A DNA stretch of 64,000 nt from Rhodoferax sp. Lineage in GTDB: Bacteria > Pseudomonadota > Gammaproteobacteria > Burkholderiales > Burkholderiaceae_C. The stretch covers positions 62,001 to 126,000 of the forward strand of contig NZ_JAQURE010000004.1 in assembly GCF_028715765.1 (NCBI RefSeq), in the 5' to 3' direction. The notes below the pieces were generated by a model that did not search any database, had not been told where the DNA came from, and saw only the letters and a program-made list of their open reading frames with translations. Both the position numbers and the translations under genes were made by a program. Positions within the stretch are counted from its first letter, which is position 1. Every line of letters starts with the position of its first letter. Of this stretch, positions 1 through 64,000 are shown piece after piece.

Positions 1-246
1 GGCCAGCATCTTGTGGCCAGGCACGTCGGCGGCCAGCAGCACCGCCCGCACGCCGTGCCGGGCCAGAGTGGCCTGGGTGTCGATGCAGATCAATTTGCCG
101 TGCGCCACCTTGGACAAGATGGGGGCGGCGTAGAGTGTGCCGCGCACCTCGGGCAGGTCGTCAATGTAGAGGGCCGCTCCGGCAATTTGGGCGGCGGCAC
201 TTTCGTGCGGGTGGGACTGGCCCGCTGCGGTCGTGGTCGATGTCAT
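1..246 (-). CDS. xdhB: Xanthine dehydrogenase molybdopterin-binding subunit, N-terminal part
   Basis: This is the first 82 codons of a gene cut off by the window start. It should encode the large molybdenum-cofactor subunit of xanthine dehydrogenase, which oxidises hypoxanthine and xanthine to urate in the cytoplasm. The visible N-terminus has a short polar leader followed by SAAAQIAGAALYIDDLPE and an LYAAPILS stretch, which is the usual opening of this family. Its ATG overlaps the TGA of xdhA in an ATGA arrangement, so the two subunits are translationally coupled. The catalytic part lies outside the window, so the call rests on the N-terminus and on xdhA. Confidence 0.85.
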   Translation of the reverse strand, partial: MTSTTTAAGQSHPHESAAAQIAGAALYIDDLPEVRGTLYAAPILSKVAHGKLICIDTQATLARHGVRAVLLAADVPGHKMLA

Positions 247-1709
247 GGGGCATCTCCTTCCAGGCTCAGGTTCAGCAGGCTGGCTGATGTGGGGTCTTGA
301 ATCTCCTGCCAGAAGCGTTCCAGCAGATTGCCCAGCACCTGGGTGCGGTAAGCGGCGCTGGCCCGCATGTCAGAAATCGGCTGGAATTCACCGCGCAGGG
401 TGGAGATGGCCTGGCTCAAGCTGGCATGCGCCCAGGGCTGGCCTTGTAACGCCGTCTCGGTTTGCCGGGCGCGTGCCGGGGTGGCCGCCACGCCGCCTGC
501 GCCGATGCTGGCGTGCGCAATGTGGCCGTTCTGAATCTGCAAGTTGATCACCAGGCAGACGGCTGAAATGTCGTCCTCCATGCGCTTGGAGATTTTGTAA
601 GCCCGCAGCTGTTCGCCAGCTTGCGGGCGGGGCACATGCACATAGGCCAGCACCTCATCGGCAGCCAGCAGGTTTTTGCGGTAACCGGTGTAGAAATCTT
701 CCAGCGGCAGTTCTCTGCTGCCATGCACACTCATCAGCACCACGCTGGCACGCAAGGCAATCAGCAGCGGCATGCTGTCGCCAATCGGGGAGCCGTTGGC
801 AATGTTGCCGACCAGCGTGCCAGAGTTGCGCACCGGCAGCCCGGCAAAGCGGCTGAAGAAGCTGTGCAACTGGGGCCGCTCGGCCTCCAGCGCTGCAAAG
901 GCATCGGTCAAGCGCACCGCTGCGCCAATCACGGTGTGGCTGGTGGTGGCCTCGATCTGCCGCAGCTCTGCCACGCGGGTCACATCCAGCACCTGGGCAA
1001 AGTCCATGTGCAACTTGTTGACCCACAGGCCCACATCGGTACAGCCGGCCACGATCTGGGCTTGCGGGTGAGCGGCACGCTGGCTCAGCAAGTTTTCTAG
1101 TGTGAGTGGATTTTTATATGAAAAATTGGCCTCTAGACCAGGTGAATCATGCGCAAGAAGCTCTAATTGTTGTAGCAATTGAACTTCATTCAATGACTGC
1201 TTGGGCAAGTGCTGCATCTGTTGAGCGGCATCCAGAATGGGCCGGTAACCGGTGCAGCGGCACAGGTTGCCCGACAGCGCTTCTTGCGCCACGCTGCGGG
1301 TCACCGGCTGGTCATTCAGCACCTGGTTCTGGTACAGGCCAAACAAGCTCATGGCAAAACCTGGGGTGCAAAAGCCACACTGGCTGGCATGGCACTGGTG
1401 CAAGGCTTGTTGCACCGGGTGGGGTGTCTGGTCTGGCGAGCTCAGATCCGCCGCCGTCCACAAGGCCATGCCGTGAATCGAATGCGCCAGGCGGATGCAA
1501 CTGTTGACTGCCAGATAGCGTATCTGGCCGCCCTGGTTTTCAGCCAGCACCACGGTGCAGGCCCCGCAGTCGCCCTCGTTGCAGCCCTCTTTGGTGGCGC
1601 TGTGGCCCAGGTCTTCGCGCAGCAACTGCAGCAGGGTGCGGGTGGGTGGTACATTGCGCAGCGAGACGATCTCGCCACGCCAGACAAACGTAAGTTCAGG
1701 GTGATTCAT
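243..1709 (-). CDS. xdhA: Xanthine dehydrogenase small subunit (2Fe-2S and FAD domains)
   Basis: The 488-residue protein carries electrons from the molybdenum subunit through two 2Fe-2S clusters to FAD. Plant-type ferredoxin cysteines are visible at about 43, 48, 51 and 71 (GCNEGDCGAC). The second cluster site has cysteines at about 111, 114, 150 and 152 (SQCGFCTPG and CRCTGYRP). The FAD domain follows from about residue 200, with GTLVGNIANGSPIGD. The ATG at 1709 is preferred over a TTG nine bases upstream because homologues begin near MNHPELTF. The linker between the iron-sulfur and FAD domains is encoded by a dispersed repeat. The gene is divergent from the LysR gene at 1803, its probable regulator. 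Confidence 0.93.
   Translation of the reverse strand: MNHPELTFVWRGEIVSLRNVPPTRTLLQLLREDLGHSATKEGCNEGDCGACTVVLAENQGGQIRYLAVNSCIRLAHSIHGMALWTAADLSSPDQTPHPVQQALHQCHASQCGFCTPGFAMSLFGLYQNQVLNDQPVTRSVAQEALSGNLCRCTGYRPILDAAQQMQHLPKQSLNEVQLLQQLELLAHDSPGLEANFSYKNPLTLENLLSQRAAHPQAQIVAGCTDVGLWVNKLHMDFAQVLDVTRVAELRQIEATTSHTVIGAAVRLTDAFAALEAERPQLHSFFSRFAGLPVRNSGTLVGNIANGSPIGDSMPLLIALRASVVLMSVHGSRELPLEDFYTGYRKNLLAADEVLAYVHVPRPQAGEQLRAYKISKRMEDDISAVCLVINLQIQNGHIAHASIGAGGVAATPARARQTETALQGQPWAHASLSQAISTLRGEFQPISDMRASAAYRTQVLGNLLERFWQEIQDPTSASLLNLSLEGDAP
1113..1178 (-). repeat. Dispersed GGCCTCTAG repeat inside xdhA linker
   Basis: This A+T-rich stretch reads AAAAATTGGCCTCTAG, followed by a GCGCAAGAAGCT and TTGTAGCAATT tail. 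That is the order of motifs seen in the other dispersed repeats of this window. It lies in frame within xdhA and encodes about 22 residues between the 2Fe-2S and FAD domains. The copy has diverged from the best copies at 59870 and 44218, so it may be old. Confidence 0.6.
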
Positions 1710-1802
1710 GGGCAGCAATCAGAGGCAGGATATCCACAAGGGTAAGACACACGCCTACCCGCAGCATAAGGTCAAGCATATGGCAGGTATTGGGCCAAGG
1801 GT

Positions 1803-2771
1803 ATGAAAGAGCGCGATCTTTTCGGCAGCATTGACATTCATTTGATCAAGGTATTGCACACCGTGTTGTCTGAGCGTAGCGTATCGAAAGCCGCCATCCG
1901 TCTGGGCATGCACCAGCCGGCGGTGAGCAGTGCGCTCAAACGGCTGCGCGAGTTTTCGGGCGACCCGCTTTTGGTGCGTTCCGGGGCCTGCATGGTGCCC
2001 ACCGAGGCCGGGCTGCGCATGCTCGACCCGGCGGCGCGGATTCTGCAAGCTGCCCAGGTGTTGTTCTCCGACGCACGGGGGTTCGATCCGGCGCAAGCCC
2101 GGCACACCTTTCGCATTGCCGCCAGTGATTACCTCGACCCGCATTTTTTGCCCCGCCTGATGGCGCAAATCAAGGCGCAGGCCCCGTTGTGCAACGTGGA
2201 AATCTGGCCGCTCTCGGCCGCCTCAGACTACCGCACCCAATTGGCGCAGGGCGATGTGGATGTGGTGATCGGCAACTGGGCCACCCCGCCGCAAGACCTG
2301 CACTTGGGCCGCCTGTTTGGTGACGACGTGGTGTGCCTGGTGGCCAATAACCACCCGGCGGTGCGCCGTGGCTGGGACAAAGAGGCCTGGCTGGCGGTGG
2401 ATCACATTGCGCCGGCCGCCATGCATCCTGGAGCCAAGGGCGTGATTGATGACTTTTTGATCAGCCAGGGCTTGCAGCGGCACATTGCGGCGCGTTGCCC
2501 GTATTTCGGCTTGATTCCGGCCATGGTGGCATCGACCTTGCTAGTGTTGACCACCGGGCGACAATATTGCGAGCGGTTTGTGGATGTGTTGCCGGTGAAA
2601 ATACTGCCCTGTCCGATCGAGTTTCCACGCATGATGTACTACCAGCTTTGGCATGAACGCAGCCACACCACCACGTCGGCCAAGTGGTTGCGTGAGCGCG
2701 TCAAGTCGGTGGCGGCAGCCCTGAAACGCGAAAAAATCACTCAACCTGCACCATCCGCAAAAACTGCATGA
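1803..2771 (+). CDS. LysR-family transcriptional regulator
   Basis: This is a 322-residue LysR-type regulator. The N-terminal winged helix-turn-helix spans about residues 8-66 (LHTVLSERSVSKAAIRLGMHQ, then SSALKRLRE). The effector-binding domain starts near residue 90. It lies divergently from xdhA with a 93-bp gap, and its TGA overlaps the ATG of the ABC ATPase gene (ATGA). This arrangement suggests control of purine oxidation and purine or nucleoside uptake, but the ligand cannot be read from sequence. The C-terminus after about residue 300 is lysine-rich and probably disordered. Confidence 0.9.
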   Translation: MKERDLFGSIDIHLIKVLHTVLSERSVSKAAIRLGMHQPAVSSALKRLREFSGDPLLVRSGACMVPTEAGLRMLDPAARILQAAQVLFSDARGFDPAQARHTFRIAASDYLDPHFLPRLMAQIKAQAPLCNVEIWPLSAASDYRTQLAQGDVDVVIGNWATPPQDLHLGRLFGDDVVCLVANNHPAVRRGWDKEAWLAVDHIAPAAMHPGAKGVIDDFLISQGLQRHIAARCPYFGLIPAMVASTLLVLTTGRQYCERFVDVLPVKILPCPIEFPRMMYYQLWHERSHTTTSAKWLRERVKSVAAALKREKITQPAPSAKTA

Positions 2772-4363
2772 GTACCCCCAGACTTCAACTCACCGGCATC
2801 ACCAAGCGTTACCCCAGTGTGGTGGCCAACAGCGAGGTGTCGCTGACGGTCATGCCGGGGCAAACCCACGCCGTGCTGGGCGAAAATGGTGCAGGCAAAT
2901 CCACGCTGATGAAAATCATCTACGGTGCGGTCAAACCTGACGAGGGCACGGTGCTGTTCAACGGGCAGGCAGTGCACATCAAGAACCCGCAAGAGGCGCG
3001 GGCCTTGGGTATCAGCATGGTGTTTCAGCATTTCAGCCTGTTTGACACCCTCACCGTGGCCGAGAACGTCTGGCTGGGCCTCAGCAAAAGCCTGAGCCTG
3101 CAACAAGTCACCCAGCGCATTGCGGCCAAGGCCATTGAATATGGTTTGGACATTGACCCGCTGCGCCCGGTGCACACCTTGAGCGTGGGCGAAATGCAGC
3201 GGGTGGAAATCATCCGCGCCTTGCTGACCAATCCGCAATTGCTGATTCTGGACGAACCCACGTCGGTGCTGACGCCGCAGGCGGTTGAAAAACTCTTTGT
3301 GGTGCTGAAAAAGCTGGCCAGCGAGGGCTGCAGCATTTTGTACATCAGCCACAAGCTGCATGAAATCCGCGAACTTTGCAACGCCTGCACTGTGTTGCGT
3401 GGCGGCAAGGTCACTGGTGTGTGTGACCCGTCGCAGGAAAGCAATGCGTCCTTGTCCAAACTGATGATTGGCGCCGAGCCGCCGCAGTTGACGCACCGCG
3501 CCCAAAAACCCGGTGCCGCCGTGTTGACGCTGAACAAGCTGATCTTGCCGCGTGAAGACCAGTTTGGCGTGGACATTGAAGGCATCAGCCTGCAGGTGCG
3601 CACTGGTGAGGTGGTGGGCATTGCCGGGGTCTCGGGCAACGGGCAAAAAGAGCTGCTGTACGCGCTCTCGGGTGAAGACGTGCGGGCCAAGCCGGGCAGT
3701 ATTTTTATGGGTGCGGTGGACGCCTCACGCCTGCACCCGGGGCAGCGGCGCAAGCTCGGCCTGCATTTTGTGCCTGAAGAACGCCTGGGGCGCGGTGCGG
3801 TGCCCACGCTCAGCCTGGCGCAAAACCTGCTGTTGACGCGCCAGGAGGCCATTGCTTTTCCCAAAGTGGGTGGTGGCTGGATTCGCGTCAAACAGCTTGA
3901 GCGCCACGCCGCCGACATCATGGCTCGTTTCAAGGTGAAGGCCGGTGGCCCGGGTTCGCTGGCCAGATCACTGTCGGGGGGCAACTTGCAAAAATTCATT
4001 GTGGGTCGTGAGATTGATGCCAACCCCAGGCTGTTCATCGTCTCGCAGCCCACCTGGGGTGTTGACGTGGGTGCGGCGGCACAAATCCGGGGGGCGATTC
4101 TGGCCCTGCGTGATGCCGGTTGTGCGGTGCTGGTGGTCAGCGAAGAGCTTGACGAATTGTTTGAAGTGTCTGATCGCCTGCATGTGATCTCACGCGGCCA
4201 GTTGTCGCCCTCGGTGCCCATTACCGAGGCCACGGTCGAGAAAATTGGCGAGTGGATGAGTGGGCTGTGGGACCAAGACGTGCAGCAGCACCTGGCCGAA
4301 CTTGAGGGCATCGCCGTCGTCGGTGAGTCCGCCCAGTCAGGAGGCACACATGCTCAAGCTTGA
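2768..4363 (+). CDS. Nucleoside/nucleobase ABC transporter, double ATP-binding protein
   Basis: This 531-residue ATPase has two tandem ABC domains, the architecture of the sugar/nucleoside (BMP-type) importers. The first has Walker A GENGAGKST near residue 38, the Q-loop VFQHFSLFD, signature LSVGEMQRVE and Walker B LLILDEP. The second half has the degenerate Walker A GVSGNGQKE and the signature LSGGNLQKFIVGREI. Together with the two permeases and the lipoprotein downstream it should power uptake of purines or nucleosides. It overlaps the next gene by 14 bp. Substrate assignment is inferred from the neighbouring xdh and guanine deaminase genes. Confidence 0.92.
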   Translation: MSTPRLQLTGITKRYPSVVANSEVSLTVMPGQTHAVLGENGAGKSTLMKIIYGAVKPDEGTVLFNGQAVHIKNPQEARALGISMVFQHFSLFDTLTVAENVWLGLSKSLSLQQVTQRIAAKAIEYGLDIDPLRPVHTLSVGEMQRVEIIRALLTNPQLLILDEPTSVLTPQAVEKLFVVLKKLASEGCSILYISHKLHEIRELCNACTVLRGGKVTGVCDPSQESNASLSKLMIGAEPPQLTHRAQKPGAAVLTLNKLILPREDQFGVDIEGISLQVRTGEVVGIAGVSGNGQKELLYALSGEDVRAKPGSIFMGAVDASRLHPGQRRKLGLHFVPEERLGRGAVPTLSLAQNLLLTRQEAIAFPKVGGGWIRVKQLERHAADIMARFKVKAGGPGSLARSLSGGNLQKFIVGREIDANPRLFIVSQPTWGVDVGAAAQIRGAILALRDAGCAVLVVSEELDELFEVSDRLHVISRGQLSPSVPITEATVEKIGEWMSGLWDQDVQQHLAELEGIAVVGESAQSGGTHAQA

Positions 4364-5417
4364 GGCCCGCCCTGAGCCGTCCAAAATCTGGACGTACGGC
4401 TCGCCCGTGCTGGCGCTGCTGATCACCGTGCTGATTGGCACGGTGATGTTCACCGCGCTGGGCAAAGACCCCCTCAAGGGCCTGGAGATGTTTTTCTGGC
4501 AACCCATTCACAACGCCTACGCCTTGGGCGAATTGCTGGTCAAGGCGACGCCACTGCTGATCATTGCCTTGGGTCTGGCGGTGTGTTTCAGGTCCAACGT
4601 GTGGAACATCGGCGCCGAGGGGCAATACATCATCGGTGCCATTTTTGCTGGCGGTGTGGCGCTGCTGGCGGATGCGGGCAGTAGCCGCTGGATTGTGCTG
4701 CCCATCCTTCTGGCGGGCGTGCTGGGCGGCATGGTGTGGGCCAGCTTGACGGCGCTGCTGCGTGACCGTTTTCATGCCAATGAGATTCTGGTGAGCCTGA
4801 TGTTGGTCTACGTGGCGGTGCAGGTGCTGAGCTACCTGGTGGGCGGCCCATGGAAAGATCCGATGGGTTTTAATTTTCCGCAAACCAAAACCTTTGAGGC
4901 GGCCACGCGTATTCCGCGTCTGTTTGAGGGCTCACGCGTGAGCATTGGCGCGCTGCTGGCGCTGGTCAGCGTGGCGGGCTTGTGGGTGTTTTTGTTTCGC
5001 ACACGCGCCGGTTTTGCCTTGCAGGTGGGCGGGCTGGCCCCGGCCGCCGCACGTTACGCCGGGTTTTCATCGCGGCGGGCGCTGTGGACGGCGTTGCTGA
5101 TCTCGGGCGGTGCAGCAGGCCTGGCCGGTGCGCTGGAGGTGGCCGGGCCGATTGGCCAGCTCACGCCTTACGTGCCGGCGGGTTATGGTTTTGCCGCCAT
5201 CATCGTGGCCTTTGTCGGGCGGCTGCACCCGGTGGGCATGGTGTTTTCAGCCATTTTGATGAGCATGTTTTACATCGGCGGCGAAATGGCGCAGTCGCGC
5301 CTGGGGCTGACCAAGTCGCTCACCGGGGTGTTTCAGGGGCTGCTGTTGTTCAGCCTGCTGGCCTGTGACACGCTGGTCAATTACCGCCTGATGTGGCAAA
5401 AAAGGGGAGGGCGCTGA
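4350..5417 (+). CDS. Nucleoside ABC transporter permease 1
   Basis: This is a 355-residue polytopic inner-membrane protein of the BMP/NupP permease type. It contains many hydrophobic segments and the family motif VCFRSNVWNIGAEGQYI around residue 85, plus PYVPAGYGFAAIIVAFVGRLHP near the C-terminus. The start at 4350 is supported by a strong AGGAGG at 4339-4344. Its TGA overlaps the ATG of the second permease (TGATG), so the two are coupled. It is expected to form the channel with its partner permease. Confidence 0.9.
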   Translation: MLKLEARPEPSKIWTYGSPVLALLITVLIGTVMFTALGKDPLKGLEMFFWQPIHNAYALGELLVKATPLLIIALGLAVCFRSNVWNIGAEGQYIIGAIFAGGVALLADAGSSRWIVLPILLAGVLGGMVWASLTALLRDRFHANEILVSLMLVYVAVQVLSYLVGGPWKDPMGFNFPQTKTFEAATRIPRLFEGSRVSIGALLALVSVAGLWVFLFRTRAGFALQVGGLAPAAARYAGFSSRRALWTALLISGGAAGLAGALEVAGPIGQLTPYVPAGYGFAAIIVAFVGRLHPVGMVFSAILMSMFYIGGEMAQSRLGLTKSLTGVFQGLLLFSLLACDTLVNYRLMWQKRGGR

Positions 5418-6337
5418 TGGAGTCTTATGCACTGCTGCTGGCCGCCACGCTGAACGCGGGCACGGTGCTGGCCATTGCCTCGCTGGGCTTGCTGATCAAT
5501 GAAAAGGTCGGCATTGTGAATCTGGGGGCCGAAGGCATGATGCTGTGCGCGGCCATTGCCGGTTTTGCCACGGTGGTCACCACTGGCAACGACTGGCTGG
5601 GTTTTGCCACCGGTATGGGCGTGGGCGCGTTGCTGGCGGCCATCTTTGGGGTGCTGGTGATCTGGCTCAACACCAACCAATACGCCACCGGCCTGGCGCT
5701 CACCCTGTTTGGCACGGGTTTTTCAGCCTTTGTGGGCACCTCTTTTGTGCAGGCCAAAATGCCTGAGCGCAGCAGCTTCGCCGTGCCCTATTTGTCGGAC
5801 ATACCCTGGTTTGGTTCGGCGTTGTTTCGTCATCACCCGCTGGTGTATCTCACCGTGCTGCTGGCGCTGGCGCTCATTTGGTTCATGTATCGCACCCGCA
5901 GCGGCCTGGTGCTGCGCAGCGTGGGTGAAAGCCCAGAGTCGGCCCATGCGCTGGGTTACCCGGTGCGCCGCATCCGGCTATTGGCGGTGGTGGCCGGGGG
6001 TGCGTTGTGTGGCCTGGCCGGGGCTTACCTGTCCGTCATCTACACGCCGCTGTGGGTCGAGGGCATGGTGGCGGGCAAGGGCTGGATTGCCTTGGCCTTG
6101 ACGACTTTTGCCACCTGGCGACCGGCGCGGGTGCTGCTGGGGGCCTATTTGTTTGGCGGTGTCACCATGCTGCAGTTTCATTTGCAGGGCATGGGGGTGG
6201 ATGTGCCTGCCCAGTTTTTGTCGATGCTGCCGTATGTGGCGACCATTGTGGTGCTGGCGCTGATCTCACGTAACCCGCAGTGGATTCGCATCAACATGCC
6301 CACCAGCCTGGGCAAGCCGTTTTACCCTGGAGCCTGA
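5417..6337 (+). CDS. Nucleoside ABC transporter permease 2
   Basis: This is a 306-residue second permease of the importer. It has the characteristic GLLINEKVGIVNLGAEGMMLC motif near residues 25-45 and about eight hydrophobic segments. The start at 5417 follows GGGAGGGCGCTG and overlaps the previous stop codon. It should pair with the 4350 gene product in the membrane and be energised by the double ABC ATPase. The C-terminal KPFYPGA tail ends 64 bp before the lipoprotein gene. Confidence 0.9.
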   Translation: MESYALLLAATLNAGTVLAIASLGLLINEKVGIVNLGAEGMMLCAAIAGFATVVTTGNDWLGFATGMGVGALLAAIFGVLVIWLNTNQYATGLALTLFGTGFSAFVGTSFVQAKMPERSSFAVPYLSDIPWFGSALFRHHPLVYLTVLLALALIWFMYRTRSGLVLRSVGESPESAHALGYPVRRIRLLAVVAGGALCGLAGAYLSVIYTPLWVEGMVAGKGWIALALTTFATWRPARVLLGAYLFGGVTMLQFHLQGMGVDVPAQFLSMLPYVATIVVLALISRNPQWIRINMPTSLGKPFYPGA

Positions 6338-6401
6338 TTTTTCGGGTTCATAATTCATTTCTCCCCCGTTGTCCAACCCGTTTCATTGATAAGGAATTGA
6401 C

Positions 6402-7571
6402 ATGACAGATTTGCAAAAACGCGCGCTGCTCAAAGTGGCCGCGCTCACCGCCGTGGCTTCCGCTGCGGTGGTGGGCTGCGGCAAAAAGGAAGAACCGGCA
6501 CCTGCGCCGGCGCCCGCACCGGTGGCCTCTGCGCCCGCACCAGCGCCCAAACCCGAGCCCCTGAAAATTGCCTTTGCCTATGTCGGCCCGGTGGGTGATG
6601 GTGGCTGGACTTTTGCGCATGACAACGGCCGCAAAGCGCTTGAGAAAGAATTTGGCGACAAGATCGCCACGTCTTTTGTCGAAAACGTGCCTGAATCAGC
6701 AGATGCCGAACGCGTCCTGCGCGACATGGCAGGCCAGGGCAACAAGCTGATTTTTGGCACCACCTTTGGTTACATGGAACCCATGCTCAAAGTGGCTGCG
6801 GATAACGCAGGCGTCAAGTTTGAGCACGCCACTGGCTACAAACAAGCTGACAACATGCGCACCTACGACAGCCGCACCTACGAGGGCGCGTACATGGCCG
6901 GTGTGATTGCCGGTGCCATGACCAAGAGCAAAACGCTGGGTGTGGTGGCCTCCATTCCAATCCCTGAAGTGGTGCGCAACATCAACGCCTTCACACTCGG
7001 TGCGCAGTCCAGCAACCCCAAAATCAAAACCAAAGTGGTGTGGGTAAACGGCTGGTTTGACCCACCGAAAGAAACCGAAGCGGCCACCAGCCTGATCAAT
7101 GGCGGCGCCGACGTGTTGTTCCAGAACACCGATTCTCCGGCGGTGTTGAAAACCGCCGAAGCCAAGGGCAAGCGCGCCTTTGGCTGGGATTCCGACATGA
7201 CTGCCTATGGCCCCAAAGCCCACCTTGCATCAAGCGTGATCAACTGGGGCCCGTACTACATCAAGACTGTTAAAGAAGCGCTCGATGGCAGCTGGAAAGC
7301 TGGCGCTGGCACACACGCATGGTGGGGCGTGAAAGAAGGCGCGATTGACATTGTGTCGATTGCAGAAGACGTGCCGGCCGAGACCAAAGCCAAAGTGGAA
7401 GAGGTCAAAAAAGGCCTGACGGACGGCAGTTTTGTCATCTGGAAAGGCCCGATTACCGACAACGCTGGCAAGGTACAAGTGGCCAAAGATACGGCCGCTG
7501 ACGACAAGTTTCTGGGTGGCCTGAACTTCTTTGTCAAGGGTGTTGAAGGCAAGGTGCCGGGTGCGAAATAG
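6402..7571 (+). CDS. BMP-family substrate-binding lipoprotein
   Basis: This 389-residue protein is the probable binding component of the upstream importer. A lipoprotein signal ends in AAVVGC with the lipidated cysteine at residue 26. A low-complexity Pro/Ala/Lys/Glu linker runs to about residue 52, and the BmpA/PnrA-like domain starts with LKIAFAYVGPVGDGGWTF. Members bind purine nucleosides or related ligands. An AAGGAATT ribosome-binding site precedes the ATG. A strong terminator follows the stop codon and closes the operon that began with the LysR gene. Confidence 0.92.
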   Translation: MTDLQKRALLKVAALTAVASAAVVGCGKKEEPAPAPAPAPVASAPAPAPKPEPLKIAFAYVGPVGDGGWTFAHDNGRKALEKEFGDKIATSFVENVPESADAERVLRDMAGQGNKLIFGTTFGYMEPMLKVAADNAGVKFEHATGYKQADNMRTYDSRTYEGAYMAGVIAGAMTKSKTLGVVASIPIPEVVRNINAFTLGAQSSNPKIKTKVVWVNGWFDPPKETEAATSLINGGADVLFQNTDSPAVLKTAEAKGKRAFGWDSDMTAYGPKAHLASSVINWGPYYIKTVKEALDGSWKAGAGTHAWWGVKEGAIDIVSIAEDVPAETKAKVEEVKKGLTDGSFVIWKGPITDNAGKVQVAKDTAADDKFLGGLNFFVKGVEGKVPGAK

Positions 7572-7589
7572 ACGCAGCAACTCACTATG

Positions 7590-7617
7590 AAAAAAGCCGC
7601 CCAAGGGCGGCTTTTTT
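7590..7617. terminator. Bidirectional intrinsic terminator
   Basis: A GCCGCC / GGCGGC stem with a CAAG loop is flanked by a run of A residues on the left and T residues on the right. It can therefore end transcription of the binding-protein gene on the plus strand and of the transporter gene at 7655-8200 on the minus strand. Confidence 0.9.
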
Positions 7618-7654
7618 ACACGTTGATGATGCAGTGCAGACGCATGGGGACGGA

Positions 7655-8200
7655 TTAGTGTGCGGGTACCCACAGCTGCAAGCGTGGCAGCATGGCACGG
7701 TACGGCGCCAGCAACACCGCAGCCATCAGCCATTTGATACTGAGGTCGCCAGCGGCCAGCATCAGCCAGTTCATGTCAGAGCCGTAAAAGGCCAAAAAGA
7801 AAAAGATGCCGGTGTCTAGCACCGAAGCCACCACAGACCCAATCAATGGCGCTTTCCACCAGCTCATGGTGCGCAGCTTGTTGAACGCCACAATGTCCAG
7901 CAATTGCCCCACAATGAACGCCACCCCAGAGGCCACCGCAATGCGCCATGGCGCCAAAGCCAACGACACCAGCACAGCTATTGCAAAACCAGCCCAGGCC
8001 ACGCGTCTGGCGGCTTGATTGCCCACGGCACGGTTGGTCAGGTCGGTGACCAAAAACGCCACTGGAAAGGTGAACGCACCCCAAGTCAACCAATCATTGA
8101 TGGGGAATTGGACCAGATAGTTTGATGAAGTGATGACGATCAGCATGGCCAAAATCGGCCGCCACAAGGTCAGTAACGGGAGGGTTTGAGTGTTTTTCAT
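7655..8200 (-). CDS. yhhQ: Queuosine precursor transporter (YhhQ/QPTR family)
   Basis: This 181-residue integral membrane protein has about six hydrophobic segments. The family wording is visible: SSNYLVQFP near the first helix, WGAFTFPVAFLVTDLTNRA, GVAFIVGQLLDIVAFNKLR and SVVASVLDTGIFFFLAF. YhhQ-type proteins import preQ0 or preQ1, precursors of the tRNA modification queuosine. The ATG at 8200 gives the usual N-terminus; another ATG 21 bases upstream is possible. It faces the purine-importer operon across a shared terminator. Confidence 0.85.
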   Translation of the reverse strand: MKNTQTLPLLTLWRPILAMLIVITSSNYLVQFPINDWLTWGAFTFPVAFLVTDLTNRAVGNQAARRVAWAGFAIAVLVSLALAPWRIAVASGVAFIVGQLLDIVAFNKLRTMSWWKAPLIGSVVASVLDTGIFFFLAFYGSDMNWLMLAAGDLSIKWLMAAVLLAPYRAMLPRLQLWVPAH

Positions 8201-8259
8201 GCCGCAATTATCGCAGGCCATCTGGCCATTTGAGCCCTGAGCTTGGTTAAGCTCTCACC

Positions 8260-9603
8260 ATGAAAGCTTATCGTGCAGCCATTCTTTATTTTTCTGAAAT
8301 CCCGTCGGCAAGCTCTGCAGCTATGCTTGAGTCTGATGGCTTGCTGGTGGTGGGTACCAATGCGCATGGACGCCAGGTGGTGCAAGCGGTGGGCGCTTAC
8401 CGCGATTTACAGCCGCGCTTTGCCCATGTGCCCGTGACCCACTGGCCTGGCCGCATCATTGCCCCAGGGTTTGTCGATGTGCACAGCCACTACCCGCAAA
8501 CGAATGTGATTGGCTCACCTGCCGCAGGCCTGTTGCCGTGGCTTGAAAACTACACTTTTCCAGAAGAAAAACGCTTTCTATCGCCCGAATATGCTGCGCA
8601 AGCAGCTAGATTTTTTATAGCAGAACTGTTGCGCCATGGGGTCACCACCGCGTTGACGTTTGCCACCTCGCACCCGGCATCGGTTGAGGCCATGTTTCAA
8701 GCGGCACAAGCGCAACACATGCGTTTGATCACTGGCTTGTGTCTGATGGATCGGCATGCGCCCGCTGACTTGCTCAACCAGCCCGCACAAGGTGGCAAGC
8801 CAGATGCCACCGCGCAAAGCCTGGTTGACTCAGAAGCCTTGCTGCGCCGTTGGCATGGCGTTGACCGGCTCGGCTATGCCATCACGCCACGCTTTGCACC
8901 CACCAGCAGTGATGCCCAGTTGCGCGGTGCAGGTGAACTGGCTGCCCGCTACCCAGCCGTGTGGATTCAATCGCATGTGGCAGAAAACCTGGCTGAAATC
9001 GCCTGGGCGCGGGCCTTGTTCCCCGCCTCGCGCAGTTACCTGTCCACCTATGCCGACTTTGGCTTGATGCGCGCGCGTGCGGTGTTTGCGCACTGCATTC
9101 ATCTGGATGATGAAGACCGTGCCTTGATGCGCCAGACTGGTGCAGCGGCCGCTGTCTGCCCCACCAGCAATTTGTTTTTGGGCAGCGGTTTTTTTGACTA
9201 TGCCAAGGCCGACGCGGCAGGCATGACCTATGGGTTGGCCAGTGACGTGGGTGGTGGCACCAGCTTCAGCCCGTTTCACACCATGCTGGCCGCCTACTTT
9301 GTGGGACGCGAGGGGCAAACCAAGGCAGGCTTGAGCTTAAGCCCGCAGCACTTGTGGTGGCAGCACACGGCCGGTGCGGCTCAGGCGCTGGGTTTAGACG
9401 GGGTGGTGGGCAACCTGTTGCCGGGTTGCGAGTCTGATTTTGTGGTGCTCAACCCGCAGGCCACGCCACTTCTGGCGCGCAAGACGGCGCTGGCCAACAG
9501 TCTCGATGAGCTGCTGTTTGCCATGATTGTGCTGGGCGATGATCGGCTGGTTGAGAAAACCATCATTTCTCAAGACATTTTGGCTTCTAGCGCCCATGAA
9601 TAA
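8260..9603 (+). CDS. guaD: Guanine deaminase
   Basis: This 447-residue amidohydrolase converts guanine to xanthine and ammonia, feeding xanthine dehydrogenase. The metal site HSH is seen at 75 and 77 (PGFVDVHSHYPQ). Further candidate ligands are His near 239 (QSHVAEN), His near 278-281 (AHCIHL) and Asp near 329 (ASDVGGGTSFS). The motif CPTSNLFLGSGFFDY is typical of the guanine deaminase branch. The last residues and the stop codon come from a dispersed repeat, so the native C-terminus may have been replaced. Two genes away lies the probable purine importer. Confidence 0.92.
   Translation: MKAYRAAILYFSEIPSASSAAMLESDGLLVVGTNAHGRQVVQAVGAYRDLQPRFAHVPVTHWPGRIIAPGFVDVHSHYPQTNVIGSPAAGLLPWLENYTFPEEKRFLSPEYAAQAARFFIAELLRHGVTTALTFATSHPASVEAMFQAAQAQHMRLITGLCLMDRHAPADLLNQPAQGGKPDATAQSLVDSEALLRRWHGVDRLGYAITPRFAPTSSDAQLRGAGELAARYPAVWIQSHVAENLAEIAWARALFPASRSYLSTYADFGLMRARAVFAHCIHLDDEDRALMRQTGAAAAVCPTSNLFLGSGFFDYAKADAAGMTYGLASDVGGGTSFSPFHTMLAAYFVGREGQTKAGLSLSPQHLWWQHTAGAAQALGLDGVVGNLLPGCESDFVVLNPQATPLLARKTALANSLDELLFAMIVLGDDRLVEKTIISQDILASSAHE
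8597..8626 (+). repeat. Short AGCAGCTAGATTTTTTATAGC repeat-like segment in guaD
   Basis: This segment contains GCGCAAGCAGCTAG followed by a T-run and ATAGC, which resembles half of the dispersed repeat. It is in frame inside guaD and encodes part of an AAQAARFFIAELL helix. It is short, and chance or ordinary coding sequence cannot be excluded. Confidence 0.35.
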
Positions 9604-9635
9604 AGCGTGAGTAGCTATGATTTTTATAATATAAT
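9580..9635 (+). repeat. Dispersed repeat copy at the 3' end of guaD
   Basis: The segment reads GGCTTCTAGCGCCCATGAA, then TAAAGCGTGAGTAGCTATG and an A+T tail. It closely matches the copy at 59870-59934. It encodes the last residues of guanine deaminase and its TAA stop, and its A+T tail carries TATAAT-like sequence ahead of dcd. Confidence 0.75.
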
Positions 9636-9652
9636 CCCACGCATAATGTGGG
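9620..9652 (+). promoter_or_regulatory. Candidate dcd promoter -10 region and hairpin
   Basis: Two overlapping TATAAT hexamers occur at 9625-9630 and 9630-9635. They are followed by a CCCAC / GTGGG inverted repeat at 9636-9652. No convincing -35 box was found. The A+T tail of the adjacent repeat seems to provide the -10 sequence. Confidence 0.4.
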
Positions 9653-9724
9653 CTGTGGGTGGCGGCTTTAGAGGCTCTTTCCCCGGCCTGCCAGGCACTT
9701 TTGTTTTTACCCAGGAATCACCCC

Positions 9725-10294
9725 ATGACCATCAAAAGCGACAAATGGATCCGCCGCATGGCGGAGCAGCACGGCATGATCGAGCCCTTTGAGCCCGGAC
9801 AAATTCGTCAAAACGCTGCTGGCCAAAAAATTGTCAGCTATGGCACCAGCAGCTACGGCTATGACATCCGCTGTGCGCCCGAATTCAAGGTGTTTACCAA
9901 CATCCACAGCACGGTGGTGGACCCCAAAAACTTTGATGAAAAGAGTTTTGTGGATTTCAATGAAGACGTGTGCATCATCCCGCCCAACAGTTTTGCCCTG
10001 GCGCGCACGGTGGAGTACTTTCGCATTCCGCGCAATGTGTTGACCGTTTGCCTGGGCAAGAGCACTTATGCGCGCTGCGGCATCATCGTCAACGTGACCC
10101 CGTTCGAGCCTGAGTGGGAAGGTTATGTGACGCTGGAGTTTTCCAACACCACGCCGCTGCCGGCCAAAATCTACGCCGGTGAAGGCTGTGCCCAAGTGCT
10201 GTTTTTTGAGAGCGACGAAGTGTGTGAAACCAGTTACAAAGACCGCGGTGGCAAATACCAGGGGCAGCGTGGTGTGACCCTGCCCAAAACCTGA
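9725..10294 (+). CDS. dcd: dCTP deaminase
   Basis: This 189-residue enzyme deaminates dCTP to dUTP for thymidylate synthesis. The family opening [19 protein letters not shown] and the trimer-interface and catalytic stretches [37 protein letters not shown] and [19 protein letters not shown] are all present. Its length is normal for the family. The start at 9725 follows a CAGGAA ribosome-binding site, and upstream in-frame ATGs are not in family position. A hairpin terminator follows the gene. Confidence 0.96.
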
Positions 10295-10325
10295 AGGTGC
10301 ACATTTATTGCTGCAGAGCGGCGCG

Positions 10326-10350
10326 GCCGCCTGCGGCGGCTGGCTTTTTT
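10326..10350 (+). terminator. Intrinsic terminator after dcd
   Basis: A GCCGCC / GGCGGC stem with a three-base loop is followed by TGGCTTTTTT. It lies 32 bp downstream of the dcd stop codon. The short loop and the TGG before the T-run make it less than ideal. Confidence 0.6.
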
Positions 10351-10417
10351 AGGGCTTTGAGGTGAATCAACGATAATTGCATGTCTTTGCAAGACTTATG
10401 CCCTGATGTGCAGGGCG

Positions 10418-10446
10418 ACACCAGCTATCGGCTTGATAGCAATTGA
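10418..10446 (+). repeat. Repeat-like AGCTATC / GATAGC element upstream of the helicase gene
   Basis: This contains GCTATC and GATAGC as a small inverted repeat followed by AATTGAA, resembling the ATAGC ends of the dispersed repeat. It lies just ahead of the helicase start codon. It may be a decayed copy. Confidence 0.35.
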
Positions 10447-10458
10447 ACCCGAGTTTCA

Positions 10459-11952
10459 ATGACCGACCAGACCCCCGACACCGTTTCCGTATTGAATTCT
10501 GATACCCCCATCATGGCCTTTGCCCAGCTGCAATTGGCTGCCCCCTTGGCGCGGGCAGTGGCTGAAATGGGCTACGAGACCATGACTCCCATCCAGGCGC
10601 AGGCGATACCTGTGGTGTTGCAAGGCCGTGATGTGATGGGTGCCGCCCAAACTGGCACCGGCAAAACAGCCGCTTTTGCCTTGCCACTGATGCAGCGCAT
10701 GCTCAAGCACGAAAACGCCTCAACGTCTCCCGCTCGTCACCCGGTGCGTGCGCTGGTGCTGCTGCCCACCCGTGAGTTGGCTGACCAAGTGGCAGAAAAC
10801 ATCAAGCTCTACGGCAAATACACGCATCTGCGCAGCGCGGTGGTGTTTGGCGGTATGGACATGAAGCCGCAAACCCTTGAGTTGAAAAAAGGCGTTGAAG
10901 TGCTGGTGGCTACGCCGGGGCGGCTGCTGGATCACATTGAAGCCAAAAACTGTGTGTTGAATCAGGTTGAATATGTGGTGCTGGACGAAGCTGACCGCAT
11001 GCTCGACATTGGCTTTTTGCCAGACCTGCAACGCATCTTGAGCTATTTGCCCAAAGAGCGCACCACGCTGCTGTTTTCTGCCACGTTCTCACCCGAGATC
11101 AAGCGCCTGGCTAACAGCTATTTGCAAGACCCGGTGCTGGTAGAAGTGGCGCGCTCCAATGCCACGGCGTCCACCGTAGAGCAGCACTTTTACAGCGTGG
11201 AGGGTGACGACAAACGCCACGCTTTGCACCAAATCTTGAAAGACCGAGGCCTCAAACAAGCCTTTGTGTTTGTCAACAGCAAGCTCGGTTGCGCCCGTTT
11301 GGCGCGCTCGCTGGAGCATGAAGGCCTGAAAACCACCGCGCTCCATGGTGACAAAAGTCAAGATGAGCGCTTGAAAGCGCTGGAAGCTTTCAAGAGTGGT
11401 GAGGTCGATTTGTTGGTCTGCACGGATGTAGCAGCCCGTGGCTTGGACATCAAAGATGTGCCGGCTGTGTTCAACTTTGACATTCCGTTTCACAGTGAAG
11501 ACTATGTGCACCGCATTGGCCGAACCGGCCGTGCCGGTGCGGCTGGGCTGGCGGTGACGTTTGTGTCGAAAAGCGATGCGCGGTTGGTGGCTGACGTGGA
11601 GCGCTTGCTCAAAATCAAGATCGAGTTGGAGCCGGTGCAGTTTGAAGAAGACTTGCCAGACATTCGCAAACAAGGCCACATCAATGATGGTCGCAGGCTT
11701 TACCAGCAAGACGCTGGCGACACCCGGCGAGAAGAGTTTGCCGCACGGGTGCCGCGTGCCCCGCGCAACGACTACCGGCGCGAACCCGCCCGATCGCAAG
11801 ACCCGTTTTTCTCCAAACCCTATGAGTCACCGGTGTTGCCAGCTGGTGAAGTACCCAGCTGGGAAGCTGCGGCAGTGCGCCCGGGTGCGCGCAGTATTTC
11901 CAGCAACATCAAAGCCAAGCGCAAAGTGGCGGCCTTGTTCAAGTCAGTTTGA
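10459..11952 (+). CDS. rhlE: DEAD-box RNA helicase (RhlE-like)
   Basis: This is a 497-residue ATP-dependent RNA helicase. It shows the Q-motif with TPIQAQAIP, motif I AQTGTGKT near residue 75, LLPTRELADQV, VATPGRLLDH, the DEAD box VLDEADRMLD, SATFSPE, and in the second RecA domain the motifs DVAARGLDI and HRIGRTGRAG. A basic, probably disordered tail of about 100 residues follows (RRAPRNDYRRE-like region). It probably acts in ribosome assembly or mRNA turnover. The RhlE subgroup is inferred from overall wording. Confidence 0.88.
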   Translation: MTDQTPDTVSVLNSDTPIMAFAQLQLAAPLARAVAEMGYETMTPIQAQAIPVVLQGRDVMGAAQTGTGKTAAFALPLMQRMLKHENASTSPARHPVRALVLLPTRELADQVAENIKLYGKYTHLRSAVVFGGMDMKPQTLELKKGVEVLVATPGRLLDHIEAKNCVLNQVEYVVLDEADRMLDIGFLPDLQRILSYLPKERTTLLFSATFSPEIKRLANSYLQDPVLVEVARSNATASTVEQHFYSVEGDDKRHALHQILKDRGLKQAFVFVNSKLGCARLARSLEHEGLKTTALHGDKSQDERLKALEAFKSGEVDLLVCTDVAARGLDIKDVPAVFNFDIPFHSEDYVHRIGRTGRAGAAGLAVTFVSKSDARLVADVERLLKIKIELEPVQFEEDLPDIRKQGHINDGRRLYQQDAGDTRREEFAARVPRAPRNDYRREPARSQDPFFSKPYESPVLPAGEVPSWEAAAVRPGARSISSNIKAKRKVAALFKSV

Positions 11953-12010
11953 TCCGCTGCTGGACGTCCAGCTGAACCGTTGGAGCAGCTCGGGCGCTGC
12001 TTCAGCGCAT

Positions 12011-12856
12011 TTATTTGCCAGGTTTTTGTGCTTGCTCACAGGTCACCTGAATCAGTTCATGCTGACTGGCCTGCGCGCCCAATTTCAGAGCGCTCAAGCA
12101 GCCGCCCCAGACGCAGCCTGAATCCAGCGCCAACACATCTGGGCGATTGAGCCAACCTAGGGTTGACCAATGCCCAAAAGCCACCGTGACATCGGCTGTT
12201 TGGCGCCCAGGCACGTCAAACCAAGGCATGAAACCAGTGGGTGCGGAATCGGCGCCATCGCTGGTTTCAAACTCCATCTCGCCTTGTGCGGTGCAAAAGC
12301 GCAGCCGGGTCAGGGCATTCACAATCAAGCGCAGTCGTTCAGTGCCGCGCAAGCGGGCATCCCAGGCGTTGGGCTGGTTGGCATACATCTGGTGCAAAAA
12401 GTCAGGCAACTCCGGGCTTTTCAACAGCTGCTCAACTTCGCTGGCAAGCGCTATAGTTTGAATAGCTGTCCATGCAGGTAATACCCCAGCGTGAACCATT
12501 AAATACTGTTTTTTTTGATGTTCCAGATAGATCGCCAAACGCTGCTGGCGCAGCCAATGCAACAGGGCTTCGCGGTCAGGCGCCTGCAGCACGTTGGCCA
12601 ACGTGTCTTTGCGGCTGGGCTTGCGTGCGCCTTCTGCGGCGGCCAGCAAATGCAAGTCGTGGTTGCCCAACAGGCATTGGGCCGAGGCACCATATCCCAT
12701 CAGGCGCCGCAGCACGGCCGCTGAATCGGGACCGCGGTTGACCAGATCCCCCAGCATGTAAAGCGTGTCACGGCTGGGTGAGAAAGATATTTTGTTCAAT
12801 AAACGTTGCAAAGCGCTGTCGCAGCCTTGCACGTCGCCAATCAAGTAAAGTGCCAT
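12011..12856 (-). CDS. apaH: Diadenosine tetraphosphatase (symmetrical)
   Basis: This 281-residue calcineurin-like phosphoesterase hydrolyses Ap4A to two ADP. Metallophosphatase motifs are visible in order: GDVQGC near residue 7, GDLVNRGPDS near 36, LLGNHDLHLL near 62 and MVHAGVLP near 120. The length matches the family. It converges on the helicase gene and is divergent from the CBS-domain gene with a gap of only 24 bp. A short repeat-like segment (12443-12472) is embedded in frame. Confidence 0.95.
   Translation of the reverse strand: MALYLIGDVQGCDSALQRLLNKISFSPSRDTLYMLGDLVNRGPDSAAVLRRLMGYGASAQCLLGNHDLHLLAAAEGARKPSRKDTLANVLQAPDREALLHWLRQQRLAIYLEHQKKQYLMVHAGVLPAWTAIQTIALASEVEQLLKSPELPDFLHQMYANQPNAWDARLRGTERLRLIVNALTRLRFCTAQGEMEFETSDGADSAPTGFMPWFDVPGRQTADVTVAFGHWSTLGWLNRPDVLALDSGCVWGGCLSALKLGAQASQHELIQVTCEQAQKPGK
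12443..12472 (-). repeat. Repeat-like segment in apaH
   Basis: CAAGCGCTATAG, TTTGAATAGCT and GCATGG-like flanks resemble the AAGCGCT and ATAGCT parts of the dispersed repeat. It encodes part of TAIQTIALASEVE in ApaH. The match is partial. Confidence 0.4.
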
Positions 12857-12880
12857 GGTATTGATTGTCTAATGAGAAAC

Positions 12881-14188
12881 ATGGAATTCTTGCTGATTGT
12901 TTTTTTAACGTTGCTCAATGGCGTGTTTGCCATGTCTGAGCTGGCGCTGGCCGCCAGCCGCAAGTCGCGCCTGAACGCCATGGCCGATGAGGGCGACAAA
13001 GGCGCGCAAGCGGCGCTGCTGTTGCTGGACAACCCCAACCAGTTTTTGTCTACGGTGCAGGTCGGCATCACGTCTATTGGTGTGCTCAACGGCATTGTGG
13101 GCGAAGCTGCTTTCAGCGCGGGTTTGGCGGCCTGGTTGGTTGCATTTGGCGTGGCTGACAAAGCCGCTGCCATTTCAGCCACGGCTCTGGTGGTGACCAT
13201 GATCACCTTCACCACCATCATTTTTGGTGAGCTGGTGCCCAAGCGCATTGGTCAGCTTTACCCTGAAGTGGTCTCACGGGTGGTGGCGCGACCCATGCTG
13301 TGGTTGGCCAAAGCGGCCGGCCCTTTTGTCAAATTGCTCTCTGGCGCCACGGCGGCGGTGCTTCAACTGATGCGCATTGACACCCAGGCCTCGCGTGCCA
13401 TGACTGAAGAGGAAATTAGCGCCAGTCTGGAAGAAGGTGTGGATGCCGGGGTGATTGAAGAGCATGAGCACCAAATGGTGCAAAACGTGTTTGGCCTGGA
13501 CGACCGGCCTTTGACATCGCTGATGGTGCCACGTGCCGAAGTCGATTGGCTTGACGCCAGCGCCACCGTGGCGCAGGGACTGCAAAAAGTGGCACTTGAC
13601 GGCGCCTCTCAAGCACATTCTTGGTATCCGGTGTGCCGTGGGTCGCTCGACGAGGTGGTTGGCAAGATCAGCTTGGCGCACATGTTGGAACTGGGTGTAA
13701 ATGCCACTGCGCAGCTTGAAGCGGTGGTCAGTCCGGTGGTGTTTGTGCCTGAAACCTTGAGTGGCATGGAGTTGCTGGAGCAGTTTCGCGCCAAAGTCGG
13801 GCGGTTGGTGTTGGTGGTGGATGAATACGGCGTGGTGCAGGGCATGCTGACCCCGCATGACTTGCTGGAAGCCATCACCGGCGAGCTGCAACCCAGCGTG
13901 ACCTCTGAAGCCTGGGCTGTGCAGCGAGAAGACGGCAGCTGGCTGCTGGACGGCATGATGCCGGTGAGCGAGCTCAAGGCCAGGTTAGACCTGGATGACC
14001 TGCCGCTGGAGGAGCGCGGCCGCTACAACACGGTGGCAGGGCTGCTCATGGCGGTGAGTGGTCACTTGCCCGCTACCGGTGAAAAAATCAACTGCGAAGG
14101 CTGGTGTTTTGAGGTGCTTGACCTGGATGGCCGCCGGGTCGACAAGGTGTTAGCCAGCCAACTAGAGGCTGAATCAGACACGTTGTGA
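12881..14188 (+). CDS. CNNM-type transmembrane protein with CBS pair and CorC_HlyC domain
   Basis: This is a 435-residue membrane protein. An N-terminal DUF21/CNNM region contains several hydrophobic helices and SRKSRLNAMADEGDKGA. It is followed by a paired CBS module (GLDDRPLTSLMVPRAEVDWLD near residue 205) and a C-terminal CorC/HlyC domain (VVDEYGVVQGMLTPHDLLEAI). Family members are linked to magnesium or other divalent cation export and are often misnamed hemolysins. The ATG at 12881 gives the usual MEFLLIVFLTLLNG start; 12872 is an alternative. Confidence 0.88.
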   Translation: MEFLLIVFLTLLNGVFAMSELALAASRKSRLNAMADEGDKGAQAALLLLDNPNQFLSTVQVGITSIGVLNGIVGEAAFSAGLAAWLVAFGVADKAAAISATALVVTMITFTTIIFGELVPKRIGQLYPEVVSRVVARPMLWLAKAAGPFVKLLSGATAAVLQLMRIDTQASRAMTEEEISASLEEGVDAGVIEEHEHQMVQNVFGLDDRPLTSLMVPRAEVDWLDASATVAQGLQKVALDGASQAHSWYPVCRGSLDEVVGKISLAHMLELGVNATAQLEAVVSPVVFVPETLSGMELLEQFRAKVGRLVLVVDEYGVVQGMLTPHDLLEAITGELQPSVTSEAWAVQREDGSWLLDGMMPVSELKARLDLDDLPLEERGRYNTVAGLLMAVSGHLPATGEKINCEGWCFEVLDLDGRRVDKVLASQLEAESDTL

Positions 14189-14189
14189 C

Positions 14190-14215
14190 TGTCAGGCGTC
14201 AAAGCCGCCCTGACA
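14190..14215. terminator. Inverted repeat between convergent genes
   Basis: TGTCAGG and CCTGACA form a seven-base-pair stem immediately after the CBS-domain gene, and the element covers the last codons of the convergent ydcF-like gene. There is no clear T-run, so a role as a terminator is uncertain. Confidence 0.4.
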
Positions 14216-14969
14216 AGCGGTAAGCCAACAACCCCAGCAGCTCGTGCAGCGCTGTTTTCCATTTTTTCACCCCTTGATCCATGGTGTATTGGCTCCATGG
14301 CGTGCTTTGACCGGTGCGAAAGTCCACTGGGTAAGCCGTGACCTGCCAGCCCAGGCTTTTGAAGGTGGCCATGGCTCTGGGCATGTGCCAGGCTGATGTC
14401 AGCAGCAGCCAAGGCTTGGCCGGGTTCACACCGGGTACAGATTTGCTCAGCAAAGCGTTCTCATACGTGGTGCGCGAGGCTGATTCAAATAAAAACGCAT
14501 CTGCTGGGAGCCCCTGGCCAGTGAAAAACTGCTTGGCGCGCGCGGCCTCTGGTAAGTGGCTTGCAAACAATTCACCTTCGCCACCGGTGAACAGCACCCG
14601 CAGGCTGGGCTGCCTGCGCAGCAATGGCAGCACTTCAGTCATGCGCTCTGCCGCGTCATTGAGGGCGCTTTGCCCCGGCGCCGCCCACACATAACTGGGT
14701 TCCAAGGCGCCGCCTAGCACAATCACACCTTCATAGCCGTCAAGGCGTGTGCCAGAGGGTAGGGCAGGATAAACCGATTCAAGTTGGCGTAGCACTGCGT
14801 CTGGCAGTGGCTCCCAGCCCAGTGCCACCAGCAGGACAAAGGCCGATGTACCCAGCCATTGGCCACACCGGACGAAGCGCGCGGTGCAAAGACAGGAGCC
14901 CAGCACCAGCAAGGCCACCCAGGCCAGGGGTTGGGTGATAAATGCCAAAAATTTTGCAGCAAGGAACAT
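14199..14969 (-). CDS. ElyC/YdcF-like DUF218 membrane protein
   Basis: This 256-residue protein has two N-terminal hydrophobic segments (about residues 5-50) and a DUF218 domain. That domain shows GVIVLGGALEPS near residue 82, RVLFTGGEGE near 123, ESASRTTYENA near 163 and LLLTSAWHMPRAMATFKSLGW near 188. ElyC-type proteins affect cell-envelope biogenesis at the step of undecaprenyl-phosphate carriers. The specific function here is inferred from family only. Its 3' end overlaps the hairpin shared with the convergent gene. Confidence 0.82.
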   Translation of the reverse strand: MFLAAKFLAFITQPLAWVALLVLGSCLCTARFVRCGQWLGTSAFVLLVALGWEPLPDAVLRQLESVYPALPSGTRLDGYEGVIVLGGALEPSYVWAAPGQSALNDAAERMTEVLPLLRRQPSLRVLFTGGEGELFASHLPEAARAKQFFTGQGLPADAFLFESASRTTYENALLSKSVPGVNPAKPWLLLTSAWHMPRAMATFKSLGWQVTAYPVDFRTGQSTPWSQYTMDQGVKKWKTALHELLGLLAYRLSGRL

Positions 14970-14987
14970 GATGATGTTTGAAGTGGG

Positions 14988-15734
14988 TTACTGGCTGAGT
15001 TGTTGCCACATTGCAGGCTCAAACTGCCAAACTGGTGCAGGTTGAAGGCAAAGCGATTCAAGTTGAGCTGCAAACCTGTGCCTTGGCATCTCACGGGCAC
15101 CCAGTGAAGCCAGATGGCGCGTGTTTTGTTGGCAATCTATCCAGGGCACATGGTGGGTACGACAAAACGCCACCAACGCCGCCAGGGCAATTTTGGAGGC
15201 ATCAGTGGCGTGGTGAAACATCGACTCGCCAAACACTGCGTGGCCGATGTTGATGCAATACAGACCGCCCACCAATGCGCCGTTGATCCAGGTTTCTACG
15301 CTGTGTGCGTACCCGGCTTGGTGAAACTGGGTGTAGGCAGTCACCATCTCAGGCAATATCCAGGTGCCCGCTTGACCCTGTCTGGCGCTGCCGCTGCAGG
15401 CCTGAATCACAGCGCCAAAAGCATGGTCGAAACGGATTTCGCAGAGGGCTGACTGGCTGAATTTTTTAAGCGTTTTTTTCAACGAGGGGTGCAGTCGAAA
15501 GTCGTCCACCTGCAGCACCATGCGCGGGTCTGGACTCCACCACAGGGTGGGCTGGCCTTCGCTGTACCATGGAAAAATGCCTTGCGCATAGGCGGCGGCC
15601 AGGGTGTCGGCAGACAAGTGGTTACCAGCACACAACAACCCCGGTGCTGGGCTGTCCACACCCCAGGCTTGGGTCAACGGGGGAAAGGGTTCGCCCGGCT
15701 CAAGCCAGGTCAGGCGGGGTGAATCATTTGACAT
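14988..15734 (-). CDS. aat: Leucyl/phenylalanyl-tRNA--protein transferase
   Basis: This 248-residue enzyme adds Leu or Phe to N-terminal Arg or Lys of proteins, marking them for ClpAP degradation. Typical stretches are GLLCAGNHLSADTLAAAYAQ, GIFPWYSEGQPTLWWSPDPR, TWILPEMVTAYTQFHQAGYA, VGGLYCINIGHAVFGESMFH and WIDCQQNTRHLASLGA. The length is normal. It is read toward the ydcF-like gene with an 18-bp gap. The leader upstream of the ATG contains three TGGGTTGG units on the plus strand. Confidence 0.96.
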   Translation of the reverse strand: MSNDSPRLTWLEPGEPFPPLTQAWGVDSPAPGLLCAGNHLSADTLAAAYAQGIFPWYSEGQPTLWWSPDPRMVLQVDDFRLHPSLKKTLKKFSQSALCEIRFDHAFGAVIQACSGSARQGQAGTWILPEMVTAYTQFHQAGYAHSVETWINGALVGGLYCINIGHAVFGESMFHHATDASKIALAALVAFCRTHHVPWIDCQQNTRHLASLGAREMPRHRFAAQLESLCLQPAPVWQFEPAMWQQLSQ

Positions 15735-15752
15735 TCAAAAATAGCGATGGAT

Positions 15753-15788
15753 TGGGTTGGATGAACTGGGTTGGCTGAATTGGGTTGG
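15753..15788. repeat. Three TGGGTTGG units with 14-bp period
   Basis: TGGGTTGG occurs at 15753, 15767 and 15781, with GAAC or GAAT between the units. It lies in the leader region of aat and before the tRNA genes. It may be a small tandem duplication; no function can be assigned. Confidence 0.6.
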
Positions 15789-15901
15789 ACATTGAAACAT
15801 CTGCAGCTGTGCTGGATGAGCATCAAAAAGGTGCTGAAAAGGTACTAGACCTCACGGTACTGTGTCAAAAACGGGCTTTTCACCCATTACAATAGCAGAG
15901 T

Positions 15902-15978
<77 letters not shown>

Positions 15979-15995
15979 TTCAATTCTCGTGATCT

Positions 15996-16072
15996 CTGCC
16001 CGTAGCTCAGTTGGATAGAGCAACAGCCTTCTAAGCTGTGGGTCGGGGGTTCGATCCCCTCCGGGCAGACCA
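15996..16072 (+). tRNA. tRNA-Arg (anticodon TCT)
   Basis: This 77-base tRNA includes an encoded CCA end. The acceptor stem CTGCCCG pairs with CGGGCAG. The anticodon arm CAGCC-TTCTAA-GCTG shows TCT, and GGGGGTTCGATCCCC forms the T arm. It lies 17 bp downstream of tRNA-Pro and is probably cotranscribed with it. Confidence 0.96.
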
Positions 16073-16123
16073 GCTTCTTGCCCCCACCCATCTCTTTGCC
16101 ATCTCTCTATCTGCTTTGGAGCC

Positions 16124-16771
16124 TTAAACGGCAGCTTCAAGTCCGTTGGCAAAGTGCTCTTGCATGCGCTTTTGGCACATCTGGCTGTCTCTTGTCACCA
16201 ACGCTTGTATCAGCGCCCGGTGTTCCTTCAAAGACTCTTGAATGCGGCCAGACTTCAGCAACGAGTTGTGGCGGTTGAGCTTCATCACTTTGCGCAAATC
16301 TGCCACCATTTGGTCGCGCCAGCGGTTGTTGGCTATTTCAAGCAGGCGCATGTGAAAGCGCTCATTGATCTCGAAAAAGCGTTCACGGTCTGGACTTTCT
16401 GACGAACCGGCCAGCTCTAGCTCTTGGTGTAGCTGCTGCAATTCACGCAACTGGCCCTCCGTGGCGGTGCTAGCCACCACACCTGCGGCATCTGACTCAA
16501 GCAGGCTAAGCAGGTGGTACACATCGGCCAAATCGCGCTCTGAAACTTCTGTGACATAGGCACCACGACGCACCTTCATGGTCACCAAACCTTCAGCGGC
16601 CAGCACTTTCAGTGCTTCACGCATGGGCGTGCGGCTGATGCCGTAGTCTTGCGCAATTTTGAGTTCATCAATCCAGCTCCCAGGCTCCAACTCGCGGTTG
16701 AAAATGCGCTGACGCAGCAGTTCTGCCACTTCTTCGTAAAGTGCGCGAGGGGCTAAGGAAAGGGCTGCCAT
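16124..16771 (-). CDS. GntR-family (FCD) transcriptional regulator
   Basis: This is a 215-residue regulator. The N-terminal GntR winged helix spans residues 10-75, with [21 protein letters not shown], the helix-turn-helix [19 protein letters not shown] and the wing [11 protein letters not shown]. An all-helical FCD ligand domain follows. It is divergent from the methylmalonyl-CoA mutase gene, so it is the likely regulator of the propionate pathway. The start at 16771 fits the family better than the in-frame codon at 16849. Confidence 0.9.
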
Positions 16772-16800
16772 GGTCAGGATTGTAAGCTGGAAGGAATTTT

Positions 16801-16830
16801 TTGCATCAATAATTATAAATAACGTAAACT
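16801..16830 (+). promoter_or_regulatory. Candidate promoter for the methylmalonyl-CoA mutase gene
   Basis: TTGCAT at 16801 and TAAACT at 16825 are separated by 18 bp. Between them lies the palindrome ATAATTAT (16809-16816), a possible operator half for the divergent GntR regulator. This was read by eye only. Confidence 0.4.
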
Positions 16831-16901
16831 CATTGACCTGTTCCGACATGACCCGTCACAAGCAAGTCATGCCCTTGTCCAACCCCATTTGCCGCGCCAC
16901 C

Positions 16902-19061
<2,160 letters not shown>

Positions 19062-19073
19062 TTTATTGATTGA

Positions 19074-19102
19074 TATACTGTAATACCGTATTTCAATAGG
19101 AG
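19074..19102 (+). promoter_or_regulatory. Palindromic operator, -10 box and RBS of toxin-antitoxin pair 1
   Basis: The palindrome ATAC-N-GTA-N-TAC-N-GTAT occupies 19075-19091 and overlaps a TATACT -10 hexamer at 19074-19079. A ribosome-binding AGGAG lies at 19098-19102 before the antitoxin ATG at 19109. This arrangement fits autorepression by the ribbon-helix-helix antitoxin. Confidence 0.7.
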
Positions 19103-19108
19103 ATCAGC

Positions 19109-19429
19109 ATGGCTGTATCAGTTCGCATGGATCCGCTCATGGAAAAAGAGCTGGAACAAGCCGCCAAACGGCGTGGCATCACCAAATCTCAATTCATCAT
19201 TGAGGCGGTTGAGCGCGCTCTAGGTCGCAACAACCCCGGTGAGCTGTACCTCAAGGTGATGCAGGAAATGGCTGAGTACCGTGTCAGCCAGCCTGTTGAG
19301 GCCACTGCAGCGAGTGAACCGAACGCGCAAAAGTCCACTCTGCGCGCCAAATTGCGCGCCAAGCACGAGCAGGAAAGTGCAGGCTTCACGCAGGCGCTGG
19401 CCTTGCGTCAAACGGGGGGCGCGGCGTGA
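19109..19429 (+). CDS. Ribbon-helix-helix (CopG-like) antitoxin
   Basis: This 106-residue protein has an N-terminal ribbon-helix-helix DNA-binding unit (VSVRMDPLMEKELEQAAKRR, then GITKSQFIIEAVERALGR, residues 3-48). An alanine- and arginine-rich C-terminal part probably wraps the toxin. Its stop overlaps the GTG start of the PIN toxin (GTGA), typical of coupled toxin-antitoxin pairs. A palindromic operator lies directly upstream. The pair lies between two propionate-pathway genes that are usually close neighbours. Confidence 0.85.
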   Translation: MAVSVRMDPLMEKELEQAAKRRGITKSQFIIEAVERALGRNNPGELYLKVMQEMAEYRVSQPVEATAASEPNAQKSTLRAKLRAKHEQESAGFTQALALRQTGGAA

Positions 19430-19839
19430 TTGTTGCCCTGCTTGATGCCGGGCCCATGATTGCCTTGTTTGACCCAACGGACAAGCATCACGCGCATTTT
19501 CGGGATCAGATCACGCAGCCACAACTGCCGTGGCGCTTACACACCACCTGGCCGTGCGTGACAGAGGCCACACACATGCTGGGTGACCGTGAGCGGCTGG
19601 CATTGCTGCGTTGGATAGGCATTGGTGCGGTGCAAATTTACCCGTTTGACACTGAAGACCTGCTGGACATGGCTGACTGGATGAACGCCTACACCGATGC
19701 CCGCAGCGTAATGGACTTGGCCGATGCCAGCTTATATTGGGCGGCGCATGAAACCGGGGTCAGACACATCTTGACCCTGGATGTGCGTGACTTTTCACGC
19801 TACCGCCTGCCCGATGGGCGGGCGTTTGAGATTTTGTGA
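19426..19839 (+). CDS. PIN-domain toxin (VapC-like)
   Basis: This 137-residue PIN-domain protein is probably a ribonuclease toxin. The acidic residues expected for metal binding are visible: Asp in LLDAGPMIALFD near residue 7, Glu in CVTEATHML near 47, Asp in VMDLADASLYWAA and Asp in TLDVRDFSRYR. It starts with GTG overlapping the antitoxin stop. The RNA target is unknown. A 105-bp gap follows before the second toxin-antitoxin pair. Confidence 0.83.
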   Translation: MIVALLDAGPMIALFDPTDKHHAHFRDQITQPQLPWRLHTTWPCVTEATHMLGDRERLALLRWIGIGAVQIYPFDTEDLLDMADWMNAYTDARSVMDLADASLYWAAHETGVRHILTLDVRDFSRYRLPDGRAFEIL

Positions 19840-19905
19840 AACCCATGACCGAAGCTTTCGCCCCTGCTCTGCTCATTGGCGTTTTGCTTGTATTTTTTGA
19901 TTTGA

Positions 19906-19939
19906 TATGTATTATTGGTATGTATTAATTAATCGGAGG
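19906..19939 (+). promoter_or_regulatory. Operator-like direct repeats and RBS of toxin-antitoxin pair 2
   Basis: TATGTATTA is repeated at 19906 and 19919, a 13-bp period, and overlaps the palindrome TTAATTAA at 19925-19932. A strong CGGAGG ribosome-binding site at 19934-19939 precedes the ATG at 19945. This is consistent with autorepression by the AbrB-fold antitoxin. Confidence 0.55.
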
Positions 19940-19944
19940 CTCTC

Positions 19945-20253
19945 ATGACCGCCATCACCCAAATCACGAAACGCCCAGTGATGTCGACTCCAGGTGTTGC
20001 CAAAGTATTTACCACGGGTCGCAGCCAGGCGGTACGCCTGCCTAAAGCGTTTCGGTTTGACACCAAAGAGGTGACGATTGAGCGCAATGGCGATGCAGTG
20101 ATCATGCGTCCCAAGCGCACGGAAGACGAATGGTGGACAGAGGTGGTGCAAGCCTTGCAAGGATTTGAGGGCATGGACTTTGTAGAGCGTGATCGCACCC
20201 CTCTGGTTGACGACATGCTGTCGTTCGATGACGCGCTCCCACCACAGAATTGA
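19945..20253 (+). CDS. vapB: VapB-type antitoxin (AbrB/SpoVT fold)
   Basis: This 102-residue antitoxin has the swapped-hairpin AbrB motif [18 protein letters not shown] at residues 21-38 and [15 protein letters not shown] after it. An acidic C-terminus ([16 protein letters not shown]) is of the type that blocks VapC. The start is supported by CGGAGG. The gene sits directly before vapC and should form an autoregulatory pair with it. Confidence 0.88.
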
Positions 20254-20261
20254 GGCTGCCT

Positions 20262-20666
20262 GTGCGCTATCTGCTCGACACAAATATCTGCATCTATGCC
20301 ATGAAGCACCACCCTAGCGTGTTGCGCCGAATGCAACAGGCCAGGCATGATGGCTTGTGCGTCAGCGCCATTGTGGCCGCAGAGCTGGCTTTTGGTGTGG
20401 CTCGAAGTGCTGTGGTGCATCGTGAGAAAAATGAAGCCTCACTGAAACGGTTTTTAGCCGCCATTGCCGTGCAGCCTTGGCCGTCGGACGCGATCTGGGT
20501 TTACGGTGAACATCGACAAGCGCTCAAGCAAGCCGGAACGCCGATTGGGGAACTTGATTTGTTGATTGCCGCACACGCACAGTCGCTAGGTTTGACCTTG
20601 GTTACCAACAACACCCGCGAGTTTGAGCGTATCGAGGGTTTGAAGCTGGAGAACTGGGTTGTTTGA
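20262..20666 (+). CDS. vapC: VapC-type PIN toxin
   Basis: This 134-residue PIN-domain endoribonuclease toxin opens with [14 protein letters not shown], containing the first catalytic Asp. [17 protein letters not shown] supplies the conserved Glu, [22 protein letters not shown] the later Asp, and REFERIEGL completes the family pattern. The GTG at 20262 has GAGG six bases upstream; a TTG at 20250 overlapping the vapB stop is the alternative. Its 3' end overlaps the start of meaB by 8 bp, which is unusual and suggests that insertion of this module reshaped the meaB 5' end. Confidence 0.9.
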
Positions 20667-21657
20667 CACGATTCTCAACGCCGAGCCGATGCGGCAACGC
20701 CGTGCCATGGCCAAAGCCATCACGTTGCTGGAATCCACCCGCGCCGACCACCGACTGCAAGCCGATGAGTTGCTGACAGCTTTGTTGCCGCACACCGGCA
20801 AGTCTTTCCGGCTGGGCATCAGCGGCGTGCCGGGAGTGGGCAAATCCACCTTCATTGAAGCGCTGGGGTTGTATCTGATCCAGCAAGGCCACCGGGTGGC
20901 GGTGCTGGCGGTTGACCCCAGCAGCACAGTGTCGGGCGGCTCCATCTTGGGTGATAAAACCCGCATGGAAATGCTCTCGGTGCATGAAAAAGCCTACATT
21001 CGCCCCAGCCCCAGCAGTGGCACCTTGGGTGGTGTGGCAGAGAAAACCCGCGAGGCCATGTTGGTCTGTGAGGCCGCTGGGTATGACGTGGTGATTGTTG
21101 AGACGGTGGGGGTGGGGCAGTCAGAAACTGCCGTGGCCAACATGACCGACATGTTTGTGCTGATGCAGTTGCCCAATGCAGGCGACGATTTGCAAGCCAT
21201 CAAAAAAGGTGTGATGGAGCTGGCTGACCTGGTCGTCATCAACAAAGTTGACCTCGACCCTGATGCCGCCACCCGCGCCCGAGCCCAAATCACCTCCAGC
21301 TTGCGGCTGCTGGGCTTGCACGGCAACCCTGATCACATGCACCATGACACCGCCATTTGGCACCCGCAAGTGATTCAGCTCAGCGCCTTGCATGCCCAAG
21401 GGGTAGACAGTTTTTGGGCCAAAGTGCTTGAATTCAAAAACCTTCAGGCTACCAATGGCAAATGGGACACACGCCGCCAAAAGCAAGCGCTGGCCTGGAT
21501 GTGGGAGCGCATTGATGCCGGTTTGAAACAAGCGTTTGCCCAGCACCCCGCGGTGAAAGACCTGCTGCCCAAATTGACCCAAGACGTGCTTGAAGGCCGC
21601 TTGGCTGCTTCTACTGCTGCAAGAAATATGCTTGCAGCACAGATGAATAAAGCGTAA
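20659..21657 (+). CDS. meaB: MeaB/ArgK-type GTPase chaperone of methylmalonyl-CoA mutase
   Basis: This G3E GTPase of 332 residues protects and reloads B12-dependent methylmalonyl-CoA mutase. Walker [10 protein letters not shown] is at about residues 56-64, [19 protein letters not shown] near 85, [12 protein letters not shown] near 150 and NKVD near 195. The only early in-frame start is a TTG overlapping the vapC stop; an ATG at 20689 would remove ten more residues. The N-terminus therefore looks shortened compared with ArgK. The stop codon lies in a dispersed repeat. Confidence 0.9.
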
Positions 21658-21690
21658 GCCACTATTTTTTTCATAGTAAATTTAATTTTC
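21641..21690 (+). repeat. Dispersed repeat copy at the 3' end of meaB
   Basis: GATGAATAAAGCGTAAGCCACTA is a close match in two pieces to the GAATAAAGCGT and TAGCTA part of the copy at 59870. It is followed by a T-run and CATAGTAAATTTAATTTTC. It encodes the last residues of MeaB and its TAA stop. Confidence 0.65.
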
Positions 21691-21715
21691 AGTCGACCCG
21701 AGAAGGACACCTACC

Positions 21716-23248
21716 ATGCATGACATCCTTGAACAACTAGACAAAAAGCGCCAGCTTGCCCGACTGGGCGGAGGCCAGAAGCGCATTGACGCACAGCACA
21801 AAAAAGGCAAGCTCACCGCCCGCGAGCGGCTTGAAGTGTTGCTGGACGAAGGCACTTTTGAAGAATGGGACATGTTTGTCGAGCACCGTTGCTCAGACTT
21901 TGGCATGCAAGACAACAAAATTCCAGGCGATGGCGTGGTCACTGGCTACGGCATGATCAACGGCCGCTTGGTGTTTGTGTTCAGCCAAGACTTCACTGTG
22001 TTTGGTGGTGCCTTGAGCGAAGCCCATGCCGAAAAAATTTGCAAAATCATGGATCAAGCCATGAAAGTGGGCGCCCCGGTGATTGGCCTGAACGACTCGG
22101 GTGGCGCACGCATTCAAGAAGGCGTGGCCTCGCTCGGTGGTTACGCTGACGTGTTTCAGCGCAACGTCATGGCCAGCGGCGTGGTGCCACAAATCAGCAT
22201 GATCATGGGCCCGTCAGCCGGTGGCGCGGTCTACAGCCCAGCCATGACCGACTTCATTTTCATGGTTAAAGACAGCAGCTACATGTTTGTCACCGGGCCA
22301 GAGGTGGTGAAAACCGTGACGCATGAAGAGGTCACCGCTGAAGAGCTGGGCGGCGCCGTCAGCCACACCACCAAAAGCGGTGTGGCCGACTTGGCCTTTG
22401 AGAACGATGTGGAAGCGCTGTTGATGCTGCGCCGTCTCTACAACTACCTGCCCCTGAACAACCGCGAAAAAGCCCCAGTGCGCCAAAGTGGCGACCCCGC
22501 TGGCCGCCTGGATCGCAGTCTGGACACCCTGGTGCCAGACAACGCCAACAAGCCCTACGACATGAAGGAGCTGATTCTTAAAACCGTTGACGATGGCGAC
22601 TTTTTTGAACTGCAACCCGAGTACGCCAAAAACATCCTGATCGGTTTCGCGCGCATGGACGGCCAAACCGTGGGCATTGTGGCGAACCAGCCGCTGGTGT
22701 TGGCTGGGTGCTTGGACATCAAGAGCAGCATCAAAGCCGCACGGTTTGTGCGCTTTTGCGACGCGTTCAACATCCCGGTGCTGACCTTTGTCGATGTGCC
22801 TGGCTTCATGCCCGGCACGGCGCAAGAATACGGCGGCATCATCAAACATGGCGCCAAGCTGCTTTATGCCTATGCCGAATGCACCGTGCCCAAAATCACC
22901 GTCATCACGCGCAAGGCCTATGGCGGTGCCTATGACGTGATGAGCTCCAAACACCTGCGCGGCGATGTGAACTTTGCCTGGCCCAACGCCGAAATCGCGG
23001 TGATGGGTGCCAAGGGCGCGGTGGAAATCATCTTCCGCGAAGACAAGGGCGACCCCGAAAAACTGGCCGCCAAAGAAGCTGAATACAAAGCCCGCTTTGC
23101 CAACCCGTTTGTGGCGGGTAGCCGTGGCTTCATTGACGACGTGATTCAGCCGCACGAAACCCGCAAACGCATTTGCCGCAGCCTGGTGATGCTCAAGGAC
23201 AAAAAGCTTGAGAACCCCTGGCGCAAACACGGCAATATCCCTTTGTAA
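21716..23248 (+). CDS. pccB: Propionyl-CoA carboxylase beta subunit (carboxyltransferase)
   Basis: This 510-residue subunit transfers the carboxyl group from biotin to propionyl-CoA, forming methylmalonyl-CoA. Family stretches include [20 protein letters not shown], the glycine-rich [58 protein letters not shown] and the second oxyanion site [21 protein letters not shown] precedes the ATG by an optimal distance. It is followed by the biotin-carrying alpha subunit. Confidence 0.96.
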
Positions 23249-23318
23249 GTCATTGCGGGACAGACCGCAGTTACACGAAGTGAACCAGCTCTGTCCTCAA
23301 CATTCTAGGAAAAACAAC

Positions 23319-25367
23319 ATGTTTAAAAAAATCCTGATCGCCAACCGTGGCGAGATCGCTTGCCGTGTCATCACCACGGCGAAAAAAATGGGTATCCAAA
23401 CCGTGGCGGTGTATTCCGATGCCGACAAAGATGCCCGCTTTGTGCTGCTGGCCGACGAAGCTGTCAACATTGGCCCGGCCCCCAGCCGCGAAAGCTATTT
23501 GGTGGCTGACAAAATCATTGCTGCCTGCAAGCAGACCGGTGCCGAGGCACTGCACCCTGGCTACGGCTTTTTGAGCGAAAACGCCGATTTTGCCAAACGT
23601 GTGGAAGAAGAAGGCATTGTCTTCATCGGCCCCAAGCACTACTCCATGGCCGCCATGGGCGACAAGATCGAGTCCAAAAAACTCGCTGGCAGTGCCGGTG
23701 TCAATTGCATTCCCGGCGTCAACAGCGCCATTGAAACCGCTGAAAAAGCCGTGGAAATTGCCCAGGGCATTGGTTACCCGGTCATGATCAAAGCCAGCGC
23801 CGGCGGCGGTGGCAAGGGTTTGCGTGTGGCCTATAACGACAAAGAAGCGTTCGAGGGCTTCACCAGCTGCCGCAACGAAGCCCGCAACAGTTTTGGCGAC
23901 GACCGCGTGTTTGTCGAAAAGTTTGTGGAAGAGCCCCGCCACATTGAGATTCAACTCATTGGCGACAGCTTTGGCAACGTGGTTTACCTCAATGAGCGGG
24001 AATGTTCCATTCAGCGCCGTCACCAAAAAGTGATTGAAGAAGCCCCCAGCCCGTTCATCAGCGATGCCACCCGCAAAGCCATGGGCGAGCAAGCCGTGGC
24101 GCTGGCCAAAGCGGTCAAGTACCAAAGCGCTGGCACGGTGGAGTTTGTGGTTGGCAAAGACCAGTCTTTCTACTTTCTGGAAATGAACACCCGCCTGCAG
24201 GTGGAGCACCCGGTCACTGAATGCATCACCGGGCTCGACTTGGTGGAGCTGATGATCCGTGTGGCGGCCGGCGAAAAACTGCCCATGACCCAAGCCGAGG
24301 TCAAACGCAACGGCTGGGCCATGGAGTGCCGCATCAACGCCGAAGACCCGTTTCGCAACTTCTTGCCCTCCACCGGTCGCCTGGTGCGTTTTGCCCCACC
24401 AGCACAAACCATGGCGCAAGCCAACACCACCGACTGGCTGGGGGTGCGGGTTGACACCGGCGTGCAAGACGGTGGCGAAATTCCGATGTATTACGACTCG
24501 ATGATCGCCAAGCTGATCGTGCATGGCACCGACCGGTTGGACGCCATTGCCAAGATGCGCGAAGCGCTCAACGGTTTTGTCATTCGCGGCATCAGCAGCA
24601 ACATCCCGTTCCAGGCAGCGTTGCTGGCGCACCCCAAGTTTGTGGCAGGCAACTTCAACACCGGGTTCATTGCCGAGCACTATGCCCACGGTTTCAAGGC
24701 TGAAGACGTGCCGCACGAAGACCCGCAGTTCATGCTGGCGCTGGCGGCTTTTGTGCGCCGCAAGTCACGCGAACGCGCTGCCAGCCTCACCGGGCAGTTG
24801 CCTGGTTATGCCGTCAACATTGGCAGCGACTATGTGGTGGTCTCTTTGGGCGAAAGCGGCACCAATGCCTACACCCCGGTGCATGTCGATGAATTTGCAG
24901 GCAAAACCGGCTTTGCGCGCATCAAAATAGGCGCAAGTAGCTATGAAATTTGTAGTGATTCACGGCTCAATGAGATTTGTATCACTGGCACGGTCAACGG
25001 TACGCCGTTCACTGCCCAAGTGGAGCGTGGCACGCCCAAAAACCCACTGGCGCTGCGCTTGCAGCACAACGGCACCCGCATAGACGTGCTGGTGGTGTCC
25101 AAACGCATGGCCGAGTTGCACACCTTGATGCCATTCAAAGCGCCGCCAGACATGAGCCGCTATGTGCTCTCGCCCATGCCGGGTTTGCTGGTAGACGTGG
25201 CGGTGCAAGTGGGGCAAAAAGTGCAGGCCGGTGAGCGCGTGGCCGTGATTGAAGCCATGAAGATGGAAAACGTGCTGTTTGCCGCCGCCGACGGCGTGGT
25301 GGGCAAGGTGCTCGCTGCCAAGGGCGAGAGCTTGACCGTAGACCAGCCGATTGTGGAGTTTGCATGA
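23319..25367 (+). CDS. pccA: Propionyl-CoA carboxylase alpha subunit (biotin carboxylase and carrier)
   Basis: This 682-residue protein has a biotin carboxylase domain ([17 protein letters not shown] at the start, [13 protein letters not shown] near residue 160, [14 protein letters not shown] near 290). A middle BT-like linking domain and a C-terminal biotinyl domain with EAMKMEN follow; the biotinylated lysine is near 648, 35 residues from the end. The start at 23319 gives the normal family N-terminus and has an AGGAAAA site. A repeat-like segment (24924-24960) lies in the linking domain. The stop overlaps the epimerase-like gene (ATGA). Confidence 0.95.
24924..24960 (+). repeat. Repeat-like segment inside pccA
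   Basis: AAAATAGGCGCAAGTAGCTATGA followed by AATTTGTAG resembles the GCGCAAGTAGCTATGA arm of the dispersed repeat, here split into two quoted pieces for length: AAAATAGGCGCAAG and TAGCTATGA. It is in frame and encodes [11 protein letters not shown] in the BT linking region. Confidence 0.5.
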
Positions 25368-25852
25368 GCGGCGCTACCTTGCAACGCCCCTTCAAAGTGC
25401 TGGGCATCCAGCAAATTGCCATTGGCGGCACCAACAAGGCCAAGCTCAAAGAGCTGTGGGTCAACATGCTGGGGCTGGAAGTGACGGGCACCTTTCAAAG
25501 CGAGCGTGAAAATGTCGACGAAGACATTTGCGCCATGGGCGTTGGCCCTTTCAAGGTGGAAGTTGACTTGATGCAGCCTGTGGATGCCGACAAAAAACCA
25601 GCCGTGCACGCCACCCCGCTGAACCACGTGGGGCTGTGGATTGACGACCTGCCCCAAGCGGTGACCTGGCTCACAGCGCAAGGCGTGCGCTTTGCACCCG
25701 GCGGCATTCGCAAGGGTGCGGCTGGGTTTGACATCTGTTTTTTGCACCCCAAAGCCAATGACGAGTTTCCCATTGCAGGTGAAGGTGTGCTCATCGAGCT
25801 GGTGCAAGCCCCGCCCGAAGTGGTGGCGGCATTTGCCAGGCTGGCCGGCTGA
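25364..25852 (+). CDS. VOC-family protein, probable methylmalonyl-CoA epimerase
   Basis: This 162-residue protein contains two glyoxalase/VOC half-modules (about 11-80 and 87-155). Its overlap with pccA and the nearby mutase make methylmalonyl-CoA epimerase the best role, converting the carboxylase product to the mutase substrate isomer. The second-half metal ligand pattern NHVGLWID and the C-terminal VLIELVQ glutamate are present. The usual first histidine of DHIAIAV is a glutamine here (GIQQIAIGG), so epimerase activity is not certain. Confidence 0.7.
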
Positions 25853-25864
25853 TTTTTGTAGCAT

Positions 25865-26872
25865 TCATAAGCGCACGGTGCCATCGATGCAGGTGACACA
25901 TTCGCCGCCTACCCAAACCTGCTCGGTGGCATCTTGGGTCAGGTGCACTTGCCCACAGCGGCCAAGCTGGCTGCCTTGGGTGGCTACATAGTGGGTTGGT
26001 GCCAGCCCGTCCGCCATCAGCCACTGCGCCAGGCTGGCGTTGAAACTGCCCGTCACCGGGTCTTCCAGCACCGAGACGCCGGTGTCAAAAAAGAAACGCA
26101 CCGTCATACTGGGCGGCATGGCAAGGGGGTGGGGCTGATCAAGCGCAAGCCGTTCGACCTGAGCCGGTTCATCAAGTTCGGCGCGTTGACCAAAGGCGCG
26201 TGCTTCGCGGTTGGAGCGTTTGATCAATGCTCCGGTCGTCTGAGGGGCGTGGTGTGCTGCCACGCCAATGCCGCTGATGCCTGCGGCCAGCATGGCGGCA
26301 CGCAACGCGTCAGGCTGGGGTGACAAGTTTTCAATTGCCTGAACGTTATCCAAAAGCATGCCAAAGTGGCGTGGACCGTTGGTCAGGTGCTGGGCGGCGA
26401 CCACTTGGGTGGTGTTCAACCCCAACGCCGCCACCAGGTCAGCCAGTGTGTCAGGGTTGGGCTGGCTGCGGCTCAGAGCCGGCGCGGCAAACGCCAAGGG
26501 TTTGACGTTGTGACGAATGCGCACCAGCCCCACCGGACATTGCTGCACGATGAATTCAGGGTGTTTGGGTTGGCCTCCCGCTTCCAGCCAGGCGTGGCAG
26601 CTGCCCAGCGTGGGGTGCCCGGCAAACGGCATTTCATAGGCCGGAGTGAAGATGCGAACCTGGTAGTCAGCACCCGCTGCAACGGCTTGCGGTGTGGGCG
26701 GCAGCAAGAAAGTGGTTTCTGACAGGTTCGTCCAGTGGGCAAAGTGCTGCATGTCGTCCGTGTCCAGACCGGTGCCGTCCAGCACCACGGCCAGCGGGTT
26801 GCCCAGGTAGGGCGTGTCGGTGAAGACGTCGACTTGTTTGAAGGGGCGTGGTTTTGTCATGGATGTTTTCAT
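25865..26872 (-). CDS. PhzF-family epimerase/isomerase
   Basis: This 335-residue member of the PhzF / diaminopimelate-epimerase fold opens with FKQVDVFTDTPYLGNPLAVVLDG, followed by NLSETTFLLPP with the conserved catalytic Glu. YQVRIFTPAYEMPFAGHPTLGSCHAWLE is the family fingerprint, and DPVTGSFNASLAQWL is near the C-terminus. The reaction is unknown; relatives isomerise small amino-acid-like substrates. It lies 6 bp downstream of an aminotransferase gene and probably shares its operon. An ATG 12 bases into the gene is an alternative start. Confidence 0.87.
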   Translation of the reverse strand: MKTSMTKPRPFKQVDVFTDTPYLGNPLAVVLDGTGLDTDDMQHFAHWTNLSETTFLLPPTPQAVAAGADYQVRIFTPAYEMPFAGHPTLGSCHAWLEAGGQPKHPEFIVQQCPVGLVRIRHNVKPLAFAAPALSRSQPNPDTLADLVAALGLNTTQVVAAQHLTNGPRHFGMLLDNVQAIENLSPQPDALRAAMLAAGISGIGVAAHHAPQTTGALIKRSNREARAFGQRAELDEPAQVERLALDQPHPLAMPPSMTVRFFFDTGVSVLEDPVTGSFNASLAQWLMADGLAPTHYVATQGSQLGRCGQVHLTQDATEQVWVGGECVTCIDGTVRL

Positions 26873-26878
26873 CGAAAC

Positions 26879-28174
26879 CTAACACTTTAAAGTTGCAGCA
26901 TACGACTTCAGCGCCACTGCCAGCGCTGCCACTCCGCGGTGAATTTCTTCCACGCTGGGGGTCACAAAGCTCAGGCGCAGGGTGCGTTCATCCCCGTGGT
27001 CGGCGTAAAACGGCGCGCCAGGCACAAATGCCACGCCTTGTGCCACAGCAAACGGGAGCACATCTACCGCATTCATGCCACGAGGCAGGCGCGCCCACAA
27101 AAACATGCCACCGGCCGGGGTGTTCCAGGTCAGGCGCTGGTCAAGAGCCGTGGCGTTGTTTTCAGCAGCTGAGGGCATGGCGCCAAAGTGTGTGGCCAGC
27201 GCCGCCAGCATGGCATCGCGCTGCGACTTGTACAGGGCGCGAATGGTGGGCACGTGGCGCTCCAGAAAACCGTCTTTCATCACCTCTGAAACCATGCGCT
27301 GGTTGAAACCGGGGCTGTGCAGGTCGGCGGCTTGTTTGGCTTGCAGCAGTTTGGGGTATACCGCTTGGGGTGCCACCACAAACCCCAGCCGCAGGCCGGG
27401 CGCCAGCACTTTGGAAAACGAGCCCAGGTAGATGCAGCCCTCGGGGTTGCGGGCGGTCAGCGGCGCAGGGGGCGGTGCATCAAACCACAGGTCGCCATAA
27501 GGATTGTCTTCAATCAGCGGCAGGCCACGCTCAAGAGCCAGGGCGCTCAACGCCGCGCGGCGCGCTTCGGTCATGGTGTGGCCGGTGGGGTTCTGAAAGT
27601 TGGGCAGCACGTACAAAAACCGGGGTAAATTGGGGTCAGATTCCAATATCTGCGAAGCAGAATTTGGACTCAGCCCCCTATCTGACCCGGCCAGCAGCGC
27701 TTGCTGCAGGTCGTCAATCACCACGCCATGCTCGTCACTGGCCACGCTGACCACGTTGGGTTCCATTGGCATGAACGCCATCACCGCGCCCAGGTAGGTG
27801 GGCGATTCAACCAAAATTTTGCTCTCTGCATCCACCAACACCTTGGCCACCAGGTCCAGACCCTGCTGGCTGCCAGTGGTGATCAGCACCTGCGCCGGGT
27901 CAACCGGCCAGGGCAGCATGGCCGCCACCTGCTCGCGCAACGGGCCAAAGCCCTCGCTGGCGGCGTATTGCAGGGCACCCGCCGGGTCGTCCCTCAAGAC
28001 TTTGGCGCAGGCGGCCTCAAACTCGGCCACCGGAAAAGTTTTGGGTGAGGGCAGGCCACCGGCAAAACTGATGATGCCGGGGCGTTCAGTGACCTTGAGA
28101 ATTTCGCGGATCACCGACGGGTTCATGCGCGCGGCGCGGCGTGCCAGCTGCCAGGGGGAGGTGGGGGTGTTCAT
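26879..28174 (-). CDS. PLP-dependent class I aminotransferase (LysN/MocR-catalytic type)
   Basis: This is a 431-residue fold-type I aminotransferase. Typical stretches are IISFAGGLPSPKTFP near residue 34, ITTGSQQGLDLVAKVL, NFQNPTGHTM and LGSFSKVLAPGLRLG, with the PLP lysine near 255. Relatives include 2-aminoadipate and aromatic or branched-chain aminotransferases; the substrate is unknown. About twenty extra residues (GSDRGLSPNSASQILESDPN) precede the conserved FLYVLPNFQNPTG, encoded by an in-frame palindromic REP-like element at 27627-27688. Confidence 0.88.
   Translation of the reverse strand: MNTPTSPWQLARRAARMNPSVIREILKVTERPGIISFAGGLPSPKTFPVAEFEAACAKVLRDDPAGALQYAASEGFGPLREQVAAMLPWPVDPAQVLITTGSQQGLDLVAKVLVDAESKILVESPTYLGAVMAFMPMEPNVVSVASDEHGVVIDDLQQALLAGSDRGLSPNSASQILESDPNLPRFLYVLPNFQNPTGHTMTEARRAALSALALERGLPLIEDNPYGDLWFDAPPPAPLTARNPEGCIYLGSFSKVLAPGLRLGFVVAPQAVYPKLLQAKQAADLHSPGFNQRMVSEVMKDGFLERHVPTIRALYKSQRDAMLAALATHFGAMPSAAENNATALDQRLTWNTPAGGMFLWARLPRGMNAVDVLPFAVAQGVAFVPGAPFYADHGDERTLRLSFVTPSVEEIHRGVAALAVALKSYAATLKC
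27627..27688. repeat. Palindromic REP-like element inserted in frame in aminotransferase gene
   Basis: GGGTCAGAT (27633-27641) and ATCTGACCC (27680-27688) form the outer stem, and TCTGC-GAA-GCAGA (27649-27661) forms the tip. The GGGGTCAGA...CCAA wording recalls REP palindromes common in Proteobacteria. It interrupts a conserved part of the aminotransferase without breaking the frame. Confidence 0.8.
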
Positions 28175-28232
28175 GGGTTTCCTTTGGTGTTCGAACGCAA
28201 GCCTGGGTGGGGGAAGTTAAACGCTTACAGGT

Positions 28233-28946
28233 TCACGCCATGGCCCAGCGTGCAGCATGTGTGGCATGCAATGTGGTGGTGTCAAACAGCGGCACGGCGC
28301 AATCTTGTGGACGAACCAGCATGGCGATTTCGGTGCAGCCCAGAATGACAGCTTGCGCACCTTGCGCTTGCAGGTTGGCGATGATCTGTTGGTACGCGTG
28401 GCGGGAGGCGTCTTGCACTTTGCCCAAGCACAGCTCGTCAAAAATGATGCGGTGCACAGCGTCGCGCTCAGGCTGGGGTGGCGTCAACACCGTCAGGCCA
28501 TGGGTGTTTTCCAGCCGGCTGCGGTAAAAGTCTTGCTCCATGGTGAAGCGGGTGCCCAGCAGCCCCACGGTGTGAAACCCAGCCGCCTTGATGGCCTGTG
28601 CGGTGGGGTCGGCAATGTGCAGCAACGGGATGGGGATGCCGGCTTGGACTTCATCGGCCAGCTTGTGCATGGTGTTGGTGCAAATCACCAGCGCCTGCGC
28701 GCCAGCATGGGCCAGGTTTTGCGCGATGGTGGTGAGCTGCACGGCGGCTTTGTCCCACTGGTTGCTGCGTTGAAGCTCGGCTATGTCGGCAAAGTCCACG
28801 CTGTGTAACAGCAGCTTGGCCGAGTGCAGCCCGCCCAGTTTGGCTTGGATGGTGCGGTTGATGATTTGGTAATAGGGCACGGTTGATTCCCAGCTCATGC
28901 CGCCGATCAAGCCCAGGGTTTTGAGGTAGAGTGCATTGTTTTTCAT
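28233..28946 (-). CDS. Aspartate/glutamate racemase family protein
   Basis: This is a 237-residue cofactor-independent racemase. Both catalytic cysteines are present in the family context: VICTNTMHKL near residue 86 and VILGCTEIAML near 205. The opening LGLIGGMSWESTVPYYQ is the signature of the aspartate racemase / YgeA branch, so broad-specificity amino acid racemisation is likely. It is read in the same direction as the aminotransferase and LysE exporter, and its start codon lies at the edge of a dispersed repeat. Confidence 0.88.
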   Translation of the reverse strand: MKNNALYLKTLGLIGGMSWESTVPYYQIINRTIQAKLGGLHSAKLLLHSVDFADIAELQRSNQWDKAAVQLTTIAQNLAHAGAQALVICTNTMHKLADEVQAGIPIPLLHIADPTAQAIKAAGFHTVGLLGTRFTMEQDFYRSRLENTHGLTVLTPPQPERDAVHRIIFDELCLGKVQDASRHAYQQIIANLQAQGAQAVILGCTEIAMLVRPQDCAVPLFDTTTLHATHAARWAMA

Positions 28947-28996
28947 AGCTTTTCACGCTTTATTGATAAGGGCTAGAGGCCAATTTGTTATGTAAA
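28939..28996 (-). repeat. Dispersed repeat copy between racemase and LysE genes
   Basis: On the plus strand it reads TTTTTCATAGC, TTTTCACGCTTTATTGATAAG, then GGCTAGAGGCCAATTTG. This is a full-length reverse-orientation match to the copy at 59870. It fills almost the whole gap between the two genes and supplies the ATG context of the racemase gene. Confidence 0.8.
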
Positions 28997-28999
28997 AAG

Positions 29000-29611
29000 T
29001 CAAAGGGTGGCCATCCAAAGTGCCGTGACCAGCAGCACCAGTGCCATGCTGCGGTTAAACCACAGCAGCCTGCGCCCGCCGTGTTGCGCGTCTGCCAGCC
29101 AGTTGCGCAAGCCGGTACCCACCAGTGCATAAGTCAGGTTGCTGGCCAGGGCAAAACCCAGCAGCAGCGGCAGCACCACGGCAAACCGCGCACCCATGTC
29201 AGTGCGCCCAGCCAGCCAACCTGCCACCACGGTGAGTGCCAGCATCCAGGCCTTGATGTTCAAAAACTGCAGCAGTACGCCTTGCCAAAACGTCACGTTG
29301 AGTTGGCGGTTACTGGCCTGAGCCAGCGTGTGTGCGTGCCACAACTGCCAAGCCAGCCAGAGCAAATAGCCCACGCCCAACAGCTTGACGCCCCAGCGCA
29401 GCGCAGGCACGCCCACCACCAGCGCCCCCACACCGCTGGCACACAGCGAGAGCAGCAGCCCCCAGCCCACCGGCACTGCCAGCACAAAGTGCAGGGCGCG
29501 GCGCAACCCTAAGTTGGCAGCCAATGCGGTTGACAGCGTGGTGTTGGGCCCCGGCGTAAAGCTCACCGCAGTGCACAGCATCAGGAGTGCTGAGAGTTCG
29601 CTGGTGTTCAT
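29000..29611 (-). CDS. LysE/RhtB-family amino acid exporter
   Basis: This 203-residue inner-membrane protein has five to six hydrophobic segments. The family hallmark SFTPGPNTTLSTALAANLG is at residues 17-35, and GVLLQFLNIKAWMLALTVVAG lies in the middle. LysE/RhtB proteins export amino acids or related small metabolites. It is divergent from a MocR-type regulator gene across 178 bp with an inverted repeat, so that regulator probably controls it. Confidence 0.9.
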   Translation of the reverse strand: MNTSELSALLMLCTAVSFTPGPNTTLSTALAANLGLRRALHFVLAVPVGWGLLLSLCASGVGALVVGVPALRWGVKLLGVGYLLWLAWQLWHAHTLAQASNRQLNVTFWQGVLLQFLNIKAWMLALTVVAGWLAGRTDMGARFAVVLPLLLGFALASNLTYALVGTGLRNWLADAQHGGRRLLWFNRSMALVLLVTALWMATL

Positions 29612-29677
29612 GGGCGTGATGTAGCAGTTACGTTGTTCATGTCACACACTGTAGCCAAAATACCAATACACTGACAG

Positions 29678-29708
29678 TACAGTTTTGTGAACAATTTTCT
29701 AAACTGTA
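29678..29708. promoter_or_regulatory. Inverted repeat TACAGTTT / AAACTGTA in the LysE-MocR gap
   Basis: Two perfect eight-base arms at 29678-29685 and 29701-29708 are separated by 15 bp. A further CACTGTAG half-site lies at about 29647. The position between divergent genes makes it a candidate operator for the MocR-type protein. Confidence 0.6.
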
Positions 29709-29789
29709 TGGTGTGTGTGGGTGATACAGATGCGATTGGGTGCAAAGCCGCCACGCGGCTAGCGATAGGGCAGCATTGCCCGGGAGAAC

Positions 29790-31283
29790 TTGATGACTTT
29801 GGTGAAATCTGCGGCGCAGCCGCTGGCACAACAACTGGCTGAGCGGTTTGCCCAGCGCATTCGCTCGCGCTTGCTGGCACCTGGCACGCGCTTGCCCTCG
29901 GTACGCCAGTGCGCGCAGCAGCAGGGTGTGAGCCCCAGCACGGTGGTGGCAGCCTATGACCGCTTGCTGGCGCAAGGGCTGATCGAGGCGCAGAAAAACC
30001 GTGGGTTTTATACAAGAAATCAGGCTCTACCGCCCGTCGTACAAGCGCTAGCAGCTATTGAAAACGAAGCAAGTGGGCTTATCTCTGCAGCGCAACACAG
30101 CGCAGTGGGTGCGTTGCCACTGGACTTGCCCCCTGTTTTGCCCCATGTGCCCGTGGACGCTGCAGCGCTGATTCGTGGCATGTTCTACGCACCAGGTGGG
30201 CGTGCGCAACCTGGCATGGGGGCGTTTCCGTCAGAGTGGCTGGCGTCGAACTTCATGGCGGCGGCATTGCGGCGCTTTTGCACAACTTCTGCGCTCAACG
30301 CCGCATCGTTGCACTATGGTGAGCCAGCGGGTGATGTGAGCTTGCGTGAGGCCGTGGCGGCGCGGCTGAACACCCTTGGCATTGCGGCGGGTGCGGGTCA
30401 GGTCATCACCACGCTGGGCGCCACGCATGCGCTGGACATCATCAGCCGCACGCTGCTGCGCCCGGGCGACTGTGTGATGGTCGAAGAACCCGGCTGGGCG
30501 GTTGAATTTGCCCGGTTGGATGCCTTGGGCATGCGCATCTTGCCTGTGCCGCGGGGTGTTGAGGGGCCTGACCTGGAGGTGATGGCGCGCATGTGTGAGC
30601 TGCACCAGCCCAAACTGTTTGTCAGCGTGAGTGTGTTTCACAACCCCACCGGCTATTGCTTGAGTGCAGCGCATGCGCACCGGGTGTTGCAACTGGCGCA
30701 CCGTTATGCGTTTGAGGTGGTGGAGGATGACACTTACAGCCACATTGCCCCAGACCACGCCACCCGGGTGTGCGCGTTGGATGGTCTGGAGCGCAGCATT
30801 TATGTCAGCGGGTTTGCCAAAATTTTGGCACCTGGCTGGCGCGTGGGCTACCTGGCCGCGCCACCGCGGCTGGTCGAGCGCTTGCTTGACACCAAGCTGC
30901 TGGGCACCCTGACTACCCCGGCCTTGTTTGAGAAAGCACTGGCCTGGTGCATGACCCAAGGCCAACTGCGCCGCCACGCCTTGCAACTGCGCACCCGGCT
31001 AGACCTGGCGCGCAGCCGCAGTGTGGCGCTGGCGCTGCAGGCGGGTTGCCAGTTTGCCTCACCCCCAGCGGGTTTGTTTGGTTGGGTTGACACCGGCGTG
31101 GATACTGACAAATTGGCGCTGCGCATGCTGGATGTGGGCTACTTGCTGGCTCCTGGCGCTTTGTTTCATGCCAACCACGCCCCCAGCACGCTGATGCGTA
31201 TCAACTTTTGCACCACGCAAGATGCGCAGTTTTGGCAGGTGTTTGAAGCAGCGCGTGCCGAGCTGGCGCGTAAGGGCTTGTAA
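29790..31283 (+). CDS. MocR-type transcriptional regulator (GntR domain plus aminotransferase domain)
   Basis: This 497-residue chimera has an N-terminal GntR winged helix (AQQLAERFAQRIRSRLLAPG, then SPSTVVAAYDRLLAQGLIEA, residues 13-75). A linker encoded partly by a dispersed repeat follows, then a fold-type I aminotransferase domain with HNPTGY and GFAKILAPGWRVG; the PLP lysine is near 344. MocR proteins sense PLP or amino acid derivatives and regulate neighbouring genes. The divergent LysE exporter is the obvious target. Whether the domain is still catalytic cannot be told. Confidence 0.92.
   Translation: MMTLVKSAAQPLAQQLAERFAQRIRSRLLAPGTRLPSVRQCAQQQGVSPSTVVAAYDRLLAQGLIEAQKNRGFYTRNQALPPVVQALAAIENEASGLISAAQHSAVGALPLDLPPVLPHVPVDAAALIRGMFYAPGGRAQPGMGAFPSEWLASNFMAAALRRFCTTSALNAASLHYGEPAGDVSLREAVAARLNTLGIAAGAGQVITTLGATHALDIISRTLLRPGDCVMVEEPGWAVEFARLDALGMRILPVPRGVEGPDLEVMARMCELHQPKLFVSVSVFHNPTGYCLSAAHAHRVLQLAHRYAFEVVEDDTYSHIAPDHATRVCALDGLERSIYVSGFAKILAPGWRVGYLAAPPRLVERLLDTKLLGTLTTPALFEKALAWCMTQGQLRRHALQLRTRLDLARSRSVALALQAGCQFASPPAGLFGWVDTGVDTDKLALRMLDVGYLLAPGALFHANHAPSTLMRINFCTTQDAQFWQVFEAARAELARKGL
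30046..30073 (+). repeat. Repeat-derived segment in the MocR linker
   Basis: This is the same CAAGCGCTAGCAGCTATTGA-AAA run as in scpA at 18416. It is in frame and encodes [11 protein letters not shown] in the linker between the DNA-binding and aminotransferase domains. Confidence 0.6.
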
Positions 31284-31302
31284 AGCCCTAAGAGGGTGTG
31301 AG

Positions 31303-32562
31303 TCAGCTCGACATTTCAGTCAAGATATTTTTCACCCAGCTGGCGCGGTAGAGCGACTCGGCCTCTGACGGCTGCGTGGAGGCGCCGCCCACGTTGGGTA
31401 CAGCCACCAGTTTGTCGTCCTGGGGGGTGTAGTGGCCAATCTGGCTGATGGCTTGGCTGGCGTTGACTTGGCTGAAGCTGGTGTCCAGGGCGGTTGAGGT
31501 CATGACTTCTTTGCCGTTCATCAGTGCCACCAGGTTCAGGGCGCAAATTTTGGCCTGGCTGTTGGCGGCAAAGCCCGACTTGGGCATGTCGCCCGCTTGG
31601 CAGGCGTCGCCAATGACGTGAATGCCTGGGTGAACCACCGACTCAAAGGTATTGGCATGCACCGGGCACCAGGCTTTGTTGGCACCGGCCAAGCCAGTGA
31701 TCAGCGCAATCCTGGCGGCGCGCTGGGGCGGGATCAGGTTGACCACGGCGCCTTTGATGACCTCGCCGCCGTTGAGGGTGAGGCTGCGATCAGCATCATT
31801 GACGGCAGAGATGGTTTGGCCACCACGGTACTCCAGCACATTGGCAAACTGCTTTTCCCAGATGGTTTTGAACAACGCGCTGTGCGCCAGCGGCTCGGGG
31901 TTGGCATCGAGCACGATGAGCTTGGACTTGGGCTTGGCTTGCTGCAAATACAACGCGATCATGCAGGCACGCTCATAGGCCCCTACGGGGTAGCGCAGCG
32001 GCGGCAGCGGAATGCTCAGCAGCACCGTGCCGCCGTCGGGCATGGCCTGCAGCTGCTGGCGCAGCAGCTCGGTTTGGGCGCCATCGGTCCAGGCGTGAGG
32101 CATGGTTTTGGGCGTACTGGCAGGGTTGTAACCGGGCAAACCATCCAGGCGCAGCCCTACCCCTGGCGACAAAATCAGACGGTCGTAATGGAGGGTTTTG
32201 CCGGTGAGTTTGAGTGCTTTGATGTCAGGCTGAATGCTGCTCACCGTGTCATGAATCAGCTTGATGCCGTGCTGGCTGGCCAAGCTGTTGTAGCGCAAGG
32301 TCAGCGGGCGCAGGTCAGGCAGCAAGCCCGCCAGGTAGAGGTTGGCGGAGGGGAAGGCCACATATTGCTCGTGAGGCTCGATCAGCATCACCTCCAGGCT
32401 GGGGTCTTGCAGGCGCAAGGTTTTGGCCGCCAGCGTGCCACCAAAACCACCACCCACCACCACCACCCGGCGGCTGGGCGTGCTTTGTGCCCACGTGGAA
32501 ACACCAGCCAAGGCGCTGCTGGCACCGGCCCATTGAATGAATTGTCTGCGTTGGATGTTCAT
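31303..32562 (-). CDS. Flavocytochrome c-like FAD subunit (FccB/SoxF family), atypical cysteines
   Basis: This 419-residue protein has a twin-arginine signal (NIQRRQFIQWAG, cleavage probably after WAQ near 26). The FAD-binding VVVVGGGFGG is at about 33-42, with VINLIPPQRAARIA-type and HVIGDACQAGDMPKSGFAANSQAK motifs of sulfide dehydrogenase flavoproteins. The C-terminal WCPV cysteine is kept (C299). The cysteine that covalently holds FAD is Ala at about 69, and the first redox-active cysteine (RCPPGPYER context) is Tyr191. It pairs with the diheme cytochrome upstream in the transcript. Sulfide as substrate is doubtful. Confidence 0.8.
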   Translation of the reverse strand: MNIQRRQFIQWAGASSALAGVSTWAQSTPSRRVVVVGGGFGGTLAAKTLRLQDPSLEVMLIEPHEQYVAFPSANLYLAGLLPDLRPLTLRYNSLASQHGIKLIHDTVSSIQPDIKALKLTGKTLHYDRLILSPGVGLRLDGLPGYNPASTPKTMPHAWTDGAQTELLRQQLQAMPDGGTVLLSIPLPPLRYPVGAYERACMIALYLQQAKPKSKLIVLDANPEPLAHSALFKTIWEKQFANVLEYRGGQTISAVNDADRSLTLNGGEVIKGAVVNLIPPQRAARIALITGLAGANKAWCPVHANTFESVVHPGIHVIGDACQAGDMPKSGFAANSQAKICALNLVALMNGKEVMTSTALDTSFSQVNASQAISQIGHYTPQDDKLVAVPNVGGASTQPSEAESLYRASWVKNILTEMSS

Positions 32563-32578
32563 GGCAAAAGCTGCTGGG

Positions 32579-33196
32579 TTACTTGATGAGTGCCGGGTTT
32601 TGGCTGGCGTAATAGCTCAAGATGGCATCTAACTCCGGGGGTGCCAGGTTTTGCACTTTGGCCGCCATGCGCAGGGGCATCTTGCGCGCGCGTTCGGTGT
32701 ACAACTTCATTTGCAGCTGCAAAAAACCCAGCCATTGCCCAGACAGCACGGGCGGATCATCTGACGCGCGGCGGCCTTGGGTGATGTGGCATTCGGCACA
32801 GTTCTTTTCTACCAACGTGGCACCCAAAGCGACTTTGGTGGCATCAAGCTGTTGGGCATGGGGCTGTGGTTTTTGGGCGCTGAAAAAATCAGCCATGACC
32901 CCAAAATCTGCGTCGCTATAACCTTGAGCAATGCGCCCCATCAGGCTTGAGGCGCGGTCACCGGCTTTGAACTCTTGCATGGCATCCAGAATGATCTGTT
33001 TGGGTGTGCCCGCCAGGTTGGGCAACGTCAAGCCCGCGCTGTTGCCAACGGTGCCGTGGCAGGAAAAGCAGGCATTGACCAACATCTCTGCGCTGGCAGG
33101 TGCGGCCGAAGCTGCGGGCGACAGCGCACAGACGGCAGTCAACACAGTCAAACAACGAATCAAGCGCTTGAAACGCTTGTTTTTAAGAAGCATCAT
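32579..33196 (-). CDS. Periplasmic diheme cytochrome c (FccA-like)
   Basis: This 205-residue secreted cytochrome has a basic N-terminus, a hydrophobic stretch and a probable cleavage after ASA near residue 31. Two heme-attachment sites are visible, CFSCH at 43-47 and CAECH at 133-137. The layout is that of c4-type or flavocytochrome-c heme subunits. A GGGAG ribosome-binding site sits six bases before the ATG at 33196. The flavoprotein gene follows after 16 bp, so this is probably its electron acceptor. Confidence 0.87.
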   Translation of the reverse strand: MMLLKNKRFKRLIRCLTVLTAVCALSPAASAAPASAEMLVNACFSCHGTVGNSAGLTLPNLAGTPKQIILDAMQEFKAGDRASSLMGRIAQGYSDADFGVMADFFSAQKPQPHAQQLDATKVALGATLVEKNCAECHITQGRRASDDPPVLSGQWLGFLQLQMKLYTERARKMPLRMAAKVQNLAPPELDAILSYYASQNPALIK

Positions 33197-33320
33197 GAAC
33201 GACTCCCTGATGGTGATGCAAAAAAATTAATTGGATTATGAAAGCATCTTAAGCTTGCTTCATGCCTTTTGAATTCTGGTTTGTACGTAGGTGGCGGTGG
33301 TGCCAAACCCAAGCTGCAAA

Positions 33321-33341
33321 AAGGCAGGCTTTTGCCGCCTT
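33321..33341. other. Hairpin in the 214-bp divergent gap before the PLP decarboxylase gene
   Basis: AAGGC-A-GGC pairs with GCC-GCCTT around a TTTT loop, with one bulged A. It lies between the cytochrome and decarboxylase genes. It could be part of a leader or operator; nothing else is evident in this gap. Confidence 0.35.
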
Positions 33342-33411
33342 GTTTGCGCCCAAGCCAACGGCCAGAGTCGGTAAGCTGCATAGACAATACCGGTTTTTTG
33401 ATTGAACCCCC

Positions 33412-34875
33412 ATGCACGCTACCTTGGCGGCTCTTGAGCCGTGTTCACTTGACCCGCAAGACTGGGCTGAACTGCGCCAGCAGGGTCACCGCATGCTTGA
33501 TGACATGCTGGACTACATTGCACACATTCGCCAGCGCCCGGTGTGGCAACCCATTCCCGATGCGGTGCGGGGCGCGTTTTCTGAGCCCCTTCCCCAACAC
33601 GCCATCAGCCTGTCCGATGCCCACCACCGGTTCATGACGCAGGTGTTGCCCTATGCCGGGGGCAATGCGCACCCGGCTTTCATGGGTTGGGTGCAAGGCG
33701 GTGGCACGCCGGTGGGCATGTTGGCCGAGATGCTGGCAGCTGGCCTGAATGCCAATCTGGGCGGGCGCGACCAAATGCCACTGGAAGTGGAGCGCCAAAT
33801 TGGCCTGTGGATGCGTGAGCTGTTTGGCTTCCCGGCCAGCGCCAATGGCTTGTTTGTCACCGGCTCGTCAACCGCCAATTTGCTGGGGGTGTTGGTGGCG
33901 CGCACGCATGCGCTGGGAGTCGCCTCGCGCACCAGCGGGGTTGCGGGGCAAGGCGCACAGCTGGTGGCCTATGCCGCCAGCAGCGCCCACAGTTGCATTA
34001 CCAAAGCGATGGAAATCAGTGGCTTAGGCACCCAGGCGCTGCGCACTGTGCCTGTTGATGCCCTTGGGCAAATGGATGTGGCCGCCTTGGCGGCGTTGAT
34101 TGCGGCTGACCGCGCCGCTGGCTTGCAGCCGTTTTTTGTGGCGGCTTCTGCTGGCACGGTGAACACCGGCGCCATTGACCCCTTGGCACAAGTGGCAGAC
34201 CTGGCCGAGCGTGAGCAACTCTGGTTTCATGTGGACGGCGCACTGGGTGCACTGGCGGTGCTGTCACCGGCGCAAGCGCCCAAGTTCAAAGGCATTGAAC
34301 GCGCTGATTCGCTGGCGCTGGATTTTCACAAGTGGGGTCAGGTGCCCTATGACGCGGGCTATTTTTTGGTGCGCAACGGCGCTGACCAGCTCGATACCTT
34401 TGCCACACCTGCAGCTTATTTGGCGCGTCACACCCGCGGCTTGGCTGCGGGCTCGCCCTGGCCATGCGATTTTGGGCCGGATTTGTCGCGCGGTTTTCGG
34501 GCGTTGAAGACCTGGTTCACCTTCATGTGCCACGGCACTGAGCAGCTGGGTGCGGTGGTGGACCACTGCTGCGCATTGGCGCAACACCTGAAAACACTGG
34601 TGCTGGCCACGCCCGAGCTGGAGTTGATGGCACCGGTGGCGCTGAACGTGGTGTGTTTCAGATACCGTGGCGAGCACCCCAATGACCTGAACAACGAGAT
34701 TGTGGTGCGCCTGCACGAGTCAGGCCTGGCCGTGCCGTCGGCCAGCACCATTGATGGCCACGTGGTGATTCGCGCGGCCATTGTGAACCACCGCACCCAG
34801 GCCCAAGACATCGCTGTGCTGCTGGCCACCACGCTGGCGTTGGGTTGGCAACTGTCAGCCCCCACGCCCCAATAA
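33412..34875 (+). CDS. Group II PLP-dependent decarboxylase (aromatic-amino-acid-decarboxylase-like)
   Basis: This 487-residue fold-type I enzyme resembles aromatic-L-amino-acid and glutamate decarboxylases. It shows HPAFMGWVQGGGTPVGMLAE near residue 83, LFVTGSSTANLLGVLVAR near 147, SSAHSCITKAMEISG with the conserved His, WFHVDGALGALAVLS and DFHKWGQVPYDAGY with the PLP lysine near 307. The amino acid substrate is unknown. It is the first gene of a tight three-gene cassette with an ATP-grasp protein and a second PLP enzyme, suggesting biosynthesis of a modified amine or small peptide. Confidence 0.85.
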   Translation: MHATLAALEPCSLDPQDWAELRQQGHRMLDDMLDYIAHIRQRPVWQPIPDAVRGAFSEPLPQHAISLSDAHHRFMTQVLPYAGGNAHPAFMGWVQGGGTPVGMLAEMLAAGLNANLGGRDQMPLEVERQIGLWMRELFGFPASANGLFVTGSSTANLLGVLVARTHALGVASRTSGVAGQGAQLVAYAASSAHSCITKAMEISGLGTQALRTVPVDALGQMDVAALAALIAADRAAGLQPFFVAASAGTVNTGAIDPLAQVADLAEREQLWFHVDGALGALAVLSPAQAPKFKGIERADSLALDFHKWGQVPYDAGYFLVRNGADQLDTFATPAAYLARHTRGLAAGSPWPCDFGPDLSRGFRALKTWFTFMCHGTEQLGAVVDHCCALAQHLKTLVLATPELELMAPVALNVVCFRYRGEHPNDLNNEIVVRLHESGLAVPSASTIDGHVVIRAAIVNHRTQAQDIAVLLATTLALGWQLSAPTPQ

Positions 34876-34904
34876 CGCCCTTATCACTTACCGAGAACAC
34901 GCAA

Positions 34905-36110
34905 ATGACTCCTTCACATCCGCCTTTGATGGGTTTGGCACGCCTGATGCGCATGGCGTTCGATGGCAACAGCTTGATGCCGCTGGCCGAAACCTTCAAG
35001 GCGCGCGCCGAGGCCGACCCACAAGACGCCAACGCGTTGATGGACTTGTCGATTGCACTGCAGCTGCATGGCCTGCGCGAGCAGGGGCTGGCGGTGTTGA
35101 CCTTGGCGCTGGCCAGCAGCCGCGTCTATGAATTGCCAGCGCAGCGGCTAGCCACTGTGCGCTTGCTGGCCATCATGGGGCCAGGTGACTTGATGGCCAA
35201 TGCGCCGTTGGCGTTTTTGCTGGAAGACGCAGACATTTCACTCACCTTGTTTTACCTGCTGCCGGGCGAGCCCATGCCAACGCAGTTGCCCGAGCATGAT
35301 GTGGTGATGATTGCCATGTCGGAGACGCGCCAAAATCACCCGCTATTGGTGCAGCTCACGGAAGCGGTGAAGTCTTGGCTCAAGCCGCTGGTGGTGCGCC
35401 CCGAGGCCATTTTGCGCACCTCACGCGAGAGCGCTTACACCTTGCTCAAAGACCTGCCGGGGGTGTATGTACCACCCACCAAGCAAGCCACTCGTGCGGC
35501 ACTGCAAGCCTTATGCAATGGGCAGCACGCGCTGCAAGAGGTGCTGCCACAGGGGGCGTTCCCCCTCATCATTCGCCCGCTGGATTCGCATGCTGGGCAT
35601 GGGCTTGAAAAAGTGGCCGATCTGGCAGCCCTGCAGCAGTACCTGGCTGGCAGCTCAGATGATACGTTTTTCATAGCATCTTATGCAGACTACGCAAGCG
35701 CTGACGGCCTGTTTCGCAAATACCGGGTGGTGCTGGTGGACGGCGTGCCATTTGCCGGGCACATGGGGGTGTCGAGCCACTGGATGATTCATTACCTCAA
35801 CGCTGGCATGGTTGACAGTGCTGAAAAACGTGCTGAAGAAGCCGCCTTTATGCGTGATTTTGAGACTGATTTTGCCCGCCGCCATGCGCAGGCGCTCAGC
35901 CAGGTGCACGCGCGGTTGGGGCTGGACTATGCGGTGATGGACTGCGCTGAAACGGCTGCGGGCGACTTGTTTGTGTTTGAAGTGGACTCTGGTGCGGTGG
36001 TGCACTCCATGGACCCCGTAGACCTGTTTCCCTACAAAGTGCCTGCCATGAACAAAGTGTTTGAGGCATTTCAAGCCATGCTCAAACGCCGTGCTGGGGG
36101 GCTGCGTTGA
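34905..36110 (+). CDS. TPR / ATP-grasp domain protein, unknown function
   Basis: This 401-residue protein has an N-terminal TPR-like helical part (ADPQDANALMDLSIALQLHG, then EQGLAVLTLALASS, residues 30-75). A C-terminal region resembles ATP-grasp ligases: PLIIRPLDSHAGHGLEKV near 223, FRKYRVVLVDGVPFAGHMGVS near 268 and the metal-binding-like DLFVFEVDSGAVVHSMDP near 351. ATP-grasp enzymes join a carboxylate to an amine using ATP, so it could ligate a decarboxylation product to an amino acid. It lies 29 bp after the decarboxylase and abuts the next gene. The start at 34905 was chosen over an in-frame ATG overlapping the decarboxylase. Confidence 0.7.
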   Translation: MTPSHPPLMGLARLMRMAFDGNSLMPLAETFKARAEADPQDANALMDLSIALQLHGLREQGLAVLTLALASSRVYELPAQRLATVRLLAIMGPGDLMANAPLAFLLEDADISLTLFYLLPGEPMPTQLPEHDVVMIAMSETRQNHPLLVQLTEAVKSWLKPLVVRPEAILRTSRESAYTLLKDLPGVYVPPTKQATRAALQALCNGQHALQEVLPQGAFPLIIRPLDSHAGHGLEKVADLAALQQYLAGSSDDTFFIASYADYASADGLFRKYRVVLVDGVPFAGHMGVSSHWMIHYLNAGMVDSAEKRAEEAAFMRDFETDFARRHAQALSQVHARLGLDYAVMDCAETAAGDLFVFEVDSGAVVHSMDPVDLFPYKVPAMNKVFEAFQAMLKRRAGGLR

Positions 36111-36124
36111 AGGTGTGGTCTGCC

Positions 36125-37675
36125 ATGCCCGCCAAACCCAGGCGTGCCTTGCACCCGCTGGCACAGCGCGAGCGGGTGCTGGCGCGCTTGTCTTGCAACA
36201 GCGATTTTGAAGCTGCCACCACACGCCTGCTCACCCAAGGCGGCGACCCCCGCATTGCCTTGAATGCCCAAGGCCGCAATGCCTATGGCTGCACCCCACG
36301 GCCAGACCCGGCGCTGCTGCAGCTGGGCTCGTCCACCGGGTCAGTCATCTCCCATGAAGGCTTTCAAGCTGCCGTGGCACTGTTTCGACGGCTGTATGGC
36401 GCATCTGGGAGTTACCACCAAGAGCTGGCGCGGCAACGGCAGGAATTGAGTGAATGTGCGGGCGCTGCGCGCTGCCCCGGCACCGAGCTGGTGTTTGCCG
36501 CCTCTGGCACTGATCTTCATGCCATTGCGGTTCATTTGGCGGCGCACCTTACGCCCGGGCGAACGCAGGCGGTGATGGTGGCACCCAGTGAAACCGGCAG
36601 TGGTGTGCCAGACGCCTTGGCCGCCTTGCACTTTGCTGCTCACACTGCGCAGGGTGTTCAGGTCACGCGGGGTGCGCCCCTGGGCGCGGCGGCTATGGCG
36701 GCACCGGTGGGGGTGAGCTTGCGCCAGCCAGATGGCAGTTTGCGCAGTCAAGCTGAGGTGGATGCTGAATTTGCCCAGCACGTGGCGCGCCAGATGCACG
36801 CCGCAGGCGGCTGTTTGCTGGTGCTGGCCGATGTGTCCAAAACGGGGTTGCAAGCGCCTTCAGCCGCCTGTGCCGCGCAACTGCGCCAGCAGTATGGCGA
36901 GCGCTTGAGTGTGTTGGTGGATGCCTGCCAGTGGCGCATGTCTGCGGACACGCTGCAGGGCTATTTGGCGCAAGACTTCATGGTGGCCATCACGGGGTCT
37001 AAATTTGTGGGTGGTCCAGCGTTTTGTGGCGCACTTTTGCTGCCGCCCGGTGTGGCACAGCGTGCGCGAAGCGTGCCACTGACTGCCCTGGTGGACTACT
37101 GTGCCCGATCAGACTGGCCAGTGGGTTGGCTGCCGGCACGGGCATTGGCAGCGTCGGCCAATGTGGGGCTGCTGTTGCGCTGGGAAGCGGCTTTGGCTGA
37201 ACTGCGCTTGTTCACAGCGTTGCCAGCGGCGCAGGTTTTTCAGCGCCTCCAGACCTGGGGGCAAGCGGTGCAGCAGCGCCTGAGCAGCGACGCCTCTTTT
37301 GCTGTGTTACCTGTGCCGCCCTTGAGTCGGTCGGGTGAGATGGGGTGGGACAGTGTGCAAACCATTTTTCCGTTTCAAGTGTTCCAACCCAGCGCGAGCA
37401 GGCCAGAGCGCGCTTTGACTGTGCAAGAGCTGCGCCAGCTGTGTGAGCAACTGCGGCAAGGGCAGGGCGCTGGCGCCGCAGTCAGGGTGCTGCTGGGGCA
37501 GCCGGTTGAGTGTGGGGTTCAAGCTGACGAGCCGATGGCCGCCTTGCGGCTGTGCTGCGGTGCCCGCATGGTCACTGAGGCCGCGCGCTTGCGCCAACCC
37601 TGGACGTTGATCATTGAGCAGACCATGCAGGCGCTAGACTTGGTGGCTGAGCTGGCGAAAGGGTGTGGAGATTGA
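36125..37675 (+). CDS. PLP-dependent fold-type I enzyme (class V aminotransferase-like), unknown function
   Basis: This is a protein of about 516 residues. ELVFAASGTDLHAIAVHLAAH near residue 120 resembles the PLP phosphate-binding region. VLVDACQWRMS is the cofactor Asp region, and ITGSKFVGGPAFCGALLLP holds the likely PLP lysine near 293. The wording is closest to cysteine-desulfurase or kynureninase-like folds, but it fits no named family I recognise. A TTG at 36107 would overlap the ATP-grasp stop; the ATG at 36125 is preferred. It closes the three-gene cassette. Confidence 0.65.
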   Translation: MPAKPRRALHPLAQRERVLARLSCNSDFEAATTRLLTQGGDPRIALNAQGRNAYGCTPRPDPALLQLGSSTGSVISHEGFQAAVALFRRLYGASGSYHQELARQRQELSECAGAARCPGTELVFAASGTDLHAIAVHLAAHLTPGRTQAVMVAPSETGSGVPDALAALHFAAHTAQGVQVTRGAPLGAAAMAAPVGVSLRQPDGSLRSQAEVDAEFAQHVARQMHAAGGCLLVLADVSKTGLQAPSAACAAQLRQQYGERLSVLVDACQWRMSADTLQGYLAQDFMVAITGSKFVGGPAFCGALLLPPGVAQRARSVPLTALVDYCARSDWPVGWLPARALAASANVGLLLRWEAALAELRLFTALPAAQVFQRLQTWGQAVQQRLSSDASFAVLPVPPLSRSGEMGWDSVQTIFPFQVFQPSASRPERALTVQELRQLCEQLRQGQGAGAAVRVLLGQPVECGVQADEPMAALRLCCGARMVTEAARLRQPWTLIIEQTMQALDLVAELAKGCGD

Positions 37676-37702
37676 ACATGTCCCGTGGGGGGCAAGTGCC
37701 AC

Positions 37703-38074
37703 TTAGGCCTTGCGCTGAACCAGTGCGCCCGTGGCTTGGTCAATGCTTTTGGCAATTTGCAGCATGGCTTCGGACGGAAATTGAAGAATGGTTTCGCCCG
37801 ACAGGCGGTTCATCAACTTCACCACCTTGAGGCTGGTGTCTTTGTCAATGGTGAATTGCAACTCGTTAGAGGTTTTGCTGGCCAACACTTTGTTGGTTGA
37901 TTCGACCGCCTGTTCAAGCGTGGCAGTGTCTGGTTTTTTGAGGGTTTGATCTGACTGCGGGGTGCTTTCAGACGGCGCGGTGCGGGCTTGGCGCGTGCTT
38001 GCATGAGCCACAGGTTCGGGCGCGTTGCTTGGCTGAACCGAGGCTCTGACAGAGGGGATTGAACTGATTTCCAT
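37703..38074 (-). CDS. flaG: Flagellar protein FlaG
   Basis: This 123-residue protein has a disordered, Ser/Thr/Pro-rich first half and a conserved C-terminal FlaG domain: NELQFTIDKDTSLKVVKLMNRL, then SGETILQFPSEAMLQIAKSID (residues 67-113). FlaG is a non-essential flagellar protein thought to influence filament length. A sigma-28-type promoter lies about 100 bp upstream, so it is a late flagellar gene. It is read away from flgL in the same direction. Confidence 0.88.
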   Translation of the reverse strand: MEISSIPSVRASVQPSNAPEPVAHASTRQARTAPSESTPQSDQTLKKPDTATLEQAVESTNKVLASKTSNELQFTIDKDTSLKVVKLMNRLSGETILQFPSEAMLQIAKSIDQATGALVQRKA

Positions 38075-38176
38075 GGCTAACTCCTTGTGTTTTTGCGGAG
38101 GTTAAGCTGTGAATCGCTGGCAACCCTTTGCAAAAATGAAGGTACTGGTTGGACAAAAACGCAGCACGTAGCTTGG

Positions 38177-38203
38177 TTATCGGCAAAAGTGCGGACGACT
38201 TAA
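38177..38203 (-). promoter_or_regulatory. Sigma-28 (FliA) promoter for flaG
   Basis: On the minus strand TTAAGTCG, an 11-base spacer and a perfect GCCGATAA match the sigma-28 consensus TAAAGTTT-N11-GCCGATAA (13 of 16 positions). The flaG start codon is about 100 bp downstream. Confidence 0.8.
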
Positions 38204-38259
38204 GGCTTTTTGACCGGCTGCGGGTCAGCCCACCGCGTCAGCCATTGAATGCCAAGACC

Positions 38260-39540
38260 TCAACCAATGAAGTTGAATAACGACAGTTTTTGAATTTGGG
38301 CGTAGGTTTGCAGCGCGGCCTGGTAGCCGGTTTGCTGGTTATTGAAGTCTGAAATGCCTTTGATCATGTCCAGGTCTTCGGCGCGAGAGCGGTCGGCCTC
38401 CAACTGTACAGAGCGCTTGTCTTGGTTGCTGGTGATGCGGTCAGCGCGGGTCAACAAGTCGCCGGCTTGGCCGCGCACCCCCGAGATGCGTTGCATGCCA
38501 ATGTCGATGTTATTGAGCGCTTGCGCCACGGCTTGGCTGGCCGCATTGTGCGTGGTGGCTGTGCCAATGTCTTTGATGGCGTCATCGAGCACGCTGAAAA
38601 GGCTGGGGCTGGCACTCACGCTCACGGTATCACCCAGCGTGGGTGTGCCGCTGATGGACATACTCAATCCTGGTATGGCGGTCACAGTCAAGGCTTGGTT
38701 GCTGGGGTATGACACCGTCACTGGCCCCAACGCACCCGAAACAGCTGGATTTTCTGTGACGGTGTAGGTGGCTGTGGTTGTGCCTGGTACCGAGGTGTCT
38801 ACGGCGGTGAAAGCTAACGTGTAGTCTGGAAAGCTGTTGGGTCTGCCCGTGGCTGCGAGGGTGGCTGCTTCTGTGGCAGACACCGTGGCGGTATTGGAAA
38901 CTGTGATGCCCGAGGTGGACAAGGTGCTGCTGGCGTTGACCACCGCATTGAACGCTTGGTCTCGGGTGGGGTGCAGCATGAAGGCACTGTCGCCATCGAG
39001 TGCAATGGGGATGCTGATGCCGGTGCTGGCTTGTTGCCCTGGCAAACCGTTGAAGGTGTAGTCGGGGGAAGTGGCTTGCGGGCCAGAGATCAGCGTGGTT
39101 GAGCTGCCCATGGCGCCAAACAAGGGTTGACCATTGGTGTCTTTCAAATTGGCGGCAGCCACAATGCTGTCACGCAGCCCGGAGAGCTGGAAGGCAATGG
39201 CTTGGCGCTCTGCGCTGCTGTGCCCACCGTTACCCGCACTGACCACCAATTCACGGAACGATTGCAGGTTGTCGGTGATGTCACCCAGCGTGGATTCGGC
39301 CAGTGCAATGGCGTTGCGTTGCGACTCCAGCGCGCGCTGGTCTGCGGCAATGCGGCTGATGCGCGTCAAAGAGCGCTCGGCAATGGCTGCGCTGGTGGGG
39401 TCGTCGCTGGTGCGCACCACGCGCTTGCCCGAGGTCAGGTTTTCTTGCAAATTGGACAGGTTGGACTGGCGCATGCCGATGTTGCGCACAGAGTTGTCAT
39501 ACGCATTGGCGGTGCTCAGACGAGAGTAAACATTGCTCAT
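38260..39540 (-). CDS. flgL: Flagellar hook-filament junction protein FlgL (HAP3)
   Basis: This 426-residue flagellin-like protein joins the hook to the filament. The N-terminal helices SNLSNLQENLTSGKRVVRTSDDPTSAA and the C-terminal ISDFNNQQTGYQAALQTYAQIQKLSLFNFIG are the conserved flagellin D0/D1 parts. A Ser/Thr/Val-rich middle (residues 165-300) is variable and surface-exposed. It follows flgK after 27 bp in the operon. Confidence 0.93.
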   Translation of the reverse strand: MSNVYSRLSTANAYDNSVRNIGMRQSNLSNLQENLTSGKRVVRTSDDPTSAAIAERSLTRISRIAADQRALESQRNAIALAESTLGDITDNLQSFRELVVSAGNGGHSSAERQAIAFQLSGLRDSIVAAANLKDTNGQPLFGAMGSSTTLISGPQATSPDYTFNGLPGQQASTGISIPIALDGDSAFMLHPTRDQAFNAVVNASSTLSTSGITVSNTATVSATEAATLAATGRPNSFPDYTLAFTAVDTSVPGTTTATYTVTENPAVSGALGPVTVSYPSNQALTVTAIPGLSMSISGTPTLGDTVSVSASPSLFSVLDDAIKDIGTATTHNAASQAVAQALNNIDIGMQRISGVRGQAGDLLTRADRITSNQDKRSVQLEADRSRAEDLDMIKGISDFNNQQTGYQAALQTYAQIQKLSLFNFIG

Positions 39541-39567
39541 GGTGAAGGCTCCTGTGGGCTGAAAGCG

Positions 39568-41460
39568 TTAACGCCCCAAGGTTTGAATCAAAGTGTCAAA
39601 AATGCTGCTGGCCACCTGGATCATCTTGGCGGATGCTTGGTAAGCCTGCTGGTATTGCAGCAACTTGGAGGCTTCTTCGTCCAGGTTGACCCCAGACACA
39701 CCGGTGCGCTCTTTCTCAGCGGTCAACGCAATGGCGTTGGACACATTGGCTGAGTAGTCAGCGCTCATGGCACGAATGCCGATTTGGGCAATCAAACTGG
39801 CATAGCCATCGGTCACGGCGGCACCATCAAACATGGGCAGGTCGCGCACATTCATCATGGCACTGGCGTTGCCTGAGTTGAGGTTGCGGTAAGCGGCGGG
39901 CTGCTGTTTGACGGTGAAGGTGTCCAGGGCGTTGGGCGTGCCTTTCAGTGTCAAAGACCACTCGATAGGGGTGCCCCCGGTGATGGCTTGCCCTGGCACA
40001 TAGGCAAAACTGCCAGCGATGTCGCTGCGTGTGTAGGTGCTGTTGCTGGTGAAGGTAAGCACCACGTCAGTGGCCGAAATGCTGCTGCTCTTGGCACTCA
40101 GGTTGGCCAGCTGCAAGCTGCCGGTGTTGCTGCTGCCCATCATCCCAGCCACCGGGCTGGCCACAGCCAAAGCTCGGGGCGTGGAAAACTCAGTGGCGAT
40201 GGTGCTGGCCGCGGTGCTGAAGGGCTTGATCAAAAAGCGGTCGCCATTGAGCGCCCCAGCCGTGACACTGATGGACAGCCCATCGACCACGATGGGTACC
40301 GCAGAGAACGCTGTCACCACGCCATCTGAGCGGCGGGTCACCGTGCCAGCTGCTGCACCTGTGAAGTTGATTTCGTAGTCTGAGGCGGCAAACTGGCTGG
40401 CATCGGTGATGCTCAACCCCAGCGTGGCCGCACCTGTGTTGCTGGAGTCTGGCCAGATGTTGAGGTTACCCAGCGTGGCCGGTGTGAACAAATTGCCACC
40501 GGTATTGCCATCCAGATCAAGCCCCAGCTTGTGCTGATCATTCAGACTGGTGCTTAACGCCAGGGTATAACGGCCCAACAGGTTGCGGGCTTCGTTCATG
40601 TCACCGTTTTGAAAGCGCAGCAGCCCTGAGACTTCACCGCCACCGAGCAAATCCTCGTTCATGGTGATGGTTGCCCCGGCTCGCGTGAGGGTGAGCTTGG
40701 TTTTGTTGGGGTCGCCAAATTCGTCTTTGCTCAACGCCACGGTGGCCGCTGTGATGCCCATCACCAGCGCTTGCGAGCCGCCAATGAACACACTGGTGGT
40801 GCCGTCGGTGGCTTGCACGCTGGAGGTTTGGACATACTGGTTGAGCTCTCGCACCAATTGGTCGCGCTGGTCAAGCAAGTCGTTCGGGGGCTGCCCATTG
40901 CCTGTGGCGCGGGCAATTTTGTCGTTCACACTGGCAATACTGGTGGCCAGGGTGTTGATGGCCGTTGTCTTTTGGTCAAGTTCAAGTTTCACGCCTTGTT
41001 GCAAGTCGTCCAGCAGGGTGGATGTGTTGCGCAGGCGGTTGGCCATTTCATTGGTTTTGGTCAAGGCCACGGTACGGGCGGTCAAGTCAGTGGGGGCGCT
41101 CGCCACATCTGAGAAGGCGTTGAGCATGTCGCTGACAGCTGCACCGATGCCCATGGTACCGGCCGGGAACAGGCTTTCAAGCTGTTTGAGCTTTTCTGCA
41201 CGGGTGGTGTCGCCCGCGCTGGTGGCGCCTGCCAAGGCCGCCTGGCGGGTTAAAAACTCGCTGTAGCTGCGGGTGATGGTGGCCACATTCACCCCTTTGC
41301 CAATGTAACCTGAGCCAGAGTACTGGCTCTCTACCGTTTGCAATTGCACGGTTTGGCGCGAATAGCCCGGCGTGTTGACGTTGGCAATGTTGTTGCCCGT
41401 GGTTTGCAACACGGTTTGGTTGGCCATCAAGGCCCGGGCACCGACGTTGAGCAGGCTCAT
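39568..41460 (-). CDS. flgK: Flagellar hook-associated protein FlgK (HAP1)
   Basis: This is a 630-residue hook-associated protein. The N-terminus has the axial-protein motif LQTTGNNIANVNTPGYSRQTVQ, and the C-terminus ends with GVNLDEEASKLLQYQQAYQASAKMIQVASSIFDTLIQTL. FLTRQAALAGATSAG and the FlgK_D2-like middle are present. It lies between hook and FlgL in the filament junction. Its ATG overlaps the flgJ stop (ATGA). Confidence 0.95.
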   Translation of the reverse strand: MSLLNVGARALMANQTVLQTTGNNIANVNTPGYSRQTVQLQTVESQYSGSGYIGKGVNVATITRSYSEFLTRQAALAGATSAGDTTRAEKLKQLESLFPAGTMGIGAAVSDMLNAFSDVASAPTDLTARTVALTKTNEMANRLRNTSTLLDDLQQGVKLELDQKTTAINTLATSIASVNDKIARATGNGQPPNDLLDQRDQLVRELNQYVQTSSVQATDGTTSVFIGGSQALVMGITAATVALSKDEFGDPNKTKLTLTRAGATITMNEDLLGGGEVSGLLRFQNGDMNEARNLLGRYTLALSTSLNDQHKLGLDLDGNTGGNLFTPATLGNLNIWPDSSNTGAATLGLSITDASQFAASDYEINFTGAAAGTVTRRSDGVVTAFSAVPIVVDGLSISVTAGALNGDRFLIKPFSTAASTIATEFSTPRALAVASPVAGMMGSSNTGSLQLANLSAKSSSISATDVVLTFTSNSTYTRSDIAGSFAYVPGQAITGGTPIEWSLTLKGTPNALDTFTVKQQPAAYRNLNSGNASAMMNVRDLPMFDGAAVTDGYASLIAQIGIRAMSADYSANVSNAIALTAEKERTGVSGVNLDEEASKLLQYQQAYQASAKMIQVASSIFDTLIQTLGR

Positions 41461-42371
41461 AAGCTTTGCGACGCCACCTGCGTGCGGGCTTGCAGGCGTT
41501 GGGTCGTCTCAATGGCGCGGCTGAGTTTGGCCGCATAGTGGGGGTCGGTAGCGTAGCCGGCTTTTTGCAGGCCGCTGGCAAAGGCAAAGGCCGAGCTGGT
41601 TTGCGTCTTGGCTTGGGCATAGCGTGGCGAGGTGGTGATGAGCCGGGCATAGTCACGAAACGATTCATCGTAAGAGTCATATGCCCGAAACTTGGCCACT
41701 TGCTTGTGAGCCACGCCCCCCACGTATTCGGTGGTGGTGACTTCCGCCACCTTGCCTTTCCAGTTGGCATCGGCTTTGATGCCAAACAGGTTGAAAGACG
41801 GTTTGCCGCCGCGCAGTTTGATCTCGTGCTGACCCCAACCGGTTTCATGACCCGCCTGACCCACCATGTAGCTGGCCGGAATACCGGTTTCTTTTTCAAT
41901 GCGAATGGCGGCTTGGGTGTGTTTTTCAACAAAACCAGTTTGCCCCAGGGTCGGGCGCGGCGCCTGTTTGCCGTAGGCCGCCAGGGACGAGGCGCGTTGC
42001 AGTGCACTGGTGGTAGAAGCGGGTAGGGTGGCGTCACCTTTGGTGTTGGGTGTTGCCACGCCCATTTGCCTGGAGAGCTGTGCCGCAATCAAATCAGACA
42101 AGCCACCAGGCTGGCCAGACATGTTGACCGCCAGCTGCTGGTCAAGCAAATCTGTGCCCAGGTTGGAGCCCGGGTTGTCCAACATGCCGGATTTCATGGT
42201 GGCTTCGCGCATGCTTTTGATCAGCTCGCGCATGAACAGCGACTCAAATTGTTTGGCGGTTTCCTTGATGGCCTTTGGGCTGCTTTGCCCCGCTTGCAAT
42301 TTGAGCTTGTTCAATGAGCTGGCATCGGCGGCCAGCCCATTGGCCATAGAGGTGGAGGTACTTAAGCTCAT
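41457..42371 (-). CDS. flgJ: Flagellar rod assembly protein / muramidase FlgJ
   Basis: This 304-residue protein has an N-terminal rod-cap domain (KETAKQFESLFMRELIKSMREA near residue 30). A C-terminal glucosaminidase-type domain begins at about residue 150 (GIPASYMVGQAGHETGWG with the catalytic Glu, then NLFGIKADANWKGKVAEVTTTEY). It opens the peptidoglycan for rod growth. The ATG at 42371 overlaps the flgI stop by one base (TGATG). Confidence 0.95.
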   Translation of the reverse strand: MSLSTSTSMANGLAADASSLNKLKLQAGQSSPKAIKETAKQFESLFMRELIKSMREATMKSGMLDNPGSNLGTDLLDQQLAVNMSGQPGGLSDLIAAQLSRQMGVATPNTKGDATLPASTTSALQRASSLAAYGKQAPRPTLGQTGFVEKHTQAAIRIEKETGIPASYMVGQAGHETGWGQHEIKLRGGKPSFNLFGIKADANWKGKVAEVTTTEYVGGVAHKQVAKFRAYDSYDESFRDYARLITTSPRYAQAKTQTSSAFAFASGLQKAGYATDPHYAAKLSRAIETTQRLQARTQVASQSL

Positions 42372-43528
42372 CAGATCACCTCCAGCTCGGCATTCAAAGC
42401 ACCGGCCGCCTTGATGGCTTGCAAAATAGCCAACAGGTCTTGCGGCGTGGCACCGAGTGAGTTCAGGGCGCGCACCACATCGGCCAGTTGCGGTGCAGCG
42501 GGCAGCTGGATCAGCATGCCAGGCTCGTTTTTGATTTGAATGTCGGTCTTTTCGGTCACTGCGGTTTGCCCGCCTGAGAGCGCGTTGGGCTGGCTGACAT
42601 TGGGCGTGCTGCTGATGCTGATGGACAAGTTGCCATGGGCAATGGCGCACGGCCCCAGGGTCACGGCTTGGTTCAGCACGATCGAGCCGGTGCGGGAGTT
42701 GATCACCACTTTGGCAGCAGCTACCGAGGCTTCCAGGGGCAGCTCTTCGAGTTCGGCCATGAAGGTCACGCGGGCATCAGGCTCCATCGGCGCGGCGACG
42801 CGGATGGTGCGGCCATCCAATGCTTGTGCCACGCCAGCGCCAAACTTGGTGTTGATGGCTTGTGCCACTTTGCGGGCGGTTTGAAAGTCGGTGGCTTCCA
42901 GCCCCAAAATCAGGCTGCTTCCCTCTTGCAAGGGGGTGGGCACACTGCGCTCCACTTGGGCGCCACTGGGAATGCGCCCAGCGCTCAAATGGTTCACCTG
43001 CACTTTGGAGCCGCCAGCGGCTGCCCCCGCACCCGCCACCACCAGGTTGCCTTGGGCAATGGCATAAATCTCGCCATCTGCGCCTTTGAGCGGGGTCGAG
43101 ATCAACATGCCGCCTTTGAGTGACTTGGAGTTGCCCAGCGACGACACATTCACATCAATGGCCTGGCCGGGGCGGGCAAAGGCCGGCAGTTGCGCCGTGA
43201 CCAGCACGGCTGCCACGTTTTTCATTTGCAATTGCGAGGCCTGTGCCGTGGGCAGGGTGATGCCCAGTTGCTGCAAATAGTTGGCCATGCCCTGCGAGGT
43301 GTAGGGCATTTGGGTGGTTTGGTCACCGGTGCCGTCCAGCCCCACCACCAGGCCAAAGCCGCTGAGCTGATTGCTGCGCACACCTTCCACGGCCGCCACT
43401 TCCTTGATGCGGGCGGCATGGGCGGGTGCGCTGAACATGGCAGCCAGCAGCGCCAGCATGGCTGCCAGCAGCCATGCCGTGGCGGGTGCGGTGCGGCTGG
43501 TTTTGGGTGTGATGAAAAAATTGTGCAT
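42371..43528 (-). CDS. flgI: Flagellar P-ring protein FlgI
   Basis: This 385-residue periplasmic protein has a Sec signal (hydrophobic 18-34, cleavage after AHA near 38). The conserved mature start ARIKEVAAVEGVRSNQLSGFGLVVGLDGTGDQ follows. It assembles the P ring in the peptidoglycan around the rod. The ending PQDLLAILQAIKAAGALNAELEVI is the family C-terminus. It is 34 bp from flgH and overlaps flgJ. Confidence 0.96.
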   Translation of the reverse strand: MHNFFITPKTSRTAPATAWLLAAMLALLAAMFSAPAHAARIKEVAAVEGVRSNQLSGFGLVVGLDGTGDQTTQMPYTSQGMANYLQQLGITLPTAQASQLQMKNVAAVLVTAQLPAFARPGQAIDVNVSSLGNSKSLKGGMLISTPLKGADGEIYAIAQGNLVVAGAGAAAGGSKVQVNHLSAGRIPSGAQVERSVPTPLQEGSSLILGLEATDFQTARKVAQAINTKFGAGVAQALDGRTIRVAAPMEPDARVTFMAELEELPLEASVAAAKVVINSRTGSIVLNQAVTLGPCAIAHGNLSISISSTPNVSQPNALSGGQTAVTEKTDIQIKNEPGMLIQLPAAPQLADVVRALNSLGATPQDLLAILQAIKAAGALNAELEVI

Positions 43529-43562
43529 TTGGTTTTACCCCTCGGCACAATTTTGCGTAACT

Positions 43563-44288
43563 TTAGAACGGTAAAAAGCTGAAAAAGAACCGTGTTAACC
43601 AGCCAACTGTTTGCGCTTCGGCCTGCGCACCGCGACCTTTGGACTCCATGCGGGCATTGGCCACCTGGGTGGAGTTGATCAAATTGCCGGGTTGAATCAG
43701 GCGCGGGTCAACCGTGCCGCTGAACCGCATCACGTCCACGTTTTGGTTCACGCCAATTTGTTTGTCACCGGCCACCAGCAAATGGCCATTGGGCAGCACC
43801 TCCACCACGGTGGCGGTGATGGTGCCGTAAAAGGTGTTGGCGCTTTCGGTGCCACCTTTGCCAGAAAAGTCACTGGCCGAGCCGGAGGTAATGCCTGCTT
43901 TGAGGTTGGCCAAGTCCAGCGGTGACTGAATCGGAAAGGCGCTGATGCTGGCCGAGCCTGAGGTGGTGCGGTTGGCGGTGGATTTGGAAACCTGGCTGGC
44001 GGTGACTTTCTCCACGATGTTGATGGTGATGTTGTCTCCCACGGTGCGGGCGCGCGGGTCTTCAAAAGCCGGGCGGTAGCTGGCTTTTTGGTACAAGCTG
44101 CCGGTGCTGGGCACTGGCGCGGCAGGTGCTGCAGCTACAGGCCTGGCATGGGTGGTTTCAGGAAAGTCGACCGCCACCGTTTGCGGCAGCGAATTGCAGC
44201 CTGTCAGACTACCAAATGCTATTAAATAAATAGCTGTTTGCGCATATTTTATAAGCGCTAGAGGCCTATTTCTTATATAAGTTTTCAT
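43563..44288 (-). CDS. flgH: Flagellar L-ring lipoprotein FlgH, signal peptide encoded by a repeat
   Basis: This 241-residue outer-membrane lipoprotein forms the L ring. The lipobox SLTGC has its cysteine at 31. The mature part contains YRPAFEDPRARTVGDNITINIVEKVTAS-type wording and the C-terminal GWLTRFFFSFLPF. Codons 3-22 of the signal peptide (RNRPLALIKYAQTA) are a copy of the dispersed repeat, and no good ribosome-binding site precedes the ATG. Translation may rely on coupling with flgG, whose stop lies 15 bp upstream. Confidence 0.95.
   Translation of the reverse strand: MKTYIRNRPLALIKYAQTAIYLIAFGSLTGCNSLPQTVAVDFPETTHARPVAAAPAAPVPSTGSLYQKASYRPAFEDPRARTVGDNITINIVEKVTASQVSKSTANRTTSGSASISAFPIQSPLDLANLKAGITSGSASDFSGKGGTESANTFYGTITATVVEVLPNGHLLVAGDKQIGVNQNVDVMRFSGTVDPRLIQPGNLINSTQVANARMESKGRGAQAEAQTVGWLTRFFFSFLPF
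44218..44284 (-). repeat. Dispersed repeat copy forming the 5' end of flgH
   Basis: On the plus strand it reads GCTATTAAATAAATAGCTG, TTTGCGCATATTTTATAAGC and GCTAGAGGCCTATTTC. It has all motifs of the repeat in order (ATAGCT, GCGC, ATAAGCGCTAGAGGCC). It is one of the best-preserved copies and is fully translated within the FlgH leader. Confidence 0.85.
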
Positions 44289-44303
44289 GATTTTGCGCCA
44301 GCC

Positions 44304-45086
44304 TCAAAGCTGGCCGAGTTTTTGCAACATCTGGTCAGAGGTTTGGATGGCCTTGGAATTCATCTCGTAGGCGCGCTGGGTCTGGATCATGGTCACCAGC
44401 TCTTGCACCACGTTCACGTTAGAGGTTTCCACAAAGCCCTGCATCAGCGCCCCCATGCCGTCAGCGCCGGGGGTGCCGGCGTTGGGTTGGCCGCTGGCAG
44501 CGCTCTCGGTGTACAAATTGCCGCCCATGGGGGTGAGACCTGCTGGGTTGATAAAGCGAGCCGTGGCAATGGTACCAATGCCTTGAGCCGCCGCAGTGCC
44601 GGGAATGGTGGCCGACACCGTGCCGTCACCGGCGATGGTGATGCTGGTGGCGTTGGCTGGCACCGTGACCCCATTGGCCACGGCCAAACCGGTGGCGGTG
44701 ACCAGGGCACCGGCGGCATTGATCTGGAACGAGCCATCGCGGGTGTAGCCCGTGGTGCCGTCGGGCAGGGTGACTTGAAAGAAACCGTCGCCCTGAATGG
44801 CTACATCGAGCTTGTTGCCGGTTTGCTGCAAACTGCCTTGAGAAAACGAGCGGCTGGTGGCCACGGTGCGCACGCCCAAGCCAATTTGCAGGCCGGTGGG
44901 CAGCTGAGACTGCTCGGTGCTGTTGGCACCCACCTGACGCAGGTTTTGGTACATCAGGTCTTCAAACACGGCGGTGGAGCGCTTGAAGCCATTGGTGGAG
45001 ACGTTGGCCAAGTTGTTGGAAATCACGTCCAGCTGGGTTTGCTGGGCTTCCATGCCGGTTTTGGAAATCCACAGGGAGTTGATCAT
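44304..45086 (-). CDS. flgG: Flagellar distal rod protein FlgG
   Basis: This 260-residue rod protein has the full family pattern: [34 protein letters not shown] at the start, [32 protein letters not shown] near residue 90, and [34 protein letters not shown] at the end. It builds the distal rod that carries the P and L rings. It is 18 bp downstream of flgF. Confidence 0.96.
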
Positions 45087-45104
45087 GACAATGTCCTTTA
45101 AAAA

Positions 45105-45845
45105 TCAGCCTTGCATGCTGAGCAACTGGGCGGCCGAGCGGTCATCTGCTTCGGCGGTGGTCATCATTTTGGTTTGCGCATCAAACTGGCGTGCGGCCTG
45201 GATCATGCTGACCATGGTTTCAATGGCGTTGACGTTGGAGCCTTCGATCACGCCCAACTGCACCCGTGCATTGACATCGTTGGCGATGGGGTCGCCCGAG
45301 GTGGTGCGAAACAGCCCGTCGGCACTGCGCTTGAGCGGGTCTTCGGCGCTAGGTGTGGCCAGTTTCAGCCGCCCCACGCCGGCTGAGGGTTGGTTGCCCA
45401 GTTTGGCGGTGAGCGTGCCGTCAACACCCAGTGTGACCTCGGCACCGGGTGGCACGGTGATGGGGGCGCCGCCGTCACTGAGCACAGTCAGACCGGTATT
45501 GGTTTTGACCAAGCCTGTGGCATCGACTTCAAATGAACCGTTGCGGGTGTAGGCCTCCGTGCCATCAAGCCCTTGCACCGCAAACCAGGCGTTGCCGGTG
45601 GTCATGGCATCCATGGCACGCCCAGTGCGCTGGGGAGAACCAGGAATGTCCAGAAACCCTGGTGTGGCCTCCAGCCCCATGACCCGTGTGGTGGCGCCGT
45701 CGCCACGCACCGGCACTGAGCGGTAGGTGTAGAGCTCGGCACGGAACCCGTTGGTTGACACATTGGCCAGGTTGTTGGCCAAAATGGCTTGCCGATGCTC
45801 GGCCGCATTGGCGCCCGTCATGGCGGTGTAGATCAGGCGATCCAT
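45105..45845 (-). CDS. flgF: Flagellar proximal rod protein FlgF
   Basis: This 246-residue rod protein opens with DRLIYTAMTGANAAEHRQAI and [21 protein letters not shown]. It contains NAWFAVQGLDGTEAYTRNGSFEVD and ends with EGSNVNAIETMVSMIQAARQFDAQTKMM, all typical of FlgF. It is part of the rod between the basal body and hook, and lies 41 bp after flgE. Confidence 0.94.
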   Translation of the reverse strand: MDRLIYTAMTGANAAEHRQAILANNLANVSTNGFRAELYTYRSVPVRGDGATTRVMGLEATPGFLDIPGSPQRTGRAMDAMTTGNAWFAVQGLDGTEAYTRNGSFEVDATGLVKTNTGLTVLSDGGAPITVPPGAEVTLGVDGTLTAKLGNQPSAGVGRLKLATPSAEDPLKRSADGLFRTTSGDPIANDVNARVQLGVIEGSNVNAIETMVSMIQAARQFDAQTKMMTTAEADDRSAAQLLSMQG

Positions 45846-45886
45846 GGCGTCTGCTCCAGGTTATGGGGGTGGTTTCAGGTCAACGC

Positions 45887-47092
45887 TTAGCGCAAGTTGA
45901 CCAGGGTTGACATGATCTGGTCTTGCGTTTTGATGGTTTGGGCGTTGGCCTGGTAAGAGCGCTGAGCCGTCATCATGTTGACCAGCTCGGCGGTCAAGTC
46001 GACATTGGATTCCTCCAGGGCACCGCTGCGAATGGCGCCCATGCGCCCTACACCGGGTGAGCCGACCAACGCATTACCAGATGCAAAAGTGGCCGACCAG
46101 GCGTTACCGCCCAAGGGTTGCAAGCCTTGCACATTGCGGAAATCTGCCAAGGCAAGCTGGCCGTTGTATTGGGTTTGACCGTTGGAATAGCGGGCGGTGA
46201 TGACGCCACTCTCATTGATGTTGAGACCGGTGAGCTCACCCGGGGCATAGCCATTTTGGGTCAGGTTGGACACAGCAAACGATGAGCCGTATTGGGTGGC
46301 CTTGCTGAAGTCGATGGTGGCGGTAATGTCACCGGCCACTGTGTGCGGGTTGGTCACAGTGAATGACACGGGTGCCGCAGGGGTGGTCAAAGTGCCATCG
46401 GCACCAAAGCTCAATGAGGCAATGAGAGTGCCGCCGGTGGGGGCGTCATAGACGTCCCAGTTGTCGGTGGTGGTGGTGGCAACACGCTCAAAATACATGC
46501 TCAACGGCACCTCAGAGCCTTGCGAGTCGTACAGCGTGATGGCGGTGCCCTCAGTGCGCACCGCACCGGCGGTGGCCACTGCGGCACGCGCATCGAGATT
46601 GAACTCGGCACCAATCAGCGTGGTGGCGCTGGCCGCAATCGGGGCGGTGGTGGGGAGTTGGCGCTTGGTTGCAGTGGTGCTGGTGGGTTTGCCAGTGAGG
46701 TCGGTGTCGAACCCCATCACAAAGGCACCGGTGTTGGTTTTGATGTAACCGTCTTTGTCGAGTTTGAATGAGCCGTCACGGGTGTAGGCGGTCGAACCGT
46801 CAGACTGGGTGAGCTGAAAAAAACCGCCCCCATTGATGGCGACATCGAGGTTGTTGCCGGTGATGGTGATGTTGCCTTGGGTGAATTGCTGGGCAATCGC
46901 ACCGACGGCCACGCCAATGCCGCCTTGGGTGCCACTGCCCCCACCAATGCCCAGCGAGCTGGCTATCAGGTCGTTGAATTCAGCGCGAGACGATTTCATG
47001 CCCGTGGTGTTGGCGTTGGCAATGTTGTTGCCAATGACATCGAGGCTGCGGCTGGAGGCGTTGAGCCCAGCAAGTCCGGTTTGGAAAGACAT
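45887..47092 (-). CDS. flgE: Flagellar hook protein FlgE
   Basis: This 401-residue hook subunit starts with SFQTGLAGLNASSRSLDVIGNNIANANTTGMKSS and contains LDVAINGGGFFQLTQSDGSTAYTRDGSF. A variable middle follows, and it ends with ALEESNVDLTAELVNMMTAQRSYQANAQTIKTQDQIM. It polymerises into the universal joint. It is preceded by flgD, its assembly cap. Confidence 0.96.
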   Translation of the reverse strand: MSFQTGLAGLNASSRSLDVIGNNIANANTTGMKSSRAEFNDLIASSLGIGGGSGTQGGIGVAVGAIAQQFTQGNITITGNNLDVAINGGGFFQLTQSDGSTAYTRDGSFKLDKDGYIKTNTGAFVMGFDTDLTGKPTSTTATKRQLPTTAPIAASATTLIGAEFNLDARAAVATAGAVRTEGTAITLYDSQGSEVPLSMYFERVATTTTDNWDVYDAPTGGTLIASLSFGADGTLTTPAAPVSFTVTNPHTVAGDITATIDFSKATQYGSSFAVSNLTQNGYAPGELTGLNINESGVITARYSNGQTQYNGQLALADFRNVQGLQPLGGNAWSATFASGNALVGSPGVGRMGAIRSGALEESNVDLTAELVNMMTAQRSYQANAQTIKTQDQIMSTLVNLR

Positions 47093-47121
47093 GATGGTTT
47101 CCTTTGTGGTCTGAAAATAAG

Positions 47122-47781
47122 TTAAAGAATGGCTTTGACGCTGCTGTAGGCCACATCCGGGCGACCTTGCAGCTGGACTTTCATGCCGGTGGCGTCGCTG
47201 CTGACTGAAGACACGGTGGCGCGTGCCATGGCGGTGTTGGCAATGGTTTGGCCGCCCAAGGTGGCCGTGACGCGGTAACTGGGGTTGCCGCTGTAGTTGT
47301 AGGCCGAGGCATCCCAGTTGAAGTTGTTGCGACCAGCCTCCAGCGCGCCCAGGTTGAGCGTGTCGATGACTTGGCCGCTGGGCGACAAAATGTCAACCTT
47401 CACGCTTTCAGCACGCCCGGCCAGATCAATTGCGCCACTGGCTGTGTTGTTGTTCACGGTCAGGGTGTTGCCATCAATCAGCACGTCATGCCCGACCATG
47501 CTGGAGCCTTGCAGCACCTGCATGGCGGTAAATTGCTCGGCCATGCTTTTCAGGGTGTCGTTGACTTGTTGAATGCCGGTGACGGTGTTGATTTGCGCCA
47601 TTTGGCTGGTCATTTGGGCGTTGTCGACCGGGTTCATCGGGTCTTGGTTGTTCAACTGCGCCACCAGCAGTTTCAAAAAACGGTCTTGCGCGGCGTTCAT
47701 GTCGGCCGCGCTGTTGCTGGCGGTTGCGGCGCTGCTGGTGGCAGCGGCGCTTGCTGTGGAGGAGGTGGTAGGTGTCAACAT
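47122..47781 (-). CDS. flgD: Flagellar hook cap protein FlgD
   Basis: This 219-residue hook-assembly scaffold has the conserved N-terminal RFLKLLVAQLNNQDPMNPVDNAQMTSQMAQINTVTGI (residues 34-70). A C-terminal Ig-like/tudor domain contains SPSGQVIDTLNLGALEAGRNNFNWDA. The Ala/Ser/Thr-rich leader is typical. The protein caps the growing hook and is lost on completion. Confidence 0.95.
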   Translation of the reverse strand: MLTPTTSSTASAAATSSAATASNSAADMNAAQDRFLKLLVAQLNNQDPMNPVDNAQMTSQMAQINTVTGIQQVNDTLKSMAEQFTAMQVLQGSSMVGHDVLIDGNTLTVNNNTASGAIDLAGRAESVKVDILSPSGQVIDTLNLGALEAGRNNFNWDASAYNYSGNPSYRVTATLGGQTIANTAMARATVSSVSSDATGMKVQLQGRPDVAYSSVKAIL

Positions 47782-47799
47782 GGTGATGGCCGGTGATGT

Positions 47800-48204
47800 T
47801 TATTGACCCATTTGCAGCGTTTTAAGCAGCAAGGTTTTGGCAGTGTTCATGACTTCAATGTTGTTTTGGTAGGAGCGCGAGGCTGAAATCATGTTGACCA
47901 TTTCTTCCACTGGGTTCACGTTGGAATAGTTCACATACCCTTCAGCGTCGGCTGAGGGGTGGTTGGGGTCGTGAATGCGTTTGAACGGCACATTGCTCTC
48001 GGTGATGCCACTGACCTTGACCCCGGCGGTGGCGTCGGTGCCCATGGGCACGGTTTGAAAGACCACGTTGCGGCTTTTGTAAGCCTGGCCATCTGGACCA
48101 GCCACCGCGTCCACGTTGGCCAGGTTGCTGGCCACCACGTTGAGGCGTTGCGATTGGGCACTGACGGCGCTGCCCGAGACGTTGAAAATGGAAAACATTG
48201 ACAT
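47800..48204 (-). CDS. flgC: Flagellar proximal rod protein FlgC
   Basis: This 134-residue rod protein contains SIFNVSGSAVSAQSQRLNVVASNLANVD near the N-terminus and YVNYSNVNPVEEMVNMISASRSYQNNIEVMNTAKTLLLKTL at the C-terminus. Both are diagnostic of FlgC. It lies 1 bp after the flgB stop in the same operon. Confidence 0.96.
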   Translation of the reverse strand: MSMFSIFNVSGSAVSAQSQRLNVVASNLANVDAVAGPDGQAYKSRNVVFQTVPMGTDATAGVKVSGITESNVPFKRIHDPNHPSADAEGYVNYSNVNPVEEMVNMISASRSYQNNIEVMNTAKTLLLKTLQMGQ

Positions 48205-48205
48205 G

Positions 48206-48664
48206 TTATTGCCCCTGGATGGCGCTCAAAATGGTCTTGGACTGGCCATTGATGAAGCGCAGGGTAGATTCATAGCGCACTGAGTTGTCCACGAAGCTGG
48301 CACGTTCACGATCCATGTCCACGCTGTTGCCGTCCACACTGGGTTGGCTTTGCATGGCATAGGCCAGCGTGGGGTTGCCCCCAAGTTGCCCTTGGCTGAG
48401 GCCGCCCAGCGCCATGTGATTGACATGGGTGGTGTTGCCTGCCGATTGGCTGGCAGCGCCACTGGGTGTCATGCTCAAAGGGGGCAAGCTGCGGCTGCTT
48501 TGCCCGGTCATTTGTGCCAAGGCGTCTTTGAAGTTGAAGTCTCGCGCCACATAGCCCGGCGTGTCGGCATTGGCCATGTTGCTGGCCAGAATGCGTTGGC
48601 GTTCGGCACGCAGCACCAAGGCTTTGGCATGAATATCCAATCCTTGGGTCATTTGAGCAAACAT
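48206..48664 (-). CDS. flgB: Flagellar proximal rod protein FlgB
   Basis: This 152-residue rod protein has the motif ALVLRAERQRILASNMANADTPGYVARDFNFKDAL and the ending FVDNSVRYESTLRFINGQSKTILSAIQGQ. It is the first gene of the flgBCDEFGHIJKL operon. A GAGGTGTTGC ribosome-binding region precedes the ATG. The 180-bp gap to divergent flgA should hold class II promoters, but none could be assigned by eye. Confidence 0.96.
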   Translation of the reverse strand: MFAQMTQGLDIHAKALVLRAERQRILASNMANADTPGYVARDFNFKDALAQMTGQSSRSLPPLSMTPSGAASQSAGNTTHVNHMALGGLSQGQLGGNPTLAYAMQSQPSVDGNSVDMDRERASFVDNSVRYESTLRFINGQSKTILSAIQGQ

Positions 48665-48844
48665 GCAACACCTCGACTTTCTTGAAACTGCCCCACGCCA
48701 TGTCTGGCGGTGGCTGTGTGTGGTTTGATTATGAAAATGCAGCCAGATTTCTAAACTGCAATAAAAGGGTTAAAGCTGCGCTACTTTATGGCTTTGGTTT
48801 TCTGGCTGCGGCCTAAAGTCAACGTCGTTATGGAGAGTTTTGCC

Positions 48845-49612
48845 ATGTTGACTGCCTTCACCCGTTTGATTCAAACCCAATGTGTTCATGTGGGCAAACT
48901 GCCATGTGCTGTATTGGGGGTGCTGAGCCTGTTGAGCTTAGGTGGCGCGGCACAGACGCAAACCACGATTGAAGCGGTGGACACCTCTGCCTTGTACGCT
49001 AATGCCCAGCAATGGGTCGACAGCACACTGGTCAACCAATCCGCAAGTTTGCCCCTGCGCATGGAAGTCAGTGTGGGGCAGCTTGATCCGCGTCTGAAGT
49101 TGGCGCCCTGTAGTCAAGTCCAGCCCTATTTGCCGCCCAACACTCGGCTGTGGGGTAAGACGCGCGTAGGGTTGCGCTGCGTGGCGGGTGTGAGCAAGTG
49201 GAATGTGTTTTTGCCCATCACCGTCAGAGCCTTTGGCCCTGCCTGGGTGATCAAAGGACAAGTGTCTCAGGGGGTGGCGTTGTCTGAAGACGATGCCATG
49301 CAAGTCGAGGTGGATTGGGCCGAGCTGGGCAGCCCAGTGATTGCCAATGCCTCAGATTGGGTGGGGCAAACCGCCACCCGTGCCTTGTTCACCGGTCAGG
49401 CCTTGCGGCAAGACATGGTGAAAGCGGCGCAAGTGTTTCAGGCCGGCGCTCAAGTCAGGGTGCTGGCGCGCGGTGTGGGCTTTGAAATTGCCACCAGCGG
49501 CCAGGCTGTGTCTGTGGGTGTGATGGGGCAAAGCGCCAAGGTGCGCATGGACAATGGCCGCGTCATGACCGGTCAAGTGGTTGACAGCCGCACCATCAGG
49601 CTTGAATTATGA
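48845..49612 (+). CDS. flgA: Flagellar P-ring assembly chaperone FlgA
   Basis: This 255-residue periplasmic protein has a Sec signal (hydrophobic region about 19-33) and a SAF-type domain. The mature part contains LDPRLKLAPCSQVQPYLPPNTRLWGKTRVGLRC and the C-terminal GVMGQSAKVRMDNGRVMTGQVVDSRTIRLEL typical of FlgA. It helps FlgI assemble the P ring. The ATG at 48845 has GGAGAG seven bases upstream; ATGs at 48788 and 48830 are less likely. Confidence 0.93.
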   Translation: MLTAFTRLIQTQCVHVGKLPCAVLGVLSLLSLGGAAQTQTTIEAVDTSALYANAQQWVDSTLVNQSASLPLRMEVSVGQLDPRLKLAPCSQVQPYLPPNTRLWGKTRVGLRCVAGVSKWNVFLPITVRAFGPAWVIKGQVSQGVALSEDDAMQVEVDWAELGSPVIANASDWVGQTATRALFTGQALRQDMVKAAQVFQAGAQVRVLARGVGFEIATSGQAVSVGVMGQSAKVRMDNGRVMTGQVVDSRTIRLEL

Positions 49613-49639
49613 AATCCGTGGGTGTTTTCAAAATAAGGC

Positions 49640-49666
49640 TAAAGTTCGGCCGTTTATTGCCGAAAG
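49640..49666 (+). promoter_or_regulatory. Sigma-28 (FliA) promoter for flgM-flgN
   Basis: TAAAGTTC, an 11-base spacer and GCCGAAAG match TAAAGTTT-N11-GCCGATAA at 14 of 16 positions. It lies 43 bp upstream of the flgM ATG. Confidence 0.85.
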
Positions 49667-49708
49667 TCTTCTTACGAGGCTACAACCATCGTAGTTTTGG
49701 AGAACACC

Positions 49709-50035
49709 ATGAAAATCAGTCCACCCCTAGACAATTCGCTTGCTTTGAGCAACAGCACTGCCGCATTGGCCGCCAAGACCGCGCCAACTGCCAGCACGAC
49801 AGCGAAAACATCTGCCAGCAAAAGCACGCAGTCTGCGGGGGTTGCTGTCACCATGTCGAGCATGGCGAAGTCTCTGGAAGCTGCCACCAAAGGCCAGGCG
49901 CCAGAGGTAGACATGGCCAAAGTCAATGCGGTGCGCAGTGCCATTGCACAAGGCACGTATGTGGTCAATCCCGAAGCCATTGCCGACAAACTGTTATCCA
50001 ACGCCCAGGAAATGCTCACGCGCAGCCGCGTTTAA
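49709..50035 (+). CDS. flgM: Anti-sigma-28 factor FlgM
   Basis: This 108-residue protein binds FliA and blocks late flagellar genes until it is exported through the finished hook. The first half is Ala/Ser/Thr-rich and disordered. The FliA-binding C-terminus is VDMAKVNAVRSAIAQGTYVVNPEAIADKLLSNAQEML (residues 69-105). The start at 49709 has GGAG six bases upstream. A sigma-28 promoter directly upstream gives the expected autoregulatory loop. Confidence 0.93.
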   Translation: MKISPPLDNSLALSNSTAALAAKTAPTASTTAKTSASKSTQSAGVAVTMSSMAKSLEAATKGQAPEVDMAKVNAVRSAIAQGTYVVNPEAIADKLLSNAQEMLTRSRV

Positions 50036-50066
50036 GTCGCTTTTTTCTGGTTTTTAAGGAAAAACC

Positions 50067-50462
50067 ATGAACACCATGAAATTTGAAGGCCAGTTAGGAC
50101 AATTTGAGTCTCAACTGGCTTTGTTGTCTGCAGCGCTGGTTCAAAACAACCCCAATGAATTGGTGGCTGCGTCGGCAGAACTGCAAAGCATGCTGGTGCG
50201 GTTTTCCAAAGAACTCATGCCTTTTGCCAAAGGCATCCAAGGCAACACACGGGCGCAGTGGCGGGTCAAAAAAATAGCTGTTGCGTTAAGCGCTGTGCGC
50301 CAAGGGTTGTTGCGTCAAAGTGTGCAGGTGGAGCGTGCCTTGGTCACCTTGATGCCCACCAGCCAAAACAACACTTACGCGCCAAGCTCTGGCACTTACG
50401 GCCGCCAACCTTATGGCAGCGCAGGCCGACAAAGCGGCGAATTCAGAGCCTTGTCAGCTTAG
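50067..50462 (+). CDS. flgN: FlgN-family export chaperone
   Basis: This 131-residue, mostly helical protein lies in the usual position after flgM. The pattern FESQLALLSAALVQNNPNELVAASAELQSM and ALSAVRQGLLRQSVQVERALVTLMP fits the FlgN chaperone that delivers FlgK and FlgL to the export gate. A Gly/Ser/Tyr/Arg-rich tail follows. Identification depends partly on position. A repeat-like segment lies inside it. Confidence 0.8.
   Translation: MNTMKFEGQLGQFESQLALLSAALVQNNPNELVAASAELQSMLVRFSKELMPFAKGIQGNTRAQWRVKKIAVALSAVRQGLLRQSVQVERALVTLMPTSQNNTYAPSSGTYGRQPYGSAGRQSGEFRALSA
50270..50296 (+). repeat. Repeat-like segment in flgN
   Basis: AAAAATAGCTG followed by TTGCGTTAAGCGCTG has the ATAGCT, GCG and AAGCGCT parts of the dispersed repeat in the usual order. 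It is in frame, encoding KIAVALSAV. Confidence 0.45.
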
Positions 50463-50503
50463 CAAACCCAACCTACCACCAGCTGTAGGGCTCTCTTGTC
50501 TGA

Positions 50504-50551
50504 TGTAGGGCGGACTTCAGTCCACCGTGGTCGTTTGAAGTCGCACCTACA
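50504..50551. repeat. REP-like inverted repeat between convergent flgN and fliA
   Basis: TGTAGG at the left end pairs with CCTACA at the right end, and GGACT-TC-AGTCC forms an inner hairpin. It sits in the 108-bp gap between two convergent genes and might also act as a transcription barrier. A second CTGTAGGG occurs about 20 bp before it. Confidence 0.6.
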
Positions 50552-50570
50552 AAATACCTTCAAACAAATC

Positions 50571-51287
50571 TCAGTGGCTGCGCATTTTGGCGCGCAGGCG
50601 GGCAATCGATTGGCTGTGAAGTTGGCACACGCGTGACTCGGTCACATCTAATACCGCCGCAATTTCTTTCAAATTCATGTCCTCTTCGTAGTACATGCTC
50701 ATGATGTACTGCTCGCGCTCGGGCAGGTTTTTGATGGCTGCCACCAATGCCGTGCGCATGCGCTGGTCGCTGAGCATGTTCAGCGGGTCAGCTTGGGTAT
50801 CACCCAGATGGCGATCCAGAAAACTGTCTTCTTCATCTGGGTTGTGGGTCATGTCTTCCAGGTAAACCAGCTGGGTTCCGCGTACCTTGTTCAACAAGCT
50901 TTGGTATTCCACCAGGCTCACCCCCAACTCTTTGGCGATTTCGCTCTCTATCGGGCTGCGTCCCAAACGGTGTTCGAGTTTGCGCATGGCTTCTTCAATG
51001 TCTTTTTGGCTCTTGCGGGTGCCGCGTGAAGCCCAGTCGTTTTCGCGCAGTTCATCTAGCATGGCACCGCGAATGCGTTGGGTGGCAAAGGTTTCAAACT
51101 GCACCCCTTGCGTGGCCTCAAAGCGCGAGAGTGCCTCAGACAGCCCCATCAAGCCGACCTGAATCAGGTCGTCTACTTGCACGTTGGCAGGCAGTTTGGC
51201 CATCATGTGATGCGCCAGTTTGCGCACCAGGGGTTGGTATTGACGGATCAGGGCATTGCGGTCAAGCTGGCCCTTGGCGGTATACAT
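50571..51287 (-). CDS. fliA: Flagellar sigma factor 28 (FliA)
   Basis: This 238-residue sigma factor has region 2 (HHMMAKLPANVQVDDLIQVGLMGLSEALSRFEATQGVQFETFATQRIRGAMLDELRENDW split over residues 27-86). Region 3 and region 4 (LPEREQYIMSMYYEEDMNLKEIAAVLDVTESRVCQLHSQSIARLR) follow. It transcribes late flagellar genes including those with the promoters seen here. The ATG at 51287 overlaps the stop of the FlhG-like gene by one base. Confidence 0.96.
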   Translation of the reverse strand: MYTAKGQLDRNALIRQYQPLVRKLAHHMMAKLPANVQVDDLIQVGLMGLSEALSRFEATQGVQFETFATQRIRGAMLDELRENDWASRGTRKSQKDIEEAMRKLEHRLGRSPIESEIAKELGVSLVEYQSLLNKVRGTQLVYLEDMTHNPDEEDSFLDRHLGDTQADPLNMLSDQRMRTALVAAIKNLPEREQYIMSMYYEEDMNLKEIAAVLDVTESRVCQLHSQSIARLRAKMRSH

Positions 51288-52024
51288 CAATGTGTCCTTT
51301 GTGGCTGCTGGCGTTGCAGAGGTACCGCGTTTTCGAGCAGTTGCAAGGCCAAGCGGCTGATGTCGTCTTGCGACGTTTGCGGGTTACCCAAAGCAGAAAC
51401 GGTGATGGGTTTGATCTCCAGCCCCAAAAAAGTCAAGGCGCAATGTTGCAGGGTTTGAACAGGGCTGGGCATGTGGATGGGGGTGGAAGTTTGCAGCTCA
51501 ATGTTAGCAACTGTCGGTTGCAGTTGCGCATCTTGCATCAGCACTTTCATGGCCTGGTAAGCTGACATGGAGGCAGACCGCAGTGGCGGCAGCACCAACA
51601 AGGGTGTCAAACCACTGTTTTTAAGCAACTGGGTCAGTGTGGTCGCGCTGGCGTAAAGCAGTACCACGCCGTCACTTCGAAACAAGTGCCCGACCGAGCC
51701 CGCGTGGAATCCCGTGCTGCTGAGTTGAGCAAACCCCAAGGCTGCCGGCAACACGCGCCAAGCACTTGCATCTTGCTCAACATTTGCATGCCCAAGCGGG
51801 TCTTGCAGCAGATGAATCAAGCCTGGGTTGCTATCAGTTTCAGACTTGTTGCCGTCCAGTACCAGCACGGGCAGACCCAGCTCAACCCAGGAATGGCACA
51901 AGCTCCAGAGCAGCGGCAATTCACCTTGTTGTTGGCCATGACTGGCTACTGCCATCAGTTTGGGGCTGGCCAGGGGCGCCATGGCTTGCAAGCCTGCGGC
52001 TTGGTTGATGCACGGTTCAAGCAT
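51287..52024 (-). CDS. Degenerate FlhG/FleN-like protein lacking the P-loop
   Basis: This 245-residue protein lies between flhF and fliA, the normal position of flhG. The N-terminal INQAAGLQAM (residues 6-15) matches the DQAxGL motif by which FlhG stimulates FlhF GTPase. The next strand KLMAVASHGQQQGELPLLW aligns in position with the MinD-type P-loop (VTxGKGGVGKT), but the glycines and both lysines are missing. PVLVLDGNKSE resembles the following LLLDAD strand. It therefore looks like a pseudo-ATPase that may still act on FlhF. It overlaps flhF by 8 bp. Confidence 0.72.
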   Translation of the reverse strand: MLEPCINQAAGLQAMAPLASPKLMAVASHGQQQGELPLLWSLCHSWVELGLPVLVLDGNKSETDSNPGLIHLLQDPLGHANVEQDASAWRVLPAALGFAQLSSTGFHAGSVGHLFRSDGVVLLYASATTLTQLLKNSGLTPLLVLPPLRSASMSAYQAMKVLMQDAQLQPTVANIELQTSTPIHMPSPVQTLQHCALTFLGLEIKPITVSALGNPQTSQDDISRLALQLLENAVPLQRQQPQRTH

Positions 52025-53504
52025 GAAGGTGCTCGGTGTGAAGGGGGGCGCTGTCAGCAAAAAAGAAACCCAAATCAGTGGCTTTGGGGTCAAAGGCAGA
52101 CTTGGTTGGGGCGCGCATGGACATGGCCACCAGCTTGGCGGCGTCAGCACGCTCCCAGTCTTCAGGTACTTTTTGACCCATGGTCACGCCACGCAACAGC
52201 AACTGGTGCCGAATCACGGCATCCAACGCTGGGCCAACTTTGGCTGCTTCATCAATTTTGGACAGGATGGCTTGCTGCACCCCACCGGTTTTGAATGACG
52301 ACACCACATCGTCAAGCGTGTCGCCATGGCCGCCCGCATTGAGCACCAGCAGGCGGTTGACATTGGGCAGGTCAAGCACATCCATCATGTCGCGTTTTCG
52401 TGGATCGCTGGGGGCAATGCCGGTGGTGTCAATCAGCACCATTTTTTTATTGGCCAACAAACCCAACAAGTCTTGCAAAGCAGCGCGGTCATGCGCCAAG
52501 TGCGCGACCACCCCCAACATGCGGCCGTAGGCGCGCAATTGCTCATGGGCGCCCACGCGGTAGGTGTCAAGGGTGATCAAGCCTACGCTGTTGGCGCCAT
52601 GGGTGCGGGCGCAAAGCCCAGCCAACTTGGCGGCGGTGGTGGTTTTGCCCACGCCCGTGGCGCCGACCAGCGCGTAGATGCCGCCCTCGTCATGAATGGC
52701 ACGGGTGTCGGCATCGGTGTGCAGGTTGCGCGTGAGCACGTCCATCACCCAGCGCATGGCATCAGGTGCGCTGGCATCTTCTTGCAGGCGCTCCAAAATG
52801 GTTCTGGCCAGGGTTGGGGAGTAGCCTGAGCGAATCAACTTGAGCATCAAATTGGAATGAATCGGGCTTTGCCGGGTTTGCCCTAGCCAGGTCAGCGTGT
52901 TGAAGCGGTCTTCAATCAAGGTTTTCATGGCTTGCAGCTCGGCCGCAATGCCTTGCGGTACGGCTTGCGTGGGGACGGCTGGTGCCTGGCTTGCGCTGCG
53001 CAGGCTTGGGCGCGGCGCAGTTTGCGGGTTGGCTTGTGCCAATGGCTGGCGTGCCACAGGTTTGGCGGGTGGCTCTGGCATTTGAAATGCGGGAATGTGA
53101 ATGGCGTTGGCGCGTGCGCTGCCCAGCGTGGGGTGATCTTGCTCGGCGCGCTCGGCCAGGCTGGGCTGACCCGTCTGGGCTTCTTGGCGGCGGCGCAGCA
53201 TGCGCTCACGCACATAGTCTTGAAACGACAGTGTGCTCATGGCCATTTGGGTGGTGTCGTCCAACACCTTGCTGTTGGGGTCGGCTTTGGGCGCAATGAA
53301 GGTTTGAGCTGTGGGGGGACGTTTGGGGGTGGGCTGTGCATCGCCCCGGTCAAGTGCAGCCAGTGTGTCTTCACCGGTGGCAATGACTTCAATGCCGTGG
53401 TCGGTGGTGCGGTTAGACAAAATCAGCGTGCCATCGCCAAAAGTCATGCGGGCTTTGGCAAGGGCTTCGCGAGCGGTGAGGGCGGTAAAGCGTTGGATGT
53501 TCAT
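52017..53504 (-). CDS. flhF: Flagellar placement GTPase FlhF
   Basis: This 495-residue SRP-type GTPase determines where flagella form. The N-terminal B domain starts MNIQRFTALTAREALAKARMTFGDGTLILSNR. A Pro/Ala-rich linker and N domain follow, then the G domain with GATGVGKTTTAAKLA near residue 280, TLDTYRVGAHEQLRAYGR, VLIDTTGIAPSD and SKIDEAAKVGPALDA. Its ATG overlaps the flhA stop (ATGA). Its normal regulator FlhG is represented by the degenerate gene downstream. Confidence 0.95.
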   Translation of the reverse strand: MNIQRFTALTAREALAKARMTFGDGTLILSNRTTDHGIEVIATGEDTLAALDRGDAQPTPKRPPTAQTFIAPKADPNSKVLDDTTQMAMSTLSFQDYVRERMLRRRQEAQTGQPSLAERAEQDHPTLGSARANAIHIPAFQMPEPPAKPVARQPLAQANPQTAPRPSLRSASQAPAVPTQAVPQGIAAELQAMKTLIEDRFNTLTWLGQTRQSPIHSNLMLKLIRSGYSPTLARTILERLQEDASAPDAMRWVMDVLTRNLHTDADTRAIHDEGGIYALVGATGVGKTTTAAKLAGLCARTHGANSVGLITLDTYRVGAHEQLRAYGRMLGVVAHLAHDRAALQDLLGLLANKKMVLIDTTGIAPSDPRKRDMMDVLDLPNVNRLLVLNAGGHGDTLDDVVSSFKTGGVQQAILSKIDEAAKVGPALDAVIRHQLLLRGVTMGQKVPEDWERADAAKLVAMSMRAPTKSAFDPKATDLGFFFADSAPLHTEHLHA

Positions 53505-55588
53505 GATGCTGCACCTTTGAGAATCGGGCCAATGCGAATGGTGTGTGACTCAGGAATTTCGCTGTGGGCGAGTACCTGCAGTCGAGGGGCAACGCGGCGC
53601 ACCAAGCGTGCCACCGCGCTGCGGATTTGATCGGGCACCAGCAAGCAGGCTGGAATGCCAATTTCTTCTTGTTTCATGGCCATTTCAGCTGCTTTTTGGG
53701 TCAGGATGTCGGCTACGCCTGGGTCGAGTGCCTGGCCTTGGCCGGTGGTGTTGCCCAGCGCTTGCACCAGCAGACGCTCCAGCGGCGGGTCAATGGCAAT
53801 GACATTGAGTTCGTGAACGGCGCCATAAATTTGCTGCACGATGGCCGGTGACAGCGCCACACGCACCCGTTTGGCTAGCTCTGCCGGGTCAGTGATGGTG
53901 GTGGCGTGTTCGGCAATAGATTCAATGATGGTGCGAATGTCGCGAATGTGCACCGACTCTTCCAGCAGCAGCTGCAGCACTTTCTGAAAGACGGCAATCG
54001 AGACCATTTTGGGAACCACTTCTTCTATCAATTTAGGAGCCAGTTTGCTGACGTGTTCGACCAGTTGTTGAGTTTCTGTGCGGCTCAGTAACTTGGCTGC
54101 CTGCACTTGCATCAAGTGTGACAAATGTGTGGCCATGACAGTCTCAGAATCAACCACGGTAAATCCGGCCATTTGTGCGGCTTCCTTTTGTGTGGCATCT
54201 ATCCAATGCGCGGGCAAGCCAAAAGCGGGGTCGGTGGTGGGGGTGCCGATCAGCGGGGTGGTGATGCCACCTGGGTTGATAGCCAAAAATTGCCCTGGAA
54301 AAGCTTCACCTTCGCCCACAATCACGCCACGCAGTGTGATGCGGTAAGCACTGGGTTTGAGCTCCAGGTTGTCGCGCACATGCACAGGAGGCGGCAAAAA
54401 GCCCACCTCTTGGGCAAATTTGCGCCGCACACCTTTGATTCGGGTGAGCAAGTCGCCCTGACGGTTTTTGTCTACCAGTGTGATCAAGCGGTAGCCCAAC
54501 TCAAGTCCCAGTTGGTCAACCGGTTGCAGGTCGTCCCAACTGGCTTCGCCGTCTGAAGCTGGGGTGGCTTCCATGCTGCTGGGTTCTTCAGGAATAGGTT
54601 GGTGTGCCAGCACCCAGGCACCATAACCCAACACCATGGCAATACCCAAAAACACGGTGTGAGGCATGCCGGGGATGATGCCCAAAATGCCCATGATGGT
54701 GGCCGTGATGCCCAGCACTTTGGGTGAGATGAACATTTGCGTCACGATCTGATGACTCAGGTCATTTTCTTTGCCCACGCGAGACACCACCATGGCGGCA
54801 GCCACTGAAATCAGCAACCCAGGTATTTGCGCCACCAAGGCATCACCCACCGCCAACAAGATGTAGGAGTCAGCGGCTTGTGTGGCCGTTAAACCGTGCT
54901 GCAGCATGCCTACGGTGAAACCGCCAAAGATGTTGATCAGCAAAATCAAAATACCGGCAATGGCATCGCCACGGACAAATTTAGAGGCACCGTCCATTGA
55001 GCCAAAAAAATCAGCTTCTTCTGACACTTCTGCACGGCGGCGTTTGGCTTCTTTCTCATCAATCAAGCCTGCATTCAAGTCAGCGTCTACCGCCATTTGT
55101 TTGCCTGGCATGGCATCCAAGGCAAAACGGGCTGAGACCTCGGCAATGCGCTCAGCACCTTTGGTGACCACCACAAAGTTGATCACCACCAAAATCGAGA
55201 AAACAATCAAGCCCACGGCAAAATTGCCACCAATCAAAAAGTGGCCAAAGGCTTCAATCACGGCGCCTGCCGCACCCGGCCCGGTGTGACCTTCTAACAG
55301 CACCACACGGGTAGAGGCCACATTCAAAGACAAGCGCATCAGCGTGGTGAGCAGCAACACCGCCGGGAAGGCGGCAAAGTCCAGTGGCTTGAGCATGTAG
55401 GCGGCCACCATCATCACCATCAGCGCCACGGCAATGTTGAAGGTGAAAAAAGTGTCTAGTAACCAGGGCGCCAGCGGCAGCACCATCATCGACAAAATGG
55501 CCACCACCAGCATGGGTGCAGCGGCACCTTTCATCATGGCAGAGTTGCTGCCGAACCAAACTTTGAGAGAGTTAAGCGACAAGTTCAT
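53501..55588 (-). CDS. flhA: Flagellar type III export gate protein FlhA
   Basis: This 695-residue protein has eight predicted membrane segments in the first half (about 20-320) and a large cytoplasmic domain. FHIPEP-family wording is clear: PAVLLLTTLMRLSLNVASTRVVLLEG, RIAEVSARFALDAMPGKQMAVDADLNAGLI and SMDGASKFVRGDAIAGILILLINI. It forms the nonameric export gate and energises substrate transfer. The genes flhB, flhA, flhF, the FlhG-like gene and fliA all overlap or abut. Confidence 0.97.
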   Translation of the reverse strand: MNLSLNSLKVWFGSNSAMMKGAAAPMLVVAILSMMVLPLAPWLLDTFFTFNIAVALMVMMVAAYMLKPLDFAAFPAVLLLTTLMRLSLNVASTRVVLLEGHTGPGAAGAVIEAFGHFLIGGNFAVGLIVFSILVVINFVVVTKGAERIAEVSARFALDAMPGKQMAVDADLNAGLIDEKEAKRRRAEVSEEADFFGSMDGASKFVRGDAIAGILILLINIFGGFTVGMLQHGLTATQAADSYILLAVGDALVAQIPGLLISVAAAMVVSRVGKENDLSHQIVTQMFISPKVLGITATIMGILGIIPGMPHTVFLGIAMVLGYGAWVLAHQPIPEEPSSMEATPASDGEASWDDLQPVDQLGLELGYRLITLVDKNRQGDLLTRIKGVRRKFAQEVGFLPPPVHVRDNLELKPSAYRITLRGVIVGEGEAFPGQFLAINPGGITTPLIGTPTTDPAFGLPAHWIDATQKEAAQMAGFTVVDSETVMATHLSHLMQVQAAKLLSRTETQQLVEHVSKLAPKLIEEVVPKMVSIAVFQKVLQLLLEESVHIRDIRTIIESIAEHATTITDPAELAKRVRVALSPAIVQQIYGAVHELNVIAIDPPLERLLVQALGNTTGQGQALDPGVADILTQKAAEMAMKQEEIGIPACLLVPDQIRSAVARLVRRVAPRLQVLAHSEIPESHTIRIGPILKGAAS

Positions 55589-56742
55589 GGTGCGTCAGTG
55601 GTGGCAACCACTTTGGATAAAGGGTCAAGTTCGGGTGGGACAAAGGGCACCGGCGGGTCACCTGGCATGGGGCCGTCGCCACGCATGGCGGCTTTGAGGC
55701 GGTAGATGTAGGCCAGCACCTGAGCCACAGCGGTGTACAGGCTGGTGGGAATGTCTTGGTCAATTTCAGCGTTGGCGTACAAGGCGCGTGCCAACATGGG
55801 CGATTGCAACACTGGAATGGCGTGCTCTTTGGCCACGTCACGAATTTTGAAAGCCAGCAAATCAGCGCCTTTGGAAATGACGCGCGGTGCTGCCATGGTG
55901 GCTTCGTCGTAGCGAATAGCCACCGCATAGTGGGTGGGATTCATCAGCACAAAGTCAGCTTTAGGTACGGCCTTGATGCTGTTGCCATGGGCAATGTCGC
56001 GCTGGCGCTGGCGCATGCGCCCTTTCATTTGCGGGTTGCCATCAGACTCTTTGTGCTCTTGCTTCATTTCTTGGTGCGACATCTTCATCCGTGACTGATG
56101 CAAAAACATCTGCAACGGTGCGTCCACCATGGCCACCACTAGAACCACCAGCAGCATCAAGCCCATGCCGGTTGTGAGCCAGTTGGCCAGATAAGACACG
56201 GTCATGCGCGAGGGCTGCAAGACCAAAGAGCCCAGCGTGTCCAAGCCTGAGGACAGGTAAGTGAACCCCACCACCAAGAGCATGCCAGCAATGAACGTGA
56301 CCTTGAGCACTTCGGTGGCCTTGTCTTTGGTGAACATGCGCCCCAACCCGCTGAACGGATTGATGCGGCTGAAATCAGGCGTGATGGGTTTGAGGCTGGC
56401 CACCCAGCCGCCTACCATCAGCGTGCTGAGCACAGCAATGACTGAAATGAGGACGGCGAACACGGCACACGCTACCAACCCCACCGTGACCATGCTGGAG
56501 AGCCGGTTGAGCATGGTCAAAGGCTCTTGAATGGCGCGAAAGTCAAACAAAAGTTGCAGACGCAGCTGCGTTTGCAAACGCTCAAACATGGCTGGCGCAA
56601 GCCACATCAGACCAAGCGCACCGCCGCCTAGCACGGCCAGATGAGAGAGTTCACGAGAGCGCGCTACTTGCCCTTCATCGCGGGCTTTTTGTAGCTTGCG
56701 TTCAGAGGCGGGTAGGTTGCGGTCTTGGCTGCTGGAATCCAT
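55585..56742 (-). CDS. flhB: Flagellar export switch protein FlhB
   Basis: This 385-residue protein has four membrane segments and the autocleavage motif NPTH in DFVLMNPTHYAVAIRYD near residue 270. The cytoplasmic linker HQEMKQEHKESDGNPQMKGRMRQRQRDIA is conserved. It switches export from hook to filament substrates. A perfect eight-base-pair hairpin covers its Shine-Dalgarno region, suggesting translational control. Its stop overlaps the flhA start. Confidence 0.96.
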   Translation of the reverse strand: MDSSSQDRNLPASERKLQKARDEGQVARSRELSHLAVLGGGALGLMWLAPAMFERLQTQLRLQLLFDFRAIQEPLTMLNRLSSMVTVGLVACAVFAVLISVIAVLSTLMVGGWVASLKPITPDFSRINPFSGLGRMFTKDKATEVLKVTFIAGMLLVVGFTYLSSGLDTLGSLVLQPSRMTVSYLANWLTTGMGLMLLVVLVVAMVDAPLQMFLHQSRMKMSHQEMKQEHKESDGNPQMKGRMRQRQRDIAHGNSIKAVPKADFVLMNPTHYAVAIRYDEATMAAPRVISKGADLLAFKIRDVAKEHAIPVLQSPMLARALYANAEIDQDIPTSLYTAVAQVLAYIYRLKAAMRGDGPMPGDPPVPFVPPELDPLSKVVATTDAP

Positions 56743-56744
56743 GG

Positions 56745-56769
56745 TGAGGAGATGCTTTTGTTCTCCTCA
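56745..56769 (-). promoter_or_regulatory. Hairpin sequestering the flhB ribosome-binding site
   Basis: On the minus strand TGAGGAGA pairs perfectly with TCTCCTCA around a nine-base loop, and the ATG begins two bases after the hairpin. The only Shine-Dalgarno-like sequence (GAGGAG) is in the first arm, about 20 bases from the ATG, so it is both paired and too distant unless the structure changes. Confidence 0.65.
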
Positions 56770-56789
56770 TTGTGAAGACCCCTTGCGAA

Positions 56790-56820
56790 AACTAAAGGGT
56801 AAATAGCGGGGGATTTACCC
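56790..56820 (-). terminator. Intrinsic terminator after cheY-cheZ
   Basis: On the minus strand GGGTAAAT and ATTTACCC form a perfect eight-base-pair stem with an eight-base loop. It is followed by TTTAGTTTT and lies 18 bp after the cheZ stop. It separates cheYZ from flhB. Confidence 0.7.
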
Positions 56821-56838
56821 GCCAGATCACGACCAAGT

Positions 56839-57486
56839 TTAAAAACCTAAACTGGCTAACAAATCATCCACTTCAGACTGACCTTTCACCACATCCGGGT
56901 TGCCTTCGGGGTTGACAACCGGGCCTTGTAACACTGGCTCGGTGACTTGTTTGAGCTCTTCTATGGGGTGCGCAACAGGCTTGGTGGGTGTATCTGCAGG
57001 CGCGGTCACGATGAGTAATTGAACCAATTCTTCTTCAATGCGCGCGGCCAAGGTCACCACCTTGGAAATCACCTGTCCGGTGAGGTCATGAAAGTCTTGC
57101 GCCATCATGATGTCGGTGAGATTTTTGTCAATTTCCTTGCTGGCTTCGTCAACGTCAGTGATGAAGTTCATCACGTGCCCTTTGGCAACCGCTGCCACCG
57201 GGTCTTTCACAATCAAAGCGCCAATGCGCCGCGTTTCAGCCGCAATGTGGTCGTGGTGGGCTTTGGCCTGGTCGACGCTGTTGAGCACTTTTTCAGCCGC
57301 TTCACCTGTGAGTCTGGCAATGTAAGACAGGCGACTTTTGGCATCCGGGATTTCCCCTGCCCAGCCTTTGACTTTGTCAGTCAGCCCCAAGCCGTTCAGC
57401 GAGTCGTGCAACTGTCTGGTCAAGACGCCAATGCGTTGGTGCACATCTTGCGGCAGTTCGGCAGGCGTGCCAGCTGCTGTGCTCAT
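56839..57486 (-). CDS. cheZ: Chemotaxis phosphatase CheZ
   Basis: This 215-residue helical protein speeds dephosphorylation of CheY-P. The catalytic helix [20 protein letters not shown] (near residue 125) holds the conserved Asp and Gln, and the C-terminal [10 protein letters not shown] is the CheY-binding tail. Its ATG overlaps the cheY stop (ATGA), so the pair is coupled. Confidence 0.95.
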
Positions 57487-57872
57487 TTCAGCCCCAGCTT
57501 GGTCAGGATCAAGTTCACCTTGTCTTCCAGTACGGCCTTGGTAAACGGTTTGACGATGTAGCCCGCTGCGCCGCTTTGCGCTGCCAGCACAATGTCTTCT
57601 TTGCGCGCTTCAGCGGTGACCATCAGTACCGGGATGTGTTTGAGTTTTTCATCTGCTTTCATTTCCTTGAGCAACTCAAAGCCATTTTTATTGGGCATGT
57701 TGATGTCGCTCACGACAAAGTCGAAGTTGCCGTTGCGCAGCTTGTGCAGTGCCACAACACCGTCTTCAGCTTCATCGGCCTCGGTAAAGCCGCTTTCTTT
57801 GAGCAGATTGCGCACGATACGACGCATGGTTGAGAAATCGTCTACAACCAAAAACTTGAGATCATTTGCCAT
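57483..57872 (-). CDS. cheY: Chemotaxis response regulator CheY
   Basis: This 129-residue receiver domain has the acidic pair in [20 protein letters not shown], the phosphorylated Asp in [18 protein letters not shown], Thr in [10 protein letters not shown] and Lys in YIVKPF. Phosphorylated CheY binds the flagellar switch. The ATG at 57872 has AAAGGG upstream; a longer in-frame start at 57893 is unlikely. No other che genes except cheZ occur in the window. Confidence 0.96.
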
Positions 57873-57959
57873 GAAACAACCCTTTGAAATCACTATTGAC
57901 GAAAGTCATGACGCGTTATCCGATCTATTGCTGGTAGGTTTGGCTGGCGCAGTTGGAAA

Positions 57960-58880
57960 CTAATTTTGCACTGGCGCAGTGTTGGTTTCGGTGATCACTT
58001 CTGCTCGCCTGGGACCTAAAAGGCGTTCCTCGGCTTCGCGGGTCATCACTGTGATGCTGATTCTACGGTTTGTCGGGCTGCGCGGATTGTCTTCGTCAAG
58101 CAACACGCTTGAGGCCAGGCCCATCACGCGGGCAATTTTTTCGTCTGGCATGCCAGAGGCGACCAGTTCACGGCGGGAAGCGTTGGCACGGTCAGCTGAA
58201 AGCTCCCAGTTGCTGTAGCCGCGTGCACCTGCCCCATAAGGCGTTTGGTCGGTGTGGCCGTCCAGGCTGATTTTGTTGTCTACATCCACCAAAGCAATGC
58301 CAATCTCACGCAGGATGTCGCCCATGTAGGGTTTGACACTGGCACTGCCACTGTCAAACATGGGGCGTTTTTGATCGTCCACAATTTGAATTTGCAAACC
58401 ATCTGGGGTCATTTTGAGTTGAATTTGCTTGCTGAATTCAGCCAGTTTTGGGGTGTTGGAAATGATGGCGCTGATTTTGGCGCTCAGTTCAGAGAGTTTT
58501 TGGGCGTCTTGAGCGGCACGTGCCGCCTTGGCTTGCTCGCCCGCATTTTTCTTGGTTTTGGCATCTGAGGCATTGCCACGTTTGGATTGGCCAGCACTTT
58601 GGGTCAGGTCGTTGCCCCCGCCGTTGACCACACTCTGGCTGGCACCCGCACCGCTGCCACCTTGCATGGCCACTTTGAGTGGTGACTGAAAGTAGTCAGA
58701 CAAGCCTTTTTTGTCGCCCTCAGAGGTGCTGCCCAGCAGCCACATGAGCAAAAAGAACGCCATCATGGCGGTCACAAAGTCGGCGTAGGCAATTTTCCAG
58801 GCGCCACCGTGCGCAGCGTGGCCGCCTTTTTTGACCCGCTTGATGATGATGGGCTGGAGTTTTTTGGCGTCAGTAGCCAT
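57960..58880 (-). CDS. motB: Flagellar stator protein MotB
   Basis: This 306-residue stator subunit has one membrane segment with WKIAYADFVTAMMAFFLLMWLLGS (about residues 27-50), containing the proton-channel Asp. A linker and an OmpA-like peptidoglycan-binding domain follow (KISLDGHTDQTPYG, then NWELSADRANASRRELVASG). It pairs with MotA, encoded 20 bp upstream in the transcript. A Gly/Ser/Lys-rich linker at 85-120 is variable. Confidence 0.96.
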   Translation of the reverse strand: MATDAKKLQPIIIKRVKKGGHAAHGGAWKIAYADFVTAMMAFFLLMWLLGSTSEGDKKGLSDYFQSPLKVAMQGGSGAGASQSVVNGGGNDLTQSAGQSKRGNASDAKTKKNAGEQAKAARAAQDAQKLSELSAKISAIISNTPKLAEFSKQIQLKMTPDGLQIQIVDDQKRPMFDSGSASVKPYMGDILREIGIALVDVDNKISLDGHTDQTPYGAGARGYSNWELSADRANASRRELVASGMPDEKIARVMGLASSVLLDEDNPRSPTNRRISITVMTREAEERLLGPRRAEVITETNTAPVQN

Positions 58881-58900
58881 GGCGAGCTGTGTTTGAAACT

Positions 58901-59758
58901 TTATTTTTTCTTGACGAAAGCTTCAAGCTCGCCAAAGGTGGGGCGGTCGGTGGAGAACAGCACCTTGCGGCCAAATTCAATGGCGGTGGCAGGGTTGTAG
59001 CCTTGCATGCTGGCCAAGAGCGTGGTTTTGATGCACTGAAACTCTTTGCCTGCTTCTTCTACCTTTTGCTCAAGCAGACCCGCCAGCGGCTCAGCAAAAG
59101 CGTAGGCCAACAAAATGCCCAAGAATGTGCCCACCAGGGCAGATGCAATCATGCCCCCCAGCACCGCCGGGGGTTGACCCACGGAGCCCATGGTGTTCAC
59201 CACACCCAGCACAGCCGCCACAATGCCAAACGCCGGCAAACCGCCTGCAATGCGCTGCAAAGCAGCCACGGCAGCATGTTCTTCGGCATGGTGGGTGTCA
59301 ATTTCACTGTCCATTAAAGACTCAATTTCATGGGCATTCAAGTTGCCTGAGACCATCATGCGCAGGTAGTCGGTGATGAACTCCACCACATGGTGGTCGC
59401 TGCCCACAGCGCCATGTTTTTTGAAAATTTCAGAGGAATGAGGCTCTTCAACGTCTTTTTCGATGGCCATCAGGCCTTCTTTGCGGGCTTTTTGCAAAAT
59501 GTCAAACAGCAAAGCCAGCAAGTCCATGTAACGTGCTTTGGTGTATTTGCTGCCTTTGAAACAAGTGCCTAAGCCCTTCATGCTGGCCTTGATCACTTTC
59601 ATTTGGTTGTTGGCCACAAACGCACCCATGGTGGCGCCACCGATGGTGATCATCTCAAAGGGCAGCGCCTTGAGCACCACCATGATGTTGCCGCCGTGGA
59701 AGATGTACACGCCAAAGACGCACACCATCACAATCAACCAACCAACAATGACGAACAT
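58901..59758 (-). CDS. motA: Flagellar stator protein MotA
   Basis: This 285-residue protein has four membrane segments. It shows MFVIVGWLIVMVCVFGVYIFHGGN at the start, the cytoplasmic RKEGLMAIEKDVEEPH, and GGLPAFGIVAAVLGVVNTMGSVGQPPAVLGGMIASALVGTFLGILLAYAFAEPLA in two adjacent helices. It forms the proton-driven stator with MotB. A sigma-28-like promoter lies about 70 bp upstream. Confidence 0.96.
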   Translation of the reverse strand: MFVIVGWLIVMVCVFGVYIFHGGNIMVVLKALPFEMITIGGATMGAFVANNQMKVIKASMKGLGTCFKGSKYTKARYMDLLALLFDILQKARKEGLMAIEKDVEEPHSSEIFKKHGAVGSDHHVVEFITDYLRMMVSGNLNAHEIESLMDSEIDTHHAEEHAAVAALQRIAGGLPAFGIVAAVLGVVNTMGSVGQPPAVLGGMIASALVGTFLGILLAYAFAEPLAGLLEQKVEEAGKEFQCIKTTLLASMQGYNPATAIEFGRKVLFSTDRPTFGELEAFVKKK

Positions 59759-59831
59759 AGTTTGAGTGTGTAGGAAGAAGCCGTGGCTTCAAAAAAATGA
59801 GCGGCTCACCCCGTGTGAACCTGTACCTATC

Positions 59832-59858
59832 ATATCGCCTCTTAGACAGGCCAATTTA
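59832..59858 (-). promoter_or_regulatory. Probable sigma-28 promoter for motA-motB
   Basis: On the minus strand TAAATTGG, an 11-base spacer and GGCGATAT match the FliA consensus at about 11 of 16 positions with the exact spacing. It lies about 70 bp before the motA ATG. The match is moderate. Confidence 0.5.
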
Positions 59859-59869
59859 AAATATTGATA

Positions 59870-59934
59870 AAAATGGCCTCTAGCGCTTATGAATAAAGCG
59901 TGACTAGCTATTTTAAATATAGCTTAATGCAGCA
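59870..59934 (+). repeat. Dispersed repeat, best-preserved intergenic copy
   Basis: It reads AAAATGGCCTCTAGCGCTTA, TGAATAAAGCGTGACTAGC and TATTTTAAATATAGCTTAA. The core AGCGCTTATGAATAAAGCGT can fold on itself. It lies between flhC and motA, and the flhC stop codon falls at its right end. It is used here as the reference copy. Confidence 0.85.
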
Positions 59935-60469
59935 AGATGCCACCTGCCGTGGCACCCTTGCCGGCACGTGCCGGAGGGGTGCACAGGCCGCATTCGAAAT
60001 GACGGGCATTTTCATAGGGTTCGGTGACGAAATGCCCGCCGCATTTGCTGCACTTGGTCATGGCCAGCATGTGGTTGTCTACAAACTTCACCAGTCGCCA
60101 GGCGCGGGTGATGGTCAGCAGGGGTTCCATGCCGCAGGTTGTGATTTGCTCGGTGTAAAGCTTGTAGGCTTTCATGATGGCGTCGATGTCTTCCAGTGCA
60201 CTGACCTTGTTCAGGTACTCATAGGTGTTCAAAAACAGCGACGCATGAATATTGGGCTGCCAGGTCAAAAACCAGTCGGTGGAAAACGGCAGTTGGCCTT
60301 TGGAGGGCGATTTGCCGGCCACTTCTTTGTATAGCCGCAGCAGACGTTCATAAGACAAGCTGGTTTCGCTCTCAAGCACTTGCAAGCGGGCACCGAGCTG
60401 AATCAGCGCCACGGCGCGTTCAACTTGTTGAGAATCTTTCAATACACTTTTGGTAGACAAGGTGGCCAT
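59924..60469 (-). CDS. flhC: Flagellar master regulator subunit FlhC
   Basis: This 181-residue protein, with FlhD, activates class II flagellar operons. Four zinc-binding cysteines are visible in CSKCGGHFVTEPYENARHFECGLC near residues 138-161. SYERLLRLYKEVAGKSPSKGQLPFSTDWFLTWQPNIHAS is the conserved central part. The ATG at 60469 is preferred to a TTG at 60508. It is 22 bp downstream of flhD. Confidence 0.95.
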   Translation of the reverse strand: MATLSTKSVLKDSQQVERAVALIQLGARLQVLESETSLSYERLLRLYKEVAGKSPSKGQLPFSTDWFLTWQPNIHASLFLNTYEYLNKVSALEDIDAIMKAYKLYTEQITTCGMEPLLTITRAWRLVKFVDNHMLAMTKCSKCGGHFVTEPYENARHFECGLCTPPARAGKGATAGGILLH

Positions 60470-60491
60470 GGTGCGTGCTCCTGGGGCTGAA

Positions 60492-60818
60492 TCAAAGGGC
60501 TTGGTCAAAACGGCCAGCCATCAAAATGCTGGCGTGCAAGCGGGTGGTGGCATCGTTGTCTACCTTGGTGGGGGTGTGGTTGGTCAACAGCCCCCACACC
60601 ATGTCGTCATCCACCCGAAAACGGCACAGTAGCATGGGGCTAGAGGCGATTTTCAGAATTTGCGCGGGTGAGAGCATGGCAATCAGGTCGGCCGACTCCT
60701 CAGAAATGCCCAAGCGAAACAGCGCTTCTGCCTTGTCTTTGCGAATCACGTTTTGCGCCAGCATCAGGTAGGTGAGGTTGGCGTCGCGAATTTCTTGAGA
60801 GAGTTGGTCGTCGTTCAT
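60492..60818 (-). CDS. flhD: Flagellar master regulator subunit FlhD
   Basis: This 108-residue protein has the FlhD pattern EIRDANLTYLMLAQNVIRKDKAEALFRLGIS and SSPMLLCRFRVDDDMVWGLL. It forms the FlhD4C2 activator with FlhC. The ATG at 60818 has GGAG seven bases upstream. It is the first gene of a run of flagellar genes all on the minus strand. Upstream lies a 336-bp gap to the sugar operon. Confidence 0.94.
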   Translation of the reverse strand: MNDDQLSQEIRDANLTYLMLAQNVIRKDKAEALFRLGISEESADLIAMLSPAQILKIASSPMLLCRFRVDDDMVWGLLTNHTPTKVDNDATTRLHASILMAGRFDQAL

Positions 60819-61154
60819 GATGGGCTCCAGGGTATTCAAAGATTTGGACGGTGTTTACGGCTTAATTGCCTTGTTCATCACCATGGCCTTGATTCTGGGC
60901 GGGTCACGCAGGAACTTGAATCGGTAAGTGGCTAATGCGGGTGTCAGGGAAGACGAATTTTGTGTAGGAAAAAATCTGACACAGAGCCTGGTTTTGTCCT
61001 CAATTGGTTGTTTATCCAAAGAGGGAAGAAGAATTGAGGTGATTAAATGGCGGTTTTTTACGGTTCATGCAGGGTGGCAGCACTTATCCTCTTGTCTCAT
61101 GAATGGCAGTGTTTGTTTTGATTGTCAAACAGGGTGGTTTTCAGAAAGGCGCTC
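60819..61154. other. Intergenic region between flhD and the sugar operon, with inverted repeat
   Basis: This 336-bp gap must hold divergent promoters for flhDC and for the CDP-sugar operon, but no convincing -35/-10 pair was found. CCTCAATT (60998-61005) and AATTGAGG (61032-61039) form an inverted repeat with a 26-bp spacer. AGAAAGG just before 61155 is the ribosome-binding site of the next gene. Confidence 0.5.
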
Positions 61155-61925
61155 ATGAAAGCAGTGATTTTGGCGGGTGGTTTAGGGACGCGTATCAGCG
61201 AAGAAACGCATTTGCGCCCCAAACCCATGATCGAAATTGGTGGCAAGCCTATCTTGTGGCACATTCTGAAGATGTATTCAGCCCATGGTGTCAATGACTT
61301 TGTGATCTGTTGTGGCTACAAGGGTTACATGATCAAAGAGTATTTCGCCAATTATTTTTTACACATGTCTGATGTGACCTTTGACATGGCCAACAACCAA
61401 ATGCAGGTGCATTGCAAACATGCCGAGCCGTGGAAGGTGACTTTGGTTGATACAGGTGAAGACACCATGACTGGTGGTCGCCTCAAGCGGGTGGCCGAAT
61501 ATGTGCAGAGCGATGAAGCGTTTTGTTTTACCTATGGCGATGGTGTGTCTGATGTGAATATTGCCAAGACCATTGCATTTCACCGGCAACACGGTAAATT
61601 GGCCACAGTCACTGCTGTGCAACCGCCAGGGCGATATGGGGCTTTGCAGATGGCAGGTCAACAGGTGCGGGGTTTTACTGAAAAGCCGCGCGGAGATGGC
61701 GGCTTGATCAATGGTGGTTTTTTTGTGTTATCTCCCCAAGTGCTACCCCGTATCTTGGATGACAACACCCCCTGGGAGGCTGCGCCGCTGTCAGGGCTGG
61801 CTACAGATGGCGAACTCATGGCGTTTGAACATCATGGTTTTTGGCAGCCCATGGACACCTTGCGTGAAAAAACCATGCTGGAAGACCTTTGGCAGTCTGG
61901 TGCAGCACCCTGGAAGGTCTGGTGA
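61155..61925 (+). CDS. rfbF: Glucose-1-phosphate cytidylyltransferase
   Basis: This 256-residue nucleotidyltransferase makes CDP-glucose from CTP and glucose-1-phosphate. The opening [39 protein letters not shown] and [18 protein letters not shown] are typical of RfbF/DdhA. It is the first step toward CDP-linked deoxyhexoses of O-antigen. Its stop overlaps the next start (TGATG). Length is normal. Confidence 0.94.
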
Positions 61926-62983
61926 TGCCTATGAAGGGTGCTTTTTGGCATGGCAAGCGCGTATTGGTCACTGGCCACACAGGATTCAAAGGGGCTTGGC
62001 TGGCTTTGTGGTTGCAAAAGCTGGGTGCAGAGGTGATGGGTGTGGCGCTACCACCCAGCACCGAACCCAGCTTGTATGCGCTACTTTCCAAGCAGCCTTG
62101 GATCAACAGTCAGATGTGCGACATCAGAGATGCACAAACGTTGATCCAATGCGTTCAGGCGTTGCGTCCAGAAATTGTGTTTCATTTGGCTGCGCAAGCG
62201 CTGGTGCGTCCTAGCTATCAAAACCCCTTGGAAACCTTTTCCACCAATGTGATGGGCACTGCAAACGTGCTTGAAGCTGTCAAGGGCACGGATTCGGTGC
62301 GTGTGGTTGTTGCAGTGACCACCGACAAGGTTTATCAAAACCGGGAGTGGTACTACCCCTACCGGGAAGACGATGCACTGGGCGGACACGACCCTTACAG
62401 TGCCAGCAAAGCTGCTTGCGAGATTGTTATTGCCAGTTACCGTGCTTCATTTTTTGAAGCATCTGGTGTGGCATTGGCAAGCGCCAGAGCCGGTAATGTG
62501 ATGGGTGGCGGTGACTGGTCGACCGACCGTTTGTTGCCCGATGCCGTTCGCGCCTGGCAAGCCAAACAACCCTTGGTCATTCGCAATCCGCTAGCCACAC
62601 GCCCTTGGCAACATGTGCTGGAGCCCTTGGCTGGCTATTTGAGCTTGGCAGAAAAATTGTGGGTGCAACCTGATTTGGCTGGCGCTTACAACTTTGGACC
62701 TGCACCCAGCGAGGCAGCGACCGTCAAAAAAGTCATCGAATTGGCCTCTAGGCCTTATGAATACTGCGTAACTCGCTATGAAATATGTAATTCAAATCTT
62801 CATGAGGCAAATTGGTTGGCATTAGAAACAGCCAAATCCAATGCGACCCTTGGCATCCATCCACGTTGGTCACTCGCAGACTCGGTATTGAAAACCATGT
62901 CTTGGTATCGGGCGCAACATGAAGGCGCAGATGCACGCAAACTGTGCATGGCAGACATTGAGCAATTTGAGGCGCAGGCATGA
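61925..62983 (+). CDS. rfbG: CDP-glucose 4,6-dehydratase
   Basis: This 352-residue short-chain dehydrogenase converts CDP-glucose to CDP-4-keto-6-deoxyglucose. The NAD site VTGHTGFKGAWLALWLQ is near residue 15. VTTDKVYQNREW holds the catalytic Thr/Asp/Lys region, YSASKAACE the Tyr158/Lys162 pair, and ARAGNVMGGGDWSTDRLLPD the substrate part. A dispersed repeat copy is translated in frame near residues 272-290. The stop overlaps the epimerase gene (ATGA). Confidence 0.94.
   Translation: MPMKGAFWHGKRVLVTGHTGFKGAWLALWLQKLGAEVMGVALPPSTEPSLYALLSKQPWINSQMCDIRDAQTLIQCVQALRPEIVFHLAAQALVRPSYQNPLETFSTNVMGTANVLEAVKGTDSVRVVVAVTTDKVYQNREWYYPYREDDALGGHDPYSASKAACEIVIASYRASFFEASGVALASARAGNVMGGGDWSTDRLLPDAVRAWQAKQPLVIRNPLATRPWQHVLEPLAGYLSLAEKLWVQPDLAGAYNFGPAPSEAATVKKVIELASRPYEYCVTRYEICNSNLHEANWLALETAKSNATLGIHPRWSLADSVLKTMSWYRAQHEGADARKLCMADIEQFEAQA
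62738..62795 (+). repeat. Dispersed repeat copy inside rfbG
   Basis: GAATTGGCCTCTAGGCCTTA, TGAATACTGCGTAACTCGC and TATGAAATATG follow the same order as the reference copy. It is in frame and encodes ELASRPYEYCVTRYEIC in the C-terminal part of the dehydratase. Confidence 0.75.
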
Positions 62984-63540
62984 CTCGTTTTGAAATCCAA
63001 GAGCTGCCATTGGCTGGACTGAAGTTGATCAAACGCCAGCAGCTGGGTGATGCGCGAGGGCATTTTTCACGCTTGTTTTGTAGTCAAGAGTTGGCTCATG
63101 CGGGCTGGACTGTGCCGATTGCTCAGATCAATCACAGTGTGACAGCGAAGTGCGGCACAGTACGTGGCATGCACTTTCAAAAACCACCGCATACTGAAAT
63201 CAAATTGGTGACTTGTTTGCGCGGTTCGGTGTGGGATGTGGCTGTGGATGTGCGAGCTGAGTCTGCCACATTTTTGCATTGGCATGCGCAGTGTTTAACT
63301 GCAGAAAATTTGTACTCCATGCTGATTCCAGAAGGATTTGCGCACGGTTTCCAAACCCTGTCTGATGACTGTGAATTGATCTATCTGCACTCTAAGCCCT
63401 ACGTCACAGAGGCGGAGTCAGCATTGAATGCTTTTGATGGTTTGCTATGCATTGATTGGCCACTGAGCGTAACTGTCCGCTCCGAACGTGACACAGCCCA
63501 CCCCTGGCTGGATGACGGCTTTAAAGGAGTCATTTTGTGA
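62980..63540 (+). CDS. RmlC-like dTDP-4-dehydrorhamnose 3,5-epimerase family protein
   Basis: This 186-residue cupin of the RmlC family has DARGHFSRLFCSQEL, INHSVTAKCGTVRGMHFQKPPHTEIKLV with the catalytic His, VWDVAVDVRAES, and LIPEGFAHGFQTLSDDCELIYLHSKPY. It probably epimerises the CDP-4-keto-6-deoxyhexose made by the previous gene, rather than a dTDP sugar. It is tightly packed in the operon. Confidence 0.88.
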   Translation: MTRFEIQELPLAGLKLIKRQQLGDARGHFSRLFCSQELAHAGWTVPIAQINHSVTAKCGTVRGMHFQKPPHTEIKLVTCLRGSVWDVAVDVRAESATFLHWHAQCLTAENLYSMLIPEGFAHGFQTLSDDCELIYLHSKPYVTEAESALNAFDGLLCIDWPLSVTVRSERDTAHPWLDDGFKGVIL

Positions 63541-64000
63541 AATGTAGACATTGCAATGCGCCTTTGACGCATAAGTTTTTGGACTTGGGCTTTGCCCCCC
63601 CATCCAATGCTTATCTGAGTCGTTCTGAACTGACTGCGCCGGAAAAACATTACCCACTTGTCGTGATGGTTTGTGACCATTGTTGGTTGGTTCAAACCCA
63701 AGATTACGCTGCTGCATCAGAGCTGTTTGACAGTAAATATGCATATTTCTCCAGCACCTCATCAGGGTGGTTAGCACATGCAGCTCAATATGTGGAGTCA
63801 ATCACTAAAAAACTGTCATTGGGTTCTAACAGCTTGGTCATTGAAGTCGCCTCAAATGATGGCTATTTGCTCAAAAACTTTATCGCTGCAAATATTCCCT
63901 GTCTTGGCATTGAACCCACTGACAGCACTGCCGATGCTGCTGAACGTATAGGAATACCTGTCATAAGGGAATTTTTTGGTGAACAGTTGGGGGATAAATT
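63537..64000 (+). CDS. SAM-dependent sugar C-methyltransferase, N-terminal part
   Basis: This gene is cut by the window end. A GTG start overlapping the epimerase stop (GTGA) has AAAGGAG eight bases upstream. The visible 154 residues open with a zinc-ribbon pattern, CRHC near residue 3 and CDHC about 43 residues later. A SAM-binding motif LVIEVASNDGYLLKNF follows. This is the layout of NDP-hexose C-3 methyltransferases (TylCIII type), pointing to a branched-chain deoxysugar. Confidence 0.83.
   Translation, partial: MKCRHCNAPLTHKFLDLGFAPPSNAYLSRSELTAPEKHYPLVVMVCDHCWLVQTQDYAAASELFDSKYAYFSSTSSGWLAHAAQYVESITKKLSLGSNSLVIEVASNDGYLLKNFIAANIPCLGIEPTDSTADAAERIGIPVIREFFGEQLGDK

Follow-up and report, generated by a model that had tools for sequence, protein, structure and literature searches.

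A dispersed motif of two half-sites in Rhodoferax and other Comamonadaceae with features of an uptake-signal-like sequence

Results

Motif copies in the window

The window, a 64,000-nucleotide stretch of a 3.41-Mb Rhodoferax genome (G000), carries copies of a motif of ~60 bp within genes, across gene ends and between genes. Using a profile that was built from 30 copies and then iterated, we identified 12 solid copies, in place of the fourteen sites in 64 kb counted in a preliminary description of this DNA.

1119..1176, + strand: motif copy, 43.3 bits; in a xanthine-dehydrogenase-type gene (243-1709, - strand), between the [2Fe-2S] and FAD domains
8568..8621, + strand: weak motif copy, 24.4 bits; in an amidohydrolase gene (8323-9603, + strand), ungapped in 7 orthologs compared
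9574..9628, + strand: motif copy, 43.7 bits; includes the stop codon of the amidohydrolase gene
18401..18445, + strand: motif copy without the left flank, 23.9 bits; in a methylmalonyl-CoA mutase gene (MutB)
21622..21676, + strand: motif copy, 28.3 bits; across the end of a gene (20659-21657, + strand)
24925..24955, + strand: right-half motif copy, 19.9 bits; in a propionyl-CoA carboxylase alpha-type gene
28940..28990, - strand: motif copy with a GCCC left arm, 43.5 bits; between genes, overlapping the first bases of a gene (28233-28946, - strand)
30015..30069, + strand: motif copy, 35.8 bits; in a MocR-type regulator gene, between the GntR and aminotransferase domains
35663..35717, - strand: motif copy, 25.9 bits; in a TPR_20-matching gene (34929-36110, + strand)
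44218..44275, - strand: strongest copy of the window, 52.3 bits; intergenic
59869..59923, + strand: motif copy where the preliminary description placed one, 49.5 bits; between genes, directly adjoining the stop codon of a gene called on the minus strand
62737..62789, + strand: motif copy, 39.2 bits; in a sugar epimerase/dehydratase gene (61931-62983, + strand), in its 3' part

All seven sites previously ranked best were recovered, at 28-52 bits. Four of the seven sites described as partial also held up (8568, 18401, 24925 and 30015; 20-36 bits), whereas 12450 was weak (9.9 bits) and 10418 and 50270 fell below 8 bits, although short motif-resembling pieces can be read at both; the copy at 35663-35717 had been overlooked. 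That most sites overlap coding sequence proved correct in the window, with seven of the 12 copies wholly within called genes, three across a gene end and two intergenic. The 1119..1176 copy, which is ungapped against G003 and G006, two genomes classed as element-free (a class defined by a one-dialect pattern with 2 mismatches and backed by the profile for G003 alone, over 300 kb), is also present in G010, G024 and G004. The copy at 30015..30069 recurs in G010, G013 and G024, and the G010 ortholog at 35663..35717 has the same length without the motif.

An Rfam scan of the window returned two tRNAs and no other family; two tRNA genes stand in tandem at 15902-16069. Another dispersed repeat, ~49 bp long and intergenic, lies at 23253-23301, with many ~85-98% matches in G003, G007, G013 and G024 and one in G010.

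A real and dense repeat family

Searching 462 kb of G000 with the profile yielded 73 matches at E<0.01 and 76 non-overlapping copies at ≥12 bits. The preliminary description had proposed a comparison with shuffled sequence of the same composition; Markov sequences of order 1, 3 and 5 gave 0-1 matches at 12 bits, and G003, of the same genus, gave 0 at 12 bits and 1 at 10 bits in the 300 kb searched. The family is therefore real, with matches far above both controls at the same cut-off. G010 contained 14 profile matches in 100 kb and 223 copies at 14 bits in 1.3 Mb, or 172 per Mb, and by extrapolation the whole of G000 holds ~560 copies.

With ≤2 mismatches, the core GGCCTCTAGCGCTTAT occurs near-exactly 187 times in the 3.41 Mb, 95 times forward and 92 times reverse, against 1 occurrence of a reversed control pattern; with ≤3 mismatches, the window has 5 occurrences of it, where 0.15 would be expected. 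Because these counts far exceed expectation and the reversed control, a chance origin is excluded, and the claim of a very dense family lying in either orientation is borne out. Such over-representation and dispersal in both orientations are expected of uptake sequences such as DUS and USS. Spacing along contigs C1 and C2 was no different from random in an evenness test.

Motif architecture and dialects

The motif comprises an A+T flank, the half-site RGCYKCTWGCGC, an 11-bp A+T spacer, the half-site GCGCWAGMRGCY and a further A+T flank, each half-site being 12 bp long. Aligned copies follow one plan, with TTATA in the A+T flank, AAAT, the half-site GGCCTCTAGCGC, the spacer TTATgaAtaAA, the half-site GCGCaAGCAGCT and then ATTaAATTtATAGC. 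The alignment sets held 99 copies from G000, including loci picked for an exact core, 55 from G010, including stretches picked around matches, and 28 from G024. In the consensus alignment, information is near zero on either side of the motif; 24 columns of ≥1 bit are spread over 59, and ~56-58 bits over 91 columns, rather than being gathered in a short core of 9-12 bp. All 99 G000 copies have C37 and G49.

The core had been called self-complementary, and half-site 1 does match half-site 2, read in reverse complement, at 8 of 12 positions, but the stem pairs hardly covary. Among G000 copies, one arm changes independently of the other (31 single changes and 1 double at pair 36-50), and in the stem register only the near-loop pair 40-46 covaries (z 4.1); a conserved hairpin with compensatory changes, as looked for in REP/RAYT elements, was not found among these copies. 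An RNA hairpin was considered and rejected, since five of six folds were unremarkable (z -0.8 to 0.1; one copy reached -14.4 kcal/mol, z -1.9) and covariation was limited to the one near-loop pair.

Between genomes the arms differ jointly, forming lineage dialects as in DUS and USS: CGC/GCG arms in G000 and G010, and CCC/GGG in most G024 copies. Among 119 matches listed in named genomes, the arm combinations were 72 GC, 20 CG and 27 hybrid, the fourth kind being absent (Fisher 4e-10, uncorrected for the relatedness of the genomes). Because the arms vary independently within G000 yet differ jointly between genomes, our reading is that the motif is recognized as double-stranded DNA and not as a hairpin.

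A dyad of half-sites set 11 bp apart and flanked by A+T, with arms that differ together between genomes, would also suit sites of a putative dimeric chromosome-organising or nucleoid protein; spread-out sites would be selected and so arise in place, and a shift in specificity would give dialects. SlmA, Noc and MatP sites are precedents for spread-out chromosomal binding sites. We regard this explanation, the main rival of the uptake-signal reading presented in the Discussion, as less likely than not, in view of evidence on orientation and density given below.

Placement relative to genes and replicons

In the 462-kb sample, with genes called by a simple purpose-made caller, 34 of the 76 copies lie wholly inside genes, 10 cross a gene end and 32 are intergenic, a distribution at odds with the extragenic location of REP/RAYT elements; coding DNA, at a fraction of ~0.855, is under-used by the copies. 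Fourteen of the 34 inside copies are oriented opposite to the host gene, and 15 of the 20 on the gene's own strand use the single consensus frame that is free of stop codons.

Divergent gaps are avoided by intergenic copies (1/37, P about 0.0004-0.002), an avoidance of promoter gaps that would also fit a chromosome-organising protein. Among co-directional intergenic copies, 16 of 28 lie ≤10 nt from the upstream stop codon and 4 lie ≤10 nt from the next start, against 7.4 expected in either case (the mean of random placement, for the stop codons); the copies listed near a stop codon number 36. The excess past stop codons, along with the single fold of -14.4 kcal/mol, could point to a transcript 3'-end element, an inverted repeat that ends or protects messages and has the coding copies as by-products. 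We consider this very improbable, given the number of copies inside genes and their frequent opposite orientation, a consensus without a T-run after the stem, the z-scores of the five other folds and compensatory stem changes limited to one clear near-loop pair.

Replication-linked polarity was dropped as a candidate: in 65 G010 stretches, 125 of 223 copies pointed along the leading strand as deduced from GC skew, although the 1-2 Mb section alone gave 37 to 13. The lack of a clear orientation rule on the G010 chromosome also speaks against sites of a chromosome-organising protein.

A single consensus query matched 1 of 72,556 plasmid records and 0 of 50,697 phage records; the lone plasmid copy, from a Diaphorobacter replicon, overlaps cobN at its end. 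In IMG/VR, 20 stretches bore the exact pattern. Within the plasmid and phage collections searched, the motif is rare in foreign DNA, as expected of DUS and USS. The stretch 1-50000 of contig C3 in G000 (L045-L047) has the appearance of an acquired island, with 63-64% G+C, against 57-58% in C1, C2 and the window, and no motif copy.

Positional stability

For 32 of the 34 G000 copies (≥20 bits) with a G010 ortholog, a motif match (≥7 bits) was found at the same place, and in the reverse comparison 34 of 36 G010 copies were matched at the orthologous place in G000; flank identity between the two genomes is ~82%. Eleven ortholog pairs that are not wholly coding, from a comparison that dropped copies with indels against the profile, showed identities of 0.845 in conserved columns, 0.63 in variable columns and 0.46 in flanks, the agreement expected of two unrelated copies being 0.782 in conserved and 0.347 in variable columns. 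These shared places and identities indicate that the copies are old, fixed in position and held near the consensus, although the maintenance argument is weakened by 0.845 being only slightly above 0.782. Stable positions would likewise be consistent with sites of a chromosome-organising protein.

Copies apparently formed in place and signs of insertion

Of 36 coding copies, 14 had an ortholog among six genomes that have at most one near-exact core, and nine of these 14 were ungapped in every element-free comparison. Ungapped alignments with element-free orthologs were obtained for AroE (5/5; 46.8 bits), an RNB exoribonuclease (6/6), xanthine dehydrogenase (2/2), MutB (3/3) and the amidohydrolase (3/3). 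The MutB motif segment also aligns ungapped with mitochondrial methylmalonyl-CoA mutase (PDB 8gju_J, which we take to be the human enzyme), and AroE against 3o8q_A shows one 2-residue gap in the motif and a 3-residue gap ahead of it. Where gaps within the motif occur, they span 1-13 residues, often in linkers. The test counted gaps ≤2 codons from a copy and thus misses a 15-bp difference near C2 50918 and the full 81 bp of total extra length at the coding copy of C2 30747, which could include a whole motif copy; the gltB copy lies outside the counted comparisons, and two of the three comparisons for the 24925 copy, with only 55-59% flank identity, may involve paralogs.

Motif segments were ungapped in 28 of 49 comparisons, compared with 218 of 245 random windows of the same alignments, so the motif does occupy more variable segments; residue identity is 50% within the motif and 76% in the flanks. 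From these alignments, several within-gene copies appear to have formed by rewriting existing DNA and not by insertion. True insertions are visible by this method, as an 81-bp insertion in the RNB gene of G000, absent in 8 relatives (L050 8111-8191 = C3 108111-108191), shows up. That insertion is a different, G+C-rich repeat, possibly BRE-like, with many loci in G030, G016 and G007 among the matches listed.

At ten non-coding or gene-end sites, six were shorter by 32-111 bp in element-free relatives (the aroB-dgt gap by 54-55 bp); of the other four, one was 8-18 bp shorter, the RAYT end and 21622 agreed in length to within 5 bp, and the last was ~300-400 bp different. This comparison is biased, in that a gap must have room for the motif and one comparison omitted gaps outside -20 to 400 bp. 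The shorter relatives are compatible with insertion at some sites, and the length differences vary widely, 0 included, with no fixed value.

In ten genomes, including G016 with its one near-exact core, a DprA loop that precedes VGSRNPTPQG is ~20 codons longer than in most element-free genomes. It is motif-encoded in several genomes, recognisably so in G000, G010, G005, G004, G011 and G020 (19.7-37.5 bits) and faintly in G002 and G014; the loop is not long in G013, a genome with the motif at other loci, and is of intermediate length in element-free G003. A second motif match lies ~650 bp further on, on the opposite strand, in six of the ten genomes.

Near-duplicate copies with shared flanks form 8 pairs in G010 against 0.6 permuted. 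In G000, 27 pairs reach ≥80% identity, no excess over a mean of 17.8 and a maximum of 30 in 100 column permutations; an excess similarity of G000 copies seen with simple PWM draws vanished after stratifying by copy strength, and G010 stayed outside the permuted range. Oppositely oriented motif pairs 74-215 bp apart with shared surroundings, perhaps a duplicated composite unit, occur in G010 (L066, L068, L069), and a ~135-150 bp imperfect inverted repeat at L050 4416-4566 has many copies in G024. Because of the DprA loop, the longer intergenic sites and the G010 near-duplicates, some duplication or insertion probably happens.

These observations could be accommodated by a REP-like non-autonomous element that was moved by the genus's RAYT-type Y1 transposase and is now mostly old and fixed. 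A Y1_Tnp match is present in 22 of 22 genus genomes searched, and in G000 the stop codon of the RAYT gene is overlapped by a motif copy whose position is shared by a copy in G010. Closeness to stop codons, the greater length of several intergenic sites and of dprA, and the near-duplicates of G010 would all be in keeping with such an element. We nonetheless hold it to be improbable. Orthologous RAYT genes are found in G003 and G006, both without a near-exact core, so that the repeat does not track RAYT, and the RAYT-end copy is matched by equal-length sequence (within 2 bp) in G003, G006 and G019; the ungapped coding copies, the scant covariation of the stem, the copies inside genes and the almost nil turnover between G000 and G010 also count against it. 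The Y1-type RAYT-like gene itself (L056 5145-5849) lies in the same neighbourhood in G000, G010, G003, G006 and G019, apparently through vertical inheritance.

The mobile origin with a mobiliser that the preliminary description implied is thus not supported for coding copies, in view of 9 of 14 ungapped coding copies, length differences without a fixed value, stable positions and no excess of near-identity in G000. Measured against the in-place origin of DUS and USS, the picture is mixed: nine of the 14 coding copies are ungapped and the rest gapped, and dprA and 6 of 10 non-coding sites are longer.

Distribution across genomes and competence genes

The attribution of the family to the Comamonadaceae was upheld, as the named carriers among the matches listed are nearly all members. 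A scan of named genomes returned at least 119 matching stretches, and 80 of these, from which carrier names were taken, include Acidovorax, Rhodoferax, Comamonas, Giesbergeria, Simplicispira and Extensimonas among the matches listed, as well as Comamonadaceae/Burkholderiaceae assemblies, uncultured beta-proteobacteria and one Gammaproteobacteria-labelled assembly. Across 36 genus genomes, near-exact cores range from 0 to 197, with none in 8, 1-3 in 10 and ≥6 in 18.

In a DprA tree, bearers and non-bearers are interleaved, and the starred branches require three or more switches between the two states. G003 and G021, an element-free pair, fall within the mostly bearing half, from which it is likely that element-free lineages lost the motif. 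In most element-free genomes, the orthologous sites score somewhat higher than random (per-genome mean percentile 0.43-0.92), reflecting either faint remnants or pre-adapted sequence.

ComEC and PilM are each present in 35 of 36 genus genomes and DprA in 21 of 22, and because these proteins are nearly universal in the genus, an uptake machinery could exist. As causes of patchiness, ComEC, DprA, PilM, ComP_DUS and GspH were rejected, since none splits bearers from non-bearers; a ComP_DUS match occurs in 30 of 36 genus genomes, bearers and non-bearers alike. The bearers G008, G011, G013, G020 and G031 gave no ComP_DUS and no GspH match (of these, four are incomplete and G013 is split into 440 contigs), and no receptor candidate for the motif was found among the proteins searched in the genus genomes.

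Sites of a chromosome-organising protein would have to reconcile a heavy load, namely ~160-170 sites per Mb of ~60 bp each with amino-acid changes in core enzymes, with the 18 of 36 genus genomes that have just 0-3 near-exact cores, and no candidate protein was found for them.

Discussion

The most likely reading, to which we assign a probability of roughly 0.4, is that the motif is an uptake-signal-like sequence, because the in-place copies, the dialects, the stable positions, the scarcity in foreign DNA and the patchy presence together match described DUS behaviour. The motif would behave as a long double-stranded DNA recognition site and less as a transposon, arising and persisting in place, within genes at weakly constrained protein stretches and between genes just past stop codons. 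Competent Comamonadaceae cells may bind and take up DNA with their own dialect, and recombination would spread and maintain the motif, as with Neisseriaceae DUS and Pasteurellaceae USS. By analogy with these systems, we infer a protein reader of the motif and a role in DNA uptake.

Several observations run counter to the uptake reading. The motif is long and dyad-like rather than a short core, and a dyad suits a dimeric protein. Avoidance of divergent gaps and placement at stop codons are unpredicted by uptake alone. Competence genes occur in element-free relatives too, which leaves the patchiness unexplained, and motif segments are gapped more often than random windows, with longer sites in dprA and at 6 of 10 non-coding comparisons.

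Pasteurellaceae USS have a 9-bp core plus an A+T-rich flank and are not dyads, and, to our knowledge, known uptake sequences lack a dyad. The present motif resembles USS in its core and A+T flank, genome-wide occurrence and family-level distribution, and differs in being long and dyad-like; in the accounts available, the USS receptor is still a predicted one. REP sequences are palindrome-like, lie near stop codons and have a RAYT gene in the genome, all of which the motif shares; it is set apart from them by its hardly covarying stem, 34 of 76 copies in genes, little turnover and the RAYT gene in element-free genomes too.

In the available text of PMC2397512 and PMC3630211, new DUS are described where homologs show nothing DUS-like, for which the authors invoke recombination; recently acquired genes are without DUS, DUS dialects exist, and known uptake sequences have short cores of 9-12 bp (PMC3630211). 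Like Neisseriaceae DUS as described there, the motif has many copies in and between genes, homologs without similar sequence at several coding copies, dialects and absence from recently acquired DNA. Unlike the motif, with its ~60 bp, two half-sites and putative uptake role, those DUS are 10-12 bp long, recognised by ComP and demonstrated to act in uptake. BRE, in the text available (PMC3110155), are 75-91 bp long, average 69% G+C in Bordetella, have ≤29 copies in the table and are often in tandem; they too are dispersed in beta-proteobacteria including Comamonadaceae, with some copies in coding sequence, whereas the present motif is A+T-rich and far more numerous.

In the accessible text of a 2017 report (PMC5217627), GCTTAT(N)5AAGCG appears as a potential new motif of Acidovorax ebreus to which no function is given; that genome has 114 copies of the pair, 107 of them intergenic (94%; 44 convergent, 4 divergent and 59 co-oriented). 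Most motif pairs, 140, were in Rhodoferax ferrireducens T118, and these presumably belong to the present family. The A. ebreus pair is the literal centre of the present motif, and as far as that text goes the report covers the core only, the full motif, in-place origin, dialects, numerous coding copies and function all lying beyond it. From the same text, ATAGCT(N)22CAAAAG of Polaromonas naphthalenivorans has ATAGCT in common, and no position on the present motif was found for it. In our literature search, with subscription journals mostly outside its reach, neither the complete motif nor its origin in place or its dialects were the subject of any paper found, and no paper combined 'DNA uptake sequence' with Comamonadaceae or contained the core string.

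In-place rewriting of host genes by spreading sequences is, as far as we know, limited to the uptake sequences of two families. We tentatively propose that Comamonadaceae may have a third, independently evolved system of self-DNA recognition, with a long, dyad-symmetric, dialect-forming motif, in-place rewriting, wholesale loss in some Rhodoferax and a putative dimeric reader. A long two-half-site motif with dialects, and with rich and free close relatives, would allow a direct test of the need for a receptor, the speed of decay after loss and the cost to proteins. Were it instead the site of a chromosome protein, the density of such long sites would be unusual. In both cases, default annotation as mobile DNA is unwarranted, and core-enzyme protein alignments in carrier bacteria bear the footprint of the motif.
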